From contig NZ_CP060488.1 in NCBI RefSeq assembly GCF_014334015.1, positions 2,996,501-3,060,500 on the forward strand: a stretch of DNA of 64,000 nt. The letters are read 5' to 3'. The DNA comes from Bacteroides sp. M10. Its GTDB lineage: Bacteria; Bacteroidota; Bacteroidia; Bacteroidales; Bacteroidaceae. How positions within the stretch are numbered: the first letter of the stretch is position 1; every line of letters starts with the position of its first letter. The position numbers and the translations under genes were made by a program. The notes under the pieces were generated by a model, which was not told where the DNA came from, made no database searches, and saw only the letters and a program-made list of their open reading frames with translations. Shown one piece after another: positions 1 to 64,000 of the stretch.

Positions 1-1212
1 AAGGTGAAACGCCTGAAGAAGCGGTACGGCTGCGAAGGGTATGCAGTGTACCAGTATATCCAAAACGAGATATACCGGGTTGAAGGCTGTTATATCCGTT
101 TCACAGACGACCAAATGTTCGACGTTTCCGAATACTGGGGCATTGAAGAGGAGAGGGTAGAAAAGATCATTGAATATTGCACGGAAGTGGAATTGTTCGA
201 TACCATCACTTGGCATACGAATCATGTACTTACTTCTGTGGATATTCAGCAGCGATACCTTGAAATCTGCCGGAGAGCCAAGAAAAAAATAGTACTGCCC
301 GAAGACATACGGCTTGTCGAGATACAAGATGCGCCATCCGGCATGGATAGTGCACCGCTACCTGCGCCGCTACCTCTTTTCTCCGGTCAGGAAATCGAGA
401 CGAAAACGGGAAAAGCAGTTTATGGTTCTCCCCAAATGGATGCCCGAAGCGAGACTACGACCGGTACCGGAAAAGAGACTGCAACTGGTACCGGAAAAGA
501 GCTCGCAACCGCTGCCGGAATATCTTCCGGCGCCATTATTCCGCAGAGTTCTGCGGAAACTCCGGAAACTCCGCGGAATTCTGCGGAAAAACGGCACAAA
601 GAAAAGGAAAGTAAAGAAAATTCCCCCTCTATCCCCCAGGCTATTCCGCAGACAAGGGATGAGGAGGACAACGTTTCACTCTCTCCGGATGGGAATAGGG
701 GAAATATTTCCGCAGAATCCTGCGGGAAACGTCCGGAACATTCCGAAGATTACCGTTTGAAGTTGCAGCGGTTGGGTGAAACTTGCTACAATCTGGGGTG
801 TTCGAAAGGAGATGTCCGGAAAGTCCTGATGATAGAAAGCATAGCCTTGGACGACAGCCCGATATGGCAACTGATTGAAGAATTGAAAGCGAGCGGCGGA
901 CGTTATTCGTTCACCGGAGATGTGTTGCCCGCCCTGTGGGGACTGGTGAAGACGGGACGCCTGCGGATGATGGAAGAGTGTACGGATGAGGTGAAAGAGG
1001 GCGTTCATAACGTCAGGCAGATGCTGTCGGGTATCGGCGTGCCGAGCTACGACATGGACGAACTATGCGAAGAAGCGAAAGGCAAAGAAGATGTCCTGCA
1101 GGAAGTAATACGGGAAATTCGACGATCGAAAGGACGGATTCTTTCGGTGAGCTGCTTCATCAGGTCACGGCTGAAAAAAGCGCAGAAAAATGAATTGCAA
1201 AAAACGGCATGA
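1..1212 (+). CDS. Phage replisome organiser-like protein (Lin1244/DUF4373 N-terminal domain), 5' truncated
   Basis: The reading frame is open from the first base, and the first GTG (position 4) is probably internal because family members begin about 30 residues earlier, so the gene starts outside the window. The first 100 residues (YGCEGYAVYQYIQNEIYRVE, then IRFTDDQMFDVSEYWG) match the winged-helix-like Lin1244/Lin1753 (DUF4373) domain found in phage and plasmid replication initiators. Residues about 110-245 are a low-complexity linker rich in Thr, Gly, Ser and Glu that includes a repeated TGTGKE unit. The C-terminal part (about 250-402) is helical and charged, as expected for a partner- or DNA-binding tail. 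The next ORF starts inside its stop codon (ATGA), so the two are translationally coupled. Replication function is inferred from the domain only. Confidence 0.75.
   Translation, partial: KVKRLKKRYGCEGYAVYQYIQNEIYRVEGCYIRFTDDQMFDVSEYWGIEEERVEKIIEYCTEVELFDTITWHTNHVLTSVDIQQRYLEICRRAKKKIVLPEDIRLVEIQDAPSGMDSAPLPAPLPLFSGQEIETKTGKAVYGSPQMDARSETTTGTGKETATGTGKELATAAGISSGAIIPQSSAETPETPRNSAEKRHKEKESKENSPSIPQAIPQTRDEEDNVSLSPDGNRGNISAESCGKRPEHSEDYRLKLQRLGETCYNLGCSKGDVRKVLMIESIALDDSPIWQLIEELKASGGRYSFTGDVLPALWGLVKTGRLRMMEECTDEVKEGVHNVRQMLSGIGVPSYDMDELCEEAKGKEDVLQEVIREIRRSKGRILSVSCFIRSRLKKAQKNELQKTA
463..725. repeat. Intragenic direct repeats and CCGCAG-N4-CTGCGG palindromes
   Basis: Inside the linker of the replisome-like gene, GGTACCGGAAAAGAG occurs twice (463-477 and 487-501, 24 bp apart). 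A palindrome CCGCAG-N4-CTGCGG occurs at 541-556, as the variant CCGCGG-N4-CTGCGG at 571-586 (30 bp later), and again at 710-725. Replication initiators of several phages (lambda O is the classic case) carry their origin iterons inside the initiator gene, which makes this a candidate origin remnant. That role is inference. Confidence 0.5.
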
Positions 1213-1514
1213 GCCACACGGTTATGAGTGAAGATAAAAACAAGACGCCACAGTATTACCCCCGCAAAATGCGTCGGGGGTGGTGCGTGGCGCACGAAGT
1301 GACAGCCGCGGGCGTCACGATCGAGAGATATGGAATACGCTGCCAGACGTATGCGGAAGCATACCACCGGGCGGAAGTAATGAATCGGGAACAGCAGGCG
1401 GAAGTGATGAATCGGAAAGAGCCGTTGGAAGCGGAAAACACCGGAGTGCAAACCGGAGAAACCACCGCTATGAAACCCGCCATCGGCAGCGAGAAAGGAG
1501 GTGAACGATTATGA
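1209..1514 (+). CDS. Hypothetical protein, 101 aa
   Basis: The gene overlaps the preceding stop codon (ATGA) and ends in an ATGA overlap with the next gene, which supports a three-gene operon. The N-terminal half (YPRKMRRGWCVAHEVTAAGV, then IERYGIRCQTYAEAYHRAEV) looks like a small folded domain. The C-terminal half is a degenerate repeat around AEVMNRE/AEVMNRK followed by a Glu/Thr-rich tail. I recognise no family. An in-frame ATG six codons downstream of the first is an alternative start. Confidence 0.6.
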   Translation: MSHTVMSEDKNKTPQYYPRKMRRGWCVAHEVTAAGVTIERYGIRCQTYAEAYHRAEVMNREQQAEVMNRKEPLEAENTGVQTGETTAMKPAIGSEKGGERL

Positions 1515-1789
1515 GCGAAAAGGTGAGCACTATTACCCTGCGTCTGACAGCGGAAGAAGCCGCCCAACTGGAGATACTCAAAGACATTACCGGGATGAAG
1601 AGCGGAAGCGAAGCGATAAAGCACGTCATCAGGGAGTATCCCCGATTCTGTGCACATTACAAGCAGGAAGCCCACGAACACGGGGAACTGAAACGGAAGT
1701 ACCAGGAGCAAGGCGAAGCCGTTCGAGGATTCCTGTCAGCACTCGGCAGGCTACAACAGGCGGCAAAACCGGATATGAAGCGTAAATAG
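1511..1789 (+). CDS. Ribbon-helix-helix-like small DNA-binding protein, 92 aa
   Basis: The first 45 residues (EKVSTITLRLTAEEAAQLEI, then SGSEAIKHVIREYP) have the ribbon-helix-helix layout: a short beta strand of alternating residues, helix A, a turn, and helix B. The rest is a charged, probably coiled helix (HEHGELKRKYQEQGEAVRGF). Proteins of this type regulate plasmid or phage operons or act in partition and mobilisation. The start overlaps the upstream stop codon, and a GAAAGGAGG-type ribosome site precedes it. The array of TGCTAGCA palindromes begins 49 bp after the stop codon and could be its target, which is inference. Confidence 0.65.
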   Translation: MSEKVSTITLRLTAEEAAQLEILKDITGMKSGSEAIKHVIREYPRFCAHYKQEAHEHGELKRKYQEQGEAVRGFLSALGRLQQAAKPDMKRK

Positions 1790-1837
1790 CGCATACAGGG
1801 GTTGTCTGCATCGTTTTCCTGACGTCAGGAAAATGGT

Positions 1838-2077
1838 TGCTAGCAGAATCCGTTCCGGAAGCTCTTGGCCAATGAAAGATTTGCTAGCAGATTTCTCCGG
1901 ATCTTGTGCTCGAGCTGCGACAGGTTGCTAGCAGATGTTTCGTCCAGGAAGAAACCTGCAGCCGGATTCTGCTAGCACATTGTTGTTCCCGGAACGGCAG
2001 TCGGTCATAAAATTGCTAGCACATTACGGGTGATATCGGGTTGATCAGGTACGGATCCTGCCAGGTGTGTGCTAGCA
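1838..2077. repeat. Regularly spaced TGCTAGCA palindrome array, left copy
   Basis: The perfect 8-bp palindrome TGCTAGCA starts at 1838, 1882, 1926, 1970, 2014 and 2070. Intervals are 44, 44, 44, 44 and 56 bp. The 36-bp stretches between copies differ from one another, although short TTCCGG/CCGGA words recur. The matching right-hand array keeps the same 44/44/56 spacing although its interval sequences have diverged, which suggests that spacing is under selection. No protein-coding frame explains the region. Confidence 0.85.
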
Positions 2078-2085
2078 GGCGACGG

Positions 2086-3024
2086 TAATGGCCAAGCATC
2101 GGACCAAGGGGAATGATTTCCTTTGTTGCAGCAGTTCGTCTGATTGCTCCCCGCAGGGCAGCCGCATCAGGAGCGCAGCCTTTCAGGACTGCACATCCCC
2201 ATGCGTCCGCCCTGCTCCGGCAGTGTTTGATAGGAACCTTCTTTCACCGTCAGCGTTTATCGGACGGGCGGTGTTTCGCATCCGTGCCGCTTTCTTTGCT
2301 TTCCGTAGCCACCCAATTGGCGCAAAGAAAGCCGCCCTCTGGCAGTGATTTTAAAGAACGTTCCTAGGGAAGGTTTCTTGGGAGTTACTCCAGTGAATAA
2401 CAGTCGATGCTTGCTGCCCTGCGGAATGGGTGACGTCTGAAATGCCCGGTGCGGTTTCGCTCCGCCCGGCACTAACGCCGGGACTAAGGCTCTATCCGCT
2501 ACCTCCTTTCGTCTGACTATAGGAACGGGGCTTTAGTCAGAGGTGCAGCCCTGCGGTGTAGTCTTCCGGTGTTACCGATTGAGCGGGTCTGACTGTTTGA
2601 ACTGGAAGCGTCGAAAGCTTTCGCCGCTGTGCTGATGTGATGCTGCTGCGCCGTGGTCTTCCGGCTTTTCTGATGAAGGGCAGTGTTTGCGCAGGAAATC
2701 CGGAATAGGCAATTATGTTTAATTAGTCACAAAACCGTTCCGGATTTTGTGCTTTAATTCAACATAACAGCGCATTCCAGATATTCCTGCTGATTGGGAG
2801 GTTTCCTTTGTTTCAGGAACGGGCTGAAAGTTACTATTGCGTGCGGCAAACGCCTCCACTATGGCGGCTGGGCCGCCACCCCGACCACCGCCCCGAAGTT
2901 ACTTCCGCCTAGTCCCAGCCCTGCGGAACACACTGGTGGTTTTCGGCGGTCGGCTTCGCCGTCCGCTTCGGGACGCTCCGCAGAGACAGGCACAAGAAAT
3001 CTGTGACAATAGAGCAATTGTCAC
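2086..3024. repeat. Left arm of large inverted non-coding repeat
   Basis: This stretch matches the reverse complement of about 5652-6771. Blocks 2086-2535 (against 6198-6771) and about 2625-3024 (against 5652-6110) align in the same order. One stretch of over 50 bases around 2438-2490 (GCGGTTTCGCTCCGCCCGG) is identical. The right arm carries roughly 110 bp more near 6300-6430. The arm ends at a small inverted repeat GTGACAAT-N6-ATTGTCAC (3003-3024), which recurs at 5653-5674. Overlapping ORFs in several frames are not conserved between arms as proteins, so I treat the arm as non-coding, possibly structured RNA or recombination DNA. Confidence 0.8.
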
Positions 3025-3093
3025 AAAATTGAATAGTAAAAACTTGCCAATCTTTGAAAAATCTTCAAGAATTGGCGTAAAACCGAATCAGAT

Positions 3094-3315
3094 ATGAATG
3101 AGAAAGAAGATTTTTTCTTTATGGTATATGTAGAGGGCGAGCATACCCCGGCATATAAGCACAATGATTTGACAAGTGCAGAGACAGAAGCAAAACGGTT
3201 AGCGGAGTCTTTAAATAGGAAAGCTTATGTTCTTTGTTCTATTAAATCGTTCGAGATAAACAAGTTTACGGTTAGAGATTGCCGCCCAGCACCGGGTGAC
3301 GACCTACCGTTTTAA
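3094..3315 (+). CDS. Conserved Bacteroides hypothetical protein, 73 aa
   Basis: The sequence (FFFMVYVEGEHTPAYKHNDL, then RKAYVLCSIKSFEINKFTVR) looks like a small alpha/beta protein that I associate from memory with Bacteroides accessory regions, ending in a short acidic tail DDLPF. It has no signal peptide, membrane segment or enzymatic motif. It is the only plus-strand gene inside the inverted-repeat island and begins 70 bp after the left arm ends. Function unknown. Confidence 0.65.
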   Translation: MNEKEDFFFMVYVEGEHTPAYKHNDLTSAETEAKRLAESLNRKAYVLCSIKSFEINKFTVRDCRPAPGDDLPF

Positions 3316-3339
3316 TCAAAACGAGAATAGAAATGAAAG

Positions 3340-3545
3340 AACCGCCTCCACGCACCGCCACCCCATTTTTTTCCTTTTTTCTTATACATCTCCCAGGGCA
3401 TGGATGAACGGCAGGCAAGGAATTTCAGATAAAAATACCGCACGACGCAGGAGCGCAGGATATTTTTATCTGAAATAGCGTAGCGGTTCTTGACTGACGG
3501 GCGGCCGTGACCTATTTTTGTAGAAGAAAAGAGGAAAAATACCTG
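3340..3545. repeat. Stem-loop element 'D', left copy (about 205 bp)
   Basis: This block matches the reverse complement of about 6964-7190. Its core is a perfect 16-bp inverted repeat, ATTTCAGATAAAAATA (3422-3437) against TATTTTTATCTGAAAT (3461-3476), around a GC-rich 23-nt loop that includes GACGCAGGAGCGCAGGA. Both copies begin with ACCGCCTCCACGCACCGCC and end near GAGGAAAAATACCTG. It has no coding capacity. The next 280 bases (3546-3820) are AT-rich; I see only a short direct repeat ATTTCATCA(G/A)ACGTTTTT there. Confidence 0.8.
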
Positions 3546-3824
3546 TAAAACAGCAAACTTATCATTTGTCCGTTCCCATCGCTTTATAGATAATTGCGTT
3601 TCTGTCTATGTCACTATGTTTATTTACAGATAGAATCATGCGGGAATAGAACATAAAACATCTAAAAACAGGCGGAAAAGAAGTGAAAACGTACTAGAAA
3701 CCCTTCGAGATGTTTCCAAAATTTCATCAGACGTTTTTTTTATTTCATCAAACGTTTTTCAAAAAACTCCTGATATTTTCTATGAGGCTTCCAGAAGCAA
3801 TTTCACCCACCAAACACCCGAAAA

Positions 3825-3856
3825 AAAAATGCCCGGTGAAATGATTTTTCATTCAC
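3825..3856 (-). terminator. Rho-independent terminator of the HU-like gene
   Basis: Read on the minus strand this is ACCCGGTGAATGA, a short A-rich loop, TCATTTCACCGGGC, then a run of nine T. It lies about 45 bp after the stop codon of the HU-like gene. Confidence 0.85.
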
Positions 3857-3901
3857 CGGGTATTTTCTCTGGTAGGTTTGTAATGTGCGAAACGAGGATA
3901 A

Positions 3902-4369
3902 TTAAGCTGCCGGGTCCGGAGCTTCGCCGCCTTCGTCAGGTTTCGGGTCTGGCTTCTCGTCTCCGCCATCTTCACTGACTGTGCTTGCTCCAGCTTTGGA
4001 GAAAGAATACAGCTTAACGGCTTCCTTGATTTCCGCAGAAGGTACGTAAATGACGCGTGCCTTTTTTACGGTGTTTGCGCCGAACTTGCTGGCATCTTCG
4101 ATACCTCTTCCGGAAACGGAAGGACGGAAAGAGCCGAGGTCGCCCAGACGAACCGGAGAACCGTTTGCCAAACTACGTTTGATAACGGTCATCAAAGCGT
4201 CGAGCACTGCCTTGATGTCCGAACCGGTCAGCGTACAGCGGTCTGCAATTTGTTCGACAATCTGTTTCTGCGTCATTTCCTGTGACAAAACGACGGTGGG
4301 ATAATACTTAGCGGCTGCCGCTTTGTCCTGTGGATTCTTACGCAGGGCTGATTTGATTTGAATTGCCAT
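3902..4369 (-). CDS. HU-like DNA-binding protein (HU-HIG type), 155 aa
   Basis: Residues about 1-125 match the HU/IHF-like domain of the Bacteroides extended family: N-terminal basic IQIKSALRKNPQDKAAAAKYYPT trimmed here to its pattern, a helical dimerisation part (MTQKQIVEQIADRCTLTGSD, then LDALMTVIKRSLANGSPVRL) and the GDLGSFRPSVSGRG strand-loop. The C-terminal 25 residues are an acidic, Pro/Gly-rich tail (DEKPDPKPDEGGEAPDP), which ordinary HU lacks. The paralogue type recurs beside DUF4248 and amidase genes in Bacteroides. Here it has its own promoter and terminator. Role in nucleoid or element structure is inferred from the family. Confidence 0.9.
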   Translation of the reverse strand: MAIQIKSALRKNPQDKAAAAKYYPTVVLSQEMTQKQIVEQIADRCTLTGSDIKAVLDALMTVIKRSLANGSPVRLGDLGSFRPSVSGRGIEDASKFGANTVKKARVIYVPSAEIKEAVKLYSFSKAGASTVSEDGGDEKPDPKPDEGGEAPDPAA

Positions 4370-4400
4370 GTTTATGGGTGTTTTATGATTAATAATGCTA

Positions 4401-4472
4401 CAAATCTACATCATACGCACGTAGGCGTGCGGGCGTATGTTCTTATCTATGATGATACGTGTTTCATCATAC
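4401..4472 (-). promoter_or_regulatory. Promoter and paired palindromes upstream of the HU-like gene
   Basis: On the minus strand a -7 box TAGATTTG lies at 4408-4401, about 32 bp before the start codon. Immediately upstream are two inverted repeats: CATACGC (4412-4418) with GCGTATG (4433-4439), and TATGATGA (4449-4456) with TCATCATA (4465-4472). Their place over the -33 region suggests operators, perhaps for autoregulation. Confidence 0.5.
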
Positions 4473-4487
4473 GATTATGTACACGAA

Positions 4488-4521
4488 AAAGGGCTGCGGT
4501 TTGTATTCCGCAGCCCTCAAA
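4488..4521 (-). terminator. Terminator of the DUF4248-amidase-small protein transcript
   Basis: A perfect 10-bp stem AGGGCTGCGG (4491-4500) with CCGCAGCCCT (4509-4518) and an 8-nt loop is followed by TTTTT when read on the minus strand. It sits 35 bp after the small-protein stop codon. Confidence 0.85.
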
Positions 4522-4555
4522 ACAGGGGTTTTCACTCCGATCGTAAAGTTACTCC

Positions 4556-4669
4556 TTAATCGTTTCTCTTTTCATCGTCTTTCACGGGACTGTCTGCCCC
4601 TGTGAGCCAAACAAAAATTTTACCGATAACTTTCAATACTTTCAACGTCGTTCTCCAAAATGGTTTCAT
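4556..4669 (-). CDS. Small basic membrane peptide, 37 aa
   Basis: I chose the internal ATG at 4669 because a strong AGGAGGTC ribosome site lies 6 bases before it; the longer frame runs through repeats. The product has a basic N-terminus (MKPFWRTTLKVLKVIGKIFV), one short hydrophobic or amphipathic stretch, and an acidic/basic tail (KDDEKRND). It occupies the slot between amidase and HU where Bacteroides genomes often encode very short 'smalltalk'-type proteins. In phage lysis cassettes this position would suit a holin-like protein, but that is speculation. Confidence 0.65.
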   Translation of the reverse strand: MKPFWRTTLKVLKVIGKIFVWLTGADSPVKDDEKRND

Positions 4670-4725
4670 AATGACCTCCTTTTTAATTGTTCTCCGCAAA
4701 GGTGGGGATAGTTGACAGGGGAGAA

Positions 4726-4767
4726 ATGATAAATGATAGTTGACAGATGATAAATGATAGTTGACTG
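4726..4767. repeat. 21-bp tandem repeat
   Basis: Two adjacent copies, ATGATAAATGATAGTTGACAG (4726-4746) and a one-base variant (4747-4767), lie between the amidase and the small peptide. A third partial copy (GATAGTTGACAG) is near 4707. Confidence 0.7.
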
Positions 4768-4801
4768 TGCTTTCTACGGTTATATGCTGCACGGTTATCT
4801 A

Positions 4802-5269
4802 TCATCTATCACCTAAATAACCGTATTCGATGGAGACACAGAAACAGGGACACTGTTTGATGTACTCGCAGGGTTCGATGGTTCCGTTGTGGTTGAGATC
4901 GGGTGAGAGGTCACGATGACCGCAAATTTTTGCTGCTGGGTAGGAGAGCAGGAGGAAGCGAAGAAGGATTTCGAGGCTTTGCTTTTGTGCGGCGGTGCGG
5001 GTATCGGCGGCACGTCCGGAGGCGTCTAGGCCTCCTTCGTAGGCAATACCAATTGATGGGGTGTTGTAGCCTTTGGCATGGGCTCCGACGTGAGTGATGT
5101 CACGCATGTGGTGTATCGTTCCGTCTTTGGTGATGTAATAGTGATAGCCGCATTCAGTGAAACCTTGGCGTTTGTGTAGGGCGTCGAGGGCTTCCGGGGT
5201 GAGGTTGCTGGTACATTTCGATGCGGTACAATGTACCACAATGAGGGTGATGTTTCGTTGTTTAATCAT
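4802..5269 (-). CDS. N-acetylmuramoyl-L-alanine amidase (Amidase_2), 155 aa
   Basis: This is a single-domain T7-lysozyme/PGRP-like zinc amidase that cleaves the bond between N-acetylmuramic acid and L-alanine in peptidoglycan. Visible motifs are LIVVHCTASKC (first zinc His), GYHYYITKDGTIHHM, ITHVGAHAKGYN (second His), SIGIAYEGG, ICGHRDLSPDLN, and a late Cys near IKQCPCF as third ligand. There is no signal peptide, as in phage endolysins that need a holin. It lies 26 bp after the DUF4248 gene on the same strand. Such cassettes are frequent in Bacteroides accessory DNA and may be domesticated phage lysis genes. Confidence 0.93.
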   Translation of the reverse strand: MIKQRNITLIVVHCTASKCTSNLTPEALDALHKRQGFTECGYHYYITKDGTIHHMRDITHVGAHAKGYNTPSIGIAYEGGLDASGRAADTRTAAQKQSLEILLRFLLLSYPAAKICGHRDLSPDLNHNGTIEPCEYIKQCPCFCVSIEYGYLGDR

Positions 5270-5294
5270 TGGTTTGTGGGTGATTTTAGTAGGT

Positions 5295-5546
5295 TTAAAA
5301 GGGTGAGCCGAAAGAGGTGGTTATCAGGTCCTTTTGGCGGGGTGTGAGGATGCGGTTGCTTAGTTCGTAGTTTGTTTCCAGCAATGCCTCCAGCAGTTCG
5401 GCATCGTCTTTTATCCATTGCTTGAGGCGGATGGAAGCGGAAGCGGGTGCGATGTTCGGGAAATAGAGTACGGCCAATTCCTTGAAACCGTAGCTACGAT
5501 TAGGAAAGGATTGGTCGCTGTTTTGTGGGTGCACGTTTATATACAT
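5295..5546 (-). CDS. DUF4248 domain-containing protein, 83 aa
   Basis: The whole protein matches the DUF4248 pattern: RSYGFKELAVLYFPNIAPAS, an RLKQWI helix, and a C-terminal RILTPRQKDLITTSFGSPF. This layout resembles a small helix-turn-helix or adaptor domain. It is the first gene of the minus-strand amidase cassette, and a weak -7 box TATCTTTA lies near 5579-5572. The function of the family is unknown. Confidence 0.9.
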   Translation of the reverse strand: MYINVHPQNSDQSFPNRSYGFKELAVLYFPNIAPASASIRLKQWIKDDAELLEALLETNYELSNRILTPRQKDLITTSFGSPF

Positions 5547-5651
5547 GATTAGGGTGTTGGTTTACAGATGTAAAGATAAGCCTTTTAATGATTGGTTGTC
5601 ATCAAGATGCAGGGTAGATATAGTTATATATGTTTGTTGACAGAGGAAAGT

Positions 5652-6771
5652 TGTGACATTTGAGCAATTGTCACGAAATTCTTCTGTCCGCCCCGCTTTG
5701 CGGAGCGGACGGCGAAGCCGACCGCCGAGAATCTCCGATGCTCCGGAAGAGGTAAACTGTCAGCCGGACACGCAACTCGTAAGATGTCTGGTAAACCATA
5801 GGAAGTCCACAGAGGTTGGGATTAGTAGAAGTAACTTCGGGGTGGTGGTCGGGGTGGCGGCCCAGCCGCCATAGTGGAGGCGTTTGCCGCACGCAATAGT
5901 AACTTTCAGCCCGTTCCTGAAACAAAGGAAACCTTCCAATCAGCAGGAACAGCCGGAAGACGCTGTTATGTTGAATTAAAGCACAAAATCCGGAACGGTT
6001 TTGGGACTAATTAAACATAATTGCTCTTCCGGATTTCCTGCGCAAACACTGCCCTTCATCAGAAAAACCGGAAGACCACGGCGCACGCAGCATCACGTCA
6101 GCACGGCGGCGGAAGCTTGCGCCGCCTCTAGTTCATGCAGTCAACCCCGTTCAACCGTAAACACCGGAAGCCCACCCGCATGGCTACCTTCGGATTAACG
6201 CCCCGTTCCTATAGTCAGACGAAAGGAGGTAGCGGATTGAGCCTTAGTCCCGGCGTTAGTGCCGGGCGGAGCGAAACCGCACCGGGCATTTCAGCTGTCG
6301 CCCATTCCGCAGGGGAAGACGTTCCGCAGGGACTGCCACCGCATAGGCTGGTGCTTCCTTTGCTGTATTCGGCAAGTGAGGGAGCGGCAGCCGGAGCCGA
6401 ATGCGTCAGGTGGAAGTAACTTTCGTAATCACCCACTTTGTAAGCCTCGACTGTTATACACTGGAGTAACTTCCAAGAAACTTTCCCCCAGGAACGTTCT
6501 TTAAAATCACTGCTGGAGGGCGGCTTTCTTTGCGCCAGTCTAATTACTACGGAAAGCAAGGGAAGCGGCACGGTGCACAGAAACACCGCCCGTCCGAAAA
6601 AACGCTGCCGATGGAGGCTCCTTTCTGTTTAAACACCACCGGAGCAGGGCGGGCGCATGGGGGTGCTGTCCTGTAAGGTAGCGCCCTGATGCGGCTGTGC
6701 TGCGGTGAGTAATCAGACGATAAGCCGCTCACGATAGTAATTCCACTTGGTCTGACGCTTGGCCATTACCT
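5652..6771. repeat. Right arm of large inverted non-coding repeat
   Basis: This arm is the reverse-complement partner of 2086-3024. It begins with the GTGACATT-N6-ATTGTCAC repeat (5653-5674) and ends at GGCCATTACC (6762-6771), which pairs with GGTAATGGCC at 2086. Divergence between arms is moderate, with identical blocks separated by point changes and one roughly 110-bp insertion in this copy around 6310-6420 (GGAGCGGCAGCCGGAGCC). Several overlapping ORFs exist in both strands, but none is preserved as a protein in the partner arm. Confidence 0.8.
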
Positions 6772-6776
6772 TCGCT

Positions 6777-7252
6777 TGCTAACACATACCCGGCAGGATC
6801 TGTACTTGATGAGCCCGATATCACCTGCTAACTGCTAGCAGATTCTTGTGCCCGGATTGTTCCGGAATAAAACTTTTGCTAGCACTTTGCAGCAGCTCGG
6901 GCACAAGATCCGGAAACATCTGATAGCAAATCTTTCACTGGGTAATAAATGATTGGTGAAAGTCTGCGTTTCGCAGGTATTTTTCCTCTTTTCTTCTACA
7001 AAGATAGGTCACGACCGCCCGTCAGTCAAGGACCGCTACGCTATTTCAGATAAAAATATCCTGCGCTCCTGCGTCGTGCGGTATTTTTATCTGAAATTCC
7101 TTGCCTGCCGTTCGTCTATGCCCTGGGAGATGTACAAGAAAAAAGGAAAAAAATGGGGGTAGGCGGTGCGTGGAGGCGGTTTCTCCCCGGATGAAACATT
7201 TGCTAGCACTTTGTCCGAACTGCAGCAGTTTGTCCGTAAGAATCCGCTATCA
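6777..7252. repeat. TGCTAGCA palindrome array, right copy, interrupted
   Basis: Copies or one-base variants of the palindrome start at 6777 (TGCTAACA), 6833, 6877, 6921 (TGATAGCA), 7201 and 7245 (CGCTATCA). Intervals are 56, 44 and 44 bp, then a 280-bp gap that holds the stem-loop element, then 44 bp. The 56-bp interval is at the arm-proximal end in both arrays, so the arrays are homologous in inverted orientation. The array was probably continuous before the element inserted. Confidence 0.85.
6964..7190. repeat. Stem-loop element 'D', right copy
   Basis: This is the reverse complement of the left element at 3340-3545 with a few substitutions. The 16-bp stem is intact (7043-7058 with 7082-7097). 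Here it splits the 44-bp array, whereas the left copy lies inside the cassette more than 1.2 kb from its array. Different placement of homologous copies implies that this block moves or was rearranged independently of the arms. Confidence 0.8.
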
Positions 7253-7277
7253 ACTTTTTTACTGTACTCGGCGTGAG

Positions 7278-7598
7278 TTATACTGCGACCGGCTCCCCTT
7301 TGATAATCGAGATTTTCAGTGCGTTTTCAATTTTGGTCAAAGTTTCGAGTGAAAGGTTCTCCCGTCCTCTCAACACCTTTGAAATGTATTGCGGGCTGCA
7401 ATTCATCTTTTCAGCCAATTGCTTTTGGCTCATACCTAATTCCTCCATCCTGTCCAGCATCAGCATGGCAATATTTTGCGAATGTCGGAGCCAAGACTTG
7501 TTTGTTTCAAGGAAGTCAAACAGCTCACGCCATTTCGAAGGCGTTGGAGAAGCATGTTCTTCAAGCCTTTGTGCGATAGATTTCATACGATTTTCCAT
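7278..7598 (-). CDS. XRE-family helix-turn-helix protein, probable antitoxin, 106 aa
   Basis: The C-terminal half carries a classic XRE helix-turn-helix: LGMSQKQLAEKMNCSPQYIS, then KVLRGRENLSLETLTKIENAL. The N-terminal half is helical (MKSIAQRLEEHASPTPSKWR) and may contact the partner. The start lies 15 bp after the stop codon of the upstream gene on the same strand. The toxin-first, HTH-second order matches HigBA-like modules. It probably represses its own operon. Confidence 0.85.
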   Translation of the reverse strand: MENRMKSIAQRLEEHASPTPSKWRELFDFLETNKSWLRHSQNIAMLMLDRMEELGMSQKQLAEKMNCSPQYISKVLRGRENLSLETLTKIENALKISIIKGEPVAV

Positions 7599-7613
7599 AC
7601 TATTCCTCCCAAA

Positions 7614-8162
7614 TTATAATTCACTAATATACTCTATAAACCCTTCATCGTCAATGATTCCTTCTTCAAGCAAGTAGCGTCGAACCCTGTCTATTTTCAC
7701 AAGTTCCTGCCTGGTGTGCTCTCTTTCCTGCATCGTAGCCGTCAGCTTGATGGCGCCTCCGGTAATGATGTAGTTGCCTTGAATCAATTTGATAGCGTAT
7801 AGGCGGAGCCATGACGAGTGACCGTATTTACGTTTTAACCGGGCCTTTTCTTTTTGCAGCATCACATCCGAAGCTTGGTTGTTGTCCAGCGGACGGAATA
7901 TCTTGCTTAAATCGGTTTCCGGAGAGATGTCCATTATGATGTATCGAAGGCGTTCACTATCTTCAATAGTATCGCTGATAGCTTCTTTTATATCTGTTAT
8001 TTTAAAGTAGGCGTTCAAGTCGTCTATGTTCTCCTTGAAGAAAGCGCGTAGCCAAACCACGTCAGCCCAATTGTTGAACACCTTATAAAATTCGTTATCA
8101 TCCTCACCTTCAAAGTGTGCAGCCCATAATTTTCTGTCTCCAGTAATGTCGTCAAATGTCAT
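7614..8162 (-). CDS. Putative toxin partner of the XRE protein, 182 aa
   Basis: I recall this family from Bacteroidota accessory regions next to HTH genes, without a characterised function. Visible landmarks are NEFYKVFNNWADVVWLRAFF near residue 25, ISDTIEDSERLRYIIMDISP, and a conserved C-terminal segment YIITGGAIKLTATMQEREHT (about residue 128-147). The middle (LDNNQASDVMLQKEKARLKR, then HSSWLRLYAIKL) has the spacing of RelE/HigB-like or Gp49-like strands, but I cannot place catalytic residues. There is no signal peptide or membrane segment. Gene order and 15-bp spacing support a toxin-antitoxin pair; the biochemical class is open. Confidence 0.6.
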   Translation of the reverse strand: MTFDDITGDRKLWAAHFEGEDDNEFYKVFNNWADVVWLRAFFKENIDDLNAYFKITDIKEAISDTIEDSERLRYIIMDISPETDLSKIFRPLDNNQASDVMLQKEKARLKRKYGHSSWLRLYAIKLIQGNYIITGGAIKLTATMQEREHTRQELVKIDRVRRYLLEEGIIDDEGFIEYISEL

Positions 8163-8248
8163 ATCTCCTTGTTTTATAGTAAGACAAAGATACGTAAAAA
8201 TAACGAGATAATAAACTTATAGGTTAATTATTTAGCAAGAAAAATGTT

Positions 8249-8497
8249 TTATTTAGTTGGTTTAGAGGTTGTATGGTAAGTGGTGGTATCTGTGTCCCAG
8301 TCATTAATTTCATCATTCGTATTTATTAGCAGACTGTCAATGAGAGTTTTTTGATGAGCTATTTCCGGTTGTTCGCAGCCTCCTATCAGTTGTATAATGA
8401 ATATTATTCCTGCTATAACGATTCCTGTTATAGTGTTATTGATAACATTTCTTTTTAAGCCTCTCATATAAGAATTCTGATACCTATAATTTTGCAT
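8249..8497 (-). CDS. Small membrane-anchored hypothetical protein, 82 aa
   Basis: A basic N-terminus (MRGLKRNVINNT) precedes one transmembrane helix (ITGIVIAGIIFIIQLIGG, residues about 23-41) that ends in Cys, followed by a polar tail rich in Asp and Thr. The Cys could suggest a lipobox but the preceding residues (IGGC) and late position make this uncertain. The gene is AT-rich and stands alone. No family recognised. Confidence 0.5.
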   Translation of the reverse strand: MQNYRYQNSYMRGLKRNVINNTITGIVIAGIIFIIQLIGGCEQPEIAHQKTLIDSLLINTNDEINDWDTDTTTYHTTSKPTK

Positions 8498-8589
8498 AAT
8501 TTATATTTTTTACGCTGTGAAGTTAATAAATTAAATGCGATATTTATCATTATTTGTCACTTTAATTAGGTTTATCCGATTAAAAACGA

Positions 8590-8597
8590 TACCTTTG
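8590..8597 (+). promoter_or_regulatory. Bacteroides -7 box for candidate small RNA
   Basis: TACCTTTG fits the Bacteroides primary sigma consensus TAnnTTTG. A T-rich TTTATC block at 8571-8576 is a weak -33 candidate. No ORF above 15 codons follows before a strong terminator. Confidence 0.55.
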
Positions 8598-8603
8598 TAT
8601 TAC

Positions 8604-8810
8604 AAAACTTGAATCCTCAATGGGATATTAAAAGAGGGTTTTTGCCAAAGTCGGTGTCTAATTCGGTGACATCACTAAAATAGGAAGCTGTTAATTCATT
8701 ATGAATGAGACTATAAAAGAATTAAAGTTTGAGGGCAGGTAGCCCAACAGAATCAACGTCAATTTAGATAGAACCCTGCTAAGAATTAATTCTTGCAGGG
8801 TTTTATTGTT
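8604..8810 (+). ncRNA. Candidate small RNA of about 200 nt
   Basis: The interval is delimited by a good -7 box (8590-8597) and a strong intrinsic terminator: AACCCTGC(T)AAGAA, loop TTAA, TTCTTGCAGGGTT (8772-8802), then TTTTATTGTTTT. Within it, the only short frame is a 13-codon ORF at 8701-8742, and local hairpins are visible (for example TTCATTATGAA). The length is compatible with 6S-like or other regulatory RNAs, but I do not recognise a family. The start is inferred from the promoter position. Confidence 0.5.
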
Positions 8811-8923
8811 TTCAGACATTCATAGTCAGAAGAAACATGAATCTGCAGTGAAAAGAAGCCATGAACTTGATGCCCAAGAAATGAATCCTTAAACAGGCTG
8901 TGTAAGCTTGTTTAGTAGAAAAG

Positions 8924-8966
8924 AAAAACAGGTTTTATTACCCAAGCGAGCATAAAACCTGTTTTT
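8924..8966 (-). terminator. Terminator of the DUF349 gene
   Basis: AAAAACAGGTTTTAT (8924-8938) pairs perfectly with ATAAAACCTGTTTTT (8952-8966) around a 13-nt loop. It lies 26 bp past the DUF349 stop codon. It has T-rich flanks on both strands and may act bidirectionally. Confidence 0.8.
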
Positions 8967-8991
8967 TTATTTTTCTAAATCGGGCAGAGGA

Positions 8992-10845
8992 TTATTCTTC
9001 TGCTTTAATTGATTCGTCGATTACTTTAATTTTTTGTAATACCAGTTCCAGGTCTGCTTTCAACTTATCTACCTTGCGGTTCAGTTCAGTCAACAGGCTG
9101 CTGCCTTTCTTGGAAGTAGAAGTCAGGAAACCCAGATTGTTCTCATAAGTCTGAAGTTCGTTCTTCATATTCTCATAAGCACGTACCAGTTTCTCGCGTT
9201 CTCTATATAAAGATTGAGTACCGCTTCCTTGGATATTACTAATGTTCGAACGGAAGTTGCTTAATTTCTTGTTGGAAGCATTGATGTTGAAACGGTCGAA
9301 TAACTGGTCGATCAATCCATGATATTGCTTGTATAGCTTATCTTTTTCTTTGAACGGCACATGACCGATAGAATTCCATTCCTTCATCAAATCCCGAACC
9401 AGGTTGCTTGCTTCTTCGGTATCCATGTTCTCATCGATAGCGGATAACTTTTCGATCAATGCTTTTTTCTTTTCCATATTCTCTGTTTCGACAGAGCGTT
9501 GTGAAGAAGTGGCCTTGTTCTTTTGCTCGAAGAAATAGTCGCAAGCAGTGATGAAACGTTTCCAGATAGCATCCGAATGTTTTTTGGCTACCGGTCCGAT
9601 AGTCTTCCATTCTTTTTGAAGTTTGGTCAGTGCATCGGCAGTAACTTTCCAGTCCGTGCTGTCTTTTAAAGCTTCCGCTTTTTCGCAGAGTGCTTTCTTC
9701 TTTTCCAGATTCTCGTTCATACCTTCTTTCAAGCTCTTGAAGAATTCTCCTTTCTTCTTGAAGAAATCATCGCAGGCATGACGGAAACGTTCGAAGATCT
9801 TCACATTCATCTTTTGAGGTGCAAAACCGATGGTTTTCCATTTGTTTTGTAGGGCAATCACTTCCTGGGTCTTATTTTCCCAGGCAGAGAATGTTTTCAA
9901 TTCATCATACTCAATCGCTTCAACGATTTCGCAGATTACGGTCTTTTGGTCCAAATTATGCTGCTCAGCCTCTTTCAGCGACTCGAAGTGCTGCTGATGA
10001 CGGCGGTTGACAGCGGTAGAAGCGGTCTTGAACCGATTCCAGATCTCATCACGCAGTTCTTTGGCCACCGGACCTGTATCGCGGAATTCCTGATGCAACT
10101 TCTGTAGCTGGTGGAAAGCAGAAACCACATCCTCCTCGTTAGCCAGCTTTTCAGCAGCTTCGCAAAGGCGTGTCTTGATTTCCAGGTTCTTTTTGAAGTC
10201 GTATTCACGGAATTCATTGTTCAGTTTCAATAAATCGTAGAACTTCTCTACATATAATTGATAGTTTTTCCAAAGCTCATTCACTTTGCCTTGAGGTACC
10301 AATTTCGTATCATTCCATTGCTGTTGCAACTTCTTGAATTCTGTATAAGATTTGTTGGCATCATCTCCGGATTCTACCAGTTCTTTCAGTTCTTCGATGA
10401 TGGAAAGTTTCACTTGCAGGTTTTCTTCCTTTTGGCGTTCCAGTTCGGCAACCTGTCGGCTGCGTTTTTCTTTGATAACCCCCATCAGACGTTTGAATTC
10501 TTCCTCTGTCGGGTCTTCTTGAGCAACAAAATCTTCAATGTTTCCGCCGTTGTCTGTAAACTGTACCTTAGCAGCTTCCAACTCGGCATTATGTAACTTG
10601 TAGAATGATTGTTTCAGATTGTCAATTTCCTGCTTATTTGCATTTTCGGCATCTTGCGCAAGCTCTTTCAGCTGGTTTAGTACATCTTCCTTAGTGGCAG
10701 GTTTAGGAGCTGCTTCAGGTTGAACTTCGGCAGTAACTTCTTCAGTCGGAGTCTCTGTAATAGCTTCAGAAACCTCGACAGTTTTCTTTTCTTCTTCTAA
10801 TTCCCCTTGGTTCAAGGGTTGATTAGTGTCATGAGCGTCCATCAT
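8992..10845 (-). CDS. DUF349 repeat protein, 617 aa
   Basis: The N-terminal 60 residues are acidic and low in complexity (EVTAEVQPEAAPKPATKEDV). From about residue 120 to 540 the protein is built of tandem DUF349 helical repeats, each with a W-K-x-I-G-type core: LQQQWNDTKLVP, LHQEFRDTGPVAKELRDEIW, LQNKWKTIGFAP, LQKEWKTIGPVAKKHSDAIW and LMKEWNSIGHVPFKEKDKLY. The C-terminal end is coiled coil with RKVDKLKADLELVLQKI. The family is conserved in Bacteroidota and has no settled function. It is cytoplasmic and follows mgtE after 85 bp on the same strand, so it may share transcription with mgtE and rsmA. Confidence 0.92.
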   Translation of the reverse strand: MMDAHDTNQPLNQGELEEEKKTVEVSEAITETPTEEVTAEVQPEAAPKPATKEDVLNQLKELAQDAENANKQEIDNLKQSFYKLHNAELEAAKVQFTDNGGNIEDFVAQEDPTEEEFKRLMGVIKEKRSRQVAELERQKEENLQVKLSIIEELKELVESGDDANKSYTEFKKLQQQWNDTKLVPQGKVNELWKNYQLYVEKFYDLLKLNNEFREYDFKKNLEIKTRLCEAAEKLANEEDVVSAFHQLQKLHQEFRDTGPVAKELRDEIWNRFKTASTAVNRRHQQHFESLKEAEQHNLDQKTVICEIVEAIEYDELKTFSAWENKTQEVIALQNKWKTIGFAPQKMNVKIFERFRHACDDFFKKKGEFFKSLKEGMNENLEKKKALCEKAEALKDSTDWKVTADALTKLQKEWKTIGPVAKKHSDAIWKRFITACDYFFEQKNKATSSQRSVETENMEKKKALIEKLSAIDENMDTEEASNLVRDLMKEWNSIGHVPFKEKDKLYKQYHGLIDQLFDRFNINASNKKLSNFRSNISNIQGSGTQSLYREREKLVRAYENMKNELQTYENNLGFLTSTSKKGSSLLTELNRKVDKLKADLELVLQKIKVIDESIKAEE

Positions 10846-10930
10846 TGTATATTAGTTTTGGGTCACAAATTAATGAAATAAAACGATTACTTCATACTAT
10901 TTTGCTTATTTTTTTTTGTTTATCGCATTT

Positions 10931-12280
10931 TTATGATAATAAAACGGTAATTCCCATGTACAACATCATTCCGATGATATCATTTGTAATGGCTATAAAC
11001 GGACCTGTCGCAATAGCAGGATCGATTTTTAGCTTCTCCAGAGTCATCGGTACCAGTGTTCCGAAAATGGAGGCGAACATGACCACGGCAAACAGGCTGA
11101 TGGATACGGAATAAGTCACTGTAGCTGTTGCACCGAACCGGATAAAGTTGTAGGTGTATACCAGTAAGGAGATAATCGTGGCATTGATTAATGCTACTAT
11201 AGCTTCTTTAGTAACTTGTTTGAATGTATTTTTGGCGTCCAACGAACTATTAGCCAAGCCTTGTACAATGATTGCCGAAGATTGTGTTCCGACATTTCCT
11301 CCTGTACCACCGATCAGCGGGATATAGAGTGCCATTTCGGGATGAGCGGCAAAAGTTGCATCGAAATTTCCCAATATCATAGAGTTGCCGATTCCACCAA
11401 TCATACCGATTAATAACCAGGGGAGGCGGGCAGTGGTCTGTTTCAATACATTATCGTCCGTTTCTACGTCCTGCGAAAGACCGGATGCCAACTGATAGTC
11501 ACGTTCCGATTGTTCACGAACTTCATCCATGACGTCGTCGACGGTGATTTGTCCCACAAGCCGACCGATACTGTCGATAACGGGGATGGCCACCAAGTCA
11601 TACTTTTCAATCGCCTGTACCACCTCGTCGATAGGAGTATCTACATGCACGGAAATCGGATCTTTCTGCATCACGTGTTTCACTTTGGATACAGAAGGAG
11701 ATGTAATCATCTTTTTGAGCGGGAAGATACCTCGCAGACGTTCGTCGTCGTCAATGACATATACATAATAGATTTCGTCCAGCTCTTCCGCCTGTTGACG
11801 CATCTCTTTCAGACATTCGGGCATACTCCAGTTCTCGTTGACGAGTACCATTTCCGTACCCATCAAACCACCGGCGGTATTTTCGTCGTATTTCAACAAG
11901 TCGACAATGTCACCTGCCTGTTCAATGTCCTCGATGTGCGAAAGAACCTCTTCCTGCTTATCTTCATCGAGTTCACGCATCAGGTCTACGGCATCGTCCG
12001 TATCCATGTAGTCAACGAAGCGTTTGGCGATGGTCTCCGAAGGAAGCATTTCGAGCAGCTCCTTACGAGCATCCTCGTCCATTTCGACAAGCACGTCGGC
12101 GGCAATTTCGTTATCGAGCAGGCGATAGACGAATTTGGCCTCTTCCGGATTCAGGTCATTGCACAATTCGGCGATGTCGGCCGGATGGAGGTCGATGAGA
12201 AGCCCTTTTACCGTATCGGCGTCTTTTTGCTCAATAAGGTGTTTAACGTTGTCAATGTATTCCTCGTTCATCGTTGTCAA
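10931..12280 (-). CDS. mgtE: Magnesium transporter MgtE, 449 aa
   Basis: The domain order is canonical: an N-terminal superhelical Mg2+-sensing domain with LHPADIAELCNDLNPEEAKF (about 30-130), two CBS domains (about 135-255, including VMQKDPISVHVDTPIDEVVQ and VAIPVIDSIGRLVGQITVDD), a plug helix, and a five-helix membrane domain (about 280-449; ARLPWLLIGMIGGIGNSMIL, then GGTGGNVGTQSSAIIVQGLA). It forms a dimeric Mg2+ channel gated by internal Mg2+. The gene starts 56 bp after rsmA on the same strand, in what I recall as a common Bacteroides arrangement. Confidence 0.95.
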   Translation of the reverse strand: MTTMNEEYIDNVKHLIEQKDADTVKGLLIDLHPADIAELCNDLNPEEAKFVYRLLDNEIAADVLVEMDEDARKELLEMLPSETIAKRFVDYMDTDDAVDLMRELDEDKQEEVLSHIEDIEQAGDIVDLLKYDENTAGGLMGTEMVLVNENWSMPECLKEMRQQAEELDEIYYVYVIDDDERLRGIFPLKKMITSPSVSKVKHVMQKDPISVHVDTPIDEVVQAIEKYDLVAIPVIDSIGRLVGQITVDDVMDEVREQSERDYQLASGLSQDVETDDNVLKQTTARLPWLLIGMIGGIGNSMILGNFDATFAAHPEMALYIPLIGGTGGNVGTQSSAIIVQGLANSSLDAKNTFKQVTKEAIVALINATIISLLVYTYNFIRFGATATVTYSVSISLFAVVMFASIFGTLVPMTLEKLKIDPAIATGPFIAITNDIIGMMLYMGITVLLS

Positions 12281-12336
12281 TTACAAATTACGAATTACAA
12301 AATCCAGTTCTCTGCTCACTGCTGCCCGTCAGTCGG

Positions 12337-13137
12337 TTATTGGTTGTTGCCTGCTGTCTTTAATGCTTCTTCCACCTTATTGGTCAGGTCGATAAATTCT
12401 GCTACCGATAGTTGTTCCGGGCGTTTATTGAATAATATGTCCTCCGTAAGTGGACAATCTTTGCCTAAAATAGGTTTGATAGAGTTACGTAATGTTTTAC
12501 GTCGTTGGTTGAAAGTCGTTTTCACTACCTGTTTGAATAGCTTTTCGTTACATCCCAACTCTTTAGTCTCGTTGCGCGTCATGCGGATAACCGCACTTTT
12601 CACTTTGGGAGGCGGGTTGAACACGTGCTCGCTCACTGTGAATAAGTATTCCACTTTATACCATGCCTGTATTAATACGCTAAGGATACCGTAAGTCTTG
12701 CTGCCCGGTCCGGCTGCAATGCGTTCGGCTACCTCTTTTTGAATCATTCCCGTACAGCAGGGGACAATATCTTTGTTGTCCAGCATCTTGAAAAAGATCT
12801 GGCTGGAGATGTTGTACGGGTAATTACCGGTCAGTACGAAAGGTTTGTCGTCGAACAGTCGGTGAAGGTTCATTTTCAGGAAGTCATCTTCGATGATGTG
12901 GTCCTCCAACGATGGATAAGCTTCGCGAAGATAGGCAACCGACTCATAGTCAACTTCTACGACTTTTATCAACCGGTCTTTTTTCACCAGAAACTGGGTC
13001 AATACTCCCATGCCCGGTCCCACCTCCAAAATAGGCAGTTCGGGGAAGGTGTCGACAGTATCGGCAATATCTTGCGCAACTTTCAGATCTTTCAGAAAGT
13101 GCTGTCCGAGAAACTTTTTAGGCTTTACTAATTTCAT
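12337..13137 (-). CDS. rsmA: 16S rRNA dimethyladenosine transferase RsmA (KsgA), 266 aa
   Basis: The enzyme dimethylates two adjacent adenosines near the 3' end of 16S rRNA using S-adenosylmethionine during 30S assembly. Visible motifs are the opening KPKKFLGQHFLKDLKVAQDI, SAM motif I ILEVGPGMGVLTQFL (about 37-51), acidic motif VEVDYESV, and catalytic motif IV LTGNYPYNISSQIFFKML (about 103-120). The C-terminal rRNA-binding part (FNQRRKTLRNSIKPI) is intact. Length is typical. It is the first gene of the rsmA-mgtE(-DUF349) minus-strand group, with a -7 box upstream. Confidence 0.97.
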   Translation of the reverse strand: MKLVKPKKFLGQHFLKDLKVAQDIADTVDTFPELPILEVGPGMGVLTQFLVKKDRLIKVVEVDYESVAYLREAYPSLEDHIIEDDFLKMNLHRLFDDKPFVLTGNYPYNISSQIFFKMLDNKDIVPCCTGMIQKEVAERIAAGPGSKTYGILSVLIQAWYKVEYLFTVSEHVFNPPPKVKSAVIRMTRNETKELGCNEKLFKQVVKTTFNQRRKTLRNSIKPILGKDCPLTEDILFNKRPEQLSVAEFIDLTNKVEEALKTAGNNQ

Positions 13138-13153
13138 TTACCAACTAAATAAT

Positions 13154-13176
13154 TACTTTTGCAGCCGACAAAGGTA
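13154..13176. promoter_or_regulatory. Divergent promoter -7 boxes
   Basis: Plus strand TACTTTTG (13154-13161) faces the flippase-like gene. Minus strand TACCTTTG (13176-13169) faces rsmA 32 bp away. Both fit TAnnTTTG and lie back to back in the 49-bp intergenic space. Confidence 0.55.
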
Positions 13177-13186
13177 ATTCTTTTAA

Positions 13187-14194
13187 ATGAAGAATGAAGA
13201 ATTAAGGATGAAGAAACTATTAAAAAAGACGCTGAAACTGATATTACCGGTTGTTTTAGGCGGCTTTATCTTATTCTGGGTGTATCGCGACTTTGATTTT
13301 ACAAAAGCGGGCGATGTGTTATTACACGGTACAAATTGGTGGTGGATGCTCTTCTCATTAGTATTCGGGGTGTTCGCGCAAGTCTTTCGTGGATGGCGGT
13401 GGAGGCAGACACTGGAACCGTTGGACGCTTTCCCGAAAAAGAGCGATTGTGTGAATGCTATCTTCATTTCTTATGCAGCCAGCTTGGTGGTTCCCCGGAT
13501 CGGGGAAGTGAGCCGTTGCGGGGTATTGGCGAAATATGATAACGTCTCGTTTGCCAAGTCGTTGGGAACAGTCGTTACGGAGCGCCTGGTCGATACGTTG
13601 ACTATTCTTCTCATCACAGGCGTGACTGTCTTGCTTCAATTACCGATATTCGCCACCTTTCTTCAACAGACCGGAACAAAAATTCCTTCCCTTGTCCATC
13701 TCCTGACTTCGGTATGGTTTTATATTATCCTGTTCTGTTTTATCGGCGTGGTGATCCTTCTTTATTATTTAAGAAAAACGCTGTTCTTCTATGAACGGGT
13801 GAAAGGTTTTGTGCTTAATATATGGGAGGGGATTATGTCTTTAAAGGGAGTGCGCAACATTCCTCTCTTTATTTTTTATACATTGGCCATTTGGGCATGC
13901 TACTTTTTCCATTTCTATTTTACATTCTATTGCTTCGCTTTTACGTCACATTTAGGAATTCTGGCAGCATTGGTCATGTTTGTAGGTGGTACGTTTGCCG
14001 TGATTGTGCCTACTCCCAACGGGGCGGGACCGTGGCATTTCGCTATCATTTCTATGATGATGCTTTATGGGGTAAATGTGACGGATGCCGGAATCTTTGC
14101 CCTGATTGTGCATGGTATTCAAACCTTTCTGGTTGTTCTGTTGGGTATCTATGGCTTTGCTGCCCTGTCGTTCACTAACAGACATCGAGGGTGA
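13187..14194 (+). CDS. Flippase-like integral membrane protein (LPG synthase TM domain, UPF0104), 335 aa
   Basis: The protein has about eight hydrophobic helices, among them LILPVVLGGFILFWVYRDFD, the family-typical WWWMLFSLVFGVFAQVFRGW RW region, NAIFISYAASLVVPRIGEVS RCG, and FVGGTFAVIVPTPNGAGPWH near the C-terminus. This is the membrane domain of lysylphosphatidylglycerol synthase (MprF) without the catalytic domain; family members are thought to move or flip lipids. The ATG at 13208 (MKKLLKK) is an equally good start, because the first seven codons are a repeat-like AATGAAGAATTA tract. No regulation beyond its own -7 box is visible. Confidence 0.85.
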   Translation: MKNEELRMKKLLKKTLKLILPVVLGGFILFWVYRDFDFTKAGDVLLHGTNWWWMLFSLVFGVFAQVFRGWRWRQTLEPLDAFPKKSDCVNAIFISYAASLVVPRIGEVSRCGVLAKYDNVSFAKSLGTVVTERLVDTLTILLITGVTVLLQLPIFATFLQQTGTKIPSLVHLLTSVWFYIILFCFIGVVILLYYLRKTLFFYERVKGFVLNIWEGIMSLKGVRNIPLFIFYTLAIWACYFFHFYFTFYCFAFTSHLGILAALVMFVGGTFAVIVPTPNGAGPWHFAIISMMMLYGVNVTDAGIFALIVHGIQTFLVVLLGIYGFAALSFTNRHRG

Positions 14195-14315
14195 AATTTT
14201 AGCTAAAAGTGTGTATTCTTAAATGTTTTTGCTGACGTCCTTTGCCATCTGAAAACTTTTCCATAACTTGGCACTGTTTAATTATTAGATTTAAAATCGT
14301 TTTAAAATATTTATT

Positions 14316-15773
14316 ATGAGTACCATTCTTTCTTTAGCTCCACAAAACGTGTGGAAGCATTTTTATTCGTTGACACAGATTCCTCGTCCGTCAGGACACA
14401 TGGAAAAAATAACAGAATTTCTTCTAGGTTTCGGAAAAGGTTTGGGTCTGGAGTCTTTTGTAGACGAAGCAGGTAATGTAATTATCCGTAAACCGGCGAC
14501 TCCGGGTATGGAAAACCGGAAAGGTGTAATTCTTCAGGCGCACATGGATATGGTTCCGCAGAAGAATAACGATACTGTACACGATTTTGAAAAAGATCCG
14601 ATTGAAACTTATATAGATGGTGACTGGGTAAAGGCAAAAGGTACTACTTTGGGTGCGGACAACGGACTGGGAGTAGCTGCCATCATGGCCGTGCTGGAAG
14701 CAAAAGACTTGAAACACGGTCCTCTGGAAGCTCTTATCACTAAAGACGAAGAAACCGGCATGTACGGTGCATTTGGCTTGAAGCCGGGCACCCTGAACGG
14801 TGAAATCCTTTTGAATCTGGATTCCGAAGATGAAGGTGAATTGTATATCGGTTGTGCCGGAGGTATGGACGTAACTGCTACCCTGGAATATAAGGAAGTA
14901 GCTCCCGAAGCAGGAGATATCGCAGTGAAAGTTACTTTGAAAGGATTACGCGGCGGACATTCGGGATTGGAAATCAATGAAGGACGTGCCAATGCCAATA
15001 AGTTGTTGGTTCGTTTCGTTCGTGAAGCGGTTGCCAGCTATGAAGCCCGTTTGGCTAGCTGGGAAGGTGGTAATATGCGTAATGCTATCCCACGTGAAGC
15101 ACATGCTGTTATTACCATTCCGGCTGAAAATGAAGAAGAACTGCTGGGCTTGGTGAAATACTGCGAAAACCTGTTCAACGAAGAATATTCGGCTATTGAA
15201 ACTCCGATCAGCTTTACGGCTGAACGTGTAGAACTTCCTGCCGGTGAAGTACCTGAAGAAATTCAAGACAATCTGATTGATGCAATCTTTGCTTGTCAGA
15301 ACGGTGTGACACGTATGATCCCTACTGTTCCGGATACGGTAGAAACTTCTTCCAACCTTGCTATTATAACGATTGGTGAAGGAAAGGCAGCCATTAAGAT
15401 TCTGGCTCGCAGTTCAAGCGATAGCATGAAAGAATATCTGACTACCAGCCTGGAGTCTTGTTTCTCTATGGCAGGGATGAAGGTAGAGATGACAGGCGGA
15501 TATTCCGGTTGGCAACCTGATGTAAATTCTCCGATTTTACATGCGATGAAGGCATCCTATAAACAACAGTTTGGTGTAGAACCTGCAGTGAAAGTGATTC
15601 ACGCTGGCTTGGAATGTGGCATTATTGGTGCTATTATTCCGGGATTGGACATGATTTCTTTTGGTCCGACTTTGCGTTCACCGCATTCACCGGACGAAAG
15701 AGCGTTGATTCCTACCGTACAGAAGTTCTATGACTTCTTGGTGGCAACTTTGGAGCAAACTCCAATGAAATAA
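14316..15773 (+). CDS. pepD: Aminoacyl-histidine dipeptidase PepD (M20 family), 485 aa
   Basis: This cytosolic di-zinc peptidase hydrolyses Xaa-His dipeptides such as carnosine. M20 signatures are present in order: GVILQAHMDMVP (metal His/Asp), GTTLGADNGLGVAAIMAVLE (bridging Asp), ITKDEETGMYGAFGL (general-base Glu pair), LNLDSEDEGELYIGCAGG, a lid domain with LKGLRGGHSGLEINEGRANA (about 210-230), and the C-terminal HAGLECGIIGAIIPGLDMIS and SPHSPDERAL metal ligands. Length and order match PepD. It stands alone with a good terminator 54 bp downstream. Confidence 0.96.
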   Translation: MSTILSLAPQNVWKHFYSLTQIPRPSGHMEKITEFLLGFGKGLGLESFVDEAGNVIIRKPATPGMENRKGVILQAHMDMVPQKNNDTVHDFEKDPIETYIDGDWVKAKGTTLGADNGLGVAAIMAVLEAKDLKHGPLEALITKDEETGMYGAFGLKPGTLNGEILLNLDSEDEGELYIGCAGGMDVTATLEYKEVAPEAGDIAVKVTLKGLRGGHSGLEINEGRANANKLLVRFVREAVASYEARLASWEGGNMRNAIPREAHAVITIPAENEEELLGLVKYCENLFNEEYSAIETPISFTAERVELPAGEVPEEIQDNLIDAIFACQNGVTRMIPTVPDTVETSSNLAIITIGEGKAAIKILARSSSDSMKEYLTTSLESCFSMAGMKVEMTGGYSGWQPDVNSPILHAMKASYKQQFGVEPAVKVIHAGLECGIIGAIIPGLDMISFGPTLRSPHSPDERALIPTVQKFYDFLVATLEQTPMK

Positions 15774-15826
15774 CGTATTTCTCTTTATATAAATATTCTC
15801 CTATTATATAATAGGTAACCATAGTG

Positions 15827-15859
15827 AAGGCACGGATGATATTTCATCTGTGCCTTTTT
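15827..15859 (+). terminator. Terminator of pepD
   Basis: AAGGCACGGATGA (15827-15839) pairs with TCATCTGTGCCTT (15844-15856) around a 4-nt loop, followed by TTTTG. Confidence 0.85.
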
Positions 15860-15986
15860 GTCATATTTATTGTAGCGTATATTACAATTCTGCTTTATAA
15901 CAAATAAATTAATTGATGCAAATCAAGAAATATGCTATAAAACATAAATTTCTCTCTTTTTTAGATCAATGTATAAACAAAGGCTG

Positions 15987-15994
15987 TATTTTTG
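15987..15994 (+). promoter_or_regulatory. -7 box for the twin small peptides
   Basis: TATTTTTG fits TAnnTTTG and lies 33 bp before the first peptide ATG. A ribosome site AGGAGGA (16014-16020) follows, unusually strong for Bacteroides. Confidence 0.5.
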
Positions 15995-16027
15995 TGTTGT
16001 AAAACATGTAATTAGGAGGATAACAAA

Positions 16028-16120
16028 ATGAAAAGTTTAAAAAGATTGTTTAGAAAGATCGGCGAAGCCGATGTACATGTTTGGGGATATTCAACAATTA
16101 ATACCAAACCAAACAAGTAA
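16028..16120 (+). CDS. Small basic peptide 1, 30 aa
   Basis: The ORF is preceded by AGGAGGA with 7-bp spacing and a -7 box, which supports expression although it has only 31 codons. The product starts with a basic amphipathic stretch (MKSLKRLFRKIGEADVHVWG) and contains a WGY motif at residues 19-21 followed by a short polar tail. It aligns with the second peptide 50 bp downstream (pattern SL-R-hydrophobics-G-WGY). There is no signal peptide and no cleavage-type GG motif. Possible roles include a signalling or antimicrobial peptide, or a leader; nothing is proven. Confidence 0.6.
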   Translation: MKSLKRLFRKIGEADVHVWGYSTINTKPNK

Positions 16121-16170
16121 GTTTTATTTTTTAGTTTTCAAGAATTAGTAATTTTAAAGGTTTAAAGATT

Positions 16171-16263
16171 ATGGCAAAGAAAATGGGTTCTTTAGTTAGA
16201 AAAATCCTTAGTGAAGTAGGTCGTAATGAAATGCTTTCATGGGGGTACAGAATTGAGAAATGA
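16171..16263 (+). CDS. Small peptide 2, 30 aa, homologue of peptide 1
   Basis: This ORF has exactly the same length as peptide 1. Its sequence (MAKKMGSLVRKILSEVGRNE, then MLSWGYRIEK) keeps the SL-x-R start of the amphipathic part, a Gly, and the WGY motif (residues 24-26). The 50-bp gap has a purine-rich AAAGG site. Two homologous tandem mini-genes with conserved WGY indicate a real peptide family formed by duplication. No modification, export or immunity gene is visible within the next kilobase. Confidence 0.6.
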   Translation: MAKKMGSLVRKILSEVGRNEMLSWGYRIEK

Positions 16264-16483
16264 GAACAAGTACATTAATTAAGTTTAGAGTGGGGATACG
16301 TTATTAAATACGATATCCCCATTTTTTATATCTAAAATTTTAGATAGAGTTGTTTTAGCTAACAACTGTGGCGGGGGATCTGTTTCAGTGTCAGTTCCTC
16401 CTTTAATTTCTGTGTTTGGGTACACTGTCTTTTGCCACTTGGGCTGGAATGTATCACATGCGAGTTTGGTTGGTTTTACTATC

Positions 16484-16587
16484 ACACCCTCACCAAATCA
16501 CTTGAAAGCCTTTGTTCATTGGTGTTACAAAGGGTGAGGGTAACTGTGATTGTAGGGTGAGGGTAATTTTTACTCTCACCCTACAAT
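16484..16587. repeat. AGGGTGAGGGT repeats and hairpin
   Basis: AGGGTGAGGGTAA occurs at about 16531-16543 and 16554-16566, and the inverse CACCCTCACC at about 16485-16494 and 16576-16582. Copies at 16549-16566 and 16570-16587 form an 18-bp stem with one mismatch and a 3-nt loop. It might be a terminator for the peptide transcript or a site used by the mobile elements nearby. The AT-rich flanks show nothing else. Confidence 0.6.
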
Positions 16588-16656
16588 TATACCTGTAATA
16601 AGTGCTTAATGGTTGATTCCTAGTAAGCTATATGCTGATTTGTCTGGTACTAATAC

Positions 16657-16827
16657 ATGAAAGATGATGTATTTGTGTCTGATAACTGGCGTAATATTAT
16701 CTGGAATAACAGGCTGAACGAGATAATAGATACGGATGAATTAATTGTATTCCGTAAAGTTTCGATTGGCTTCTCCATAGGGGAAAATCAGTTTCAAGCT
16801 TGTGAACAGTTTGTTTCATACGCTTGA
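16657..16827 (+). CDS. Possible small ORF or gene remnant, 56 aa
   Basis: The frame opens at ATG 16657 (MKDDVFVSDNWRNIIWNNRL) and ends at TGA 16825-16827. Its codon and amino-acid composition (EIIDTDELIVFRKVSIGFSI) looks coding rather than random. I recognise no family. It lies just before a terminator and the recombinase gene and could be a fragment cut off by element insertion. Confidence 0.35.
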   Translation: MKDDVFVSDNWRNIIWNNRLNEIIDTDELIVFRKVSIGFSIGENQFQACEQFVSYA

Positions 16828-16867
16828 AACACTTAGTTTCAAGGCTTGGAACTACTAGTTGTACTAA

Positions 16868-16922
16868 ATCCCGCATACGTAATAGCTAAAGTTTCGCTTT
16901 CTGCATGCGGGATCGTTTTTTT
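16868..16922 (+). terminator. Intrinsic terminator before the recombinase gene
   Basis: ATCCCGCAT (16868-16876) and ATGCGGGAT (16905-16913) form a perfect stem with a 28-nt loop, followed by CGTTTTTTTG. It would end transcripts coming from the peptide region. Confidence 0.75.
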
Positions 16923-16972
16923 GTTGTACTTTGGAGTAACAATCAATTTTCCAACAAAAAAACATTTTCATT

Positions 16973-17548
16973 ATGGCAAGTATAATTGAGCGTGCCTGTG
17001 ACTCTATTCCAGAGTTTAGGCAAAAGTACGAAAAGTTTAGTAAAGAACTTCATGTTCAACAGTATTCTTCGGGTACCATTACCGGTTACTGTCACCAGTT
17101 AGCCACGCTTTGTTTCCATTTCAAGAAAGTTCCTGAAGACTTGAGTCAGGAGGAGGTTCGTGATTACTTGAGTTGTCTTTCTTCTGGCAATTCCTGTAAA
17201 ATCAGTAAGTTCAAGCACACCATTTATAGCCTTCGTTGCTACCGCAAGATGATGTCTCTTTCCGTCTGGCATTTTTCTCTTCCGCGTATCCGCAAATCCA
17301 AGAAGCTCCCTTTCGTTTTTTCGTGCGAGGAGATTCTTCTGTTTCTCTCTAGTTGTGAGGGGCTTCGTTCGCGAGCTATTTTTTCTCTTATTTACTCGTG
17401 CGGTCTTCGGGTAAGCGAACTTCGTCATATGCAAATCTCCCATATTGACAGCCGTCGCATGCAAGTGTTGATTTATCAGGGCAAAGGAAAAAAGGACCGG
17501 TATGTTCCTTTATCGGCGCAAACCCTGTTGGATTTGCGCCGATACTTT
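16973..17548 (+). CDS. Tyrosine recombinase, exon 1 (N-terminal 192 codons)
   Basis: Exon 1 encodes the core-binding SAM-like domain (about 15-100; FSKELHVQQYSSGTITGYCH) and the first half of the catalytic domain. It holds catalytic Arg146 in SCGLRVSELRHMQ and the catalytic Lys in YQGKGKKDRYVPL. The group II intron begins at 17549 right after codon RRYF. Removing 17549-19475 joins this exon in frame to 19476 and gives a 303-aa protein of normal length for XerC/D-like integrases. Unspliced, translation would stop at 17563 after two foreign residues. With the overlapping IS91-like transposase it forms a two-gene mobile unit. Confidence 0.85.
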
Positions 17549-17976
17549 GTACGCTCGGCATGAGCATTATCTAACGGGTGTAAGTCCCGAGTAAGCCCTA
17601 ATAGCGGGAATTACATAGCCAATGGCAATGGTGTCCATCGCGAGCTGGAATCAGAAGGAAGCCGGCAGCAAACATCTGACCTGACGAACAGAAACTTCAT
17701 ACAAGGCATTTGACCGTGGGTAAGGTTGCAAAGCGAACCAAAGCCCTATAGCTATTCGGAACGGTTGGTGTAAATGAAGCAGGTATAAGATGGAAAGATA
17801 ATGCCCCTTATCCGAGGAGGTCTCACGGACGTGCGGACTAGTTTTTTTTTTTTTACGAAATGTACGGAGTAAAGCTTGCCGTGAGAAGTCAGCAGAAGTT
17901 ATAGTAGTGAAGTTATCGATAAGCTTCATGAAGGACTGAACCTAATAATTAAGCGATAGTAATTGAAAGTTACCTT

Positions 17977-19383
17977 ATGAAAGGACGAATGCAGAAAACA
18001 TCAGCTCCAGCTAATGACTGCTCTCAAAGAGCTAGGACGGAATCCGAATGGTATGAGGGAGTGCAGACTTTCATGTGGATGACCGAAGACAACATCGTGG
18101 AAGTAGCATTCGACAAGGAACATTTGTTTGAACTTATTCTTAGTCCCTCTAATCTGAATAAAGCCTATAAAGCTGTATCCGGCAATAAAGGGTGTGGCGG
18201 TATCGACAAGATGTCATGGGAAGAACTGTTTCCATGGCTTTTGGCTAATAAGGATGAGTTTATAATTTCTTTGCAAAACGGGACATATCGTCCTAATCCA
18301 GTCCGGAGGGTTGAAATCCCTAAGGCTAATGGCAAGACACGCCTTTTGGGTATTCCTACCGTGGTAGACCGCCTGGTGCAACAAGCCATCCACCAAGTTC
18401 TGACACCAATTTACGAGCGTCAGTTCTCCATGACAAGTTATGGCTTCCGTCCAAAAAGGGGCTGCCATGACGCACTGCGAAGAGCGCAGAAGATAGTTGA
18501 TGAGGGCTACAGATATGTAGTTGACCTTGATCTAGAGCGTTTCTTTGATACAGTAAGTCATAGCAAGCTGATAGAGATACTTAGCCACACAATAAAGGAT
18601 GGAAGGGTTGTGAGTTTGATACACAAATATCTTCGCAGCGGTGTAATGAACCGAGGCCTGTTCGAAACAAGTACGGAAGGTACTCCCCAGGGTGGTCCTT
18701 TAAGTCCGCTGTTAAGCAATATAATGCTTAATGAACTGGACAAAGAACTAGAAAGCCGTGGGCACCCTTTTGTTCGTTATGCTGATGATGCGCTGATATT
18801 CTGTAAATCCAAACGCGCAGCACAACGCGTCAAGGAATCCATCACCCGATTCATTGAAGGACAACTCTTTTTGAAAGTGAATCGTGAAAAGACAGTTGTG
18901 TCGTACGTGCAAGGAGTAAAGTTCCTTGGCTATTCTTTTTATGTAATGAAAGGCAAATGTCTGCTGACGGTACATCCCCAATCCAAGTCAAAGATGAAAT
19001 TCAAACTCAAGGAGTTGACAAGTCGTAGTAACGGGTGGGGATATGAATGCAGGAAACAGAAACTTAGGAAATACATAAGAGGATGGTTAGGTTACTATCA
19101 CTTGGCCCAGATCAAGCGTCTTTGTCTTGAAACGGACGAATGGTTAAGGCGACGGATACGTATGTGTATCTGGAAATCATGGAAGAATCCCAAGACCAGA
19201 GTGGCAAATCTAAAGAAATGCGGTGTCCTTGACTGGCAGGCGTATCAATGGGGTAACACTCGACTCGGGTATTGGCGTGTAGCACTCAGCCGTCTGCTTA
19301 CATTCGCAATGTCTAACGATAAGTTGCGCAGAGCAGGTTATGCTAGCCTAATGGATTATTATCTCGAATGGTACCCAAAATAG
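17977..19383 (+). CDS. ltrA: Group II intron reverse transcriptase/maturase, 468 aa
   Basis: The protein promotes intron splicing and retrohoming. Reverse-transcriptase motifs are present: RT0/RT1 NLNKAYKAVSGNKGCGGIDK, YRPNPVRRVEIPKANGKTRL, DLDLERFFDTVSH, EGTPQGGPLSPLLSNIMLNE, and the active site FVRYADDALIFCKS (YADD at about 268-271). The maturase (X/GIIM) domain covers about 330-450 (LRKYIRGWLGYYHLAQIKRL). No C-terminal HNH endonuclease motif is seen, so mobility would use nicked or replicating targets. The gene is complete. Confidence 0.95.
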   Translation: MKGRMQKTSAPANDCSQRARTESEWYEGVQTFMWMTEDNIVEVAFDKEHLFELILSPSNLNKAYKAVSGNKGCGGIDKMSWEELFPWLLANKDEFIISLQNGTYRPNPVRRVEIPKANGKTRLLGIPTVVDRLVQQAIHQVLTPIYERQFSMTSYGFRPKRGCHDALRRAQKIVDEGYRYVVDLDLERFFDTVSHSKLIEILSHTIKDGRVVSLIHKYLRSGVMNRGLFETSTEGTPQGGPLSPLLSNIMLNELDKELESRGHPFVRYADDALIFCKSKRAAQRVKESITRFIEGQLFLKVNREKTVVSYVQGVKFLGYSFYVMKGKCLLTVHPQSKSKMKFKLKELTSRSNGWGYECRKQKLRKYIRGWLGYYHLAQIKRLCLETDEWLRRRIRMCIWKSWKNPKTRVANLKKCGVLDWQAYQWGNTRLGYWRVALSRLLTFAMSNDKLRRAGYASLMDYYLEWYPK

Positions 19384-19385
19384 GA

Positions 19386-19475
19386 ACCGCCGTATGCGGA
19401 ACCGCATGTACGGTGGTGTGAGAGGTCGGAAAGCGAAAGTAGGAAGAAAACTACTTCGTTTTCCTCCTACTCGAT
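19386..19475 (+). ncRNA. Group II intron domains V and VI
   Basis: ACCGCCGTATGCGG and CCGCATGTACGGTGGT (19386-19417) pair along 14 positions with the diagnostic 2-nt bulge (GT) and a GAAC apical loop: an intact catalytic domain V. A second stem (AGTAGGA...AAAAC with GTTTTCCTCCTACT, about 19439-19472) with an unpaired A is domain VI and its likely branch point. The RNA core is therefore apparently functional. Confidence 0.85.
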
Positions 19476-19811
19476 TCCAGATATCAGCCCAAGTTCTATC
19501 TCTTTAACAGCACACCGGGGCATCCAATTAGCGAGGAAGTCATCCGCACTTTGTTTCGTGAAGCCGTATTGCTTGCCGGTATCCGTAAACCCTGTACTTT
19601 GCATACCCTGCGTCACAGTTACGCCACTCATTTGTTGGAGTTTGGTGAAAACCTCCTACGCATCCGGGATCTTTTGGGGCATACGAACATTACTACAACC
19701 ATGACTTATCTTCATATAAGCCGGCTTGAGCAAGGTGGAAAGTCCTTTAGTCCACTTGACAGGGTAATAGCTGGAGCGAATCAGCCCCACAAGGATGAGA
19801 ACGAAGTTTGA
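19476..19811 (+). CDS. Tyrosine recombinase, exon 2 (C-terminal 111 codons)
   Basis: Exon 2 continues in frame from exon 1 (RRYF | SRYQPKFYLFNSTPGHP) and supplies the rest of the catalytic site: HTLRHSYATHLLEFG (HxxR), LLGHTNITTTMTYLHIS (His/Trp position and the nucleophilic Tyr). The intron thus separates Arg and Lys from HxxR and Tyr, so the enzyme can act only after splicing. The 3' end overlaps the start of the IS91-like transposase by 17 bp, which implies coupled translation. Confidence 0.85.
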   Translation, partial: SRYQPKFYLFNSTPGHPISEEVIRTLFREAVLLAGIRKPCTLHTLRHSYATHLLEFGENLLRIRDLLGHTNITTTMTYLHISRLEQGGKSFSPLDRVIAGANQPHKDENEV

Positions 19812-20944
19812 AGTTGCGCAGATAATCTCCCGCTTTAAAGCTCTGTTTTATGAGAAATATGCCCCCTGCCCACAAGTTCGCAAAGTTTTTGGGCATCTGG
19901 AACAATGCCGTACCGCTGAACTGGGAGGTCATGTGGATGCCTGCCCTGAATGTGGCGCCATACGTGTCAGCTACAACAGCTGCCGCAACCGGCATTGTCC
20001 CAAATGTCAGGGAGTGGAACGTGAGTTGTGGATACAAGCCCGCAAGGAAGACCTGCTTCCGGTAAAATACTTTCATGTGGTTTTCACTCTGCCCGATGCA
20101 TTGGATCCGGTATCATTGGGCAACATGAGAACTGTCTACAACTCTCTGTTCAGTGCCGCTTGGGATACTTTGAGCACCTTTGCCCGCAACAAAGGGGTAC
20201 AGGGGGGGAATGATATCCGTACTGCATACCTGGGGAAGTAATTTGCATTATCACCCCCATTTGCATTGCATTGTTCCCTGTGGGGGACTGGACAATAACG
20301 GTATGTGGAAGAAACTTTCCTCATCCGGTAAAGAGAGCCCGTTCCTGTTTCCGGTCAAAGCTATGAGCAAGGTGTTCAGAGCTAAATTTATGGCGGCACT
20401 CACCAGACAGGCGGATGTCACGCCACAGATCAGAAAGAAGCTATTCCGTACGGAATGGATCGTTTACAGTAAATCGCCTTTTTGTGGAGCGGGCAAAGTG
20501 TTGGAATACTTGGGGAGGTACTCACACCGGGTAGCTATCAGTAACAACCGGATTAAGAATGTGACGGACAGGACTGTGACCTTTGATTACAAAGATTACC
20601 GGGCGGCAGGCAAGCACAAAGAGCGTGAGCTCACAGGAGAAGAGTTTCTGCATCAATACAGTCTGCATATCCTTCCGCATGGATTTGTACGTATACGCCA
20701 TTATGGGTTTCTGGCTGGCTGTAACAGGGAGAAACTAAGAAACATACAGATACAGATGGATGTCACGCCTTCTCCAATGAAGAGGGGAAAGAAGATATGG
20801 ACGGAGGTGTGCAAGCAGAATTGGGAAGAATATAATCTGTGCAAGCATTGTGGAAAGGCACAGATGGTGACCGTAGAGATATTTGCCCGTACAAGAGCAC
20901 CACCAAACAGGTTCGAAGCAAAACTTCAAGAATCTGTATTTTAA
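19795..20944 (+). pseudogene. IS91-like (HUH, Y1) transposase with frameshift
   Basis: Frame 1 (19795-20241) encodes the N-terminal zinc-binding domain (CPQVRKVF, then CPECGAIRVSYNSCRNRHCP KCQ) typical of IS91/ISCR transposases. The reading then shifts by one base at a run of seven G (20200-20206). Frame 2 carries the HUH metal motif in HPHLHCIVPCGG and the catalytic Tyr region LEYLGRYSHRVAISNNRI, and ends at 20944. Six G would join the frames perfectly (VQGG then MISVLHTWGSN). It may be a true mutation, a homopolymer sequencing error, or slippage-controlled expression. Combined length (about 382 aa) fits the family. It starts inside the recombinase gene. Confidence 0.85.
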
Positions 20945-20956
20945 GCATTTAAAGGA

Positions 20957-21150
20957 TACCTCTGAAATCTAATGGGTGGCGGGGGAAGATTACTAGTGCT
21001 TATAGTGAACGGAAACGAAAGAAAAAACGTCAAAAGAAGGAAGAACAAGACTGGAGGAAGCTAGGAAGCAAGGAAGATGAACAAAAAACACTGAAAAACA
21101 AAGAACGAACAAAAATATTAGATTATACGAAAAAGAGAAAAGAGAGATGA
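20957..21150 (+). other. Lysine-rich open frame downstream of the transposase, probable remnant
   Basis: A frame without a clear start codon reads RIPLKSNGWRGKITSAYSER, then a very basic, charged tail (KRKKKRQKKEEQDWRKLG). It runs to TGA at 21148-21150. I do not recognise it; it may be an in-frame remnant of a protein disrupted by element insertion. Another frame gives only a 30-codon ORF. Confidence 0.3.
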
Positions 21151-21180
21151 ATACCCATAATAAGGAGAGCGTACAACAAA

Positions 21181-21234
21181 GGCTCCAAATGTCCTACGGA
21201 CACACGGAGCCCTATATCGTTCACCGGCATGAAC
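21181..21234. repeat. Two adjacent hairpins, possible IS91-like element end
   Basis: GGCTCC-AAAT-GTCC-TAC-GGAC-ACAC-GGAGCC (21181-21211) is a two-part stem-loop, and GTTCA (21219-21223) with TGAAC (21230-21234) forms a second. The latter runs into GAACAAG, which contains both GAAC and CAAG, tetranucleotides used as targets by IS91-family ends. This assignment is inference; no terminus was confirmed. Confidence 0.4.
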
Positions 21235-21239
21235 AAGCC

Positions 21240-21688
21240 ATTTTATGTAGAGGTGCTGCAAATTATTGAGTGTCTTCTATGAATATACCCGGATTCTTAT
21301 AAACGAGACAGTGTGTAAGATACCTCTATCTTGCATGCATCTGCATCGGTATCTTGCACTGCTTCAAATACTTGTATATCAGTTAACTATCGCTGGTTTA
21401 GTGTAAGGTGCAAGATACTTTTGCATTTATGAACTTGTAAAAGATAGGTGAATCTTATTGCAGAAGATAAACTTTTCAATTAAATAATAAACCGAGTGGC
21501 AGTTTTGGGACTTTTTATTTTATTCCAGAGCGAGTTGATTAATAGGCTAATGTTTATACAATATGGTATGGGGCTGATAGCTTGATAAAAGCTTTTTTTA
21601 AGCTAAAAAGTACAAATCTTTAAACTTTATTTCCTTACTTTGTTATTTATAAGAGTGAGACTTATAGCAAACTTAAACTAGAAAGATT
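21240..21688. other. Intergenic region before the alpha-2-macroglobulin gene
   Basis: The region holds an inverted pair GTATCTTGCAC (21349-21359) and GTGCAAGATAC (21408-21418) within a stretch rich in related words (AAGATAC, ATCTTGCA). A degenerate -7 box TTACTTTG lies near 21633-21640. I see no gene. Confidence 0.4.
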
Positions 21689-24600
21689 ATGAAAGTAAAG
21701 CAGATTTGTATGATGGTGCTGCTATGGTTGGGAGTGATTCCGGCGGTACAGGCACAAACTTTCGACAAATTATGGAAAGAAGTGGAGCAAGCGGAGAAAA
21801 AGAGCTTGCCTAAGACTGTGATAAAACTGACTGATGAGATTTATCAGAAAGGGGAAAAAGAGAAAAACTCTCCACAAATGCTCAAAGCATATACGTGGCG
21901 GATGAAATATAGGGAAATGTTGAATCCCGACAGTCTTTACGCTGATTTGAAAGGACTGGAACAATGGGTGAAACAGACTGACCAACCAATGGATCGCGCC
22001 ATCTTACACTCTTTGATAGCGGGAATCTATGCAGATTATGCAGCCAGCAACCAGTGGCAACTCCGCCAACGGACAGAAATCGTAGACCAGACACCTGCTA
22101 CCGATATGCGTGAATGGACAGCCAATATGTTCATCGAAAAAGTGCGGACAAATATAAAGGAGGCATTGGCCGATTCTGTATTGCTGCTCAAAACGTCCTC
22201 ACGCGACTATATTCCTTTTGTAGAACTGGGGGAAACGAGCGAATACTATCACCATGATATGTATCATTTATTGGCTTCCCGTAGCATTGAAGCACTGCAA
22301 CGGGTGGAAGAATTGGGTAACAGGATTACTAATGACGGTACTGTGAATCCGGTCAAACAAGATATAATAGCTATTTATGGAAATATGATTTCCGCTTATA
22401 AAGCAACCGGATTAAAAGAAGGTTATGTGTTGACAGCACTTAACTACCTGGAATGGAGATGGAATGCTGATCGGAATATTCGACCTCTGCAGGCTAAGGG
22501 CGAACTTCCGGTACTGACGGAAGATACTTATCTGAAAGCTTTGAACACATTGAAAAGCAAGTATGCTTCCGAACCCATCTGTGCCGAAGTCTATTTGGCA
22601 GAAGCCCGATATACTATTGGAAAACAACAGCAGCTCAATGCATTGCAGCTTTGCGATGAGGCAATCCGCCTTTATTCAGGCTATCGCAGAATCAATGCTT
22701 TGAAAAATCTTCGGGAAGAGATATTGGCTCCTTATTTGAATGTTAATGCATCCGATTTGGCTTTTCCGAACGAAGAGATAGAATTAAGGGTCTCACACAA
22801 AAATCTGGATGGTTTCACTGTCCGTCTTTATCAGGCGAAGAAACTGATAAAGGAACAACATTACGCTGTGCTTCGTCCGAAAGATTATCGGACGCAGGAC
22901 ACTGTGTTTACATTCAAAGCTCCTGAACTTGGATCTTACGTGATGCGTATCATACCGGATATTCGTGCGAAGAGAGATAGTGAAAGCAAGTTTGATGTAA
23001 CACGTTTCAAAGTGCTGACGTGCCGTCTGCCGGAAAAACAGTATCAAGTGGTGACGCTGGATGGACAGACAGGGTATCCCATTCCCCATGCGAAAGTGAC
23101 GATGTACAGTAATGACGAAAAAGTGTTGCAGGAGTTTACGACAAACGAAGAGGGTAAGGTCGTATTTCCCTGGAAATCCGAATACCGCTATCTGAAAGCT
23201 TCCAAGGGGACGGATACGGCAATGCCGAAACAAGGCATTTATGCAGGAAGTTACGGATATTACGGCGACGAAGATAAAGTGACTGAAAATATGACTTTAT
23301 TGACCGACCGTTCTTTGTATCGTCCCGGACAGACTGTGTATGTGAAGGGAATTGCTTATTCTCAACAATCGGATACGGCGAATGTACTTCCGAACAAGGA
23401 ATATACGGTGACTTTATTGGATGTAAACAATCAGGAAGTAGGGCAGAAGTCGGTACGTACCAATGAGTTCGGTTCGTTTACCACCGATTTCGCATTGCCT
23501 TCGGCCTGTCTGAACGGAATGTTTTCTTTGAAAGCGGGAAGAGGCCGTACAAGCATTCGGGTAGAAGATTATAAACGTCCGACATTTGATATCACTTTTG
23601 AAAAGCAACAAGGAAGTTACAAACTGGGTGATGAGGTACAGGTGAAGGGTAAGGTACAATCTTATAGTGGTGTGCTGCTTCAGGATCTTCCGGTGAGATA
23701 TACGGTAAAGCGTTCTGCATACAGCCTTTGGCGGTTTGCGGAATCCGTGCAGATTGCTTCCGGTGAAGTGATGGCCAATGAGAATGGAGAATTCACGATA
23801 CCCGTTCGTTTGCAGGAAAGTGATTCTTATAAGAATAATGATAAGGTATATTATCGTTATTCCATTGAGGCCACTGTTACCAATGTGGCAGGTGAAACAC
23901 AATCTTCTACGGACGTGATTTCGGCAGGAAACCGTTCGTTGATTTTGCAGGTGGAATTGCAAGATAAGACTTGCAAGGATCAACCCTTCGAAACAATGTT
24001 TAAAGTGCAGAACCTGAATGGACAACCTGTGGAGGTGAAGGGGAATTATTACTTGTACCCTGCCAAAGACAAGGACTTTAAGCAGCTGGAAGAGAAACCG
24101 GTTGCAACGGGAACCTTTACTTCTAATGAAGACATGACGCTCGACTGGAAGAATCTTCCATCGGGACCTTATGTGCTGAAAGCATCAGTGAAAGATAATC
24201 AGGGCAAGGAAGTGACTGCTGACACCAACACGATTCTTTTCTCTGTTGAGGACAAACGTCCGCCTGTAGAAACGACGATGTGGTTCTATGGTGCAAATAC
24301 GGAATTTGATGCTGCTCATCCGGCCGTGTTCTGTTTCGGTACGTCGAAAAAAGATGCTTATGTGATGATGAACGTATTTTCCGGTGATAAATTGCTGGAG
24401 AGCAAGACGTTGAATTTGTCAGATACGATTGTCCGTTTCGAGTATCCATATCGGGAAAGTTATGGGGATGGTGTCTTTGTGAATCTCTGTATGGTGAGGG
24501 ACGGACAGGTTTATCAGGAACAGGTGCGGCTGACCAAACGGATTCCTGATAAGACACTGACTATGAAGTGGGAAGTGTTCCGTGATAAATTGCGTCCGGG

Positions 24601-27424
24601 ACAAAAGGAAGAATGGAAGCTGACGATTAAAACGCCGCAAGGACAAGCTGCTAACGCGGAAATGCTGGCAACGATGTATGATGCCTCCTTGGATAAAATA
24701 TGGAATCGGCAACAGAATTTCCAAATCTATTATAACCAGATTGTCCCATATTCTAACTGGATGAGTGGGTATTCCGGCAATAATTCATTCAACTACTGGT
24801 GGAATACGAAGAGTCTCAAAGTGCCATCATTGGAGTATGACCATTTTGTGATGCTATCGGACTATTATAATAATGGAAGAGATTTGGGTGAAGTAATAGT
24901 GAGAGGATATGGCTCGACGAGAAAGTTGACGGTAACAGGTAGCGTTTCGACATTGGACGTTGCAACTTTAAGGAGTAATGCGCCAAAGATGAAATCGGCT
25001 ATGGCTGCTGATGCCATGACTAATGTTGAATTTCAATCGGAAATGATACCCACGGGAGAAAAAGCGGATGAGGCATCTGACAACGAAATGCTTCCCGAAG
25101 CATCTGCTGACTTGCGTACCAATTTAGCAGAAACAGCATTCTTCTATCCTCAACTTCGCACCAATGAACAGGGAGAGATCTCTTTCTCTTTCACGATGCC
25201 CGAAAGTCTGACGCGTTGGAACTTCCGTGGATATTCTCATACAAAGGGAATGTTGACGGGAACATTGGATGGCGAAGCTACCACAAGCAAAGAATTTATG
25301 CTGACTCCTAATCTCCCTCGTTTTGTGCGTGTGGGTGATAAGACTTCTCTGGCAGCTTCTATCTCTAATATGACTGGTAAGCCGCAAGCCGGAACGGTCA
25401 GTCTGGTTCTTTTTGACCCGATGACAGAGAAGGTTATCAGTACACAAAAACAGAAATTCAGCCTTGCTGCCGGAAAGACAATGGGTGTGGACTTCCAGTT
25501 TACCGTTAGTGATAAATACGAAATAGTGGGATGCCGGATGATTGCCGACAGTGGTACTTTCAGCGATGGAGAACAACAGTTGCTTCCGGTTCTTAGCAAT
25601 AAAGAGCATTTGGTGGAGACACTTCCAATGCCAGTGCGTGGAGAAGAAACCCGTACTTTCTCACTCGATCATCTGTTCAATCAACAAAGTAAAACAGCCA
25701 CAGATCGTAAACTAACTGTTGAATTTACAGGAAACCCGGCTTGGTATGCCGTTCAGGCATTGCCTTCATTGAGTCTTCCGACAAGTAATAATGCTATTTC
25801 CTGGGCTACTGCCTACTATGCCAATACGTTGGCCTCGTTTATCATGAACAGTCAGCCGAAGATCAAAGCGGTATTTGAAAGTTGGAAACTGCAAGGAGGT
25901 ACGAAAGAAACGTTCTTGAGCAATCTGCAAAAGAATCAGGAAGTGAAGAATATCATTTTGTCCGAGTCTCCCTGGGTGCTCGAAGCACAGACGGAAGAGC
26001 AACAGAAAGAGCGCATCGCCACCTTGTTTGATTTGAATAACATCCGTAGTAATAATATCGCAGCTTTGACTCGATTGCAGGAGTTACAGAACTCAAATGG
26101 GGCATGGTCCTGGTATAAAGGAATGAACGGCAGTCGATCTGTAACTACCTATATCGCCGAACTGAATGCCCGTCTGGCTATGCTGACAGGTGAGAAATTA
26201 GGCGGATCGGCTCTTTCTTTGCAACAGAAGGCTTTCTCTTACCTTCATCAATCAGCTTTGGATGAATATAAGGAAATCCTGAAAGCACAGAAAGACGGTG
26301 TGAAGTTTACTGGCGTTTCGGGCAGTATTCTGCAATATTTGTATCTCATCGCTATTTCGGGAGAGCAGGTACCCGCAGCCAATAAAGCGGCTTATACCTA
26401 TTATCTTTCTAAGGTAGGAGAATTGCTTACTTCTCCTTCGATGGATACAAAAGCGATTGCCGCCATTGTGCTTGATAAAGCCGGACGCAAGAAGGAAGCG
26501 CAGGAGTTTGTCGCTTCTCTGAAAGAACATCTGACGAAGACAGATGAACAGGGAATGTTCTTTGCTTTCAACGAGAATCCGTATACATGGGGCGGAATGC
26601 AGATGCAAGCTCATGTAGATGTGATGGAAGCGCTGGAACAGACAGGTGGCAACAACGATACAGTGGAAGAAATGAAACTTTGGTTGTTGAAGCAAAAGCA
26701 GACACAACAGTGGAATTCTCCGGTAGCTACTGCCGATGCGGTATTTGCATTGCTGATGAAGGGTACTAATTTACTCGACAATCAGGGAGATGTACGGATT
26801 GTGATTGCTAATGAAGTGTTGGAAACTGTTAGTCCAAGTAAAACGACTGTTCCCGGATTGGGATATATCAAACGTTCTTTCACACAGAAGAATGTGGTGG
26901 ATGCCCGCAAGATTGAAGTGGAAAAGAGAAATCCGGGTATTGCCTGGGGAGCTGTGTATGCAGAATTTGAATCTCCTGTGAGTGATGTAAAACAACAGGG
27001 CGGTGAACTGAATGTTGAGAAACAGTTGTATGTGGAGCGTACGGTGAATAACGTGCCTCAATTGCAGCCTATTACTGCCAAAACGGTTCTTCAGGTAGGT
27101 GATAAAGTCGTTTCCCGTTTGAGCATCCGCGTAGACCGTCCGATGAACTTTGTACAGTTGAAAGATCAGCGGGGCGCTTGTTTCGAACCGATCGGCAGTA
27201 TCTCCGGTTATCGTTGGAACAACGGGCTTGGCTATTACGTAGACATCAAAGATGCATCGACTAATTTCTTCTTCGATCATTTAGGAAAGGGTGTGTACGT
27301 GTTGGAATATAGTTACCGTGTCAGTCGTGCAGGAACTTACGAAACAGGTTTGGCAACTATGCAGTGTGCTTATGCACCGGAATACGCTTCGCATTCTGTT
27401 TCGATGACAATTATTATTAAATAG
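21689..27424 (+). CDS. Alpha-2-macroglobulin-like protein with SusC-like motif, 1911 aa
   Basis: A signal peptide (MKVKQICMMVLLWLGVIPAV, then QAQ) directs export. Residues about 340-1060 form a chain of macroglobulin and carboxypeptidase-regulatory-like beta domains (TDRSLYRPGQTVYVKGIAYS is the MG2-type hallmark). Near 1147-1190 is the A2M core (AFFYPQLRTNEQGEISFSFT, then MPESLTRWNFRGYSHTKG). The helical complement-like domain follows (about 1340-1700). The CxEQ thioester is absent; at its expected place is TSNNAISWATAYYANT. Residues 1066-1091 (LGEVIVRGYGSTRKLTVTGS) mimic the start of a SusC plug domain. Bacterial homologues are proposed protease traps in the envelope. No pbpC gene is adjacent, unlike in Proteobacteria. 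Confidence 0.92.
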   Translation: MKVKQICMMVLLWLGVIPAVQAQTFDKLWKEVEQAEKKSLPKTVIKLTDEIYQKGEKEKNSPQMLKAYTWRMKYREMLNPDSLYADLKGLEQWVKQTDQPMDRAILHSLIAGIYADYAASNQWQLRQRTEIVDQTPATDMREWTANMFIEKVRTNIKEALADSVLLLKTSSRDYIPFVELGETSEYYHHDMYHLLASRSIEALQRVEELGNRITNDGTVNPVKQDIIAIYGNMISAYKATGLKEGYVLTALNYLEWRWNADRNIRPLQAKGELPVLTEDTYLKALNTLKSKYASEPICAEVYLAEARYTIGKQQQLNALQLCDEAIRLYSGYRRINALKNLREEILAPYLNVNASDLAFPNEEIELRVSHKNLDGFTVRLYQAKKLIKEQHYAVLRPKDYRTQDTVFTFKAPELGSYVMRIIPDIRAKRDSESKFDVTRFKVLTCRLPEKQYQVVTLDGQTGYPIPHAKVTMYSNDEKVLQEFTTNEEGKVVFPWKSEYRYLKASKGTDTAMPKQGIYAGSYGYYGDEDKVTENMTLLTDRSLYRPGQTVYVKGIAYSQQSDTANVLPNKEYTVTLLDVNNQEVGQKSVRTNEFGSFTTDFALPSACLNGMFSLKAGRGRTSIRVEDYKRPTFDITFEKQQGSYKLGDEVQVKGKVQSYSGVLLQDLPVRYTVKRSAYSLWRFAESVQIASGEVMANENGEFTIPVRLQESDSYKNNDKVYYRYSIEATVTNVAGETQSSTDVISAGNRSLILQVELQDKTCKDQPFETMFKVQNLNGQPVEVKGNYYLYPAKDKDFKQLEEKPVATGTFTSNEDMTLDWKNLPSGPYVLKASVKDNQGKEVTADTNTILFSVEDKRPPVETTMWFYGANTEFDAAHPAVFCFGTSKKDAYVMMNVFSGDKLLESKTLNLSDTIVRFEYPYRESYGDGVFVNLCMVRDGQVYQEQVRLTKRIPDKTLTMKWEVFRDKLRPGQKEEWKLTIKTPQGQAANAEMLATMYDASLDKIWNRQQNFQIYYNQIVPYSNWMSGYSGNNSFNYWWNTKSLKVPSLEYDHFVMLSDYYNNGRDLGEVIVRGYGSTRKLTVTGSVSTLDVATLRSNAPKMKSAMAADAMTNVEFQSEMIPTGEKADEASDNEMLPEASADLRTNLAETAFFYPQLRTNEQGEISFSFTMPESLTRWNFRGYSHTKGMLTGTLDGEATTSKEFMLTPNLPRFVRVGDKTSLAASISNMTGKPQAGTVSLVLFDPMTEKVISTQKQKFSLAAGKTMGVDFQFTVSDKYEIVGCRMIADSGTFSDGEQQLLPVLSNKEHLVETLPMPVRGEETRTFSLDHLFNQQSKTATDRKLTVEFTGNPAWYAVQALPSLSLPTSNNAISWATAYYANTLASFIMNSQPKIKAVFESWKLQGGTKETFLSNLQKNQEVKNIILSESPWVLEAQTEEQQKERIATLFDLNNIRSNNIAALTRLQELQNSNGAWSWYKGMNGSRSVTTYIAELNARLAMLTGEKLGGSALSLQQKAFSYLHQSALDEYKEILKAQKDGVKFTGVSGSILQYLYLIAISGEQVPAANKAAYTYYLSKVGELLTSPSMDTKAIAAIVLDKAGRKKEAQEFVASLKEHLTKTDEQGMFFAFNENPYTWGGMQMQAHVDVMEALEQTGGNNDTVEEMKLWLLKQKQTQQWNSPVATADAVFALLMKGTNLLDNQGDVRIVIANEVLETVSPSKTTVPGLGYIKRSFTQKNVVDARKIEVEKRNPGIAWGAVYAEFESPVSDVKQQGGELNVEKQLYVERTVNNVPQLQPITAKTVLQVGDKVVSRLSIRVDRPMNFVQLKDQRGACFEPIGSISGYRWNNGLGYYVDIKDASTNFFFDHLGKGVYVLEYSYRVSRAGTYETGLATMQCAYAPEYASHSVSMTIIIK

Positions 27425-27463
27425 TTCCGGCAGGGGATTTTTATTCTCACCGACGAGCGAGGC

Positions 27464-27530
27464 GTTCCTCACCGATGAAGAGGGTGTTCCTCACCGAGGA
27501 AGGCATCCTTCGTCGGTGAGGAACTTTTTT
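27464..27530 (+). terminator. Terminator with repeated stem sequence
   Basis: GTTCCTCACCGA (27486-27497) and TCGGTGAGGAAC (27513-27524) form a perfect 12-bp stem followed by TTTTTT. The left stem sequence also occurs at 27464-27475 and partly at 27446-27453, so alternative hairpins are possible. Confidence 0.85.
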
Positions 27531-27629
27531 CTTATAAACAGGGGCTTACAAGGACTGCTATTAAGTAAAGTCTTTTCCCAATCTGTGTTAATCTGTGTAA
27601 TCTGTGGTGAAAAACTCATCTAAAACCCC

Positions 27630-27637
27630 TACATTTG
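27630..27637 (+). promoter_or_regulatory. -7 box for the DUF1573-meaB operon
   Basis: TACATTTG matches TAnnTTTG and lies 23 bp before ATG 27661, which rules out the upstream GTG at 27604 as the start. Just before it are repeated AATCTGTG words (27579-27608), a motif I associate with Bacteroides intergenic DNA. Confidence 0.6.
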
Positions 27638-27660
27638 TGCACCAAAATAAAAAATATCGC

Positions 27661-28728
27661 ATGAAACGTAGTTTACTATCTATATTAACTTTGCTTACTG
27701 TCGCTTTGGCAGCCGTTGCCCAACCGCGTATCTCTTCAAATAAAGAGACACATAACTTCGGACAAATAGAATGGAAACGTCCGGTGACTGTGGAATATAC
27801 CATCACTAACACGGGAAACCAACCGTTGGTGCTGACCAACGTCACGACCTCTTGTGCCTGTGCCGTGGCCGACTGGACGAAAGAACCGATTGCTCCCGGA
27901 GGAAAAGGAATAGTAAAGGCTACTTTTGATGCAAAGGCATTAGGGCATTTTGAAAAGTCGGTAGGCATCTATAGCAATGCCAGTCCGAGTCTGGTTTATC
28001 TGAAGTTTACTGGTGAAGTAGTACAGGAAATTAAAGATTATACCAAGTTGCTTCCCCATGCCATCGGAAATATCCGTTTAGATCGTGATGAGTTTGCTTT
28101 TCCTGATGTCTATCGCGGACAGCAACCTTCATTGACTTTTAGCATCGCCAATCTTTCCGATCGTCCTTACGAACCGGTGTTGATGCACCTGCCTCCTTAT
28201 CTGAAAATGGAAGCGGAACCTAAAGTTCTGTTGAAAGGTAAGAAAGGAACTGTTAAACTGACACTGGATGCAAGCCAGTTGAAAGATTATGGATTGACAC
28301 AGACATCTGTTTACCTTTCCCGTTTTTCCGGTGATAAGGTGAGCGAAGACAATGAAATACCGGTTTCGGCTATTCTTCTTCCCGACTTCTCACGTATGAC
28401 AGAAAAAGATTCTCTGAACGCTCCTGCCATGCATATTTCGGAAACGAATATTGATCTTAGTATCCCGTTGATAAAGAAGAATAAGGTAAGCCATGATATA
28501 TTGATTGCCAATTCCGGAAAAACTCCGTTAGTTATCAGTAAGTTGCAGGTATTTAATTCATCGGTAGGAGTGAGCCTGAAGAAGACTGTCCTTCCCCCGG
28601 ATGGAATGACGAAACTTAAAGTGACCATTCGTAAGCGTGACGTAGGTAATAAAAAACATCATTTACGTATCTTGATGATAACGAATGATCCGTTACGCCC
28701 GAAAGTTGAAATCAATATCAAACGCTAA
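27661..28728 (+). CDS. DUF1573 domain protein, exported, 355 aa
   Basis: The start at ATG 27661 gives a good signal peptide (MKRSLLSILTLLTVALAAVA, cleaved near AQP). Residues about 25-120 match DUF1573: HNFGQIEWKRPVTVEYTITN, then NTGNQPLVLTNVTTSCACAV and PGGKGIVKATFDAKALGHFE. This Ig-like beta-sandwich is widespread in Bacteroidota envelopes. Two further Ig-like segments follow (about 125-235 and 255-355; SHDILIANSGKTPLVISKLQ). No catalytic residues are visible. meaB follows 11 bp after the stop codon, so they share an operon though no functional link is known. Confidence 0.88.
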   Translation: MKRSLLSILTLLTVALAAVAQPRISSNKETHNFGQIEWKRPVTVEYTITNTGNQPLVLTNVTTSCACAVADWTKEPIAPGGKGIVKATFDAKALGHFEKSVGIYSNASPSLVYLKFTGEVVQEIKDYTKLLPHAIGNIRLDRDEFAFPDVYRGQQPSLTFSIANLSDRPYEPVLMHLPPYLKMEAEPKVLLKGKKGTVKLTLDASQLKDYGLTQTSVYLSRFSGDKVSEDNEIPVSAILLPDFSRMTEKDSLNAPAMHISETNIDLSIPLIKKNKVSHDILIANSGKTPLVISKLQVFNSSVGVSLKKTVLPPDGMTKLKVTIRKRDVGNKKHHLRILMITNDPLRPKVEINIKR

Positions 28729-28739
28729 ATCCTATTGTT

Positions 28740-29831
28740 ATGGAACATCCTGAAAATAGTGAAGAATATAAGGGACTTGTTGTCAATAAAGGTATTGAGC
28801 AACCCTCATCTGTGAATCCCTACTTAAAGCGGAAACCTAAGAAACGCCAACTTTCAGTAGCAGAGTTTGTAGAAGGTATCGTAAAGGGGGATGTCACTAT
28901 ATTGAGTCAGGCTGTGACATTGGTGGAAAGCGTAAAGCCTGAACATCAGGCTGTCTCACAGGAAATCATCGAGAAATGTCTGCCATTTTCCGGCAATTCG
29001 GTCCGGATCGGTATCAGTGGTGTTCCCGGTGCGGGAAAGAGTACGTCGATAGATGTATTCGGTCTGCATGTACTCGAAAAAGGGGGCAAACTGGCAGTAT
29101 TGGCTATCGACCCCAGTAGTGAACGCAGTAAAGGCAGTATCCTGGGAGATAAAACGCGTATGGAACAGCTTTCCGTACATCCTAAATCGTTCATCCGCCC
29201 TAGTCCATCGGCCGGTTCATTGGGAGGAGTGGCACGTAAAACACGTGAGACGATTATTCTTTGTGAAGCTGCCGGATTCGATAAGATTTTTGTGGAGACC
29301 GTAGGAGTGGGACAGAGTGAAACGGCTGTTCACTCGATGGTCGATTTTTTCCTGTTGATTCAGTTGTCCGGTACGGGAGATGAATTGCAAGGGATTAAGC
29401 GTGGTATTATGGAAATGGCGGACGGTATCGTTATCAATAAGGCTGATGGAGATAATCTGGAACGTGCCAAGTTGGCTGCCACTCAATTCCGTAATGCATT
29501 ACATCTGTTTCCTGCGCCTGAATCCGGATGGACTCCCAAAGTATTGACTTACTCCGGCTTTTATAACCTGGGAGTAAAGGAGGTCTGGGACATGATTTAC
29601 GAATACATTGACTTCGTGAAAGGAAACGGCTATTTTGAATATCGCCGCAACGAACAAAGTAAATACTGGATGTATGAAAGCATTAATGAACAACTTCGTG
29701 ACAGCTTTTATCATAATCCGAAGATTGAAGCAATGCTCTTAGAAAAAGAACAGCAGGTATTGAAAGGTAACCTGACTTCGTTTATAGCTGCAAGAAGTCT
29801 GCTCGATACTTATTTTGAGGATTTGAAATAG
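28740..29831 (+). CDS. meaB: Methylmalonyl-CoA mutase-associated GTPase MeaB, 363 aa
   Basis: MeaB is a G3E-family GTPase that protects and reloads adenosylcobalamin-dependent methylmalonyl-CoA mutase, used in the succinate-propionate pathway of Bacteroides. Motifs: Walker A GVPGAGKSTSIDVFG (from about residue 94), IDPSSERSKGSILGDKTRM, the SPSAGSLGGVARKTRETI switch region, ETVGVGQSE, and the guanine specificity motif VINKADGDN. The N-terminal helical extension and C-terminal dimerisation arm (ARSLLDTYFEDLK) are present. The mutase genes themselves are not in this window. Confidence 0.96.
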   Translation: MEHPENSEEYKGLVVNKGIEQPSSVNPYLKRKPKKRQLSVAEFVEGIVKGDVTILSQAVTLVESVKPEHQAVSQEIIEKCLPFSGNSVRIGISGVPGAGKSTSIDVFGLHVLEKGGKLAVLAIDPSSERSKGSILGDKTRMEQLSVHPKSFIRPSPSAGSLGGVARKTRETIILCEAAGFDKIFVETVGVGQSETAVHSMVDFFLLIQLSGTGDELQGIKRGIMEMADGIVINKADGDNLERAKLAATQFRNALHLFPAPESGWTPKVLTYSGFYNLGVKEVWDMIYEYIDFVKGNGYFEYRRNEQSKYWMYESINEQLRDSFYHNPKIEAMLLEKEQQVLKGNLTSFIAARSLLDTYFEDLK

Positions 29832-29878
29832 CTTTAATTATAATAAGATTCTAATCTATTAAAGAATACATTTTGTAT

Positions 29879-29914
29879 AAAAGGGTAGAAAGACTAGGTG
29901 TCTTCTACCCTTTT
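29879..29914. terminator. Bidirectional terminator between convergent genes
   Basis: AAAAGGGTAGAA (29879-29890) pairs perfectly with TTCTACCCTTTT (29903-29914) around a 12-nt loop, between the meaB stop codon and the stop codon of the EamA transporter. Confidence 0.85.
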
Positions 29915-29917
29915 ATA

Positions 29918-30838
29918 CTATGAATGAAGCTTTTCCGCTTTTTCAAGATCAGCCCTTGATTTACTCTGTGTTACGATATACACTCCCAGGAATACGAGCG
30001 CGATAGCGATTCCTTTCTCCCAGCCGAAACTTCCGATTCCCATAGTAATTGCTGCAATTGTAGCCACAATCGGTTGCATATAATTGTACATACTGACTAC
30101 TGTCGGACGGAGAAGTTTCTGTGCAGTCATGATACAGAGATAAGCGAGGAAACTACCTCCTAATACGACATAAAGTACCTGTAGAATGGCAACTGTGGAA
30201 ATAGAAGCCCATTGAATAGTGGAAATATCGTAATATGAAAACGGTATATAACATATCGAAGCGTATATAAACATCCACTTATTAATTGTTACTGCCGAAT
30301 ATCGTTGAGACAATCCTTTGAATACAGTCAGGTATATAGAGAAGCTGATTTGCGCAACGAGACAAAGTAAGTCACCAATCAGGCTTCCGTTTCCGTTGTT
30401 TCCCGCCTGACTGCTCACAATAAGAATGAGCGCTCCCATAGCCCCTACAAAAATTCCCAGTACTTTCTTATTTGTCACCGGTTCTTTTAAATAGATAGCT
30501 GCTACAACCATGGTCACAATCGGTAAAGTGGTCGTTACGATAGAAGCGTCGATGGGAGAAGTCATAGAAAGCCCGAAGATAAATACTCCTTGGTTGAATA
30601 CTAACGCAAATAATGAAGCGAAAAAAATCTTCAGCATATCACGATGATCCACATGTTCCTGTTTGCAAAATATAGAGAGCAGCCAGAAAGCTGCTGCTGC
30701 TCCCACCATGCGGAACGTGGTAACTGAAATAGCGGAAAACTCTTGAAGAGCCGACTTACCGATGGGAGACATCAATCCCCACATGACGTTTGCTGTAAGT
30801 GCAAACAGATGACCATGCAGATTCTTACTTTTGTCCAT
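29918..30838 (-). CDS. EamA/DMT-superfamily transporter, 306 aa
   Basis: Ten hydrophobic helices in two EamA repeats are visible: first repeat from HLFALTANVMWGLMSPIGKS, second from GNGSLIGDLLCLVAQISFSI. The conserved Pro-rich ends (VTTTLPIVTMVVAAIYLKEP and YMQPIVATIAAITMG) fit drug/metabolite transporters. Substrate cannot be read from sequence. A -7 box TACCTTTG on the minus strand (30908-30901) lies 63 bp upstream of the start. Confidence 0.9.
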   Translation of the reverse strand: MDKSKNLHGHLFALTANVMWGLMSPIGKSALQEFSAISVTTFRMVGAAAAFWLLSIFCKQEHVDHRDMLKIFFASLFALVFNQGVFIFGLSMTSPIDASIVTTTLPIVTMVVAAIYLKEPVTNKKVLGIFVGAMGALILIVSSQAGNNGNGSLIGDLLCLVAQISFSIYLTVFKGLSQRYSAVTINKWMFIYASICYIPFSYYDISTIQWASISTVAILQVLYVVLGGSFLAYLCIMTAQKLLRPTVVSMYNYMQPIVATIAAITMGIGSFGWEKGIAIALVFLGVYIVTQSKSRADLEKAEKLHS

Positions 30839-30900
30839 GTTGATATTGATTAATCTACAATTTTTTTATATGAATAACAGTCAAACAGAGAAAACGGTTG

Positions 30901-30908
30901 CAAAGGTA
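30901..30908 (-). promoter_or_regulatory. -7 box for the EamA transporter
   Basis: Read on the minus strand the sequence is TACCTTTG, matching TAnnTTTG, at a suitable distance from the start codon. Confidence 0.5.
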
Positions 30909-31055
30909 GCTTTTTATTCTTATATTTTCCCAATTTAATGTATTAATAAACGGACGTTATGGTTTCAACAAAACGAAGTCCGGTATCTTTTTATTGTTGT
31001 CAAAATGCTTAATTTTACTAGGGTCTTGCTAGATGATTAAAAAACTCTTTGAAAA

Positions 31056-31330
31056 TTTGCATCTTTTGATAAAACAATTACTTTTGCACATCTAGATAAG
31101 CTCTAGGAGGGTTGACGAATTTTCAAAAAGCGCTTTTAGTAGTTGTCTTTAACTCTTTTTTAAGTTGTAATGTAAGTATTTACGTATTGATGAATCTGGC
31201 TTTTTCTATTAAAGAGTGGTATGCGTACTTAAAAGATGAAGACAAATAATGAAACAAATTCCTGCGCTTTTTTTTGTATCTAATAAAAAGGTTGAATCAG
31301 TGGAATTTATAGACCGGAAAAACAGTCCAT
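31056..31330 (+). promoter_or_regulatory. Consensus promoter and long leader of the tubulin-like operon
   Basis: TTTG (31056-31059), a 19-bp spacer, and TACTTTTG (31079-31086) form the textbook Bacteroides -33/-7 promoter. Transcription should start near 31093 and leave a leader of about 240 nt before ATG 31331. The leader contains the palindrome AAAAGCGCTTTT (about 31126-31137) and a short upstream ORF (15 codons from 31236). Upstream, 30909-31055 is AT-rich with no other feature. Confidence 0.7.
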
Positions 31331-31882
31331 ATGGGTATACTAGGCTTTATCGTTACGCTCTTTTGGGGAATACTGGCAGGAATTGTAGTGACGATTCTTA
31401 TCGTGTATTTGATAAATAAACTAATGGATACCCCAAAGTGGTTGGTTGGATTGATAGGACTTTTTCTTCTCTTCTTTCTTTCCTTTCAGTTTACGGCAAT
31501 TATTGGTGCCGGAAAAGTAAAAGGAGTAGTTGAAGACATTACTGGCCTAAGTAATACTGTTAGTGGACAGGTCGATTGGAATAATATTGAAACGACCTAT
31601 CCTGTTTTAAAACCTTATCTTGATAAAGTCGGAACGAAAGCAGACGAGATGATAGACAAGAAAACTTCGGCGCTTTCTCTTATTAATAGCGTCATTAATG
31701 GCTTTATGTGGCGACGTACGGCATGGGCATTGGGCGGAATAATGATATGTTTCGTGGTGGCTGCCTTGCCAGCATTGACCGGAAATGGGCGTAATCGACA
31801 GGGACGACGAGGGGCATCAGCTTCTACCCGTCATCGGACTACGCAACATACAAGTCGTTCACATCGGCTACGATCAAGATAA
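31331..31882 (+). CDS. Operon gene 1: integral membrane protein, 183 aa
   Basis: Two adjacent N-terminal transmembrane helices (GILGFIVTLFWGILAGIVVT and WLVGLIGLFLLFFLSFQFTA) are followed by a predicted soluble loop of about 65 residues (VEDITGLSNTVSGQ). A third helix (AWALGGIMICFVVAALPALT) precedes a strongly basic, Ser/Arg-rich tail (RQGRRGASASTRHRTTQHTS). By the positive-inside rule the tail is cytoplasmic and could contact the acidic tubulin-like protein encoded 38 bp downstream. No family recognised. Another frame from 31248 overlaps its start but is not preferred. Confidence 0.8.
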   Translation: MGILGFIVTLFWGILAGIVVTILIVYLINKLMDTPKWLVGLIGLFLLFFLSFQFTAIIGAGKVKGVVEDITGLSNTVSGQVDWNNIETTYPVLKPYLDKVGTKADEMIDKKTSALSLINSVINGFMWRRTAWALGGIMICFVVAALPALTGNGRNRQGRRGASASTRHRTTQHTSRSHRLRSR

Positions 31883-31920
31883 AGAGAACAAAAAAACAAT
31901 TATAAATACTAAGTGATATT

Positions 31921-34900
31921 ATGGAAACATTAGACCCGAAAAGTCCTAACCACATCCTAGTCGGTTTAGGCGGTACAGGTGGTAAAGTGCTGAAAGCTAT
32001 TCGCAAACGCATTTATCAGGAATTTCCCAATGATGAAGAACGTGATAAACTGTCTATCGGTTTTGTCTATGTCGATTCTACGCGTGAGATGATGACACCG
32101 GGTGATCCTTCTTTCCGTGTGATGGGGAAGGACGCTTCGTTTACAGAAAGTGAGTTTGTGGATATTAAGTCGGTAGACCTGAAACAGATTCTAGATAATG
32201 TATCCAATTATCCCGGTTTGAAGACCATTGTGAAGAATGGTGCTTCAATGAAGAATACTTTGGGGGAAGTGGGACAGGCTGCCGGGCAGAAACGTCGTGC
32301 AGGACGCATTCTTTTTGCTGCAAATTGCAATAAGTATCTTTCTGCTTTGAAAGGACAGTACAATAAAGTGAAGTCCCTGACCAACAAAGATGAAGTTAAT
32401 ATTCATATCTTTACTGGTTTGGCCGGTGGTACGGGATCGGGTGCTATTATCGATGTCGTTGCCCAGACTCGTGCCCAAGAGACTTATAAGCATGCTAACA
32501 TTATGGTTTATGCCATGGTACCTGAATTGGATATTCCCTCCGGATGTCAGGCGGGACGTTACCATCAAAATGGTTATGCTGCATTGAAAGAGTTGAGTGC
32601 GCTTAATATCGGACGCTTTGTTCCTTCGGATGTTATTCGTGGAGAAGAACATATGGAGTTGGATTTTACTCCTAATAAACAGTTCGGTTTAATGCTTTAT
32701 TCTAATGTGAATGAAAATGGCGTAGTAGTCAATTCCTTTACAGAGTTACCACAGCTGTTGGCGGATACCGTTTATTTCCGTCTGTTTCTGGAAGAGAAAC
32801 ATGGCACGACTGATGATCTTTTACGTTCTTTCAGTTTGGAGAATATCAATGACTTCTGTGTAGAGTATAGTGAAAAGTCGAAAGGAACAGATAAGGAACG
32901 TGCTCGTACGAAAGCAATCAATACATTTGGCATTAAACGCATTATCTATCCGGAGAAACGAATTTTGGAACACATCACTTATACCGTAGGTGAGCGTGTT
33001 CTGTGGCAGATGCAATATAATAATTTCAAGGATGATTTCGGGTTTGTGCAGGAATCGGTTCGTAAGGATTATCGTGAGTTGTATATCAATGACAAGAACT
33101 TGCGCGACTGGCTGCTGGATGACAGTCATTTGATGCTGGAAGAAAAAATATTCGATACAGATAAATATTGCAGTAAGATAGAGAATTTCTGGAGTGATAT
33201 TACTAATAGCTATTCTTATGATGATGCTAAAGCGGTAGATCCGGAACCTTTGAGATTCCTTGAAAGTATCTGTGCGGATACTTATAAGAATGCTTTCCGT
33301 AATAAGCAGGGGGTAGAAGTTTACTATCAGGACAAGAGCAATGACCAGTTACTGAAAGAACAGGCGCAATATATCATTGAGCGTATAGAGAAGAATTTGT
33401 ATACGAAATGGTATGAGGGTTCTCTTTCTTTGGAAGATTTGCTGAATATCTGTGACACTGTATTGACTTATATAAAAGACCGCAAAGAGAAGATAGAAAA
33501 CGATATTGCCGGAGTTGATGAAAAGATTAAAGTGAATGAGGACGATGCTGATGCTAACAACTACGATTATAACCATTTGTCATTGTTGCAGCGTGCTACC
33601 GGACGTTCACCCCGTCTCTACTCCGATCATCAAATGATAATGAAGGATCTCTATGCGTTACGAACTCAACGTGTTGCTTATGAATTTGAAGGTAAGTTGT
33701 TGGGTAAGCTACGTGCAGCGTTTGAAGAATTCAGTGCAGAAGTAAGTCAGTTCATCGGTGTGTTGCTGGTATCAATGGATGCTGCTGAAAAACGTATTGC
33801 CGATCGTAATAAGAACACGAAAGGAATAGCCGATTTGTCGAGTGCTATTGTGGAAGTCAGTGAGGACGAAAAGATGCTCAAGCTCGAACAGGCGTTGATT
33901 CTGGATAAGAATCAGCAGGAAACCTGGTCGGGAAATATCCGTAAGGCTATTACAGGCAACCGCAATTATGCTCACTTTAGCGAACTGGCTGCCACTACTT
34001 CCGAAGATGCTATTTTCGATATATTCGATACGGAGTTGAGCCCGAAGATACGTGAAAAACACGATCAGGATTATCAGAATGATAAGATTTTGGGACTGAA
34101 TGTATTGCAACAGTTGCAAAAGGTATTGCTTACGGATACGGATATTCGTAATTTCGCTTCTAATGTAATTAATCAGAGTGGTACATTCCTGAAACTGGAT
34201 GATGGACAACTTTCGAAAGCATTGAATAATAATGAAAACCCGGTTTCTCATCCTGAATCGATCAATCGTAAGACTATTCTGATTTCTATGCCGACTGATG
34301 AGGGTAACGACTCACTCAAAACATTTGCCAACAAATTGAAAGCCGCATTACAAGGTGCTTTCGGAAATGCTACACCGGGAAGTACAATCAATTTTAATAC
34401 TTCCAGTGATCGTATGAATGAAATTGCTGTCATTTCCATCCGGTATTGTTTCCCGATGCGTGCCATTGCTTGGTTGCCTTCTTATGATCGTGCGTATAAC
34501 GATATGGTGAACAATAAGAATGAATTGGCTGCAAAAGAAGCCCGTATCTTACTTCATTGCGAAGGTGACGGTACGGAATTGCCGGACCTTACGGGAGAAA
34601 AAAAGGTTTCACCGAAAGATTTTATCCCTTATTTCTTCGTGGCTGCTGCAAACAATATTCTTGCCGTACGTGAGAACGAGCGGGAAGAAAAAGGCTGGTG
34701 TATTGTCACTGCCGATGAATGGGGAGCTGAAATGGTAACTCTTATCGCATCCCAGTTTACAGAACTTCTGACTAGTGAAGATTTAACGGAAGAAGTGCTG
34801 GATACTATCAAAGAAAAGGTAGATGAAGTATTGAAGAACCCGGACTTGAAGATGAGTGACCGCGCCGCTATGGTAGAAGGAGTGAAGGTAGTGATGCGCG

Positions 34901-34998
34901 ATTACGTAAGTAAGGAGTGCTCCAGTCCTACATCCCCCAAGTATCAGCAATACAGCGCTGAAGCAAAGAAAGCATTGGAAATGATTAATAAGAAATAA
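31921..34998 (+). CDS. Operon gene 2: bacterial tubulin/FtsZ-like GTPase, 1025 aa
   Basis: The N-terminal 350 residues match the 'tubulin-like' domain of large bacterial proteins. HILVGLGGTGGKVLKAIRKR (11-30) is the first nucleotide loop. IFTGLAGGTGSGAIIDVVAQ (163-182) is the counterpart of the tubulin/FtsZ glycine signature GGGTGTG, with Ala and Ser substitutions. DIPSGCQAGRYHQNGYAAL and FGLMLYSNVNENG follow as in the fold. The remaining 670 residues are mostly helical and charged (KEKIENDIAGVDEKIKVNED), a size unlike cell-division FtsZ (about 400 aa). There is no signal peptide, so the protein is cytoplasmic. It likely binds GTP and may form filaments; partners are suggested by its operon. 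Confidence 0.85.
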   Translation: METLDPKSPNHILVGLGGTGGKVLKAIRKRIYQEFPNDEERDKLSIGFVYVDSTREMMTPGDPSFRVMGKDASFTESEFVDIKSVDLKQILDNVSNYPGLKTIVKNGASMKNTLGEVGQAAGQKRRAGRILFAANCNKYLSALKGQYNKVKSLTNKDEVNIHIFTGLAGGTGSGAIIDVVAQTRAQETYKHANIMVYAMVPELDIPSGCQAGRYHQNGYAALKELSALNIGRFVPSDVIRGEEHMELDFTPNKQFGLMLYSNVNENGVVVNSFTELPQLLADTVYFRLFLEEKHGTTDDLLRSFSLENINDFCVEYSEKSKGTDKERARTKAINTFGIKRIIYPEKRILEHITYTVGERVLWQMQYNNFKDDFGFVQESVRKDYRELYINDKNLRDWLLDDSHLMLEEKIFDTDKYCSKIENFWSDITNSYSYDDAKAVDPEPLRFLESICADTYKNAFRNKQGVEVYYQDKSNDQLLKEQAQYIIERIEKNLYTKWYEGSLSLEDLLNICDTVLTYIKDRKEKIENDIAGVDEKIKVNEDDADANNYDYNHLSLLQRATGRSPRLYSDHQMIMKDLYALRTQRVAYEFEGKLLGKLRAAFEEFSAEVSQFIGVLLVSMDAAEKRIADRNKNTKGIADLSSAIVEVSEDEKMLKLEQALILDKNQQETWSGNIRKAITGNRNYAHFSELAATTSEDAIFDIFDTELSPKIREKHDQDYQNDKILGLNVLQQLQKVLLTDTDIRNFASNVINQSGTFLKLDDGQLSKALNNNENPVSHPESINRKTILISMPTDEGNDSLKTFANKLKAALQGAFGNATPGSTINFNTSSDRMNEIAVISIRYCFPMRAIAWLPSYDRAYNDMVNNKNELAAKEARILLHCEGDGTELPDLTGEKKVSPKDFIPYFFVAAANNILAVRENEREEKGWCIVTADEWGAEMVTLIASQFTELLTSEDLTEEVLDTIKEKVDEVLKNPDLKMSDRAAMVEGVKVVMRDYVSKECSSPTSPKYQQYSAEAKKALEMINKK

Positions 34999-35004
34999 AA
35001 AATT

Positions 35005-35682
35005 ATGGCAAGACCTAGTGAACGCGACAGATACAAATATGGTATCTGCACCAATCGTGACAAGAATGGAGAAGGAACTCCTTGTCCTAAATGCGAAAGT
35101 AAAGAAGTACAGAAAGTAAGAGGTGGACAGGACTTCGTATGCGAAGAATGTAAAGACCCGCTGCGTATGGTTCCACCTCCCAAAGAGGGACCAAATATGA
35201 AGATGATCGGCGGTATTATTGCAGCCGTTGTGGTACTTGGTGGTGTGGGTCTCGGTATCGCTTTTAGCGGTGGAGAGAAAACAAGTGATCCCATTGGAGG
35301 AATAGAGCCGGATTCTATTAACGTTGTTAATCAACCGCAGGAAGATGACGGAGTGGAAACAGACCAATCGCATACAAAAGATCAAGTAGAAGTAGTTGTT
35401 GCTGATAAAGGAAATGCCGGAGTGACTGACGGTGGAACAACAGGCGGTATCGTAACGAAAGACTTCGGTTATGCTGTCTACAAAGGACGTATGAAGAACG
35501 GCCTGATGAACGATGAGAATGGAGTTTTGACATTTAAGACAACTCATATTATAGAACCGCGCGACGTGAAAAAGCGTGAAGCTAAGGCAGGTGAAAAGGT
35601 GGTTGGTATCTTTGAAGACGGTCATCTCATTACCGGTACGTGGTATAAGAGCGATGGAAACAAAGAGGTAATCATTCCGTAA
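35005..35682 (+). CDS. Operon gene 3: zinc-ribbon, single-TM, MORN-like protein, 225 aa
   Basis: An N-terminal zinc ribbon has CPKC and CEEC pairs (residues about 31-34 and 50-53) inside SERDRYKYGICTNRDKNGEG context. A single transmembrane helix (MIGGIIAAVVVLGGVGLGIA, about 65-85) follows. After a low-complexity Asp/Gly/Val linker, the C-terminal 70 residues contain MORN-like repeats (YKGRMKNGLMNDENGVLTF and GIFEDGHLITGTWYKSDGN). Topology would put the zinc ribbon in the cytoplasm and the MORN part in the periplasm, bridging the tubulin-like protein and the exported products. It starts 6 bp after gene 2 and its stop overlaps gene 4 by one base. Confidence 0.8.
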   Translation: MARPSERDRYKYGICTNRDKNGEGTPCPKCESKEVQKVRGGQDFVCEECKDPLRMVPPPKEGPNMKMIGGIIAAVVVLGGVGLGIAFSGGEKTSDPIGGIEPDSINVVNQPQEDDGVETDQSHTKDQVEVVVADKGNAGVTDGGTTGGIVTKDFGYAVYKGRMKNGLMNDENGVLTFKTTHIIEPRDVKKREAKAGEKVVGIFEDGHLITGTWYKSDGNKEVIIP

Positions 35683-36686
35683 TGAGGAATCCGTCCACTC
35701 AAATAATCTACATAATTCTTTTGCTGTTCCCGCTTTCCGTGTGGGGGCAGCAAACAAGAAAATGGGGAAATGGAAAACTACGCCAGACGGTTGTTTCCAT
35801 CTCCTCCGATGTTCCTTTTGCTACGGCAGCTTATGATTTTGCAGAACGGTATCTGATCCAATTGCAAAAGATGTCCGTTGCCGAGCGGAAATCGCAGATG
35901 GAGCGTGATAATGTGCTGATAACACAGGGGAGTATGGATCTTTTGAATCTCATCAACGAACAGACATCAATGAATTTTTCCGAGAAGGAAAACCGTTACA
36001 TCGTGTCGCTTATCAATGAGAAATTTCTTTTGATCGAACTCTCTTTTCCGGCTTCATGCCAATTGCTGACCGGAAAAAATCTGAAAGAACTGGAAGCCGA
36101 CTTTGTAAAAGGATTAGCTTCTTATAGTTACACTCCATCTTCTTCGCAACCCATACGGAAGGAACTTAAAAAGTTGGCGGGAGACTATTATGTGAAAACG
36201 GGGGATACCTATTACATAGAAGAAATCAACGGGAATCTTTATTTCGAGGAAAAGAACCGCGTTTTGCATCCGGTGTTCAGCATGGATCATCCTGCCGAGA
36301 GCGTGTTTAATCTTTTTCTTAGTGAAGATACACCTTGCAATGTTTCTATCAATCTAACCGTACGCCAATATGGGCTGAAAAGAGAACAGATGGAACTTCC
36401 CGTCCGCTCCTGGATATCCTATATGCGTAATCAGGGTTGCACTCTTTATGTGGGTATTGAAGCGTTGGAAACCAATGCGGTAAAGGCGTATGTCTTTGCG
36501 GTGAATACTGTGTTAAAGTATAATCATGTGATGAATGTGGAAATTCCCAACTCGCTCCTAAGCGGAGGGAAAGGAAAAGTAGAGGGCGATGTAACCTTGT
36601 TTGTCCCCACCCACAATATTTCATCACTTTTTGAAGAACTTAATTGGGTAAATACTACCCCAAAAAGGCAGATTAAAGTAAAATGA
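35682..36686 (+). CDS. Operon gene 4: exported protein of unknown function, 334 aa
   Basis: A signal peptide (STQIIYIILLLFPLSVWGQQ) indicates export. The N-terminal part is helical (ATAAYDFAERYLIQLQKMSV), followed by a beta-rich region (KTGDTYYIEEINGNLYFEEK) and a C-terminal beta segment ending in FVPTHNISSLFEELNW. I recognise no family. The start codon shares a base with the stop of gene 3, and its stop overlaps gene 5 (ATGA), so translation is coupled in both directions. Confidence 0.8.
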   Translation: MRNPSTQIIYIILLLFPLSVWGQQTRKWGNGKLRQTVVSISSDVPFATAAYDFAERYLIQLQKMSVAERKSQMERDNVLITQGSMDLLNLINEQTSMNFSEKENRYIVSLINEKFLLIELSFPASCQLLTGKNLKELEADFVKGLASYSYTPSSSQPIRKELKKLAGDYYVKTGDTYYIEEINGNLYFEEKNRVLHPVFSMDHPAESVFNLFLSEDTPCNVSINLTVRQYGLKREQMELPVRSWISYMRNQGCTLYVGIEALETNAVKAYVFAVNTVLKYNHVMNVEIPNSLLSGGKGKVEGDVTLFVPTHNISSLFEELNWVNTTPKRQIKVK

Positions 36687-37447
36687 AGAAGATAATTACT
36701 TTGTTATTGTTTTGCGGAGCATATTGCAGCCTGATGGCACAGAGTGAAGCCGAAACAAAGGCGCAGATCAATAAGATCAAGCGTTCGCAGTCTTATCTTT
36801 CCGCAGAGGCTACCATGCCTACTGAAGAAGAGGCCATTCAACAAGCCAAAGAACTGTTAGTGAGTGAAATCAATGATTGGGTAGCCGGTAAGCGGAAAAG
36901 TGGTGAAGTGAAACAAGTTGTTTTACAAGACATTAATACCTGTACCCAGCGGATGGATATGAAACGCGGAGTGAGAACCCGTGCATTTGTATACGTGAAG
37001 AAAAATGAGATTGTGCTCATTTACGGTGAAGGACAAATCATGTTGAGTGAAGAAGAAAAAGGAGCCGATTTACAACCTTTGTCCGAGATATCAGAACCGA
37101 TCAAGATAGAGTCTGCCAAGAAGTCTGCAAAAGACGAGAAGATGGTTTCGACTGTGGAAAAGATTAGTCCCGAACAGGAGAGTCTGAATCAGGTTCTTGC
37201 GGCAAAAACAATGACGGAGATGAAACAGGTTTTTGCTTCGCTTAAAGAGCAGGATCGAATATCCTATGGCGTATATGCTCCTGAAACGGTAGCAGAACAA
37301 TGTTATTTATTGTTTTATACCCGTACAGGCGAGGTAAAAGGAGTGGTGAAGAAGAATGAAAAGGAACTGAATGACGTCCGGACAAAAGAGGCTACGGATA
37401 TTGCTTCTTTTAGCGGTTGTGGAGCCTACTGGTTCATTCTTAAATAA
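36683..37447 (+). CDS. Operon gene 5: exported protein of unknown function, 254 aa
   Basis: A signal peptide (MKKIITLLLFCGAYCSLMAQ) precedes residues 22-120 that resemble LPP20/FlgT-N-like alpha/beta folds (TEEEAIQQAKELLVSEINDW, then VRTRAFVYVKKNEIVLIYGE). A low-complexity Lys/Glu/Ser linker and a C-terminal domain (EQDRISYGVYAPETVAEQCY) follow. The resemblance is loose. It is encoded with a 4-bp overlap after gene 4. Confidence 0.75.
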   Translation: MKKIITLLLFCGAYCSLMAQSEAETKAQINKIKRSQSYLSAEATMPTEEEAIQQAKELLVSEINDWVAGKRKSGEVKQVVLQDINTCTQRMDMKRGVRTRAFVYVKKNEIVLIYGEGQIMLSEEEKGADLQPLSEISEPIKIESAKKSAKDEKMVSTVEKISPEQESLNQVLAAKTMTEMKQVFASLKEQDRISYGVYAPETVAEQCYLLFYTRTGEVKGVVKKNEKELNDVRTKEATDIASFSGCGAYWFILK

Positions 37448-37472
37448 CAAACATAAGTAGAAAGAGAAGAAA

Positions 37473-38474
37473 ATGAAAAGTATAATTTTGAGTTGGGCAT
37501 TGGTAGCGGTTTGTACACTGATGACTCTACCTGTGCAAGCCCAGGATGCTGTGAGACTGGAAATTGCTGACGGTTTATATGATGCCGGCTTAAAGGCAAA
37601 GATGGAAAAGTCGACCAGCGCACTCCTGACAGAAATCAATAAAGCATTTAAAGAAGGCAGAGCATTGAATCTGGTGTCTTTAGGACTGACCGATACGGCA
37701 GAACGCGGATTGAATGCGTTGTGGGAGAATACCCATTTCTATTGTGATGACTCGGAAGTCGTTCAATCTTGCATCCGCAATGGAAACGGATATCAGGTTC
37801 GCCAAATACCTCTAATGATTAAGCCTGTAGGCGAGACATTGGATGATGAATATCAGGAAGCAGTGGTTAACTATGACGCAAGTGGAAACATCACGCGTTT
37901 CAATTTTACACTTAGCACCACTGTTTATCAAAATGTGATGAAGAAAGGCAAGACGGTGACAGAAGTAGCCCGTCGCCAAGAAATCCTTTCCTACGTAGAG
38001 CAGTTCCGTACGGCTTACAACGAACAGGATATTCATTTTCTGGATAATATCTTCAGTGAAGACGCATTGATTATCACAGGTTCGGTGACTAAAGTGAAGA
38101 AAACCGACGGTGCAGGCATTACTTATAATAAAGTAACCTATAAGAAACAAGGTAAGCAGGAATACATCAACAACTTGAAAAAGAGCTTTGCTGCCAACAA
38201 GTGGATTAATGTCCGCTTTGACGATGTGAAGGTTGTAAAGCATCCTAACCCGAAGATGGAAGGCTTTTATGGAGTAACCGTTCATCAACTTTATGCCAAC
38301 AGCAGCGGCTATAACGATGATGGCTATCTGTTTATGTTGTGGGATTTCCGCGATAAGAATCAGGTGCAGATTCATGTGCGTACCTGGCAACCTCGTTGGA
38401 TGAATGATAATCACACGGAAGAAATAGCCCAGGAAGAAATCTTCACTCCCGGCGATTTCGTAATTGATTTATAA
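37473..38474 (+). CDS. Operon gene 6: exported protein with NTF2-like domain, 333 aa
   Basis: The signal peptide (ILSWALVAVCTLMTLPVQAQ) is clear. The N-terminal domain (about 24-140) is unrecognised. Residues about 165-300 have an NTF2/SnoaL-like layout: EQFRTAYNEQDIHFLDNIFS, EDALIITGS, QEYINNLKKSFAANKWINVR, and a strand-rich end with DGYLFMLWDFRDKNQVQIHV RTW. NTF2-like folds bind ligands or assemble as dimers. The gene is 25 bp after gene 5. Confidence 0.75.
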   Translation: MKSIILSWALVAVCTLMTLPVQAQDAVRLEIADGLYDAGLKAKMEKSTSALLTEINKAFKEGRALNLVSLGLTDTAERGLNALWENTHFYCDDSEVVQSCIRNGNGYQVRQIPLMIKPVGETLDDEYQEAVVNYDASGNITRFNFTLSTTVYQNVMKKGKTVTEVARRQEILSYVEQFRTAYNEQDIHFLDNIFSEDALIITGSVTKVKKTDGAGITYNKVTYKKQGKQEYINNLKKSFAANKWINVRFDDVKVVKHPNPKMEGFYGVTVHQLYANSSGYNDDGYLFMLWDFRDKNQVQIHVRTWQPRWMNDNHTEEIAQEEIFTPGDFVIDL

Positions 38475-38487
38475 TTGTAAAAGTACG

Positions 38488-39858
38488 ATGAAACGACCAT
38501 ATCATATTTTGTTATTGCTAAGCTGTGCGTTAGTGATAGGGATGAAGGCAAGTGCACAAAGGGTTTTCTTTGTGGAGCCCAAAGAAGATCCCACCATTAC
38601 AGCCGGCCCTAATCAGGTAAAGATTATCATCAATTCTAATAGCGATAAGTTGGTGATGACTCATAATATGGGCGAGGAAAAAGGAGTAAGAACCACGAAT
38701 GACGACGGAACTTACCGCTATACCATCAATTATAGTTTTCCCGAAGATTATGAAGATGATTTTATAAAATCCACTTTCCTGGTCAGACTACCCGTCGGGC
38801 AGAAAGACTTTATGCTTGTTTTGCGAAAAGGAAAAGGATACGTGGGGACGTTCAATGAGAACTTTATAACGATTGAAAGGAATAATGACGGACTCTTCCC
38901 GCAGTCGAAAGCTGCGAAAGTAACGTTCCTGTCTGCCATGAAAAAGGTGAATATAGAGTGTAATGGCAAGTTGTGTTTTGCCGACGGACAGGCTGTTCCG
39001 GTGACTGATGTCAACTTCACTTCTTCGGTGAAGCAGGAAGGCGGTGATTTGAATGCCTATAGCATTGAATTCATGTTGGATGAAGAGAAAAAGACACCGA
39101 CATATGTCAAACACCCTATATTCAAAATTAAGGTAGGCTCTTCCAATGCCATTGATGTAGACCTCGGAGGTGACTTGGAATTTAAGAAGTCATATAGCTA
39201 TACCATTGTCAGCAACGTGAAAATCGTAGAAAAAGAAGCTTCATTTGACGAACTGCTCGCTAAAGCTCAAGCCAAAGAGAAAGAAGCCGATTTCTTTGCT
39301 GCCGCCAATGCTTATCAGGATGCCCGCAGCCATGAAAACTGCCCTGTGGATAAACGGAGTGAGCTGGAAGCACAACTGGGTAAGATGAATTCTGCCCGTA
39401 AATTCCTTTTTTATGCAGAGAAATTCGAAAGACAAGGAGCGAGAGTGGAACGCAAAGAAGGATTTACGGCTGACAGCGTATTTATCTACTATCGGGGAGC
39501 GATCCGTAGCTACAAGAAAGTGTTGGAATATGCTCCCGGTACGACGGAATTCGAACGCCGTGCAGAAGAATTGGACGAGAAATTGAAGGCTCACCCACTG
39601 AATAATAAAGTGGCAACAGTCACTGTGAAATATCAGGAAATAACCGGCAGACACCCGAATGGTGGTGGAATCCCCATCTATGCTTCCAATACCCCTGGCA
39701 ATCCGAAGCCAGACAGTGATGACAAACCTCTGGGCACTACCCGGGGCGACGGCTCATTCCGTGTTGTTTTCAAGGATACGCCTCCTTCTTATCTCTACTT
39801 CTATGGCGATAAGAAATCTTATAAGATAGATAGCACGACAACTGAAATAATATTCTAA
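38488..39858 (+). CDS. Operon gene 7: exported protein with TPR-like region, 456 aa
   Basis: I prefer ATG 38488, which gives a signal peptide (PYHILLLLSCALVIGMKASA, cleaved after AQ) and avoids overlap with gene 6; an ATG at 38464 is possible. Residues about 25-235 are beta-rich (NQVKIIINSNSDKLVMTHNM). Residues about 240-350 are TPR-like helices (FDELLAKAQAKEKEADFFAA, then SVFIYYRGAIRSYKKVLEYA). The C-terminus (TVTVKYQEITGRHPNGGGIP) is a small beta domain resembling carboxypeptidase regulatory folds. It may be a periplasmic scaffold. Confidence 0.75.
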   Translation: MKRPYHILLLLSCALVIGMKASAQRVFFVEPKEDPTITAGPNQVKIIINSNSDKLVMTHNMGEEKGVRTTNDDGTYRYTINYSFPEDYEDDFIKSTFLVRLPVGQKDFMLVLRKGKGYVGTFNENFITIERNNDGLFPQSKAAKVTFLSAMKKVNIECNGKLCFADGQAVPVTDVNFTSSVKQEGGDLNAYSIEFMLDEEKKTPTYVKHPIFKIKVGSSNAIDVDLGGDLEFKKSYSYTIVSNVKIVEKEASFDELLAKAQAKEKEADFFAAANAYQDARSHENCPVDKRSELEAQLGKMNSARKFLFYAEKFERQGARVERKEGFTADSVFIYYRGAIRSYKKVLEYAPGTTEFERRAEELDEKLKAHPLNNKVATVTVKYQEITGRHPNGGGIPIYASNTPGNPKPDSDDKPLGTTRGDGSFRVVFKDTPPSYLYFYGDKKSYKIDSTTTEIIF

Positions 39859-39897
39859 TCAAATCTACTATAATTAAACATTTTAAACTTTGCAATC

Positions 39898-40746
39898 ATG
39901 AGAAACAAACATCTGTTATTAGTTTTCGTAGCTATGCTAGGATTGGCTTTTGTGTACCCGACCTCTTTGAGTGCCCAAAAAGACAAGAAGAAAAAAGAGA
40001 AAAAAGAAATTATCTGGGAGCTGCCCGAACCATCGGGAGATGCAACCATTGATGGATATCTGTTGTCTTGTGACACCTTGTATAACAAGATTTCAACATA
40101 TCGGGATAGCCTTTCTCACTACAAATATCGGGAGGCTTCTTTCTCCGTAGGAGGAAAAAACTATCTTTTCAAATGTATGATCGATTCCGTAAACAATCAG
40201 TTCTTGAGCTATGGTATGGGACGTTGGCAGGTAGCACAAGGCATTATGACGGGAGCTGAAATAGTTCTTGATGCCACCAGTCTTAGTTTGAATACGGCTT
40301 CCGCAGCTCTTGCTCTTCCGAACCTGAAGTTGAAGGCAATCAAATATTTTAAACCGGTCAAGGACTTGGGACCTCACGTGATTGGTATGGGCTTGAAAGA
40401 AATTCCCGCCATCAAGAAAGAGTGTCAGAACACCATGCGTAAGTATGGCAATGCAAAGAAAGTAGCTATCCTTCCTGAAAATCTCGACCCGACTGTCCGC
40501 GAACATCTGATGGCTGAATTGGGAATCGATGCAAATACCTTTGAAAAATGGTACTACAAATATATTTTCGTCAATGAAGATATACAGGAAGCTGCCGAAG
40601 GAACCGAGAACCAAGTTGTAGAAAAGACGGAAGAAGAAAAAGACGCAGGCAATAAACTGACGGATTACAAGAACTTCGGTGTAGCCGATTTGCCGGAAGG
40701 ACAGGCTGAACCGTCGGCAGAGGAAGAAATGAACTTATTGAGTTAA
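39898..40746 (+). CDS. Operon gene 8: exported protein of unknown function, 282 aa
   Basis: After a signal peptide (LLLVFVAMLGLAFVYPTSLS, then AQ) comes a Lys-rich stretch (KDKKKKEKKE). A mostly helical domain follows (DGYLLSCDTLYNKISTYRDS, VAQGIMTGAEIVLDATSLSL, LPNLKLKAIKYFKPVKDLGP). The tail is acidic (TEEEKDAGNKL and EPSAEEEMNLLS). No family is recognised. It is the last gene, with a strong terminator 56 bp downstream. Confidence 0.75.
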   Translation: MRNKHLLLVFVAMLGLAFVYPTSLSAQKDKKKKEKKEIIWELPEPSGDATIDGYLLSCDTLYNKISTYRDSLSHYKYREASFSVGGKNYLFKCMIDSVNNQFLSYGMGRWQVAQGIMTGAEIVLDATSLSLNTASAALALPNLKLKAIKYFKPVKDLGPHVIGMGLKEIPAIKKECQNTMRKYGNAKKVAILPENLDPTVREHLMAELGIDANTFEKWYYKYIFVNEDIQEAAEGTENQVVEKTEEEKDAGNKLTDYKNFGVADLPEGQAEPSAEEEMNLLS

Positions 40747-40801
40747 TCGTAATTTGACTTGTTCTTATACTTCTGACATAAAGAACCGTTTTTGAAATAC
40801 G

Positions 40802-40858
40802 AATGACGCAGTAATGTGGACAAAATCAAAAATCCACATTACCTGCGCCATTCTTTTT
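40802..40858 (+). terminator. Terminator of the tubulin-like operon
   Basis: AATGACGCAGTAATGTGGA (40802-40820) and TCCACATTACCTGCGCCATT (40833-40852) form a stem of about 18 bp with small internal mismatches, followed by CTTTTTAT. Confidence 0.85.
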
Positions 40859-40916
40859 ATTTGTTACCTTTATTGAAAACTGCTGTAAACGTGATTCATT
40901 TATCGTATGATTTGTT

Positions 40917-40924
40917 TATATTTG
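40917..40924 (+). promoter_or_regulatory. -7 box for the AAA-DUF4435 pair
   Basis: TATATTTG fits TAnnTTTG, 22 bp before ATG 40946. Its position favours that start over the upstream in-frame ATG at 40937. Confidence 0.55.
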
Positions 40925-40945
40925 CCTTGATTAAACTTGAATATT

Positions 40946-41800
40946 ATGGAACAACAGGCCAATTATATCCGTCGTATCGAAATACACGGACTATGGGAAC
41001 GCTTTAATATAGGATGGGATTTGCGTCCCGATGTGAATATCCTCTCCGGCATCAACGGAGTGGGGAAGACTACCATTCTGAACCGTTCGGTGGGATATCT
41101 CGAGGAACTTTCCGGTGAAATGAAAAGTGACGAGAAGAACGGAGTGCGTCTTTTCTTTGACGATCCCCAGGCAACCTATATCCCCTATGATGTGATCCGG
41201 AGCTACGACCGTCCCTTGATTATGGGAGACTTCACAGCCCGTATGGCAGACAAGAATGTAAAGTCCGAACTGGATTGGCAACTCTACCTGCTGCAACGCC
41301 GTTATCTCGATTATCAGGTCAACATAGGCAATAAGATGATCGAAATGCTTTCCAGCACTGATGAGGAAGAACGCCGTAAGGCAGCCACTCTATCTCATGC
41401 TAAGCGCCGCTTTCAGGATATGATTGACGAATTATTCAGCTATACACGTAAAAAGATAGACCGGAAACGAAATGATATTGCTTTCTATCAGGATGGCGAA
41501 CTATTGTTTCCCTATAAACTATCGTCCGGCGAAAAGCAAATGCTGGTTATTCTGCTGACCGTACTTGTGCAGGACAACAGCCACTGCGTACTGTTTATGG
41601 ATGAGCCGGAAGCTTCCCTTCACATAGAATGGCAGCAAAAACTGATTGCCATGATACGTGAGCTGAATCCGAATGTGCAGATCATCCTGACCACTCATTC
41701 ACCTGCCGTCATTATGGAAGGCTGGCTGGATGCCGTGACAGAAGTAAGCGATATATCTACCAATATAAATCAAACAAATGGCAACTTCACTACGAGATAA
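40946..41800 (+). CDS. AAA/ABC-type ATPase (OLD/PARIS-like), 284 aa
   Basis: This compact SMC/ABC-type ATPase has Walker A GINGVGKTT (35-43), a signature LSSGEKQML (about 191-199), Walker B CVLFMDEPEASLHIEW (about 214-229), and the H-loop LTTHSPAVIMEG near the C-terminus. Between Walker A and the signature a helical insertion (about 85-170) contains RRYLDYQVNIGNKMIEMLSS. The next gene overlaps its 3' end by 23 bp and encodes a DUF4435 protein. ATPase plus TOPRIM-like effector is the layout of OLD nucleases and the PARIS phage-defence system. This ATPase is shorter than what I recall for AriA, so it may be a distinct lineage or a housekeeping pair. Confidence 0.9.
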   Translation: MEQQANYIRRIEIHGLWERFNIGWDLRPDVNILSGINGVGKTTILNRSVGYLEELSGEMKSDEKNGVRLFFDDPQATYIPYDVIRSYDRPLIMGDFTARMADKNVKSELDWQLYLLQRRYLDYQVNIGNKMIEMLSSTDEEERRKAATLSHAKRRFQDMIDELFSYTRKKIDRKRNDIAFYQDGELLFPYKLSSGEKQMLVILLTVLVQDNSHCVLFMDEPEASLHIEWQQKLIAMIRELNPNVQIILTTHSPAVIMEGWLDAVTEVSDISTNINQTNGNFTTR

Positions 41801-42794
41801 TCTGACTTCTTCCTATTTCAATGCCGCCCATAAGCTTTATCCGAAGAAAGCCCGCCGACGTATCATCGCTTATGTAGAAAGCTATGATGACATTGCTTTC
41901 TGGCGCACATTGCTTGAAGAATTTGAAGATGATGAACACTATTTCCAAGTGATGCTTCCTTCGGCCACCTCCCTGGCAAAAGGAAAAAAGATGGTCCTCA
42001 TGAACACGCTGAATACAGCCGAACTGGGGAGAAGCCTGATTGCCTGTGTGGACAGCGACTATGATTTCCTGTTGCAGGGAGCCACTAATACCTCCCGTAA
42101 AATCAACCGGAACAGATATATTTTTCAGACTTATACTTATGCTATTGAAAACTATCATTGTTTTGCCGAAAGCCTTCACGAGGTATGCGTGCAGGCCACA
42201 TTGAACGATCGTTCCATCCTGGATTTCAACTCCTACCTGAAGCGGTACTCCGAAATTGTATATCCACTTTTTCTCTGGAACGTCTGGTTCTATCGCCAAC
42301 GGGATACTTACACCTTCCCGATGTACGATTTCCATACCTATACTTCTTTGCGTGAGATTAATCTCCGGTATCCGGAAAAGAGCCTGGAATCACTCCAACA
42401 ACGGGTTAACCAGAAGTTGGCAGAGTTGAAAAAGAAATTTCCTCATAACATTAATCAAGTAAACGGACTGCAGGCTGAATTTAAAGAACTGGGCTTGGTG
42501 CCGGAAACTACCTACTTGTATATGCAGGGACACCATGTGATGGATAATGTGGTAATGAAACTCTTGATTCCGGTCTGCACCGTATTACGCCGTGAACGGG
42601 AACAGGAAATCAAACGACTGGCCGAACATAATGAACAATTCAGAAACGAACTTACTTGTTATCAGAACAGTCAGGTAAATGTGGAAATCATGCTCAAGAA
42701 GAATGTAGCCTACAAAAGGCTCTTCCATTACGATTGGCTGCGGCAGGATATCAGTGAATATTTAGAAGAAGGAAGAAATAAACAGAAATCATAA
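41778..42794 (+). CDS. DUF4435 (TOPRIM-like) protein, 338 aa
   Basis: The N-terminus fits DUF4435: RRRIIAYVESYDDIAFWRTL with Glu34, then LIACVDSDYDFLL with Asp92 and Asp94, equivalent to the Glu and DxD metal-binding residues of TOPRIM nucleases. A conserved segment FQTYTYAIENYHCFAESLHE (about 116-135) is also typical. The C-terminal part is helical (LAEHNEQFRNELTCYQNSQV). In PARIS the DUF4435 subunit AriB is the toxic nuclease released from its ATPase. The 23-bp gene overlap with the ATPase makes a two-subunit complex likely. Activity is inferred. Confidence 0.85.
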   Translation: MATSLRDNLTSSYFNAAHKLYPKKARRRIIAYVESYDDIAFWRTLLEEFEDDEHYFQVMLPSATSLAKGKKMVLMNTLNTAELGRSLIACVDSDYDFLLQGATNTSRKINRNRYIFQTYTYAIENYHCFAESLHEVCVQATLNDRSILDFNSYLKRYSEIVYPLFLWNVWFYRQRDTYTFPMYDFHTYTSLREINLRYPEKSLESLQQRVNQKLAELKKKFPHNINQVNGLQAEFKELGLVPETTYLYMQGHHVMDNVVMKLLIPVCTVLRREREQEIKRLAEHNEQFRNELTCYQNSQVNVEIMLKKNVAYKRLFHYDWLRQDISEYLEEGRNKQKS

Positions 42795-42831
42795 ATAAAA
42801 GAAAAACTAAAAAAGAGAGAGAAGATTGCTT

Positions 42832-44172
42832 ATGAAAGAAGTAAAGGAAGTAGTTGATACTGTGAGTGTAGCATTGGCAAATGGACGGCCGGAAGAAGCA
42901 GGTAATGTAATGATGCAAGAAGTAAACCATGCTTTGCTTTCGATGGGAGTAGATGAAGTCTGGGCGGATAAGATTGATAACTTTATCATCTTATTGTGCA
43001 TAATCGGAATCGCTTTACTAGCCAATCTGATTTGCCGCAAGATTATTCTGCGTACCGTAGCCAAATTGGTGAAACAGACGAAAGCAACCTGGGATGATAT
43101 TGTATTTAATGATAAAGTGATGCTGAATATCAGCAGATTGGTAGCACCTATTTTGATTTATATATCTATCCCTATCGCATTTCCCGAACATGCGGACTCC
43201 GGTTTGCTGGACTTCCTTCGCAGACTTTGCATGATTTATATCCTGGCAGTCTTTCTTCGCTTCGTTAGTGCGTTGTTCACAGCCGTTTACCTCGTATATA
43301 GCGCACGCGAACAATATAAGGACAAACCTTTGAAGGGACTTTTGCAGACAGCACAAGTCATTCTCTTCTTTATAGGAGCTATTATTATTATCAGTATCCT
43401 GATAAAGCAAAGTCCGGTGGTACTGCTGACCGGATTGGGCGCTTCCGCTGCCGTTTTGATGTTAGTATTCAAGGACAGTATCATGGGATTTGTCTCCGGT
43501 ATCCAGCTTTCTGCCAACAATATGCTGAAAGTGGGTGATTGGATCACGATGCCGAAATACGGTGCGGACGGTACGGTGATAGAGGTAACGTTGAATACCG
43601 TAAAAGTGCGTAACTTTGATAACACCATCACTACCATTCCCCCATACCTGTTGATTAGTGACTCTTTCCAGAACTGGCAGGGAATGCAGGAATCCGGCGG
43701 GCGCCGTGTGAAACGTTCCATTAATATAGACATGACCAGCGTGCACTTCTGTACACCGGAAATGTTGGCAAAATACCGGAAGATACAACTCTTGACGAAC
43801 TATGTGGATGAAACGGAAAAGGTAGTGGAAGAATATAATAAGGAGCATCACATCGACAACTCCGTCTTAGTGAATGGACGCCGGCAAACAAACCTGGGAG
43901 TTTTCCGCGCCTATCTGACTAATTATCTGAAAAACCTGCCTACCGTTAATCAGGATCTGACCTGCATGGTACGTCAGCTCCAACCTACCGAAACCGGTAT
44001 TCCGTTGGAACTTTACTTCTTTTCTGCCAATAAAGTATGGGTTGCCTACGAAGGTATACAGGCAGATGTTTTCGATCATGTGCTTGCCATTATTCCCGAA
44101 TTCGATCTGCGTGTCTTCCAGAATCCGTCAGGAGCAGACCTCCATCGGATAGGGGTAAAGATAGAAAACTAA
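42832..44172 (+). CDS. Mechanosensitive ion channel (MscS family), 446 aa
   Basis: Helices include NFIILLCIIGIALLANLICR, MLNISRLVAPILIYISIPIA, and ARETAQVILFFIGAIIIISI-like third segments, then pore helix VVLLTGLGASAAVLMLVFKD (Gly/Ala rich). The MscS beta domain follows (NMLKVGDWITMPKYGADGTV, VRNFDNTITTIPPYLLI). The C-terminal domain is larger than in MscS, as in YbdG-type channels. The channel releases solutes on hypo-osmotic shock. ATG 42832 has an AGAGAGAAG site upstream; an in-frame TTG six bases earlier is less likely. Confidence 0.93.
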   Translation: MKEVKEVVDTVSVALANGRPEEAGNVMMQEVNHALLSMGVDEVWADKIDNFIILLCIIGIALLANLICRKIILRTVAKLVKQTKATWDDIVFNDKVMLNISRLVAPILIYISIPIAFPEHADSGLLDFLRRLCMIYILAVFLRFVSALFTAVYLVYSAREQYKDKPLKGLLQTAQVILFFIGAIIIISILIKQSPVVLLTGLGASAAVLMLVFKDSIMGFVSGIQLSANNMLKVGDWITMPKYGADGTVIEVTLNTVKVRNFDNTITTIPPYLLISDSFQNWQGMQESGGRRVKRSINIDMTSVHFCTPEMLAKYRKIQLLTNYVDETEKVVEEYNKEHHIDNSVLVNGRRQTNLGVFRAYLTNYLKNLPTVNQDLTCMVRQLQPTETGIPLELYFFSANKVWVAYEGIQADVFDHVLAIIPEFDLRVFQNPSGADLHRIGVKIEN

Positions 44173-44198
44173 TCAAACGCTTATAAATTACTATTACT

Positions 44199-45095
44199 AT
44201 GACTACACCGTTATCCAACCAGATTATCCGTGAAATCACTCCTTTATCAGATAAGGATTGCTTTTACATTGCGGAGCGTTATAAAACGGAATTCACTTAT
44301 CCTATTCACAATCACTCCGAATTTGAATTGAACTTCACCGAAAAGGCTGCCGGAGTGAGGCGGATTGTAGGAGATTCTTCCGAAGTGATAGGTGACTATG
44401 ATCTGGTGTTGATAACGGGAAAAGACCTGGAACACGTCTGGGAACAGAACGACTGTCGTTCTAAAGAGATACGGGAGATTACCATCCAGTTTTCTTCCGA
44501 TCTTTTCTTCAAGAGTTTTATCAATAAGAATCAATTCGACTCTATCCGCCGGATGCTGGATAAGGCACAAAAAGGACTTTGTTTTCCCATGTCTGCCATA
44601 CTGAAAATTTATCCGTTGCTGGATACACTTGCTTCCGAGAAACAGGGGTTCTATGCAGTCATCAAGTTTATGACGATACTGTATGAGCTTTCTCTCTTTG
44701 AAGAAGAAGCCCGTACATTGTCCAGTTCGTCTTTTGCCAAGATAGATATTCATTCGGACAGCCGTCGTGTGCAAAAGGTGCAGGAATATATCAATGAACA
44801 TTATCAGGAGGAAATACGTCTGGGGCAATTGGCTGATATGGTGGGAATGACGGATGTGTCGTTCAGCCGGTTCTTCAAACTGCGTACCGGAAAGAATTTA
44901 TCTGATTATATCATTGATATTCGTTTGGGCTTTGCTTCCCGGTTACTGGTAGATTCTACTATGTCTATTGCCGAGATTTGTTATGAGTGCGGTTTTAATA
45001 ATCTTTCCAATTTTAATCGTATCTTTAAAAAGAAAAAGAGTTGTTCGCCCAAAGAGTTTCGTGAGAACTACCGGAAGAAAAAGAAATTGATTTAG
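44199..45095 (+). CDS. AraC-family transcriptional regulator, 298 aa
   Basis: An N-terminal cupin-type sensing domain (YPIHNHSEFELNFTEKAAGV, then DLVLITGKDLEHVW) is followed by an AraC DNA-binding domain at about 190-295: HYQEEIRLGQLADMVGMTDV, SFSRFFKLRTGKNLSDYIID, and the second helix-turn-helix SIAEICYECGFNNLSNFNRI FKKKK. Such proteins sense small molecules, often sugars. It is separated from MscS by 26 bp and could share its transcript. Targets may be the TonB receptor operon downstream, which is only a positional guess. Confidence 0.92.
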   Translation: MTTPLSNQIIREITPLSDKDCFYIAERYKTEFTYPIHNHSEFELNFTEKAAGVRRIVGDSSEVIGDYDLVLITGKDLEHVWEQNDCRSKEIREITIQFSSDLFFKSFINKNQFDSIRRMLDKAQKGLCFPMSAILKIYPLLDTLASEKQGFYAVIKFMTILYELSLFEEEARTLSSSSFAKIDIHSDSRRVQKVQEYINEHYQEEIRLGQLADMVGMTDVSFSRFFKLRTGKNLSDYIIDIRLGFASRLLVDSTMSIAEICYECGFNNLSNFNRIFKKKKSCSPKEFRENYRKKKKLI

Positions 45096-45163
45096 CCTGT
45101 TCTTCCTTATGAACTAATTCGCCGAATACGGAGAATTAGGTTTCGATATGCATAAAATTAATC

Positions 45164-45249
45164 GTCTGACAATTGTTATCTTTTCGTCTGACTACTGTTG
45201 AACTTTCGTCTGACAACTGTCAGACGAAAGTTCAACAGTAGTCAGACGA
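45164..45249. repeat. Perfect inverted repeat with 32-bp arms
   Basis: Arms 45184-45215 and 45218-45249 are exact reverse complements separated by 2 bp. Their ends are CGTCTGAC, and the same word appears within each arm, giving four copies, with a further copy at 45164-45171. It lies 88 bp after the AraC-type gene. Such a stem is far longer than normal terminators and lacks a T-run; the following 45250-45429 is AT-rich without another feature. Confidence 0.9.
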
Positions 45250-45429
45250 TTAGTTTTATTCGTAATGAGGGATAAAACAGTGAAGTTACAGTCTTAAATT
45301 GGCTTATAAACAGGTTAGAGTTATGTCGTAAGTGATTGATAATATGTTTGTAACATGTTGTAATCATCTTGCAACGACTCTTTCAATAAATTGTATTTAC
45401 TTCGTCTTATTGTTGTAATGCCCGACTCC

Positions 45430-45437
45430 TACCTTTG
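45430..45437 (+). promoter_or_regulatory. -7 box for the TonB receptor operon
   Basis: TACCTTTG matches TAnnTTTG, 32 bp before the start codon. TTGTTG at 45410-45415 is a possible -33 element. Confidence 0.55.
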
Positions 45438-45468
45438 CCGACGTAATTAAAATGTAGAGCGAAGTTAG

Positions 45469-48180
45469 ATGAAAAAACTATTTCTTATTCGATTTTCAGT
45501 GGCAGCTTTCTTTTGCCTGTTTATATTTTCCGCATCGGCTGTCAATATCAAGATTAAAGGAGCTGTGAAAGACAAACTATCCAAAGAGCCTTTGATAGGA
45601 GCTACTATACGTCTGTTAGGCACTCAAGTCGGAGCAGTTACCGATATGGATGGTAATTTCGAATTGAACAGCGTGGGTGTTCTGGAAGGTATGTATGACG
45701 TCGAGATCAAATATGTAGGCTACAAGACAGAAGTGCGCCGTAAAGTACGTGTGGAAAATGGAAAGCTGGTGATTTTGAATTTGGAACTGGAAACAGATGC
45801 ACAAGAACTTTCCGACGTGGTGGTAGTAGCCAAAAAGAACCGGGAAAATGAGAATATGCTGTTGCTCGAACAGCAGAAAGCAGTGATTGCCGTGCAATCC
45901 GTCGGCGTCAGGGAACTCTCCCGCAAGGGTGTTTCGGATGCAGAAGGTGCCGTGACTAAAGTTGCCGGAGTATCTAAACAAGACGGGGTGAAGAATGTTT
46001 TTGTCCGTGGATTGGGAGACCGTTACAATGCAACTACGTTCAACGGATTCGCTCTTCCTTCCGAAGATCCGGAATATAAGAATATCTCTCTTGATTTCTT
46101 CGGTACGGATATAATCCAGTCTGTAGGCGTAAATAAAGCATTCAACGCAGGAGGCAGCAGTGATGTTGGAGGGGCAACCATAGATATTGTATCCAAGGAG
46201 CTGATCGGTAGCGGTCATCTGGGATTCGGCATTTCCGGTGGCTTGAACACGCAGACTGTAGCGGCTGATTTTCTGAAACAGGATGGGGTGAACTTTATGG
46301 GCTTTGCCAATCGTACCGAACCTGTGGATGAAAACTCATGGAACTTCAAAAATAAGTTAGACCCTTCCGGTCAACATCTCCAGATCAACCGGAGTTATAG
46401 CATTTCCGGTGGTAAACGATTCTATGTCGGCGAAGACAAAAATCCGCTTTCTTTCTTCCTGACTGCCGGACATACGACGGACTATCAGTATACGGATGAA
46501 ATCATACGTAATACAACTACCAGCGGTACGATATACAAAGATATGAATGGCAAGAAGTATACGGAGAATATCAGTCAGCTGGCACTTGCCAATGTTGATT
46601 TCGATATGCAGAACCGTCATCATATCAGTTATAATTTTATGATGATTCATGCTAATACTCAATCAGTGGGCGATTACAATGGTAAGAACTCTATTTTTAG
46701 TGACGACTATGAAAACCTCGGATTCACCCGTCGTCAACAGGCGAATGACAATATGTTGATCGTTAATCAGCTGATGACTAACTGGGGATTAACCAAATCG
46801 TTAAGTCTGGATGCAGGTGCTTCCTATAACATGGTGAAAGGTTATGAACCGGACCGTCGTATCAACAACCTGACCAAAGCCGAAAATGGATATACATTGC
46901 TTAGAGGAAACTCGCAACAGCGCTATTTCTCAACTTTAGACGAAAACGATCTGAATGTAAAAGCAGGCTTGGTCTATCGTCTGAAAGATGATGTGGAAGA
47001 GATATCAAATGTCCGTTTCGGATATGCAGGCAGATTCGTTGATGATAACTTCAAAGCTACGGAGTATAACCTGACGGTAGGGCATGTTTCTACCATTCCT
47101 TCTTTGGATGACTTCTCGCTTGATGATTATTATAATCAGGAAAACTTTTCTTCCGACTGGTTTAAGATACAGAAGAATATAGATGAATATACAGTAAAAA
47201 AGAATATTCATTCCGCTTATGCCGAAGCTACCTACCAGTTTACTTCCCGTTGGATTGTGAATCTGGGATTGAAATATGACAAGGTGGATATTGAAGTGGA
47301 TTATAATGTAAATCGTGGAGGCTCTAAAGGAAACAATACCATTCAGAAAGATTATTTCCTGCCCAGCTTGAATCTCAAATACAATCTGAATGAGAAAAAC
47401 TCGCTTCGTCTGGGAGCCAGCAAAACGTATACGCTGCCGCAGGCAAAGGAAATATCTCCTTATCGTTATGTCGGTGTGAACTTCAACAGCCAGGGTAACC
47501 CCAATCTGAAACCTTCGGATAATTATAACCTTGATCTGAAATGGGACTTTAATCCCACTCCGACCGAATTGATTTCTCTCACGGCTTTTTATAAACTTAT
47601 CAAGAATCCCATATCCCGCATAGAAGTGGCAAGTGCCGGAGGTTATCTTTCTTATGAGAATATAGCAGACAAAGCAACCGTAGCCGGAGTAGAAGTGGAA
47701 ATACGTAAGAATCTGTTTGTCCGTCCGGTGGGTAATGCCGCGAATGGAATAAATAAACTCTCTTTAGGATTGAACGGCTCTTATATCTATACGAATGCAA
47801 AAATGCCTTTGGCAACGGTAACTACCGGTTCGCAACTGGAAGGAGCTGCACCGTGGATTGTCAATTTCGATCTCTCACATAACTTCACGAAGGGTAAGCG
47901 TAGCTTTGTCAATACATTGGTACTTAATTATGTGAGTGATAAGATATATACCATTGGTACACAGGGTTATCAGGATATGATGGAGCAGGGAATCCTGACA
48001 CTGGATTTTGTGTCTCAAGCTAAACTCAATAAACATCTCTCACTCAACCTGAAAGCTCGTAATCTGCTGAATCCCTCGTATAAGTTAAGTCGCAAAGCGA
48101 ACGAAAACGGGGAGAAAGTGATACTGAATGATTATAAGAAAGGAATAAATATAAGCCTGGGTGTGTCGTGTACATTCTAA
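45469..48180 (+). CDS. TonB-dependent outer-membrane receptor, 903 aa
   Basis: Signal peptide (FSVAAFFCLFIFSASA) is followed by a carboxypeptidase-regulatory-like domain (IKGAVKDKLSKEPLIGATIR, about 25-105), a TonB plug (LSDVVVVAKKNRENENMLLL, then VSKQDGVKNVFVRGLGDRYN, about 120-240) and a 22-strand type beta-barrel ending in GINISLGVSCTF with terminal Phe. The plug does not match SusC, and no SusD follows; instead a lipoprotein with a beta-rich domain is encoded 43 bp downstream. It imports an unknown ligand by TonB energy. Confidence 0.92.
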   Translation: MKKLFLIRFSVAAFFCLFIFSASAVNIKIKGAVKDKLSKEPLIGATIRLLGTQVGAVTDMDGNFELNSVGVLEGMYDVEIKYVGYKTEVRRKVRVENGKLVILNLELETDAQELSDVVVVAKKNRENENMLLLEQQKAVIAVQSVGVRELSRKGVSDAEGAVTKVAGVSKQDGVKNVFVRGLGDRYNATTFNGFALPSEDPEYKNISLDFFGTDIIQSVGVNKAFNAGGSSDVGGATIDIVSKELIGSGHLGFGISGGLNTQTVAADFLKQDGVNFMGFANRTEPVDENSWNFKNKLDPSGQHLQINRSYSISGGKRFYVGEDKNPLSFFLTAGHTTDYQYTDEIIRNTTTSGTIYKDMNGKKYTENISQLALANVDFDMQNRHHISYNFMMIHANTQSVGDYNGKNSIFSDDYENLGFTRRQQANDNMLIVNQLMTNWGLTKSLSLDAGASYNMVKGYEPDRRINNLTKAENGYTLLRGNSQQRYFSTLDENDLNVKAGLVYRLKDDVEEISNVRFGYAGRFVDDNFKATEYNLTVGHVSTIPSLDDFSLDDYYNQENFSSDWFKIQKNIDEYTVKKNIHSAYAEATYQFTSRWIVNLGLKYDKVDIEVDYNVNRGGSKGNNTIQKDYFLPSLNLKYNLNEKNSLRLGASKTYTLPQAKEISPYRYVGVNFNSQGNPNLKPSDNYNLDLKWDFNPTPTELISLTAFYKLIKNPISRIEVASAGGYLSYENIADKATVAGVEVEIRKNLFVRPVGNAANGINKLSLGLNGSYIYTNAKMPLATVTTGSQLEGAAPWIVNFDLSHNFTKGKRSFVNTLVLNYVSDKIYTIGTQGYQDMMEQGILTLDFVSQAKLNKHLSLNLKARNLLNPSYKLSRKANENGEKVILNDYKKGINISLGVSCTF

Positions 48181-48223
48181 GCCGGGTGATGAAATAAGAT
48201 TATTAACTAATAATGAAAGCAAA

Positions 48224-49432
48224 ATGAAAAGATTGTTTGTGAACTTTATGACATTTGCCGTTATGGCAACAGCACTTACATTGACTGCATGTAGCAGTGA
48301 TAGTGACGGAGACGGCGATGGTAACGGAAATGGTGGAAACAATGGCGGAACAGGTAGCTCTATCGTTGTGGGTGAAAATATCCTGTCCGGAACGCTGACC
48401 GGAGAGCAAACGTTGGAAGCTAAGGAATATATTCTGAACGGAACAGTCGTGATTGAAGACGGAGGACGTCTGAATATCCCTGCCGGAACAACGATTAAAG
48501 CTCGTGAAGGTTTCAGCAGTTATCTGCTGGTAGCACAGGGTGGTAAACTTTATGCTGACGGTACCGCTGCCAAGCCAATCGTTTTCACAGCCAACTCAAC
48601 AAGTCCTACATCCGGTTATTGGGGAGGAGTCATTATCAACGGTAAAGCTCCGATCTCCGGCTCGAATGCAAATAAGAGTGATACTGGCTTGACGGAAATC
48701 GACAATAACTATAAATATGGTGGTAGTGTCGATAATGATAATTCCGGTTCATTGACTTATGTGAAAATCTGCTATGCCGGTGCCCGCTCTACAGCAGATA
48801 TCGAACACAACGGATTGACGCTGAACGGTGTTGGAAACGGTACCAAGATTGAGAATATCTATATTCTTGAAAGTGCGGATGATGCCATCGAATTCTTTGG
48901 TGGTACAGTGAATGTAACGAACCTGTTGGCTGTAAACCCGGATGATGATATGTTCGACTTTACTCAAGGATATTCCGGTACATTGAAGAACTGCTATGGT
49001 GTTTGGGAAAGCGGTTATACCAGTACAGAAGCAGATCCGCGCGGTATTGAAGCAGACGGTAATCTGGACGGTATCTATCCCGATCATCTGCGTCAATCGG
49101 ACTTTACGGTTGAGAACATGACGATCGTAAATAATGCTGCAAATACAACGGACAATGTAGACCGTATGCAGGATGTGATAAAAATTCGTCGTGGCGCAAA
49201 AGCTACCATCACAAATGCCCTTGTCAAAGGTACTGGCGGAACCATCGACCTGATTGATATGAACGATAGTAAAGGGGCGGGAAATGCAGCGTCCAGCATC
49301 AGCATCACCAATACATTGAATTTTAAGAATAAGCTGAATGGTACATTGAATACATTTACCGAGCCAACTACTAACACAGGTGCAGATGTATCCTTGTTTA
49401 CTTGGACCGGATATAACCTCTCCTCATTATAA
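48224..49432 (+). CDS. Surface lipoprotein partner of the TonB receptor, 402 aa
   Basis: The start at ATG 48224 gives a lipoprotein signal with lipobox LTACSS (acylated Cys about 22). A Ser/Asp/Gly/Asn linker (SDSDGDGDGNGNGGNNGGTG) resembles the surface-export tethers of Bacteroides lipoproteins. The body is a repeated beta-strand, parallel beta-helix-like domain (LNGTVVIEDGGRLNIPAGTT, VAQGGKLYADGTAAKPIVFT, ESADDAIEFFGGTVNVTNLL). The old name 'multidrug transporter' used for such proteins has no support here. It may capture the ligand for the receptor upstream. Confidence 0.85.
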   Translation: MKRLFVNFMTFAVMATALTLTACSSDSDGDGDGNGNGGNNGGTGSSIVVGENILSGTLTGEQTLEAKEYILNGTVVIEDGGRLNIPAGTTIKAREGFSSYLLVAQGGKLYADGTAAKPIVFTANSTSPTSGYWGGVIINGKAPISGSNANKSDTGLTEIDNNYKYGGSVDNDNSGSLTYVKICYAGARSTADIEHNGLTLNGVGNGTKIENIYILESADDAIEFFGGTVNVTNLLAVNPDDDMFDFTQGYSGTLKNCYGVWESGYTSTEADPRGIEADGNLDGIYPDHLRQSDFTVENMTIVNNAANTTDNVDRMQDVIKIRRGAKATITNALVKGTGGTIDLIDMNDSKGAGNAASSISITNTLNFKNKLNGTLNTFTEPTTNTGADVSLFTWTGYNLSSL

Positions 49433-49474
49433 GTAAGATATAGATTAGCGAAGTTTATCTTTTTCAATGGGAGG

Positions 49475-49516
49475 TATGGGAGAATTTGTAACAAACAGAT
49501 TCTCCCATATTCTATT
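49475..49516 (+). terminator. Terminator of the TonB receptor operon
   Basis: ATGGGAGAAT (49476-49485) and ATTCTCCCAT (49499-49508) form a perfect stem with a 13-nt loop, followed by a T-rich stretch. Confidence 0.75.
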
Positions 49517-49586
49517 TGTTTTGTTTCATAATCTTCTTTTAGCTTTTTTATTTAGTTCTTTATGGTATGAGTGATTTCCTTTTTCG

Positions 49587-49594
49587 TATATTTG
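49587..49594 (+). promoter_or_regulatory. -7 box for the histidine kinase
   Basis: TATATTTG fits TAnnTTTG, 31 bp before the kinase start codon. Confidence 0.5.
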
Positions 49595-49624
49595 TCGACC
49601 TATTATCTTACAATGATATAAATT

Positions 49625-52435
49625 ATGCAAACAGACAACGAGCGGTACCATAAAATGGCTTCTCTTGCACAGATCGGGTGGTGGGAAGTAGATTTAACGA
49701 CAGGATATTACTTATGTTCCGATTATCTTTGTGATCTTCTGGGGTTGGATGGAGACACTATTTCTAATTCGGACTTTCTGAATCTGGTACGTGAAGATTA
49801 TCGCAAACAGATAGCCCAGGAATTTCAGGCGAATTCTTCTATTCATAAGGACTTTTACGAACAAACTTTCCCTATTCATTCAAAATATGGTGAGGTTTGG
49901 TTGCATACCCGTTTGGCTTTTCGTGAAAAGGGGACAGGTGCTGGTGGAGGTGATAAGTCTTTCGGGGTAATCCAGCGTATCGAGGCTCCTAAGGAAGAAG
50001 AGCAAAGGGATGCATTAAGACGTGTAAATGACTTGCTTCGCCGTCAGAATTTTGTGTCGCAATCATTGCTTCGTTTCCTTCGTGACAAAGAGGTGGAATC
50101 GTGTACAACAGATATTTTAAAAGACATTTTGGATCTTTATAATGGAGAAGGTCGCGTTTATATTTTTGAGTATGACGAGACCCACACTCATCATAGTTGC
50201 ACTTACGAAGTTGTTTCCGAGGGGGTGTCAGCAGAAAAAGAGACTCTTCAAAATATACCTATCAGTCAATCGAAATGGTGGAGTGAACAGATATTAGCTG
50301 GTAAACCGATTCTATTAAATACATTGGAACAGTTGCCCGAAGAAGCAGCTGATGAGTATCAGATACTTGCTGTCCAGGGGATCCGTTCTTTGATGGTTAC
50401 CCCATTACTGGCAGGTGACCACATTTGGGGGTATATGGGCATTGATTTGGTGAAGAATTACCATGACTGGAGTAATGAAGATTTTCAGTGGTTTTCCTCA
50501 TTGGGAAATATCATAAGCATTTGTATTGAATTGCGTAAAGCTAAAGACAAGGTCATCCGTGAACAGGCTTTCCTGAATAACCTGTTCCATTTTATGCCGA
50601 TGGGATATATACGTATGTCTATTATCCGTGACGAGAATAATAATCCTTGTGATTATCGGGTGACGGATGCAAATGAAGTAAGTTCTGCATTTTTCGGACA
50701 TCCTTTGGAATCCTATATTGGTGCTTTGGGATCTGAAAAGCATTCCGACTATCTCCAAAAACTTGATTTCCTGAAAGAAATTCTGGAAAGTGATTCTTAT
50801 AAGGAGAAAGATGAATATTTCTCTAAAACGGAACGCTATACTCATTGGATTATTTATTCTCCGGAAAAGGACGAAGTTGTCGGGTTATTCCTCGATTCCA
50901 CGGGATCTGTAAAAGCCAATCGGGCACTCGACCGTAGTGAAAAGCTTTTTAAAAATATTTTTGCCAATATTCCGGCAGGAGTCGAAATCTACGATAAGGA
51001 CGGATATCTGATGGATTTGAATAATAAAGATCTTGAGATATTCGGTGTAGTGAATAAATCGGATGTGATAGGGATTAACTTCTTTGAGAATCCGAATGTG
51101 CCGCAAAGTATCCGTGATCGTGTACGGAATGAAGATTTAGTCGATTTCCGGCTTAACTATTCTTTTGAGCAAGCGGGGGGATATTATGAAACAAGTCGCT
51201 CCAACGTGATCGAACTATATTCGAAAGTTAGTAAACTATATGACAACGAGGGGAACTTCAACGGATATATCCTAATCAGCATTGACAATACGGAACGCAT
51301 TGACGCGATGAATCGTATCCGTGATTTTGAGAATTTCTTCCTGATGATATCCGACTATGCCAAGGTAGGTTATGCCAAACTGAATCTTTTGAACCGGAAA
51401 GGCTATGCCATTAAACAGTGGTATAAGAACTTGGGTGAGGAGGAAGATGTTCCTTTGAGCGAGGTTGTAGGAGTTTATGGCCAAATGCATCCGGAAGACC
51501 GTAAACGTTTTCTTGATTTCTATGACGAAGTCAGGGAGGGAAGAAGAAGACATTTCCAGGGGGAGATGCGTATTCGTCGTCCTGGAACAAAGAACGAATG
51601 GAATTGGGTTAGCAGTAATGTGATGGTCACCAACTATAGACCGGAAGAAAACGAAATAGAAATCATCGGTATCAATTATGACATCACAGAGCTGAAAGAG
51701 ACCGAAGCTGAACTGATTCAGGCACGCGATAAAGCAGAGATGATGGATCGCTTGAAAAGTGCTTTCCTTGCAAATATGAGTCATGAAATCCGTACGCCGC
51801 TGAATGCTATTGTCGGTTTCTCCGATTTGCTGGTGGAAACTGAAGACATGGCAGAACGTCAGGAATATATTAAGATCGTACGTGAGAATAATGATCTCTT
51901 ACTGCAACTTATTTCGGATATACTCGACCTGTCGAAGATTGAGGCTGGTACGTTTGAGTTTACTAATGGAGACGTAGATGTAAACTTGTTGTGTGAGGAT
52001 ATTGTCCGCTCGATGCGTATGAAAGCGAAAGAAGATGTGGAACTGGTACTCGATAATCACCTCCCGGCTTGTCATGTCATTAGTGACCGTAATCGTATAC
52101 ATCAAGTAATCTCTAACTTTGTTAATAATGCAATGAAGTTTACCTCCGAAGGGAGTATTCATGTCGGATATGAACTAAAAGAGGGAGAATTGGAGTTTTA
52201 TGTCAAAGATACGGGCATCGGTATTGAGAAAGAGCAGTTACCGCATATTTTTGAACGTTTCGTGAAGCTAAATTCTTTTGTGCACGGTACAGGATTGGGA
52301 CTTTCTATCTGTCAAAGTATTGTAGAACAACTGGGTGGACGTATTGGCGTTGACTCTGAAAAAGGAAAAGGATCACGGTTCTGGTTCACTATTCCCGGGG
52401 TAATTGTGACGGAAGAGATGAGTTGCGCCCAGTAA
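49625..52435 (+). CDS. Multi-PAS/GAF sensor histidine kinase, 936 aa
   Basis: The order is PAS (about 10-120; [20 protein letters not shown]), GAF (about 145-305; [20 protein letters not shown]), three PAS-like domains (about 315-430, 440-560 and 580-700), HisKA and HATPase. The phosphoacceptor is His720 in [23 protein letters not shown]-binding motifs are [20 protein letters not shown] (N box), [20 protein letters not shown] (G1) and [18 protein letters not shown] (G2). There are no transmembrane helices, so it senses cytoplasmic signals. A receiver domain and cognate regulator are missing here, making it an orphan kinase. Confidence 0.93.
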
Positions 52436-52455
52436 AGGGGCAATTTAATATATAA

Positions 52456-52515
52456 AAGAAACGGTCTTGGTTTTTATGTCGATTGATGCTGACATGAAAC
52501 CAAGACCGTTTCTTA
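52456..52515. terminator. Bidirectional terminator between kinase and nuoN
   Basis: A stem of about 24 bp (AAGAAACGGTCTTGGTTT at 52456 onwards, against AAACCAAGACCGTTTCTT ending at 52514) surrounds a 10-nt loop, between convergent genes. Confidence 0.9.
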
Positions 52516-52534
52516 TGTTATAGAGGTTGTCCGT

Positions 52535-53974
52535 TTATATTCCGAACGACAATTTATCGATAGACTGATATACGATGCTTGCGATACCCAGTCCGATGAT
52601 ACCCAGTGTGCAGAGTGCCAGTCCCCATTTCGTGCAACGGTCGCTGCGGAAAGTAGGAATTGGGCTATCGGAAGGAGTGATGTACATTGCTTTTACAATC
52701 AACAGATAATAGTACAATGAAATCACTGTGTTTACCAATGCAATGAATACCAGCAAGTGGAAACCTGCATCGAAAGCAGCCATGAAGATAAAGAACTTGG
52801 AGAAGAATCCCGCAAACGGAGGGATACCTGCCAATGAGAACAGAGACAGAGTCATCAGAAAAGCAATTTTGGGATTCGTTTTATAAAGTCCTGCATAATC
52901 TTCGAGCGTGAATTTCTGGCTGCGTAAGGCCACGATAGTAATCACAGCAAATACTCCGAGGTTGGCAGCAGCATACACTAATACGTAATATACCAAAGCT
53001 GTCATGCCCTGTGCTGTACCTCCGATAACGCCCAACATAATGTATCCCGCTTGCGAAATACTGGAGAACGCCATCAAACGTTTCAGGTTCTGCTGACGGA
53101 CAGCAAATATATTGGCAATCGTGATAGAAGCGATGGTTACCCAATAAAGTACTTCCTGCCAGTCATTAATCATTGGAGCGAATACTTTGATAAGTACAGC
53201 CAATAAAACAAATGCAGCCGATCCTTTGGATATAACACTCAAATAAGCGGTAACTGCGCTCGGAGCACCTTCGTAAACGTCTGCTGTCCATAAGTGGAAT
53301 GGAACCAATGATAATTTGAATGCCATTCCTGTAAAGAAGAATACAAATGCCATGATCTGCAACGGATTTCCGTCAATATGGGCAGGAAGGTCATCGAAAT
53401 AAAGAGTACCGGCAGAACCGTAGATCATTGACAGACCGAACAACAGTAATGCACTGGAGAAAAGGGCTGTCAGAATGTATTTAGCTCCTGCTTCGGCAGA
53501 GTTATGACGGTATTTGTCAAAGGCAATCAGTGCTGCCATCGGGATAGATGCAGTTTCCAGTCCGATGAAGAACATCAGGAAGTGTCCGGCAGAAATCATG
53601 AGGTACATACCAAACAAGGTAGAGAGGGTAAGTACATAGAATTCTCCTTGCTTGAACGAAGTATCTTCTCTTTTCATCCATTCGTGTGCCATCAGGAAAA
53701 CAATCAGTGTGCCGACGTTCAGGATGGATTTAACCACTGTGTGCATCGGTACATAATGATACATACCGCCGAATGCATCGGCAGCAGTCCCCGGAATTAA
53801 GTTGATAGCTGTATGGATAGCCATCAGAATAACGGGTAACATTGTGTTCAGGCGTGCTTTCCCACCATTTTTGTGTGCATCCGGACTCATGAAGAGGTCA
53901 GCTAGAAATAGCAGCAGTAGGACAGCTATGAGCGACAGCTCTTCTCGCATATATAGAAATTGTGAATAATCCAT
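52535..53974 (-). CDS. nuoN: NADH-quinone oxidoreductase subunit N, 479 aa
   Basis: NuoN is an antiporter-like membrane subunit of complex I that forms one proton channel. About 14 helices are visible, with the family motif [20 protein letters not shown] (present as [20 protein letters not shown]) carrying the conserved Lys, and [16 protein letters not shown]. It is the last gene of the minus-strand nuo operon, followed by a terminator. Confidence 0.95.
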
Positions 53975-54011
53975 ATTTACAAATTAATAATTAAAGATTA
54001 AAAATTAAAGG

Positions 54012-55496
54012 TTATGGAATCAGTTGTGAGACTACGGGGAGTACACTTTCACCAATCATGTGGCTAACCCAGAAAGGAGCCATACCTAGTCCGGCTACAC
54101 AAACGATGAGGCAGATAACGGCTACACGTTCGTCCCAAGTCGCATCAGTCAGTTCGAGATGATGCTTGTTGGTACAGGTTCCGTATAGAATTTTACCTAC
54201 CAGACGCAGAATGTAGACTGCAGTAATCACAATCGAAGAACAAGCGATGATAGTCAGTACACGGTGGAACTGGTCGTTGTTCTGGAAAGAGCCGACGAAA
54301 ATAGTCATTTCAGCAATAAAACCACTTAATCCCGGCAGACCGAGGTTGGCAAGACCGGCAATTACATAACATACACTAAGGAACGGCATAACTTTCATTA
54401 AGCCGGCAAGCTCGCGAACGTCACGTGTGTGTGTACGTCCATAAATCATACCGATAAGAGCAAAGAACAAGGCTGTCATCAATCCGTGTGAAAGCATCTG
54501 AAGGATAGCTCCTGTTGCTGCTGTCTGATTCAGCATCAGAATGGCGAAAAGAACCAGTCCGCAGTGAGATACGGATGAATACGCATTGATATATTTCAAG
54601 TCGGTCTGTACGCAAGCGGAGAATGCACCGTAAACTACAGAGATACCTGTCAATATCAGGAATATCCATGAAAGTTCGTTAGCAGCTTCCGGCATCAGAT
54701 ACATGGCGATACGGAAACATCCGTAACCTCCCAGTTTCATCAATACTCCGGCATGAAGCATAGATACGGCAGTCGGGGCGGAAGCGTGACCGTCAGGACT
54801 CCATGTGTGGAACGGGAAAAGGGCACCTAATACACCGAAACCAAGGAAAGTCAGCGGGAACCAGATGCATTGCTGTGCAAAAGGTATGTTGTGCAACTGT
54901 GCGATTTCAAGAAGATTCATGGTCGTTGCTCCCGAACCGAAATAGATTCCGAGAATACCGATCAGCAGGAAGGCAGAACCACCCATCAACATGAGGGTTA
55001 ACTTCATGGCTGCATATTCTTTACGTCCCGATCCCCATACACCAATCAACAGGTACATCGGTATCAATGCGATTTCGTAGAACATGAACATGGTGAATAA
55101 ATCGACGGATATAAAGAATCCGAATACTCCCATAGACAATAGGGTGAACCAAAGGAAATATTCTTTTGTCAGCGGTTGCAGACGCCAGGAAGCAAATGTA
55201 CCGGTGAACACAATGACAGCGGACAATAACAACATGGCTACCGAAATTCCGTCAACACCTACTGAATAGGATATGTGAAGCGGGGCATACCAAAGCGTAT
55301 CTGCACGGAAAAGCATTTCTGCCGTGTTTCCGGCACTACGCTCTCCCAGATACAGGAATGTAAGTACGACGGAGGCAATCAGAAGTGCCGATGCGCCAGT
55401 AACCATAACCCCCCGGATGGCTTTGATTCCTCGTGCTGCCCAGAGTCCGGCCAGCATCAATAAGGGGATAAGTACGAATATTGATAAGAAATTCAT
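54012..55496 (-). CDS. nuoM: NADH-quinone oxidoreductase subunit M, 494 aa
   Basis: NuoM is the second antiporter-like subunit. Motifs include FFISVDLFTMFMFYEIALIP (essential Glu), FLGFGVLGALFPFHTWSPDG HASAPT, and YSSVSHCGLVLFAILMLNQT. It lies between nuoL and nuoN with gaps of 13 and 37 bp. Confidence 0.95.
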   Translation of the reverse strand: MNFLSIFVLIPLLMLAGLWAARGIKAIRGVMVTGASALLIASVVLTFLYLGERSAGNTAEMLFRADTLWYAPLHISYSVGVDGISVAMLLLSAVIVFTGTFASWRLQPLTKEYFLWFTLLSMGVFGFFISVDLFTMFMFYEIALIPMYLLIGVWGSGRKEYAAMKLTLMLMGGSAFLLIGILGIYFGSGATTMNLLEIAQLHNIPFAQQCIWFPLTFLGFGVLGALFPFHTWSPDGHASAPTAVSMLHAGVLMKLGGYGCFRIAMYLMPEAANELSWIFLILTGISVVYGAFSACVQTDLKYINAYSSVSHCGLVLFAILMLNQTAATGAILQMLSHGLMTALFFALIGMIYGRTHTRDVRELAGLMKVMPFLSVCYVIAGLANLGLPGLSGFIAEMTIFVGSFQNNDQFHRVLTIIACSSIVITAVYILRLVGKILYGTCTNKHHLELTDATWDERVAVICLIVCVAGLGMAPFWVSHMIGESVLPVVSQLIP

Positions 55497-55509
55497 ATCG
55501 TTCTGTGCT

Positions 55510-57399
55510 TTATAAAATTAATAGTAGGATAAGTGCCAGTGCACCGCAAAGGAACACGTACGCATATTGTTGTACCTGACCGCTCTGCAAACCACGGATC
55601 TCGTCGCTTGTGGTGTTGGTAGCCCATGCCAGAAAATCAAAGAATCCATCCACTACATGACGGTCGAACCATGCGATAGGAGTAGAGATGCAGCGGAAGA
55701 TAATCTTATGCGTGATAAACTGGTATATATCGTCAATATAAAAGCGGTTATAAGCAGCCTTGTGCAGACCTTTGAACTGTTTTTCCAATGAATCGGCAAC
55801 CGGTTGTTTGGCATTCTTGTACATCCATGTAGCGATTGCAATCGAAATAATCGCAATGACAACACTCGTAATAGCCACTGACGGATCAAGATGGATAGAA
55901 TAAGATTCGCCATTCGAACTGATGAAGTGTCCGAAAGGAATAAATCCGGCCCCGCAAGTTACTACTGCCAGAAACATCAACGGGAAAGTCATAGCCAGCG
56001 GACTTTCATGTGGTGTGTGGTGTGCATGGAGTTCTTTGTTTTCCTTGCCCCAGAAAATACCGTAGTACAGACGGAACATATAGAAAGCAGTCATCGCAGC
56101 AATTACTGTCATTACCCATCCCATTACAGGGCTGTATTGGAAGCAAGCAGCCAGAATTTCATCTTTCGAGAAGAAACCCGAGAATGGAGGAATACCGGCA
56201 ATAGCAAGACAAGCAATCAGGAATGTCCAGTGAGTGATCGGCATATATTTACGTAGACCTCCCATCGCGGACATTTCGTTAGAATGTACAGCATGAATGA
56301 TACTACCTGCACCGAGGAAGAGCAATGCCTTAAACATAGCATGTGTGAAGAGGTGGAACATGGAAGCCATGTAGCCCAAGCCTCCTTCGTGAGGATCCAT
56401 GGAAGTACAAACACCCAGAGCTACCATCATGAAACCAATCTGTGAAATGGTAGAGAAAGCCAGTACGCGTTTAATATCTGATTGTACGCAAGCCACACTT
56501 GCTGCATAGAATGCGGTGAATGCACCTACCCAGGCAACCATGTGCAACGTATTCGGTGCATAGGCAATGAAAAGCGGGAACATACGTGCCACCAAATATA
56601 CACCGGCAACGACCATTGTAGCTGCATGAATCAATGCACTGACCGGAGTAGGACCTTCCATTGCATCCGGCAACCAGATATGCAACGGGAACATGGCACT
56701 TTTACCGGCACCACCGACAAACATCAATCCGAGAGCCAATGGAAGCATAGAAGCTCCACCGCTTATCAAGGATACTGTGTCCGGGGTAAATCCGAATGTA
56801 CCACCATAATATCCGTAAATCAGGATACCGATCAAGAAGCCCAAGTCGGCAAAGCGAGTGACAATAAATGCTTTCTTGGAAGCGGCAATTGCAGCTGGTT
56901 TTGTATAGTAGAAACCGATTAGCAGATAAGAACTTACACCCACCAATTCCCAAAAAAGGTACATCTGGAAGATGTTGGTCGCAACGACCAATCCCAGCAT
57001 AGACATCGTAAACAGGGATAGGAAAGCATAATAACGTTGAAAACCTACCTCACCTTTCATGTAACCGAAAGAGTAGATATGTACCATCAGTGACACGGTA
57101 GAGATAACAATCAACATCATGACTGATATAGGATCGAGCAGGATGCCCAAATCAAAGTGTAAGGTCTCTGTAAAAGGAAGCCACGTGAAGTTGTAAGGTA
57201 TCAGTGTGGCGAATGTTCCGTCTTCCAGTCGTGGAGCCGAGAAATATTGGATGGCTGTAACGTAAGATAGTACCGCTACTGCTCCCAGTATCAGCGTACC
57301 AATTGTGCCCGCTGTCCGGTGGGACATCCATTTACCTCCGATTCCCAGTATGAGAAAGGAGAAGAAAGGAAGAAGGAGTATTAGAATTGTTAGTTCCAT
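55510..57399 (-). CDS. nuoL: NADH-quinone oxidoreductase subunit L, 629 aa
   Basis: NuoL is the distal antiporter-like subunit with the long lateral helix. Motifs: FQMYLFWELVGVSSYLLIGF, GGAGKSAMFPLHIWLPDAME GPTPVSALIHAATMV, STISQIGFMMVALGVC, and a C-terminal helix (AYVFLCGALALILLLIL). Length is normal for the family. Confidence 0.95.
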   Translation of the reverse strand: MELTILILLLPFFSFLILGIGGKWMSHRTAGTIGTLILGAVAVLSYVTAIQYFSAPRLEDGTFATLIPYNFTWLPFTETLHFDLGILLDPISVMMLIVISTVSLMVHIYSFGYMKGEVGFQRYYAFLSLFTMSMLGLVVATNIFQMYLFWELVGVSSYLLIGFYYTKPAAIAASKKAFIVTRFADLGFLIGILIYGYYGGTFGFTPDTVSLISGGASMLPLALGLMFVGGAGKSAMFPLHIWLPDAMEGPTPVSALIHAATMVVAGVYLVARMFPLFIAYAPNTLHMVAWVGAFTAFYAASVACVQSDIKRVLAFSTISQIGFMMVALGVCTSMDPHEGGLGYMASMFHLFTHAMFKALLFLGAGSIIHAVHSNEMSAMGGLRKYMPITHWTFLIACLAIAGIPPFSGFFSKDEILAACFQYSPVMGWVMTVIAAMTAFYMFRLYYGIFWGKENKELHAHHTPHESPLAMTFPLMFLAVVTCGAGFIPFGHFISSNGESYSIHLDPSVAITSVVIAIISIAIATWMYKNAKQPVADSLEKQFKGLHKAAYNRFYIDDIYQFITHKIIFRCISTPIAWFDRHVVDGFFDFLAWATNTTSDEIRGLQSGQVQQYAYVFLCGALALILLLIL

Positions 57400-57454
57400 A
57401 CAGTTTTATTTTTATTACTTGATTTATTATTATTTGTTCTTGGTGAGAAACAAA

Positions 57455-57763
57455 TCACCACTTCAGCTCGTCCAAGTTGCGCACCTGGATGCTTCGGAGA
57501 TTACGATAAATGTTAATCATGATGGCAATGGCTACTGCAGTTTCCGCAGCCGAGATGGCGATGGAAAAGAGTGCAAAGAAATAGCCTTCCATTCCCTCCG
57601 GAAAGAGAAAACGGTTGAACACGGCAAAGTTGATGTCCGTGGCATTCAGCATTAACTCTACAGAAATCAGGATCGCCAGTGTGTTCCGGCGGGTAAAGAA
57701 TCCATAGATTCCTGCAAACATCATGATGGTAGAAACTACCAGATAATATTCCATGTGTATCAT
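57455..57763 (-). CDS. nuoK: NADH-quinone oxidoreductase subunit K, 102 aa
   Basis: A three-helix membrane subunit with the conserved Glu in NTLAILISVELMLNATDINF and Glu in AISAAETAVAIAIMINIYR. These acidic residues form part of the central proton path. Size is standard. Confidence 0.95.
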   Translation of the reverse strand: MIHMEYYLVVSTIMMFAGIYGFFTRRNTLAILISVELMLNATDINFAVFNRFLFPEGMEGYFFALFSIAISAAETAVAIAIMINIYRNLRSIQVRNLDELKW

Positions 57764-57796
57764 ATACTTAATACTTAATAGTTAATACTTGATTTT

Positions 57797-58309
57797 CTAT
57801 CTCTTACGTGCAATTATGATACCACCGATGATACAAGCCAGCAACAGGATACTAACAGCTTCGAAAGGTAATATATAACCGTATTTGTCGCTACTAAGCA
57901 AAGCGTTCCCGATAGCATGAATGTCAATCTCCTGCGGGGCAAGATTAGCCGTCTGCATGAAATTATGCTTCAATGTGATAGTCAGGATAATTGCTAAACC
58001 GGCAATCATGGTAATGAGCCCGGCCAAGAGCTTACTTCGTTTTGCTTTCTCAGCGCGATCACCTTCTCCGCTGGTCAACAGAATGGAGAATACATAAAGA
58101 ACGACGATACCACCGGCATAAACCATTATCTGAACAGAGCCCAGGAAGGTGTAACCCAGCAAAAAATAGATGCCGGCCGTGCCGAAGAGCACGAAGAGCA
58201 GGTAGGTAGCCGAGCGTACGATACGTTGGGTAGTCACCGTCATGATGGACATAGCAATAATAAATGCTGCCAAAAAGTAGAATACTACTGTTTCAAGTGT
58301 TGATCCCAT
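57797..58309 (-). CDS. nuoJ: NADH-quinone oxidoreductase subunit J, 170 aa
   Basis: A five-helix membrane subunit with the family motif FLLGYTFLGSVQIMVYAGGI VVLYVFSI, whose bulged helix helps couple quinone reduction to pumping. The C-terminus ends in GGIIIARKR. It starts two bases after the nuoI stop codon. Confidence 0.94.
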   Translation of the reverse strand: MGSTLETVVFYFLAAFIIAMSIMTVTTQRIVRSATYLLFVLFGTAGIYFLLGYTFLGSVQIMVYAGGIVVLYVFSILLTSGEGDRAEKAKRSKLLAGLITMIAGLAIILTITLKHNFMQTANLAPQEIDIHAIGNALLSSDKYGYILPFEAVSILLLACIIGGIIIARKR

Positions 58310-58311
58310 AT

Positions 58312-58809
58312 CTAAACTTCTTTTTTCTTTTCTATTACTTTACTACCGTCGTGATTCAGTTTCAGGACGAGTTTCGTCCGGTCGAATACTGCATGTTCGA
58401 AGTTTTGGTCGAACGTAATCGCATCATGCGGACAAGCATTGACACAGAGTTGGCAGAACATACAGGCACCCAGGTCATATTCATAGGTTGCCAGGATTTT
58501 CTTTTTCTTGCCATCTTCTGTTTCGACGGTTTCGCTGGTCACTTTGATTGTATCGTTCGGACAAGCCATTTGGCACAATCCACAGGCTACACAGCGATGT
58601 TCATTATTCTCATTGTGTGGCATATTCAGCGTACCACGGAAACGGTCGAACATTTTCAGCTCTTTCCGGTTTTCGGGATATTGCTCGGTCACTTTCTTGC
58701 GGAAGTATACCTTGATGCTGGTTTTCATACCCGTTGCCAGTGTGCTGATGCCGTGCACCAGACCACCTAAGTACGTATATTTTTTATCTTTATATTCCAT
58801 AATTTTCAT
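58312..58809 (-). CDS. nuoI: NADH-quinone oxidoreductase subunit I, 165 aa
   Basis: This peripheral subunit has two 4Fe-4S ferredoxin motifs, CVACGLCQMACPNDTI and CMFCQLCVNACPHDAI, carrying clusters N6a and N6b toward NuoB. The N-terminus (LVHGISTLATGMKTSIKVYF) is the typical membrane-associated helix. The Lys-rich C-terminus is short. Confidence 0.95.
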   Translation of the reverse strand: MKIMEYKDKKYTYLGGLVHGISTLATGMKTSIKVYFRKKVTEQYPENRKELKMFDRFRGTLNMPHNENNEHRCVACGLCQMACPNDTIKVTSETVETEDGKKKKILATYEYDLGACMFCQLCVNACPHDAITFDQNFEHAVFDRTKLVLKLNHDGSKVIEKKKEV

Positions 58810-58812
58810 TTA

Positions 58813-59889
58813 TCAAAAGTGGAAGCCGAAAGCTACGCAGCATGCCATTAATAATAGGTTTACCATAGAAATTGGAACCAGATATTTCCATTCCAGATTC
58901 AGAATCTGGTCGATACGTAAACGTGGGAACGTCCATTTGATCCACATCAGAAGGAACACCACGAAGAATGCTTTAGCGAAGAACCAGATAAAGCCCGGAA
59001 TATAATCCATTACAGCGTTGAATCCATCCAGTCCGACGATGTGTAACGGCATCCATCCTCCCAGGAAGATAGTGGCGGCAACACTGGCCACGATAAACAG
59101 ATTCAGGTATTCTGCCAGATAGAAGAAACCGAAACCCATACCGGAGTATTCTGTGTGGTATCCGGCAGTCAGCTCACTTTCCGCTTCGGGAAGGTCGAAC
59201 GGGCCACGGTTACATTCTGCATTTCCGGCAATCAGGTAAATGATAAAAGCAATGACTGCAGGGATATGTCCCTTGAAGATGAACCAGCCGTCAGCCTGTC
59301 CTTCTACGATTTCAGAAAATTGCATGGTTCCCATCAGTACTACCATAGTCATGATACTCATACCAACAGAAAGTTCGTAACTGATAATCTGTGCACCGCT
59401 TCGCATGGCACCGATCAAAGAGAATTTGTTGTTACTACCCCAACCGGCCAGCAAGATGCCGACAACTCCAATGCTGGAAGCAGCCAACAGGAAGAACACG
59501 CCCACGTTAAAGTCGAGAATCGCTGCACCTTTATTAAAAGGAATACAAGCGAAAGTCAGGAATGAGGCGATAATCACCATGAATGGAGCGAGATTGTAAA
59601 GGAAATGGTCGGCACCCTTCGGCATGAAGATTTCTTTGGTCATCATTTTGAGTACGTCGCAGACCACTTGAATAGAACCCCATTTACCAACACGGTTCGG
59701 ACCAAGACGACACTGGAAGAAACCGCAAACTTTACGCTCCATGTAGATCAATATGATAGCCAGGATGGCATACAGTGCTACGAGGCACACGCCGACAGCT
59801 ACACATTCTATAAAGATGGCTAATCCCTCCGGCATAATGGAGAGTAGTAGCTCATGTATCCAGTTTGTTACTATACTAAAGTCGAACAT
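58813..59889 (-). CDS. nuoH: NADH-quinone oxidoreductase subunit H, 358 aa
   Basis: The membrane anchor subunit forms part of the quinone chamber. Motifs: [42 protein letters not shown], and [27 protein letters not shown] with the conserved acidic loop. Length is normal. Confidence 0.96.
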
Positions 59890-59911
59890 ATATTCTTAAT
59901 AATTAAGTATT

Positions 59912-61504
59912 TTATCTATCAATATCCGGAACGACATAATCTATTGTTCCGCCAATAGCAATTAAGTCGGCAATCTTTGTTCCCCGGCAGATGGTGTCGA
60001 TTGCGGCAACAAGCGGCAATCCCGTAGCACGGTAGTGCAGGCGGTAAGGCATTTTGTCACCCTGGCTTTCAAGGAAGACACCAAATTCACCACGACTTCC
60101 TTCTACTGCAGCATAATAACTGCCTTCCGGAACACGGATGATAGGCTTCATCTTCTCCTGATAAGGTCCTTCGGGAATATTGTCTATTAATTGTTCGATG
60201 ATGTTCAGACTTTCCATGATTTCATCCATACGTACCAGGTAACGGGCAAAGCAGTCACCTTCCGTATAAATAATTTCTTTGAAATCTACTTTGTCGTATA
60301 CACCGTATGGCATTCGTTTGCGTACGTCACACGCCCATCCTGAAGCACGGCCTGTACCTCCGGTACAACCGAAAGAGATGGCATCTTCACGGCTTAACAC
60401 ACCGACGCCTTTCATACGGCTTTGTGCGATGATGTTACCCGTAAATATATCATGATATTCGTGGATGATTCCTCTCATATAAGGAATGAACTCTTTTACT
60501 CGTTTGACGAAGTTAGGATGAAGATCAGCCTGTACACCGCCAATCGTATTGTAGTTCATAATCAGACGTCCGCCACAAGTCTCTTCAAAGATGTCGAGAA
60601 TTTTCTCGCGATCACGGAATCCATAGAAAAATGCTGTTAATGCTCCCAAGTCCATGGCAAGACAAGAGTAGAACAGCAAGTGAGAGTCGATACGTTGCAA
60701 TTCATCCATAATGGTACGGATATACTTCACACGTTCGCTAACCTCAATACCCATAGCCTTTTCAATACACATACACAGTGCATGACGGTTCTGGTGTGCA
60801 CCCAGATAGTCAAGACGGTCTGTCAAGGCTAATGTTTGAGGGTAGGTAAGGCTTTCATTCATTTTCTCGATGCCCCTGTGGATATAACCGCAGTTCGCAT
60901 CAATCTTACGAATGATTTCACCTTCCAGAGAAACACGGAAGCGCATTACACCATGAGTAGCAGGGTGTTGCGGGCCGATGTTAACTACATATTCTTCTTC
61001 ACCGAACAACTTCATCTCTTTATTTTTGACGGTTCCGTCCGGGTTCAGTTCTATTTCTTGAGTCGTATCAAACGTCTCTTCATTGGTCATACACAATGGG
61101 TTATCCTTTTCCGGATCATTATCTTTGCGCATTGGATAACCTATCCAATCGTTACGCAGATAAAGTCGGCGCATGTCAGGATGACCGATAAAAGTGATAC
61201 CGTAATAATCGAAAACTTCACGTTCGTAGAAGTCGGCTATCTTCCAAATGTCGCTGACAGATGGAATTTCAGGTAGCTCGCGGTTGGTTGTCGCTGTTTT
61301 TAGTGCTATCCGTTCGCCTGTAATGGTAGATTCCAAATGGTAGACTACGCCTAAACCGCGGAGTTTTTCCGGAGCGTCTTTCTCATCGGCTACTCCCCAG
61401 TCCATACCGGTGAGGCTTTCGAGAAAGTCCATCTGTTTTTCATTTCGCAAGCGCAGCATCTCGTCGTGTAACGCTGCAGGAGCTATAAATTGTATTTCTT
61501 GCAT
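59912..61504 (-). CDS. nuoCD: NADH-quinone oxidoreductase fused subunit C/D, 530 aa
   Basis: Residues about 1-130 are NuoC (YEREVFDYYGITFIGHPDMR, then RLYLRNDWIGYPMRKD), and about 150-530 are NuoD (NIGPQHPATHGVMRFRVSLE, CGYIHRGIEKMNESLTYPQT, RIDSHLLFYSCLAMDLGALT, and C-terminal GGTIDYVVPDIDR). NuoD with NuoB forms the quinone-binding site. C/D fusion is known in several lineages, including E. coli. Confidence 0.96.
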   Translation of the reverse strand: MQEIQFIAPAALHDEMLRLRNEKQMDFLESLTGMDWGVADEKDAPEKLRGLGVVYHLESTITGERIALKTATTNRELPEIPSVSDIWKIADFYEREVFDYYGITFIGHPDMRRLYLRNDWIGYPMRKDNDPEKDNPLCMTNEETFDTTQEIELNPDGTVKNKEMKLFGEEEYVVNIGPQHPATHGVMRFRVSLEGEIIRKIDANCGYIHRGIEKMNESLTYPQTLALTDRLDYLGAHQNRHALCMCIEKAMGIEVSERVKYIRTIMDELQRIDSHLLFYSCLAMDLGALTAFFYGFRDREKILDIFEETCGGRLIMNYNTIGGVQADLHPNFVKRVKEFIPYMRGIIHEYHDIFTGNIIAQSRMKGVGVLSREDAISFGCTGGTGRASGWACDVRKRMPYGVYDKVDFKEIIYTEGDCFARYLVRMDEIMESLNIIEQLIDNIPEGPYQEKMKPIIRVPEGSYYAAVEGSRGEFGVFLESQGDKMPYRLHYRATGLPLVAAIDTICRGTKIADLIAIGGTIDYVVPDIDR

Positions 61505-61531
61505 AAATCCTTTAAATTACAGAATGTAGAA

Positions 61532-62134
61532 TCATTCTTCATTTTTTAAATAATCCGGTTTCTTCTCTTTTCTGTTTACTCCACCAAAGAACTTTTCTAT
61601 TTTCACTTTGCGTTGCAATTGCATCATACCATAATAGAAAGCTTCAGGACGTGGCGGGCATCCGGGAATATATACATCTACCGGAAGAATCTTGTCCACT
61701 CCGTTTACTACGTGATAGGACTTTTTGAAAGGACCTCCGCTGACAGCGCATCCGCCTACGGCAACCACATACTTCGGATCGGGCATTTGGTCATAGAGTC
61801 GTTTCAGTACCGGAGCCATTTTATTGGTGATTGTTCCGCATACCATAATCATATCAGCCTGGCGCGGACTGGCACGTGCTACTTCAAACCCAAAGCGGGC
61901 CATGTCATAACGCGCGGCACCCAGTGCCATAAATTCGATACCACAGCAACTGGTTGCAAAGGTAAGCGGCCACAGTGAGTTACTGCGTCCCCAGTTGATA
62001 AAGTCGTCAAGAACTCCAAGGGCAACGTTTGCTCCTCCTGCATTAAGTTCCTTGACCAACTTTTCCAATGATTCATTGTCGATAAACTCATCATACGGAA
62101 TAGATTTTATTTTTGGCTTTTTGGTTATTTCCAT
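61532..62134 (-). CDS. nuoB: NADH-quinone oxidoreductase subunit B, 200 aa
   Basis: NuoB carries the terminal 4Fe-4S cluster N2. Cysteine ligands are in [20 protein letters not shown] (tandem Cys pair), [14 protein letters not shown], and [20 protein letters not shown]. Its start overlaps the end of nuoA by 10 bp. Confidence 0.97.
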
Positions 62135-62475
62135 TCCAAAGCTCCTTTCCTCCAGGCATAAGCAAGACCCAGAACTAAAATGATAAAGAAGAAGAGAACA
62201 CTAATAAGTCCCTGTGGTCCCATGTCGTGCATAACTACTGCCCATGGGAACAGTAAAGCAGTTTCGACATCGAACATCAGGAACAGGATAGCAAACAGGT
62301 AGTAGCCTACGCGAAACTGCATCCATGATTTACCACGTGTCGGTATACCACATTCATAAGCCTCAAACTTTTGCAGATTGTATGAACGGGGAGAAATAGC
62401 ACGCGAAAGAGCTACTACTACACCGACAAAAGCAAGCGCTGTCAGTAAAACAACAACTAAAAATGTAAAATTCAT
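62125..62475 (-). CDS. nuoA: NADH-quinone oxidoreductase subunit A, 116 aa
   Basis: The first gene of the operon encodes a three-helix membrane subunit with [20 protein letters not shown] in the conserved loop and [20 protein letters not shown] with essential acidic residues. The upstream 118 bp is AT-rich; I see no clear -7 box there. Confidence 0.95.
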
Positions 62476-62593
62476 AATTCAATAGCTGTTTAGATTGAAT
62501 ATTATATAGAAATAAACAATTAATCTATTCGCCCTATGGAGAATAAAACCAACTGTAATAAAAGACGAGTAAAAGAGTCTACTGTACTGTAGG

Positions 62594-62971
62594 CTAAATG
62601 ACAATCTTTCTTAACTCATATATATAATAGGAGATAGGATCATAATAGCACGTTGGGGGATGAGAAGATGAAGAGTGGTACGGTGTTTGAGAATTGTGAT
62701 GTTCCCCGGAAAAGGCAACTGGCAACAGTACGCTTTTATTTGCCGGGACATGCGTGACGTCCGTATGACTCATATCACAAGATTGGGTAGCGTAAAGGTT
62801 ATAAAGACGTTCTAAAGCATTTTGTATCGGACGATCTTGCGACACATAGCATTTCTCCTGCCGATAAGTCGGGGAGGAAACTTTGCACATATCTTCCATT
62901 GCTCCGTTAGTTGCACAATGGATGAGCAAAGCCAATACTAAAAGTAGTCCGAATTTTAAGCTTTGTTTCAT
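62594..62971 (-). CDS. Small exported hypothetical protein, 125 aa
   Basis: The start has a strong AAAGGAGA ribosome site and a -7 box TATATTTG 20 bp upstream. A signal peptide (MKQSLKFGLLLVLALLIHCA) is followed by a polar region with four more Cys residues (one MCKVSS, one EKCYVS, one QSCDMS and one PTCYYD), and a His/Ser-rich stretch (SGEHHNSQTPYHSSSSHPPT). No family is recognised. It might bind metals through these His and Cys residues, which is speculative. It precedes nuoA on the same strand with a 118-bp gap. Confidence 0.7.
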   Translation of the reverse strand: MKQSLKFGLLLVLALLIHCATNGAMEDMCKVSSPTYRQEKCYVSQDRPIQNALERLYNLYATQSCDMSHTDVTHVPANKSVLLPVAFSGEHHNSQTPYHSSSSHPPTCYYDPISYYIYELRKIVI

Positions 62972-62990
62972 CTTTCTCCTTTAACGGCTG

Positions 62991-62998
62991 CAAATATA
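62991..62998 (-). promoter_or_regulatory. -7 box for the small exported protein
   Basis: Minus strand TATATTTG matches TAnnTTTG and is 20 bp before the start codon. Transcription might continue into nuoA. Confidence 0.55.
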
Positions 62999-63233
62999 GA
63001 ACTAATATTTATACTTTTTGCAAAGTCCGAGTGGCAAAAAAGCTTTTTTTAACTCCGCTTCTTTGCGATTCGTTTTTTGGTCGGTACGGTTTCATGAAAA
63101 ATTATTTTAGAATGAGACAAATCTTTCTCTTGTATTTGTTAAAAGATGCAATAAAAAGAACGATTTACTTCCTTTTTTACGAATTACACAAATAAAATAC
63201 ATTTTTTTGCAGACTAAGAAAGAACGCACTAAT

Positions 63234-64000
63234 ATGAAACGCACACTTTGGTTTACATTTTTTCTCTTGAACTCCTTATTTTACCTTTATGCAGGTAATG
63301 AAAATGACTCTTTGTTGAAGGTGTTGGACAAAGTGATTTCTGAACGTTTGGTGTATACACAGAAAAAGGAAACCACCATAAAAGAATTGAAGACAAAGAA
63401 GTCTGGACAGCATACTCCGGAGGATTTATACAATTTGAATAAAGAGATTATCCACCAGTATGAAACTTTTGTCTGCGACTCTGCCGAGCAGTATATTCAT
63501 GAAAATATTGAGATTGCAAAGCGGATGGGAAATAAGGAGTATCTTTTGGAAGAAGAACTTCGATTGGCTTTTACTTATTCCTTATCAGGATTGTTCCTTC
63601 AGGCGAATGACATTTTTAAGTCGATAAAGTGTGCAGATTTGCCCGATCATCTGAAAGCATTATATTGTTGGAATAAGATACGCTATTATGAAAATCTCAT
63701 TAAATATACAGATGACGTACGATTCTCAAATGGATATATTGCAGAGAAAGAAGCTTACCGGGATACAGTGATGAGTATCTTGTTCGATCAGTCCGACGAA
63801 TACAGGAAAGAAAAAGCAGTGAAACTTCAAGATCAGGGTAATACAAAAGAATCGCTCTCAATATTGACCGAGATATATAATAAGCAGGAGCCGGAATCTC
63901 ATGGATATGCTATGATGTCTATGGGACTTGCACGAATCTATCGGTTGATGAAAAATCCTGAACTGGAGGAAAAGTACCTGATACTGGCTGCTATGACAGA
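63234..64000 (+). CDS. DUF6377-type signalling protein, 3' truncated at window edge
   Basis: ATG 63234 opens a frame that has no stop before the window end (255 codons). A signal peptide or anchor (LWFTFFLLNSLFYLYAG) is followed by the family start pattern LLKVLDKVISERLVYTQKKE TTIKELK and by TPR-like helices (EEELRLAFTYSLSGLFLQAN, MSMGLARIYRLMKNPELEEK). Full-length relatives, as I recall, end with a transmembrane helix and a DNA-binding domain. The call rests on the N-terminal pattern. Confidence 0.75.
   Translation, partial: MKRTLWFTFFLLNSLFYLYAGNENDSLLKVLDKVISERLVYTQKKETTIKELKTKKSGQHTPEDLYNLNKEIIHQYETFVCDSAEQYIHENIEIAKRMGNKEYLLEEELRLAFTYSLSGLFLQANDIFKSIKCADLPDHLKALYCWNKIRYYENLIKYTDDVRFSNGYIAEKEAYRDTVMSILFDQSDEYRKEKAVKLQDQGNTKESLSILTEIYNKQEPESHGYAMMSMGLARIYRLMKNPELEEKYLILAAMT

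Follow-up and report, generated by a model that had tools for sequence, protein, structure and literature searches.

A tubulin-like GTPase operon of Bacteroides is a mosaic of two modules with their border inside a membrane linker protein

An eight-gene operon (g1–g8) of Bacteroides sp. M10, encoding a large FtsZ/tubulin-family GTPase with membrane and exported proteins, is a mosaic: two modules meet inside g3, close to its transmembrane (TM) helix. One module comprises g1, g2 (the GTPase) and the cytoplasmic part of g3, and the other the periplasmic part of g3 with g4–g8; the placement of g1 is not significant. At other loci the envelope module lacks the tubulin and has either a TIR or protein-kinase head, borne on the same TM-MORN stalk, or no head. 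Both observations are new, and the evidence favours a modular device for relaying signals through the envelope over a plain cytoskeleton. Coordinates are positions within the window, meaning the whole 64 000-nt stretch of DNA that was analysed.

Operon layout and insertion site

The ORF listing of the window gives eight plus-strand ORFs at 31331–40746, which with their signals and internal features are:

30918..40874, no strand: accessory block absent at this position in four related genomes, by alignments and junction sequences; approximate limits, taken from the G001 alignment
31056..31086, +: promoter, presumed Bacteroides type: TTTG (31056–31059), N19, TACTTTTG (31079–31086)
31331..31882, +: g1, 183 aa, three predicted TM helices, basic C-terminus
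31921..34998, +: g2, 1025-aa FtsZl1/Tubulin_2 GTPase
31963..31983, +: g2 T1 nucleotide loop GLGGTGG, residues 15–21, invariant in 30 rows
32416..32442, +: g2 T4 tubulin signature GLAGGTGSG, residues 166–174, invariant in 30 rows except A168
33016..34260, +: predicted g2 helical insertion, about residues 366–780, splitting the tubulin fold in halves; borders approximate
35005..35682, +: g3, single-pass membrane linker with cytoplasmic zinc ribbon, TM helix, linker and periplasmic MORN-type domain
35083..35151, +: g3 zinc ribbon, residues 27–49, CxxC...CxxC
35203..35259, +: g3 TM helix, residues 67–85, single hydrophobic helix
35461..35679, +: g3 periplasmic MORN-type domain, residues 153–225; the stalk common to TIR- and kinase-headed relatives, on the basis of periplasmic-only HMM matches
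35682..36686, +: g4, exported protein
36683..37447, +: g5, exported protein
37473..38474, +: g6, exported protein, C-terminal NTF2-like domain
38488..39858, +: g7, exported, TPR-like repeats and C-terminal beta domain
39898..40746, +: g8, exported, without recognised domain
40801..40853, +: intrinsic terminator hairpin, then a T run; −24.6 kcal/mol, z −6.2

The start of g7 was taken as the ATG at 38488, the ORF list giving an earlier TTG at 38464. A reading made earlier from the sequence alone (the sequence-only reading) had described one promoter, gene gaps from overlap to 40 bp and one terminator, and all three were recovered. The promoter pattern, TTTG-N19-TAnnTTTG, which we take to be the Bacteroides consensus, has an identical arrangement upstream of the copy in Bacteroides sp. 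GM023; a sigma-70 scan is not suited to this promoter type, and its counts in the operon region were at chance. Neighbouring genes overlap by up to 4 bases or are separated by at most 39. None of 200 shuffles was as stable as the terminator hairpin, which the terminator scan did not list because its loop is longer than the scan permits. Against the GM023 copy, dN/dS is 0.019–0.149 for the eight genes.

A mobile-element origin was considered and rejected: there was no match in plasmids, phages or viral contigs, the last searched with six narrow peptide patterns from g2; the junctions showed no target-site repeat, and Pfam gave no integrase among the eight genes. The 28-base alignment overlap at the junctions resembles short similar promoter stretches.

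A defence-island reading was likewise set aside, and the flank comparison is counted as evidence for neither side. The gene pair adjoining the operon is PARIS (AriA 1.2e-58, AriB 8.4e-72) and belongs to the backbone of the four genomes that have no operon; the nearest flanks have no clear defence excess over a control. For this, 129 of 135 flank proteins (two c0-type, two of L124 and one each of L125 and L130 being left out) and 129 control proteins were compared with defence models at E≤1e-10. The flanks matched 101 models and the control 19, with related models often hit by one protein (the PARIS ATPase alone matches 103 at 1e-5). Among the 25 of the 101 flank models that are listed, each had 1 or 2 members, control models having 1 each, and by these names the flank and control protein numbers look alike. 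The eight genes themselves gave no good match in PADLOC 2023 (best E 0.0038).

The tubulin-like GTPase

The g2 protein matches PF13809 at 191.3 bits (cut-off 27) and is thus a member of the FtsZl1/Tubulin_2 family. The FtsZ/tubulin-type glycine loops noticed earlier are present as T1 and T4, with glycines invariant across 30 aligned rows; no NxDxxD/E T7 motif was recognisable by eye in the aligned sequences around residues 290–300. A structure model predicts a two-domain tubulin core, including the GTPase core expected of it, with long helices (504–551 and 562–628 among them) that would form an extended coiled-coil or helical region after the GTPase domain. We infer the approximate borders of the insertion from the DSSP string of the model and VIA ranges 8..869/894, and the model suggests that the tubulin-type C-terminal domain resumes after it. 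Compared with the CetZ, TubZ and BtubAB filaments, g2 has 10–16% identity, an insert of ~400 residues and no recognisable T7 motif. A PF00091 protein of the usual FtsZ length (419–446 aa) is present in all eight searched genomes of the genus, whether or not they carry the operon, which leaves g2 available for a different role.

A GYF-type C-terminus occurs in 41 of 94 g2 rows, and PPP precedes the g3 TM helix in 31 of 37 GYF loci vs 7 of 40 others. Docking of the g2 tail on g3 through GYF and proline was rejected as an explanation: on the tree the tail has a single origin, which reduces the association to one event of little evidential weight.

Membrane and exported partners

Three hydrophobic helices were seen in g1 by hydropathy, as had been read earlier, and the gene precedes g2 in 72 of 79 loci. 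For g3, the membrane span described by the sequence-only reading holds as one helix and the zinc ribbon through Cys27, Cys46 and Cys49, invariant in 31 rows, with zinc-ribbon Pfam matches of the window protein below cut-off. Its MORN-like repeats hold for the family profile (1.7e-7 against solved MORN1 chains) and not for Pfam on the window member, which is not among the 12 of 31 family members with MORN matches. The linker between is repetitive, variable and of low complexity.

The signal peptides claimed for genes 4–8 are borne out by an N-terminal hydrophobic stretch, export being judged by its hydropathy rather than by SignalP, in nearly all family rows (g4 78/79, g5 72/74, g6 74/74, g7 41/41, g8 36/38); seven of the eight operon products are predicted to be membrane-bound or exported. 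The C-terminal part of g4 is weakly NTF2-like in its model. An LPP20 domain (8.9e-7) stands at the g5 position in L202, a relative of g6, and a g5 HMM match adjoins g6 in L203. The g6 protein matches Cds6_C at 3.9e-4, below cut-off, and 5 of 67 mixed family members have Cds6_C (best 1.4e-5). The description of g7 is based on TPR_2 in two of these 67 and CarboxypepD_reg in one, and on a profile that matches TPR chains weakly (0.0058 at best). Pfam and profile searches recognised no domain in g8.

Conservation of the operon

Of 277 relatives, the analysis used the best 80, and four duplicate loci (L031, L040, L042, L048) were removed beforehand. Order counts leave out 8 of 94 g2 loci: L036, L037, L043, L045, L047 and L049, of other FtsZl1 subtypes; L034, whose contig ends at g2; and L124, which has g2 and g3 without g4–g6. 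The order g3-g4-g5-g6 holds in 67 of 71 testable tubulin loci, at sites with differing flanks, while L060 has g2 without g3–g6. The last two genes are less constant, g7 being present in 38 of 65 loci and g8 in 35, with both absent from 26. Because g4–g6 co-occur with the tubulin gene and g2 is predicted to have a tubulin core, the grouping of the sequence-only reading stands on both points, extending to g7 and g8 only in part.

Module border inside g3

Rank correlations were computed for 63 loci, one of 64 having been dropped for a short g2. The cytoplasmic part of g3 has a partial rank correlation of 0.69 with g2 and 0.08 with g4–g6, and the periplasmic part 0.07 and 0.45, respectively. For both parts, and for g7 and g8, the bootstrap interval of the difference lies clear of zero; that of the TM segment does so weakly, on the envelope side, and the linker shows no clear affiliation to either module by correlation.

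Individual pairs display the exchange directly. Between the window and L053, g2 (82%) and cytoplasmic g3 (76%) are far closer in identity than periplasmic g3 (32%), g4 (25%) or g6 (43%), and with L065 the relation is reversed (g2 40%, cytoplasmic g3 46%; periplasmic g3 78%, g5 60%, g6 76%). In this second pair g4 is at 46%, g7 at 32% and g8 at 30%, so that g7 and g8 do not track g6, which counts against the module model. L032 and L056 share 18% in g1 and 38% in g2, vs 84% in periplasmic g3, 61% in g5, 72% in g6 and 51% in g7 and g8. In AU tests, on 29 hand-picked loci with groups named after the identities were seen, the clade of each module was rejected with the data from the other (p 8e-15 and 2e-12).

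Adjacency could yield part of the correlation pattern. Against adjacency alone, periplasmic g3 correlates better with g6 (0.59) than with its neighbour g4 (0.36), and the two parts of g3 correlate with each other at only 0.25.

The sequence-only reading had coupled g2 to the periplasm through genes 1 and 3. Because the modules exchange at a border inside g3, the coupling through g3 gains independent genetic support. That through g1 does not: its history leans to the g2 side, with a bootstrap interval that includes zero. The cytoplasmic filament of the same reading gains no support either, no T7 motif being recognisable in g2.

Alternative heads on the same stalk

An HMM of only the periplasmic domain of tubulin-type g3 matches three TIR-headed loci (L196 70 bits, L205 51, L204 50) and three kinase-headed loci (L279 83 bits, L198 41, L282 a weak 21), with E-values that apply to 10 sequences only; at E≤1e-3 it picks up 2 non-g3 proteins among 6676 ORFs. 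On the heads, Pfam TIR_2 scores 3.5e-14 and 7.6e-9, above cut-off, and 4.6e-6 in L204, just under, and Pkinase 4.7e-28, 3e-29 and 1.5e-30. The protein database holds two further TIR-headed homologues (P0125, P0126). On these other heads the g3 periplasmic domain still adjoins g4 and/or g6. By eye, DxKPDN and DFG are retained in the kinase heads and a WxxxE-like stretch in the TIR head P0121, motifs taken here in their familiar meaning. Likeness to known defence systems is at domain level only: the PADLOC model of Thoeris ThsB (TIR) matches P0121 (1.4e-9) and kinase models match P0122 (mad6 2.3e-37, PD-T4-6 8.9e-34); TIR heads P0123 and P0124 match no PADLOC model at 1e-5. Neither alternative head is common: TIR and kinase were each seen at three loci, vs dozens with the tubulin.

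Up to five candidates were scored per genome in the g4 order and family samples, so that counts are lower bounds. The family sample of 60 loci (from 63 rows, G424 being counted already and G1115:C2 and G1122:C3 partial) has at least 35 tubulin, two kinase and one zinc-ribbon/TPR heads, two lipoprotein-like g3 proteins without a head, and 20 loci without g2 and g3. In the order sample, at least 5 of the 14 genomes with g4 are headless, and in G275 the tubulin and g4 are on separate contigs. Six of the seven loci outside the order are headless, the seventh, L215, having a lipoprotein-like g3. The envelope genes are therefore not tied to the tubulin, a change from the sequence-only reading, and, because headless loci occur, signalling to the cytoplasm is not the sole use of g4–g6.

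Discussion

We consider it somewhat more probable than otherwise that the operon builds a modular trans-envelope signalling complex. In it g4–g8 would form a periplasmic assembly joined by the MORN-type domain of g3, which would cross the inner membrane once and dock g2 on its cytoplasmic zinc ribbon, probably together with the three-TM g1. A periplasmic event would then be passed through g3 to the cytoplasmic head, here an FtsZ/tubulin-family GTPase whose response would be self-assembly governed by nucleotide; the stalk of sister operons bears a TIR domain or a protein kinase instead. Gene order, domains, the modelled tubulin fold, the border inside g3 and the exchange of heads are computational results; we infer the physical contacts, signalling direction, polymerisation and outcome, a stress or conflict response being more likely than routine cytoskeletal work. 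Counting against this reading are the small number of TIR and kinase heads, the headless loci, the lack of a good PADLOC match, and the loci L124 and L060, in which g2 stands without g4–g6. More tentatively, Bacteroidales may possess a common trans-envelope receptor chassis to which various cytoplasmic effector heads can be fitted, among them TIR, a protein kinase and possibly a protease-like protein with a zinc ribbon, the commonest an FtsZ/tubulin GTPase serving as a signal-triggered immune or cell-fate effector, not as cytoskeleton.

The operon might instead be a machine for membrane remodelling or envelope building, with a g2 polymer under the membrane driving shape change, vesicles or the placing of g4–g8, as would befit the predicted tubulin-superfamily fold, a separate protein of FtsZ length that frees g2, the preponderance of membrane-bound or exported products, and the remodelling role proposed for FtsZl1 by Makarova and Koonin (2010, Biol Direct 5:33; PMC2875224). 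We think this rather unlikely, since TIR and kinase heads on the same stalk are easier to square with signalling than with mechanical work, g2 has no recognisable T7 catalytic motif, and the envelope genes persist without the tubulin. Those heads, with their kinase motifs and TIR stretch kept, are also not scaffolds in the same sense as a filament, which makes it improbable that g2 filaments or rings only place the envelope complex, marking a pole or the septum with no sensing or effector role, even if g2 and cytoplasmic g3 have a common history and the long helices predicted in the insert could act as a spacer. Least probable, and by our estimate very much so, is that there is no functional complex and that co-transcribed genes recombine neutrally: the repetitive, variable g3 linker, which shows no clear affiliation to either module, is a plausible breakpoint hotspot and g7 and g8 are often both missing, but gene order is held despite differing flanks, dN/dS is 0.02–0.15, and periplasmic g3 fused to other heads stays beside g4 and/or g6.

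The closest published systems are FtsZl1 operons and the tubulin conflict systems of Kaur et al. (2020, eLife 9:e52696; PMC7159879), and in the portions of these papers available to us neither describes the present operon. FtsZl1 is usually found beside ordinary FtsZ, its operons having a vWA gene in the majority of cases, not all, and a P-loop GTPase, OmpA-like protein or Ser/Thr kinase frequently, not universally; the sequences could not be reliably aligned beyond helix H5 (PMC2875224). Our operon resembles these in its PF13809 family, its large protein with a long helical region, and its membrane and exported partners, and differs in having no vWA (none at E≤1 by Pfam), P-loop GTPase, OmpA or kinase matches. 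The g3 linker, g4–g6 core, module border and head exchange were not found in the portions of PMC2875224 available to us. Genes resembling vWA do lie next to FtsZl1 at other Bacteroidales loci (at L047 with E 0.042, below cut-off; elsewhere by eye).

In the zinc-ribbon GTPase systems, proposed to act in conflicts, tubulin, HSP70 and protein-kinase themes are non-overlapping variants, and the tubulin theme of GAP1-N2 systems, built on GAP1, GTPases, FNIII and vWA, is stated as limited to Firmicutes and Actinobacteria (PMC7159879). Shared with these, as far as that text extends, are a tubulin fused to a coiled-coil or helical domain, zinc ribbons, TM segments, NTF2 and PEGA domains, and tubulin and protein-kinase themes as alternatives. 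Unlike them, the window operon matched no vWA or FNIII. As to their GAP1, GASH and DO-GTPase components, no GTPase besides g2 was matched in the eight genes, with libraries that may lack GAP1 or GASH models. The word MORN is absent from the available text of PMC7159879.

FtsZl1 proteins have been described since 2010, and our literature search found no publication assigning them a tested function. With a defined partner set, linker halves of separate histories, and TIR and kinase sister systems, their role becomes a testable question. A tubulin fold interrupted by a large insert, as predicted here, would alter the alignment and classification of the family, and if the head is an effector, tubulin-family GTPases would join the repertoire of regulated response proteins.

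Operon structure and selection

The eight genes g1–g8 occupy 31331–40746 on the + strand, where neighbours overlap by up to 4 bases or lie at most 39 bases apart, and a hairpin marks the 3′ end of the operon (−24.6 kcal/mol, z −6.2 by folding). Upstream lies a promoter, found in the same arrangement in the operon copy of the relative Bacteroides sp. GM023:

31056–31086, + strand, promoter of Bacteroides type (TTTG-N19-TAnnTTTG)

The tubulin-like GTPase g2 belongs to PF13809 (FtsZl1; 3.9e-56, Pfam search). TM helices are predicted in g1 (three) and in the linker protein g3 (one), and nearly every family row of the exported g4–g8 has an N-terminal hydrophobic stretch. Measured against GM023, dN/dS is lowest in g2 (0.019) and highest in g1 (0.149), so all eight genes are under purifying selection.

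An accessory block

The operon is an accessory block. In the window an EamA gene lies to its left and an AAA/DUF4435 pair to its right; in four relatives of the same genus (G001, G002, G030, G010) these adjoin directly with no operon between, and the surplus of the window over those genomes, ∼9.96 kb, corresponds exactly to the operon including promoter and terminator. Genome G013 carries a copy at the same site, with ∼82% DNA identity. Of 393 Bacteroidales genomes, 15 score above the PF13809 cut-off, and flanks vary among loci, the commonest Pfam family occurring in 3 of the 129 nearest flank proteins (E ≤ 1e-5).

The AAA ATPase and DUF4435 pair (40937–42794), which is backbone in the four genomes that lack the operon, matches the models of the PARIS anti-phage system (AriA 1.2e-58, AriB 8.4e-72). 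A short sequence at ∼45147–45262 recurs many times, on either strand, in related genomes and is probably an interspersed palindromic repeat.

Conserved gene company

The sample of 96 loci, after removal of four duplicates, includes the best 80 of 277 relatives. g2 was matched in 94 of the 96, and 86 were counted after setting aside eight: other FtsZl1 subtypes (L036, L037, L043, L045, L047, L049), L034, whose contig ends at g2, and L124, which has g2–g3 and no g4–g6. Where at least 4.5 kb lay downstream, g3-g4-g5-g6 followed in this order in 67 of 71 loci; the exceptions are L051 and L082 (no detected g5), L103 (reordered) and L060 (none of g3–g6). g1 was upstream of g2 in 72 of 79 loci. Among the 65 loci with at least 7.5 kb downstream, 38 have g7 and 35 have g8; 26 lack both, and 22 of these carry a further exported family, c0, instead. 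Two c0 members have WG and Sel1 repeats.

In locus L202 (6387–8162) a g5-like protein with an LPP20 domain is fused to g6, which points to g5 and g6 acting together; in L203 the two adjoin. A c0-like exported protein follows in both loci, that of L202 having PEGA and FGE-sulfatase domains. About 30 matches to g6 in the order sample lie in open frames of 590–680 aa that may be further fusions; the check covered L202 and, by HMM only, L203.

In L253, L254 and L112 a second, shorter g2-like gene (658–774 aa) adjoins the full-length g2. A GYF-type tail (PF14237) replaces the C-terminal part of g2 in a large clade (41 of 94 rows, and the proteins P0112, P0113, P0115 and P0117–P0119), with a single origin on the tree. 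Other Bacteroidales FtsZl1 subtypes (L036, L037, L043, L045, L047, L050) have vWA-like exported neighbours by eye, with a weak VWA match in L047, and appear on that inspection to have the classical FtsZl1 arrangement.

Other heads on the g3 stalk

Searches with g4 and g6 scored up to five candidates per genome, so that counts are lower bounds. In the 393 genomes of the order sample, g4 was found in at least 14 and g6 in at least 48. The window-type tubulin is present in 7 of the 14 g4 genomes (on a separate contig in G275). In G059 a TIR domain, a TM helix and the g3 periplasmic domain (the MORN-type stalk) are followed by g4 and g6; in G175 a protein kinase takes the place of the TIR on the stalk, followed by g4, g5 and g6; the remaining five (G147, G328, G329, G393, G399) have neither g2 nor g3. 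Two genomes found through g6 (G092, G423) have TIR heads adjoining g6. A periplasmic-only HMM from tubulin-type g3 scored 70, 41, 50 and 51 bits in G059, G175, G092 and G423, and matched 2 non-g3 proteins in 6676 ORFs at E ≤ 1e-3.

In the sample of the family Bacteroidaceae, g4 was found in at least 57 of 339 genomes. The 60 loci fetched comprised 35 with tubulin, two with a kinase head, one with a zinc-ribbon/TPR head, two with a lipoprotein-like g3, and 20 with neither g2 nor g3, where a TPR-type protein adjoins g4 (Pfam on one, L293). In the phylum sample g4 was found in at least 8 of 395 genomes; seven loci outside the order (L213–L219) have g4-g5-g6 and lack the tubulin.

The zinc-ribbon/TPR head is in L276 (845–7094), where two zinc-ribbon proteins (814 and 733 aa) precede g3, the former with a His...EACYG-like motif by eye; this is a possible further effector head. 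In L293, L286, L287, L289–L291, L294–L305, L307 and L308, g4, g6 and a g7-like gene form a paralogous operon that lacks tubulin and g3, with a large TPR-type protein in front and often an exported protein of ∼490 aa; G972, G1047 and G879 have both operon kinds. TIR proteins adjoin g4–g6 operons without g3 in L197 (4126–5508; also with Sel1 repeats) and L305 (2327–3640).

Two modules with a border inside g3

Pairwise distances were compared over 63 loci (Spearman), with bootstrap over loci. The cytoplasmic part of g3 (residues 1–64) follows g2 (0.64 for its N-terminal and 0.76 for its middle part), with just 0.20–0.32 for g4–g6. The periplasmic part (residues 153–225) follows g6 (0.59), g5 (0.37) and g4 (0.36), with 0.18–0.26 for g2; the two parts of g3 correlate at only 0.25. 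Since the periplasmic part is closer to g6, two genes off, than to its neighbour g4, DNA distance alone is an insufficient explanation. Bootstrap intervals exclude zero for both g3 parts, the TM segment (towards the envelope side), g7 and g8, and include zero for g1 and the g3 linker.

Module exchange is directly visible in pairs of loci, and g7 and g8 do not always go along (32% and 30% identity between the window and L065). Trees and AU tests used 29 hand-picked loci, with groups named after identities were seen. The g2 tree (residues 1–380) unites the window with L051, L052, L053 and L056 (support 97), a clade rejected by g6 data (p-AU 8e-15); the g6 tree unites it with L051, L052, L065, L104 and L033 (support 99), rejected by g2 data (p-AU 2e-12). 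Trees thus agree with distances on two modules bordering at the membrane.

Relation to known systems

Passages of Kaur et al. 2020 (PMC7159879) deal with GTPase systems that contain zinc ribbons, sit near the membrane and are called conflict systems; tubulin, HSP70 and kinase are presented there as themes that do not overlap. On those passages the grammar resembles that of our operon, while the parts differ. Across titles, abstract openings and some passages of the open literature the operon is undescribed, and there was no match for MORN with TIR in Bacteroid-, nor for tubulin-like anti-phage in Bacteroides. Some of the genes may appear, under Bacteroides caccae, in the associated-family tables of the FtsZl1 paper of 2010 (PMC2875224).

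A possible defence role is without direct support: the eight genes have no good PADLOC model match. In the comparison of the nearest flanks with a control, on the 25 of 101 matching models listed, no clear excess of defence genes was visible, and this weighs neither way. Among the alternative heads, PADLOC matches one TIR head to ThsB and one kinase head to PD-T4-6.

g4-g5-g6 has the look of an older periplasmic core, to which the g3 stalk would have connected cytoplasmic heads in Bacteroidales; the commonest of these heads in our samples is the tubulin-like GTPase. Since TIR and kinase are signalling or effector domains, a relay is the most economical reading: an event at the envelope would be passed to a cytoplasmic response protein. 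The modular trans-envelope complex is well supported, and signalling likely runs from envelope to cytoplasm.
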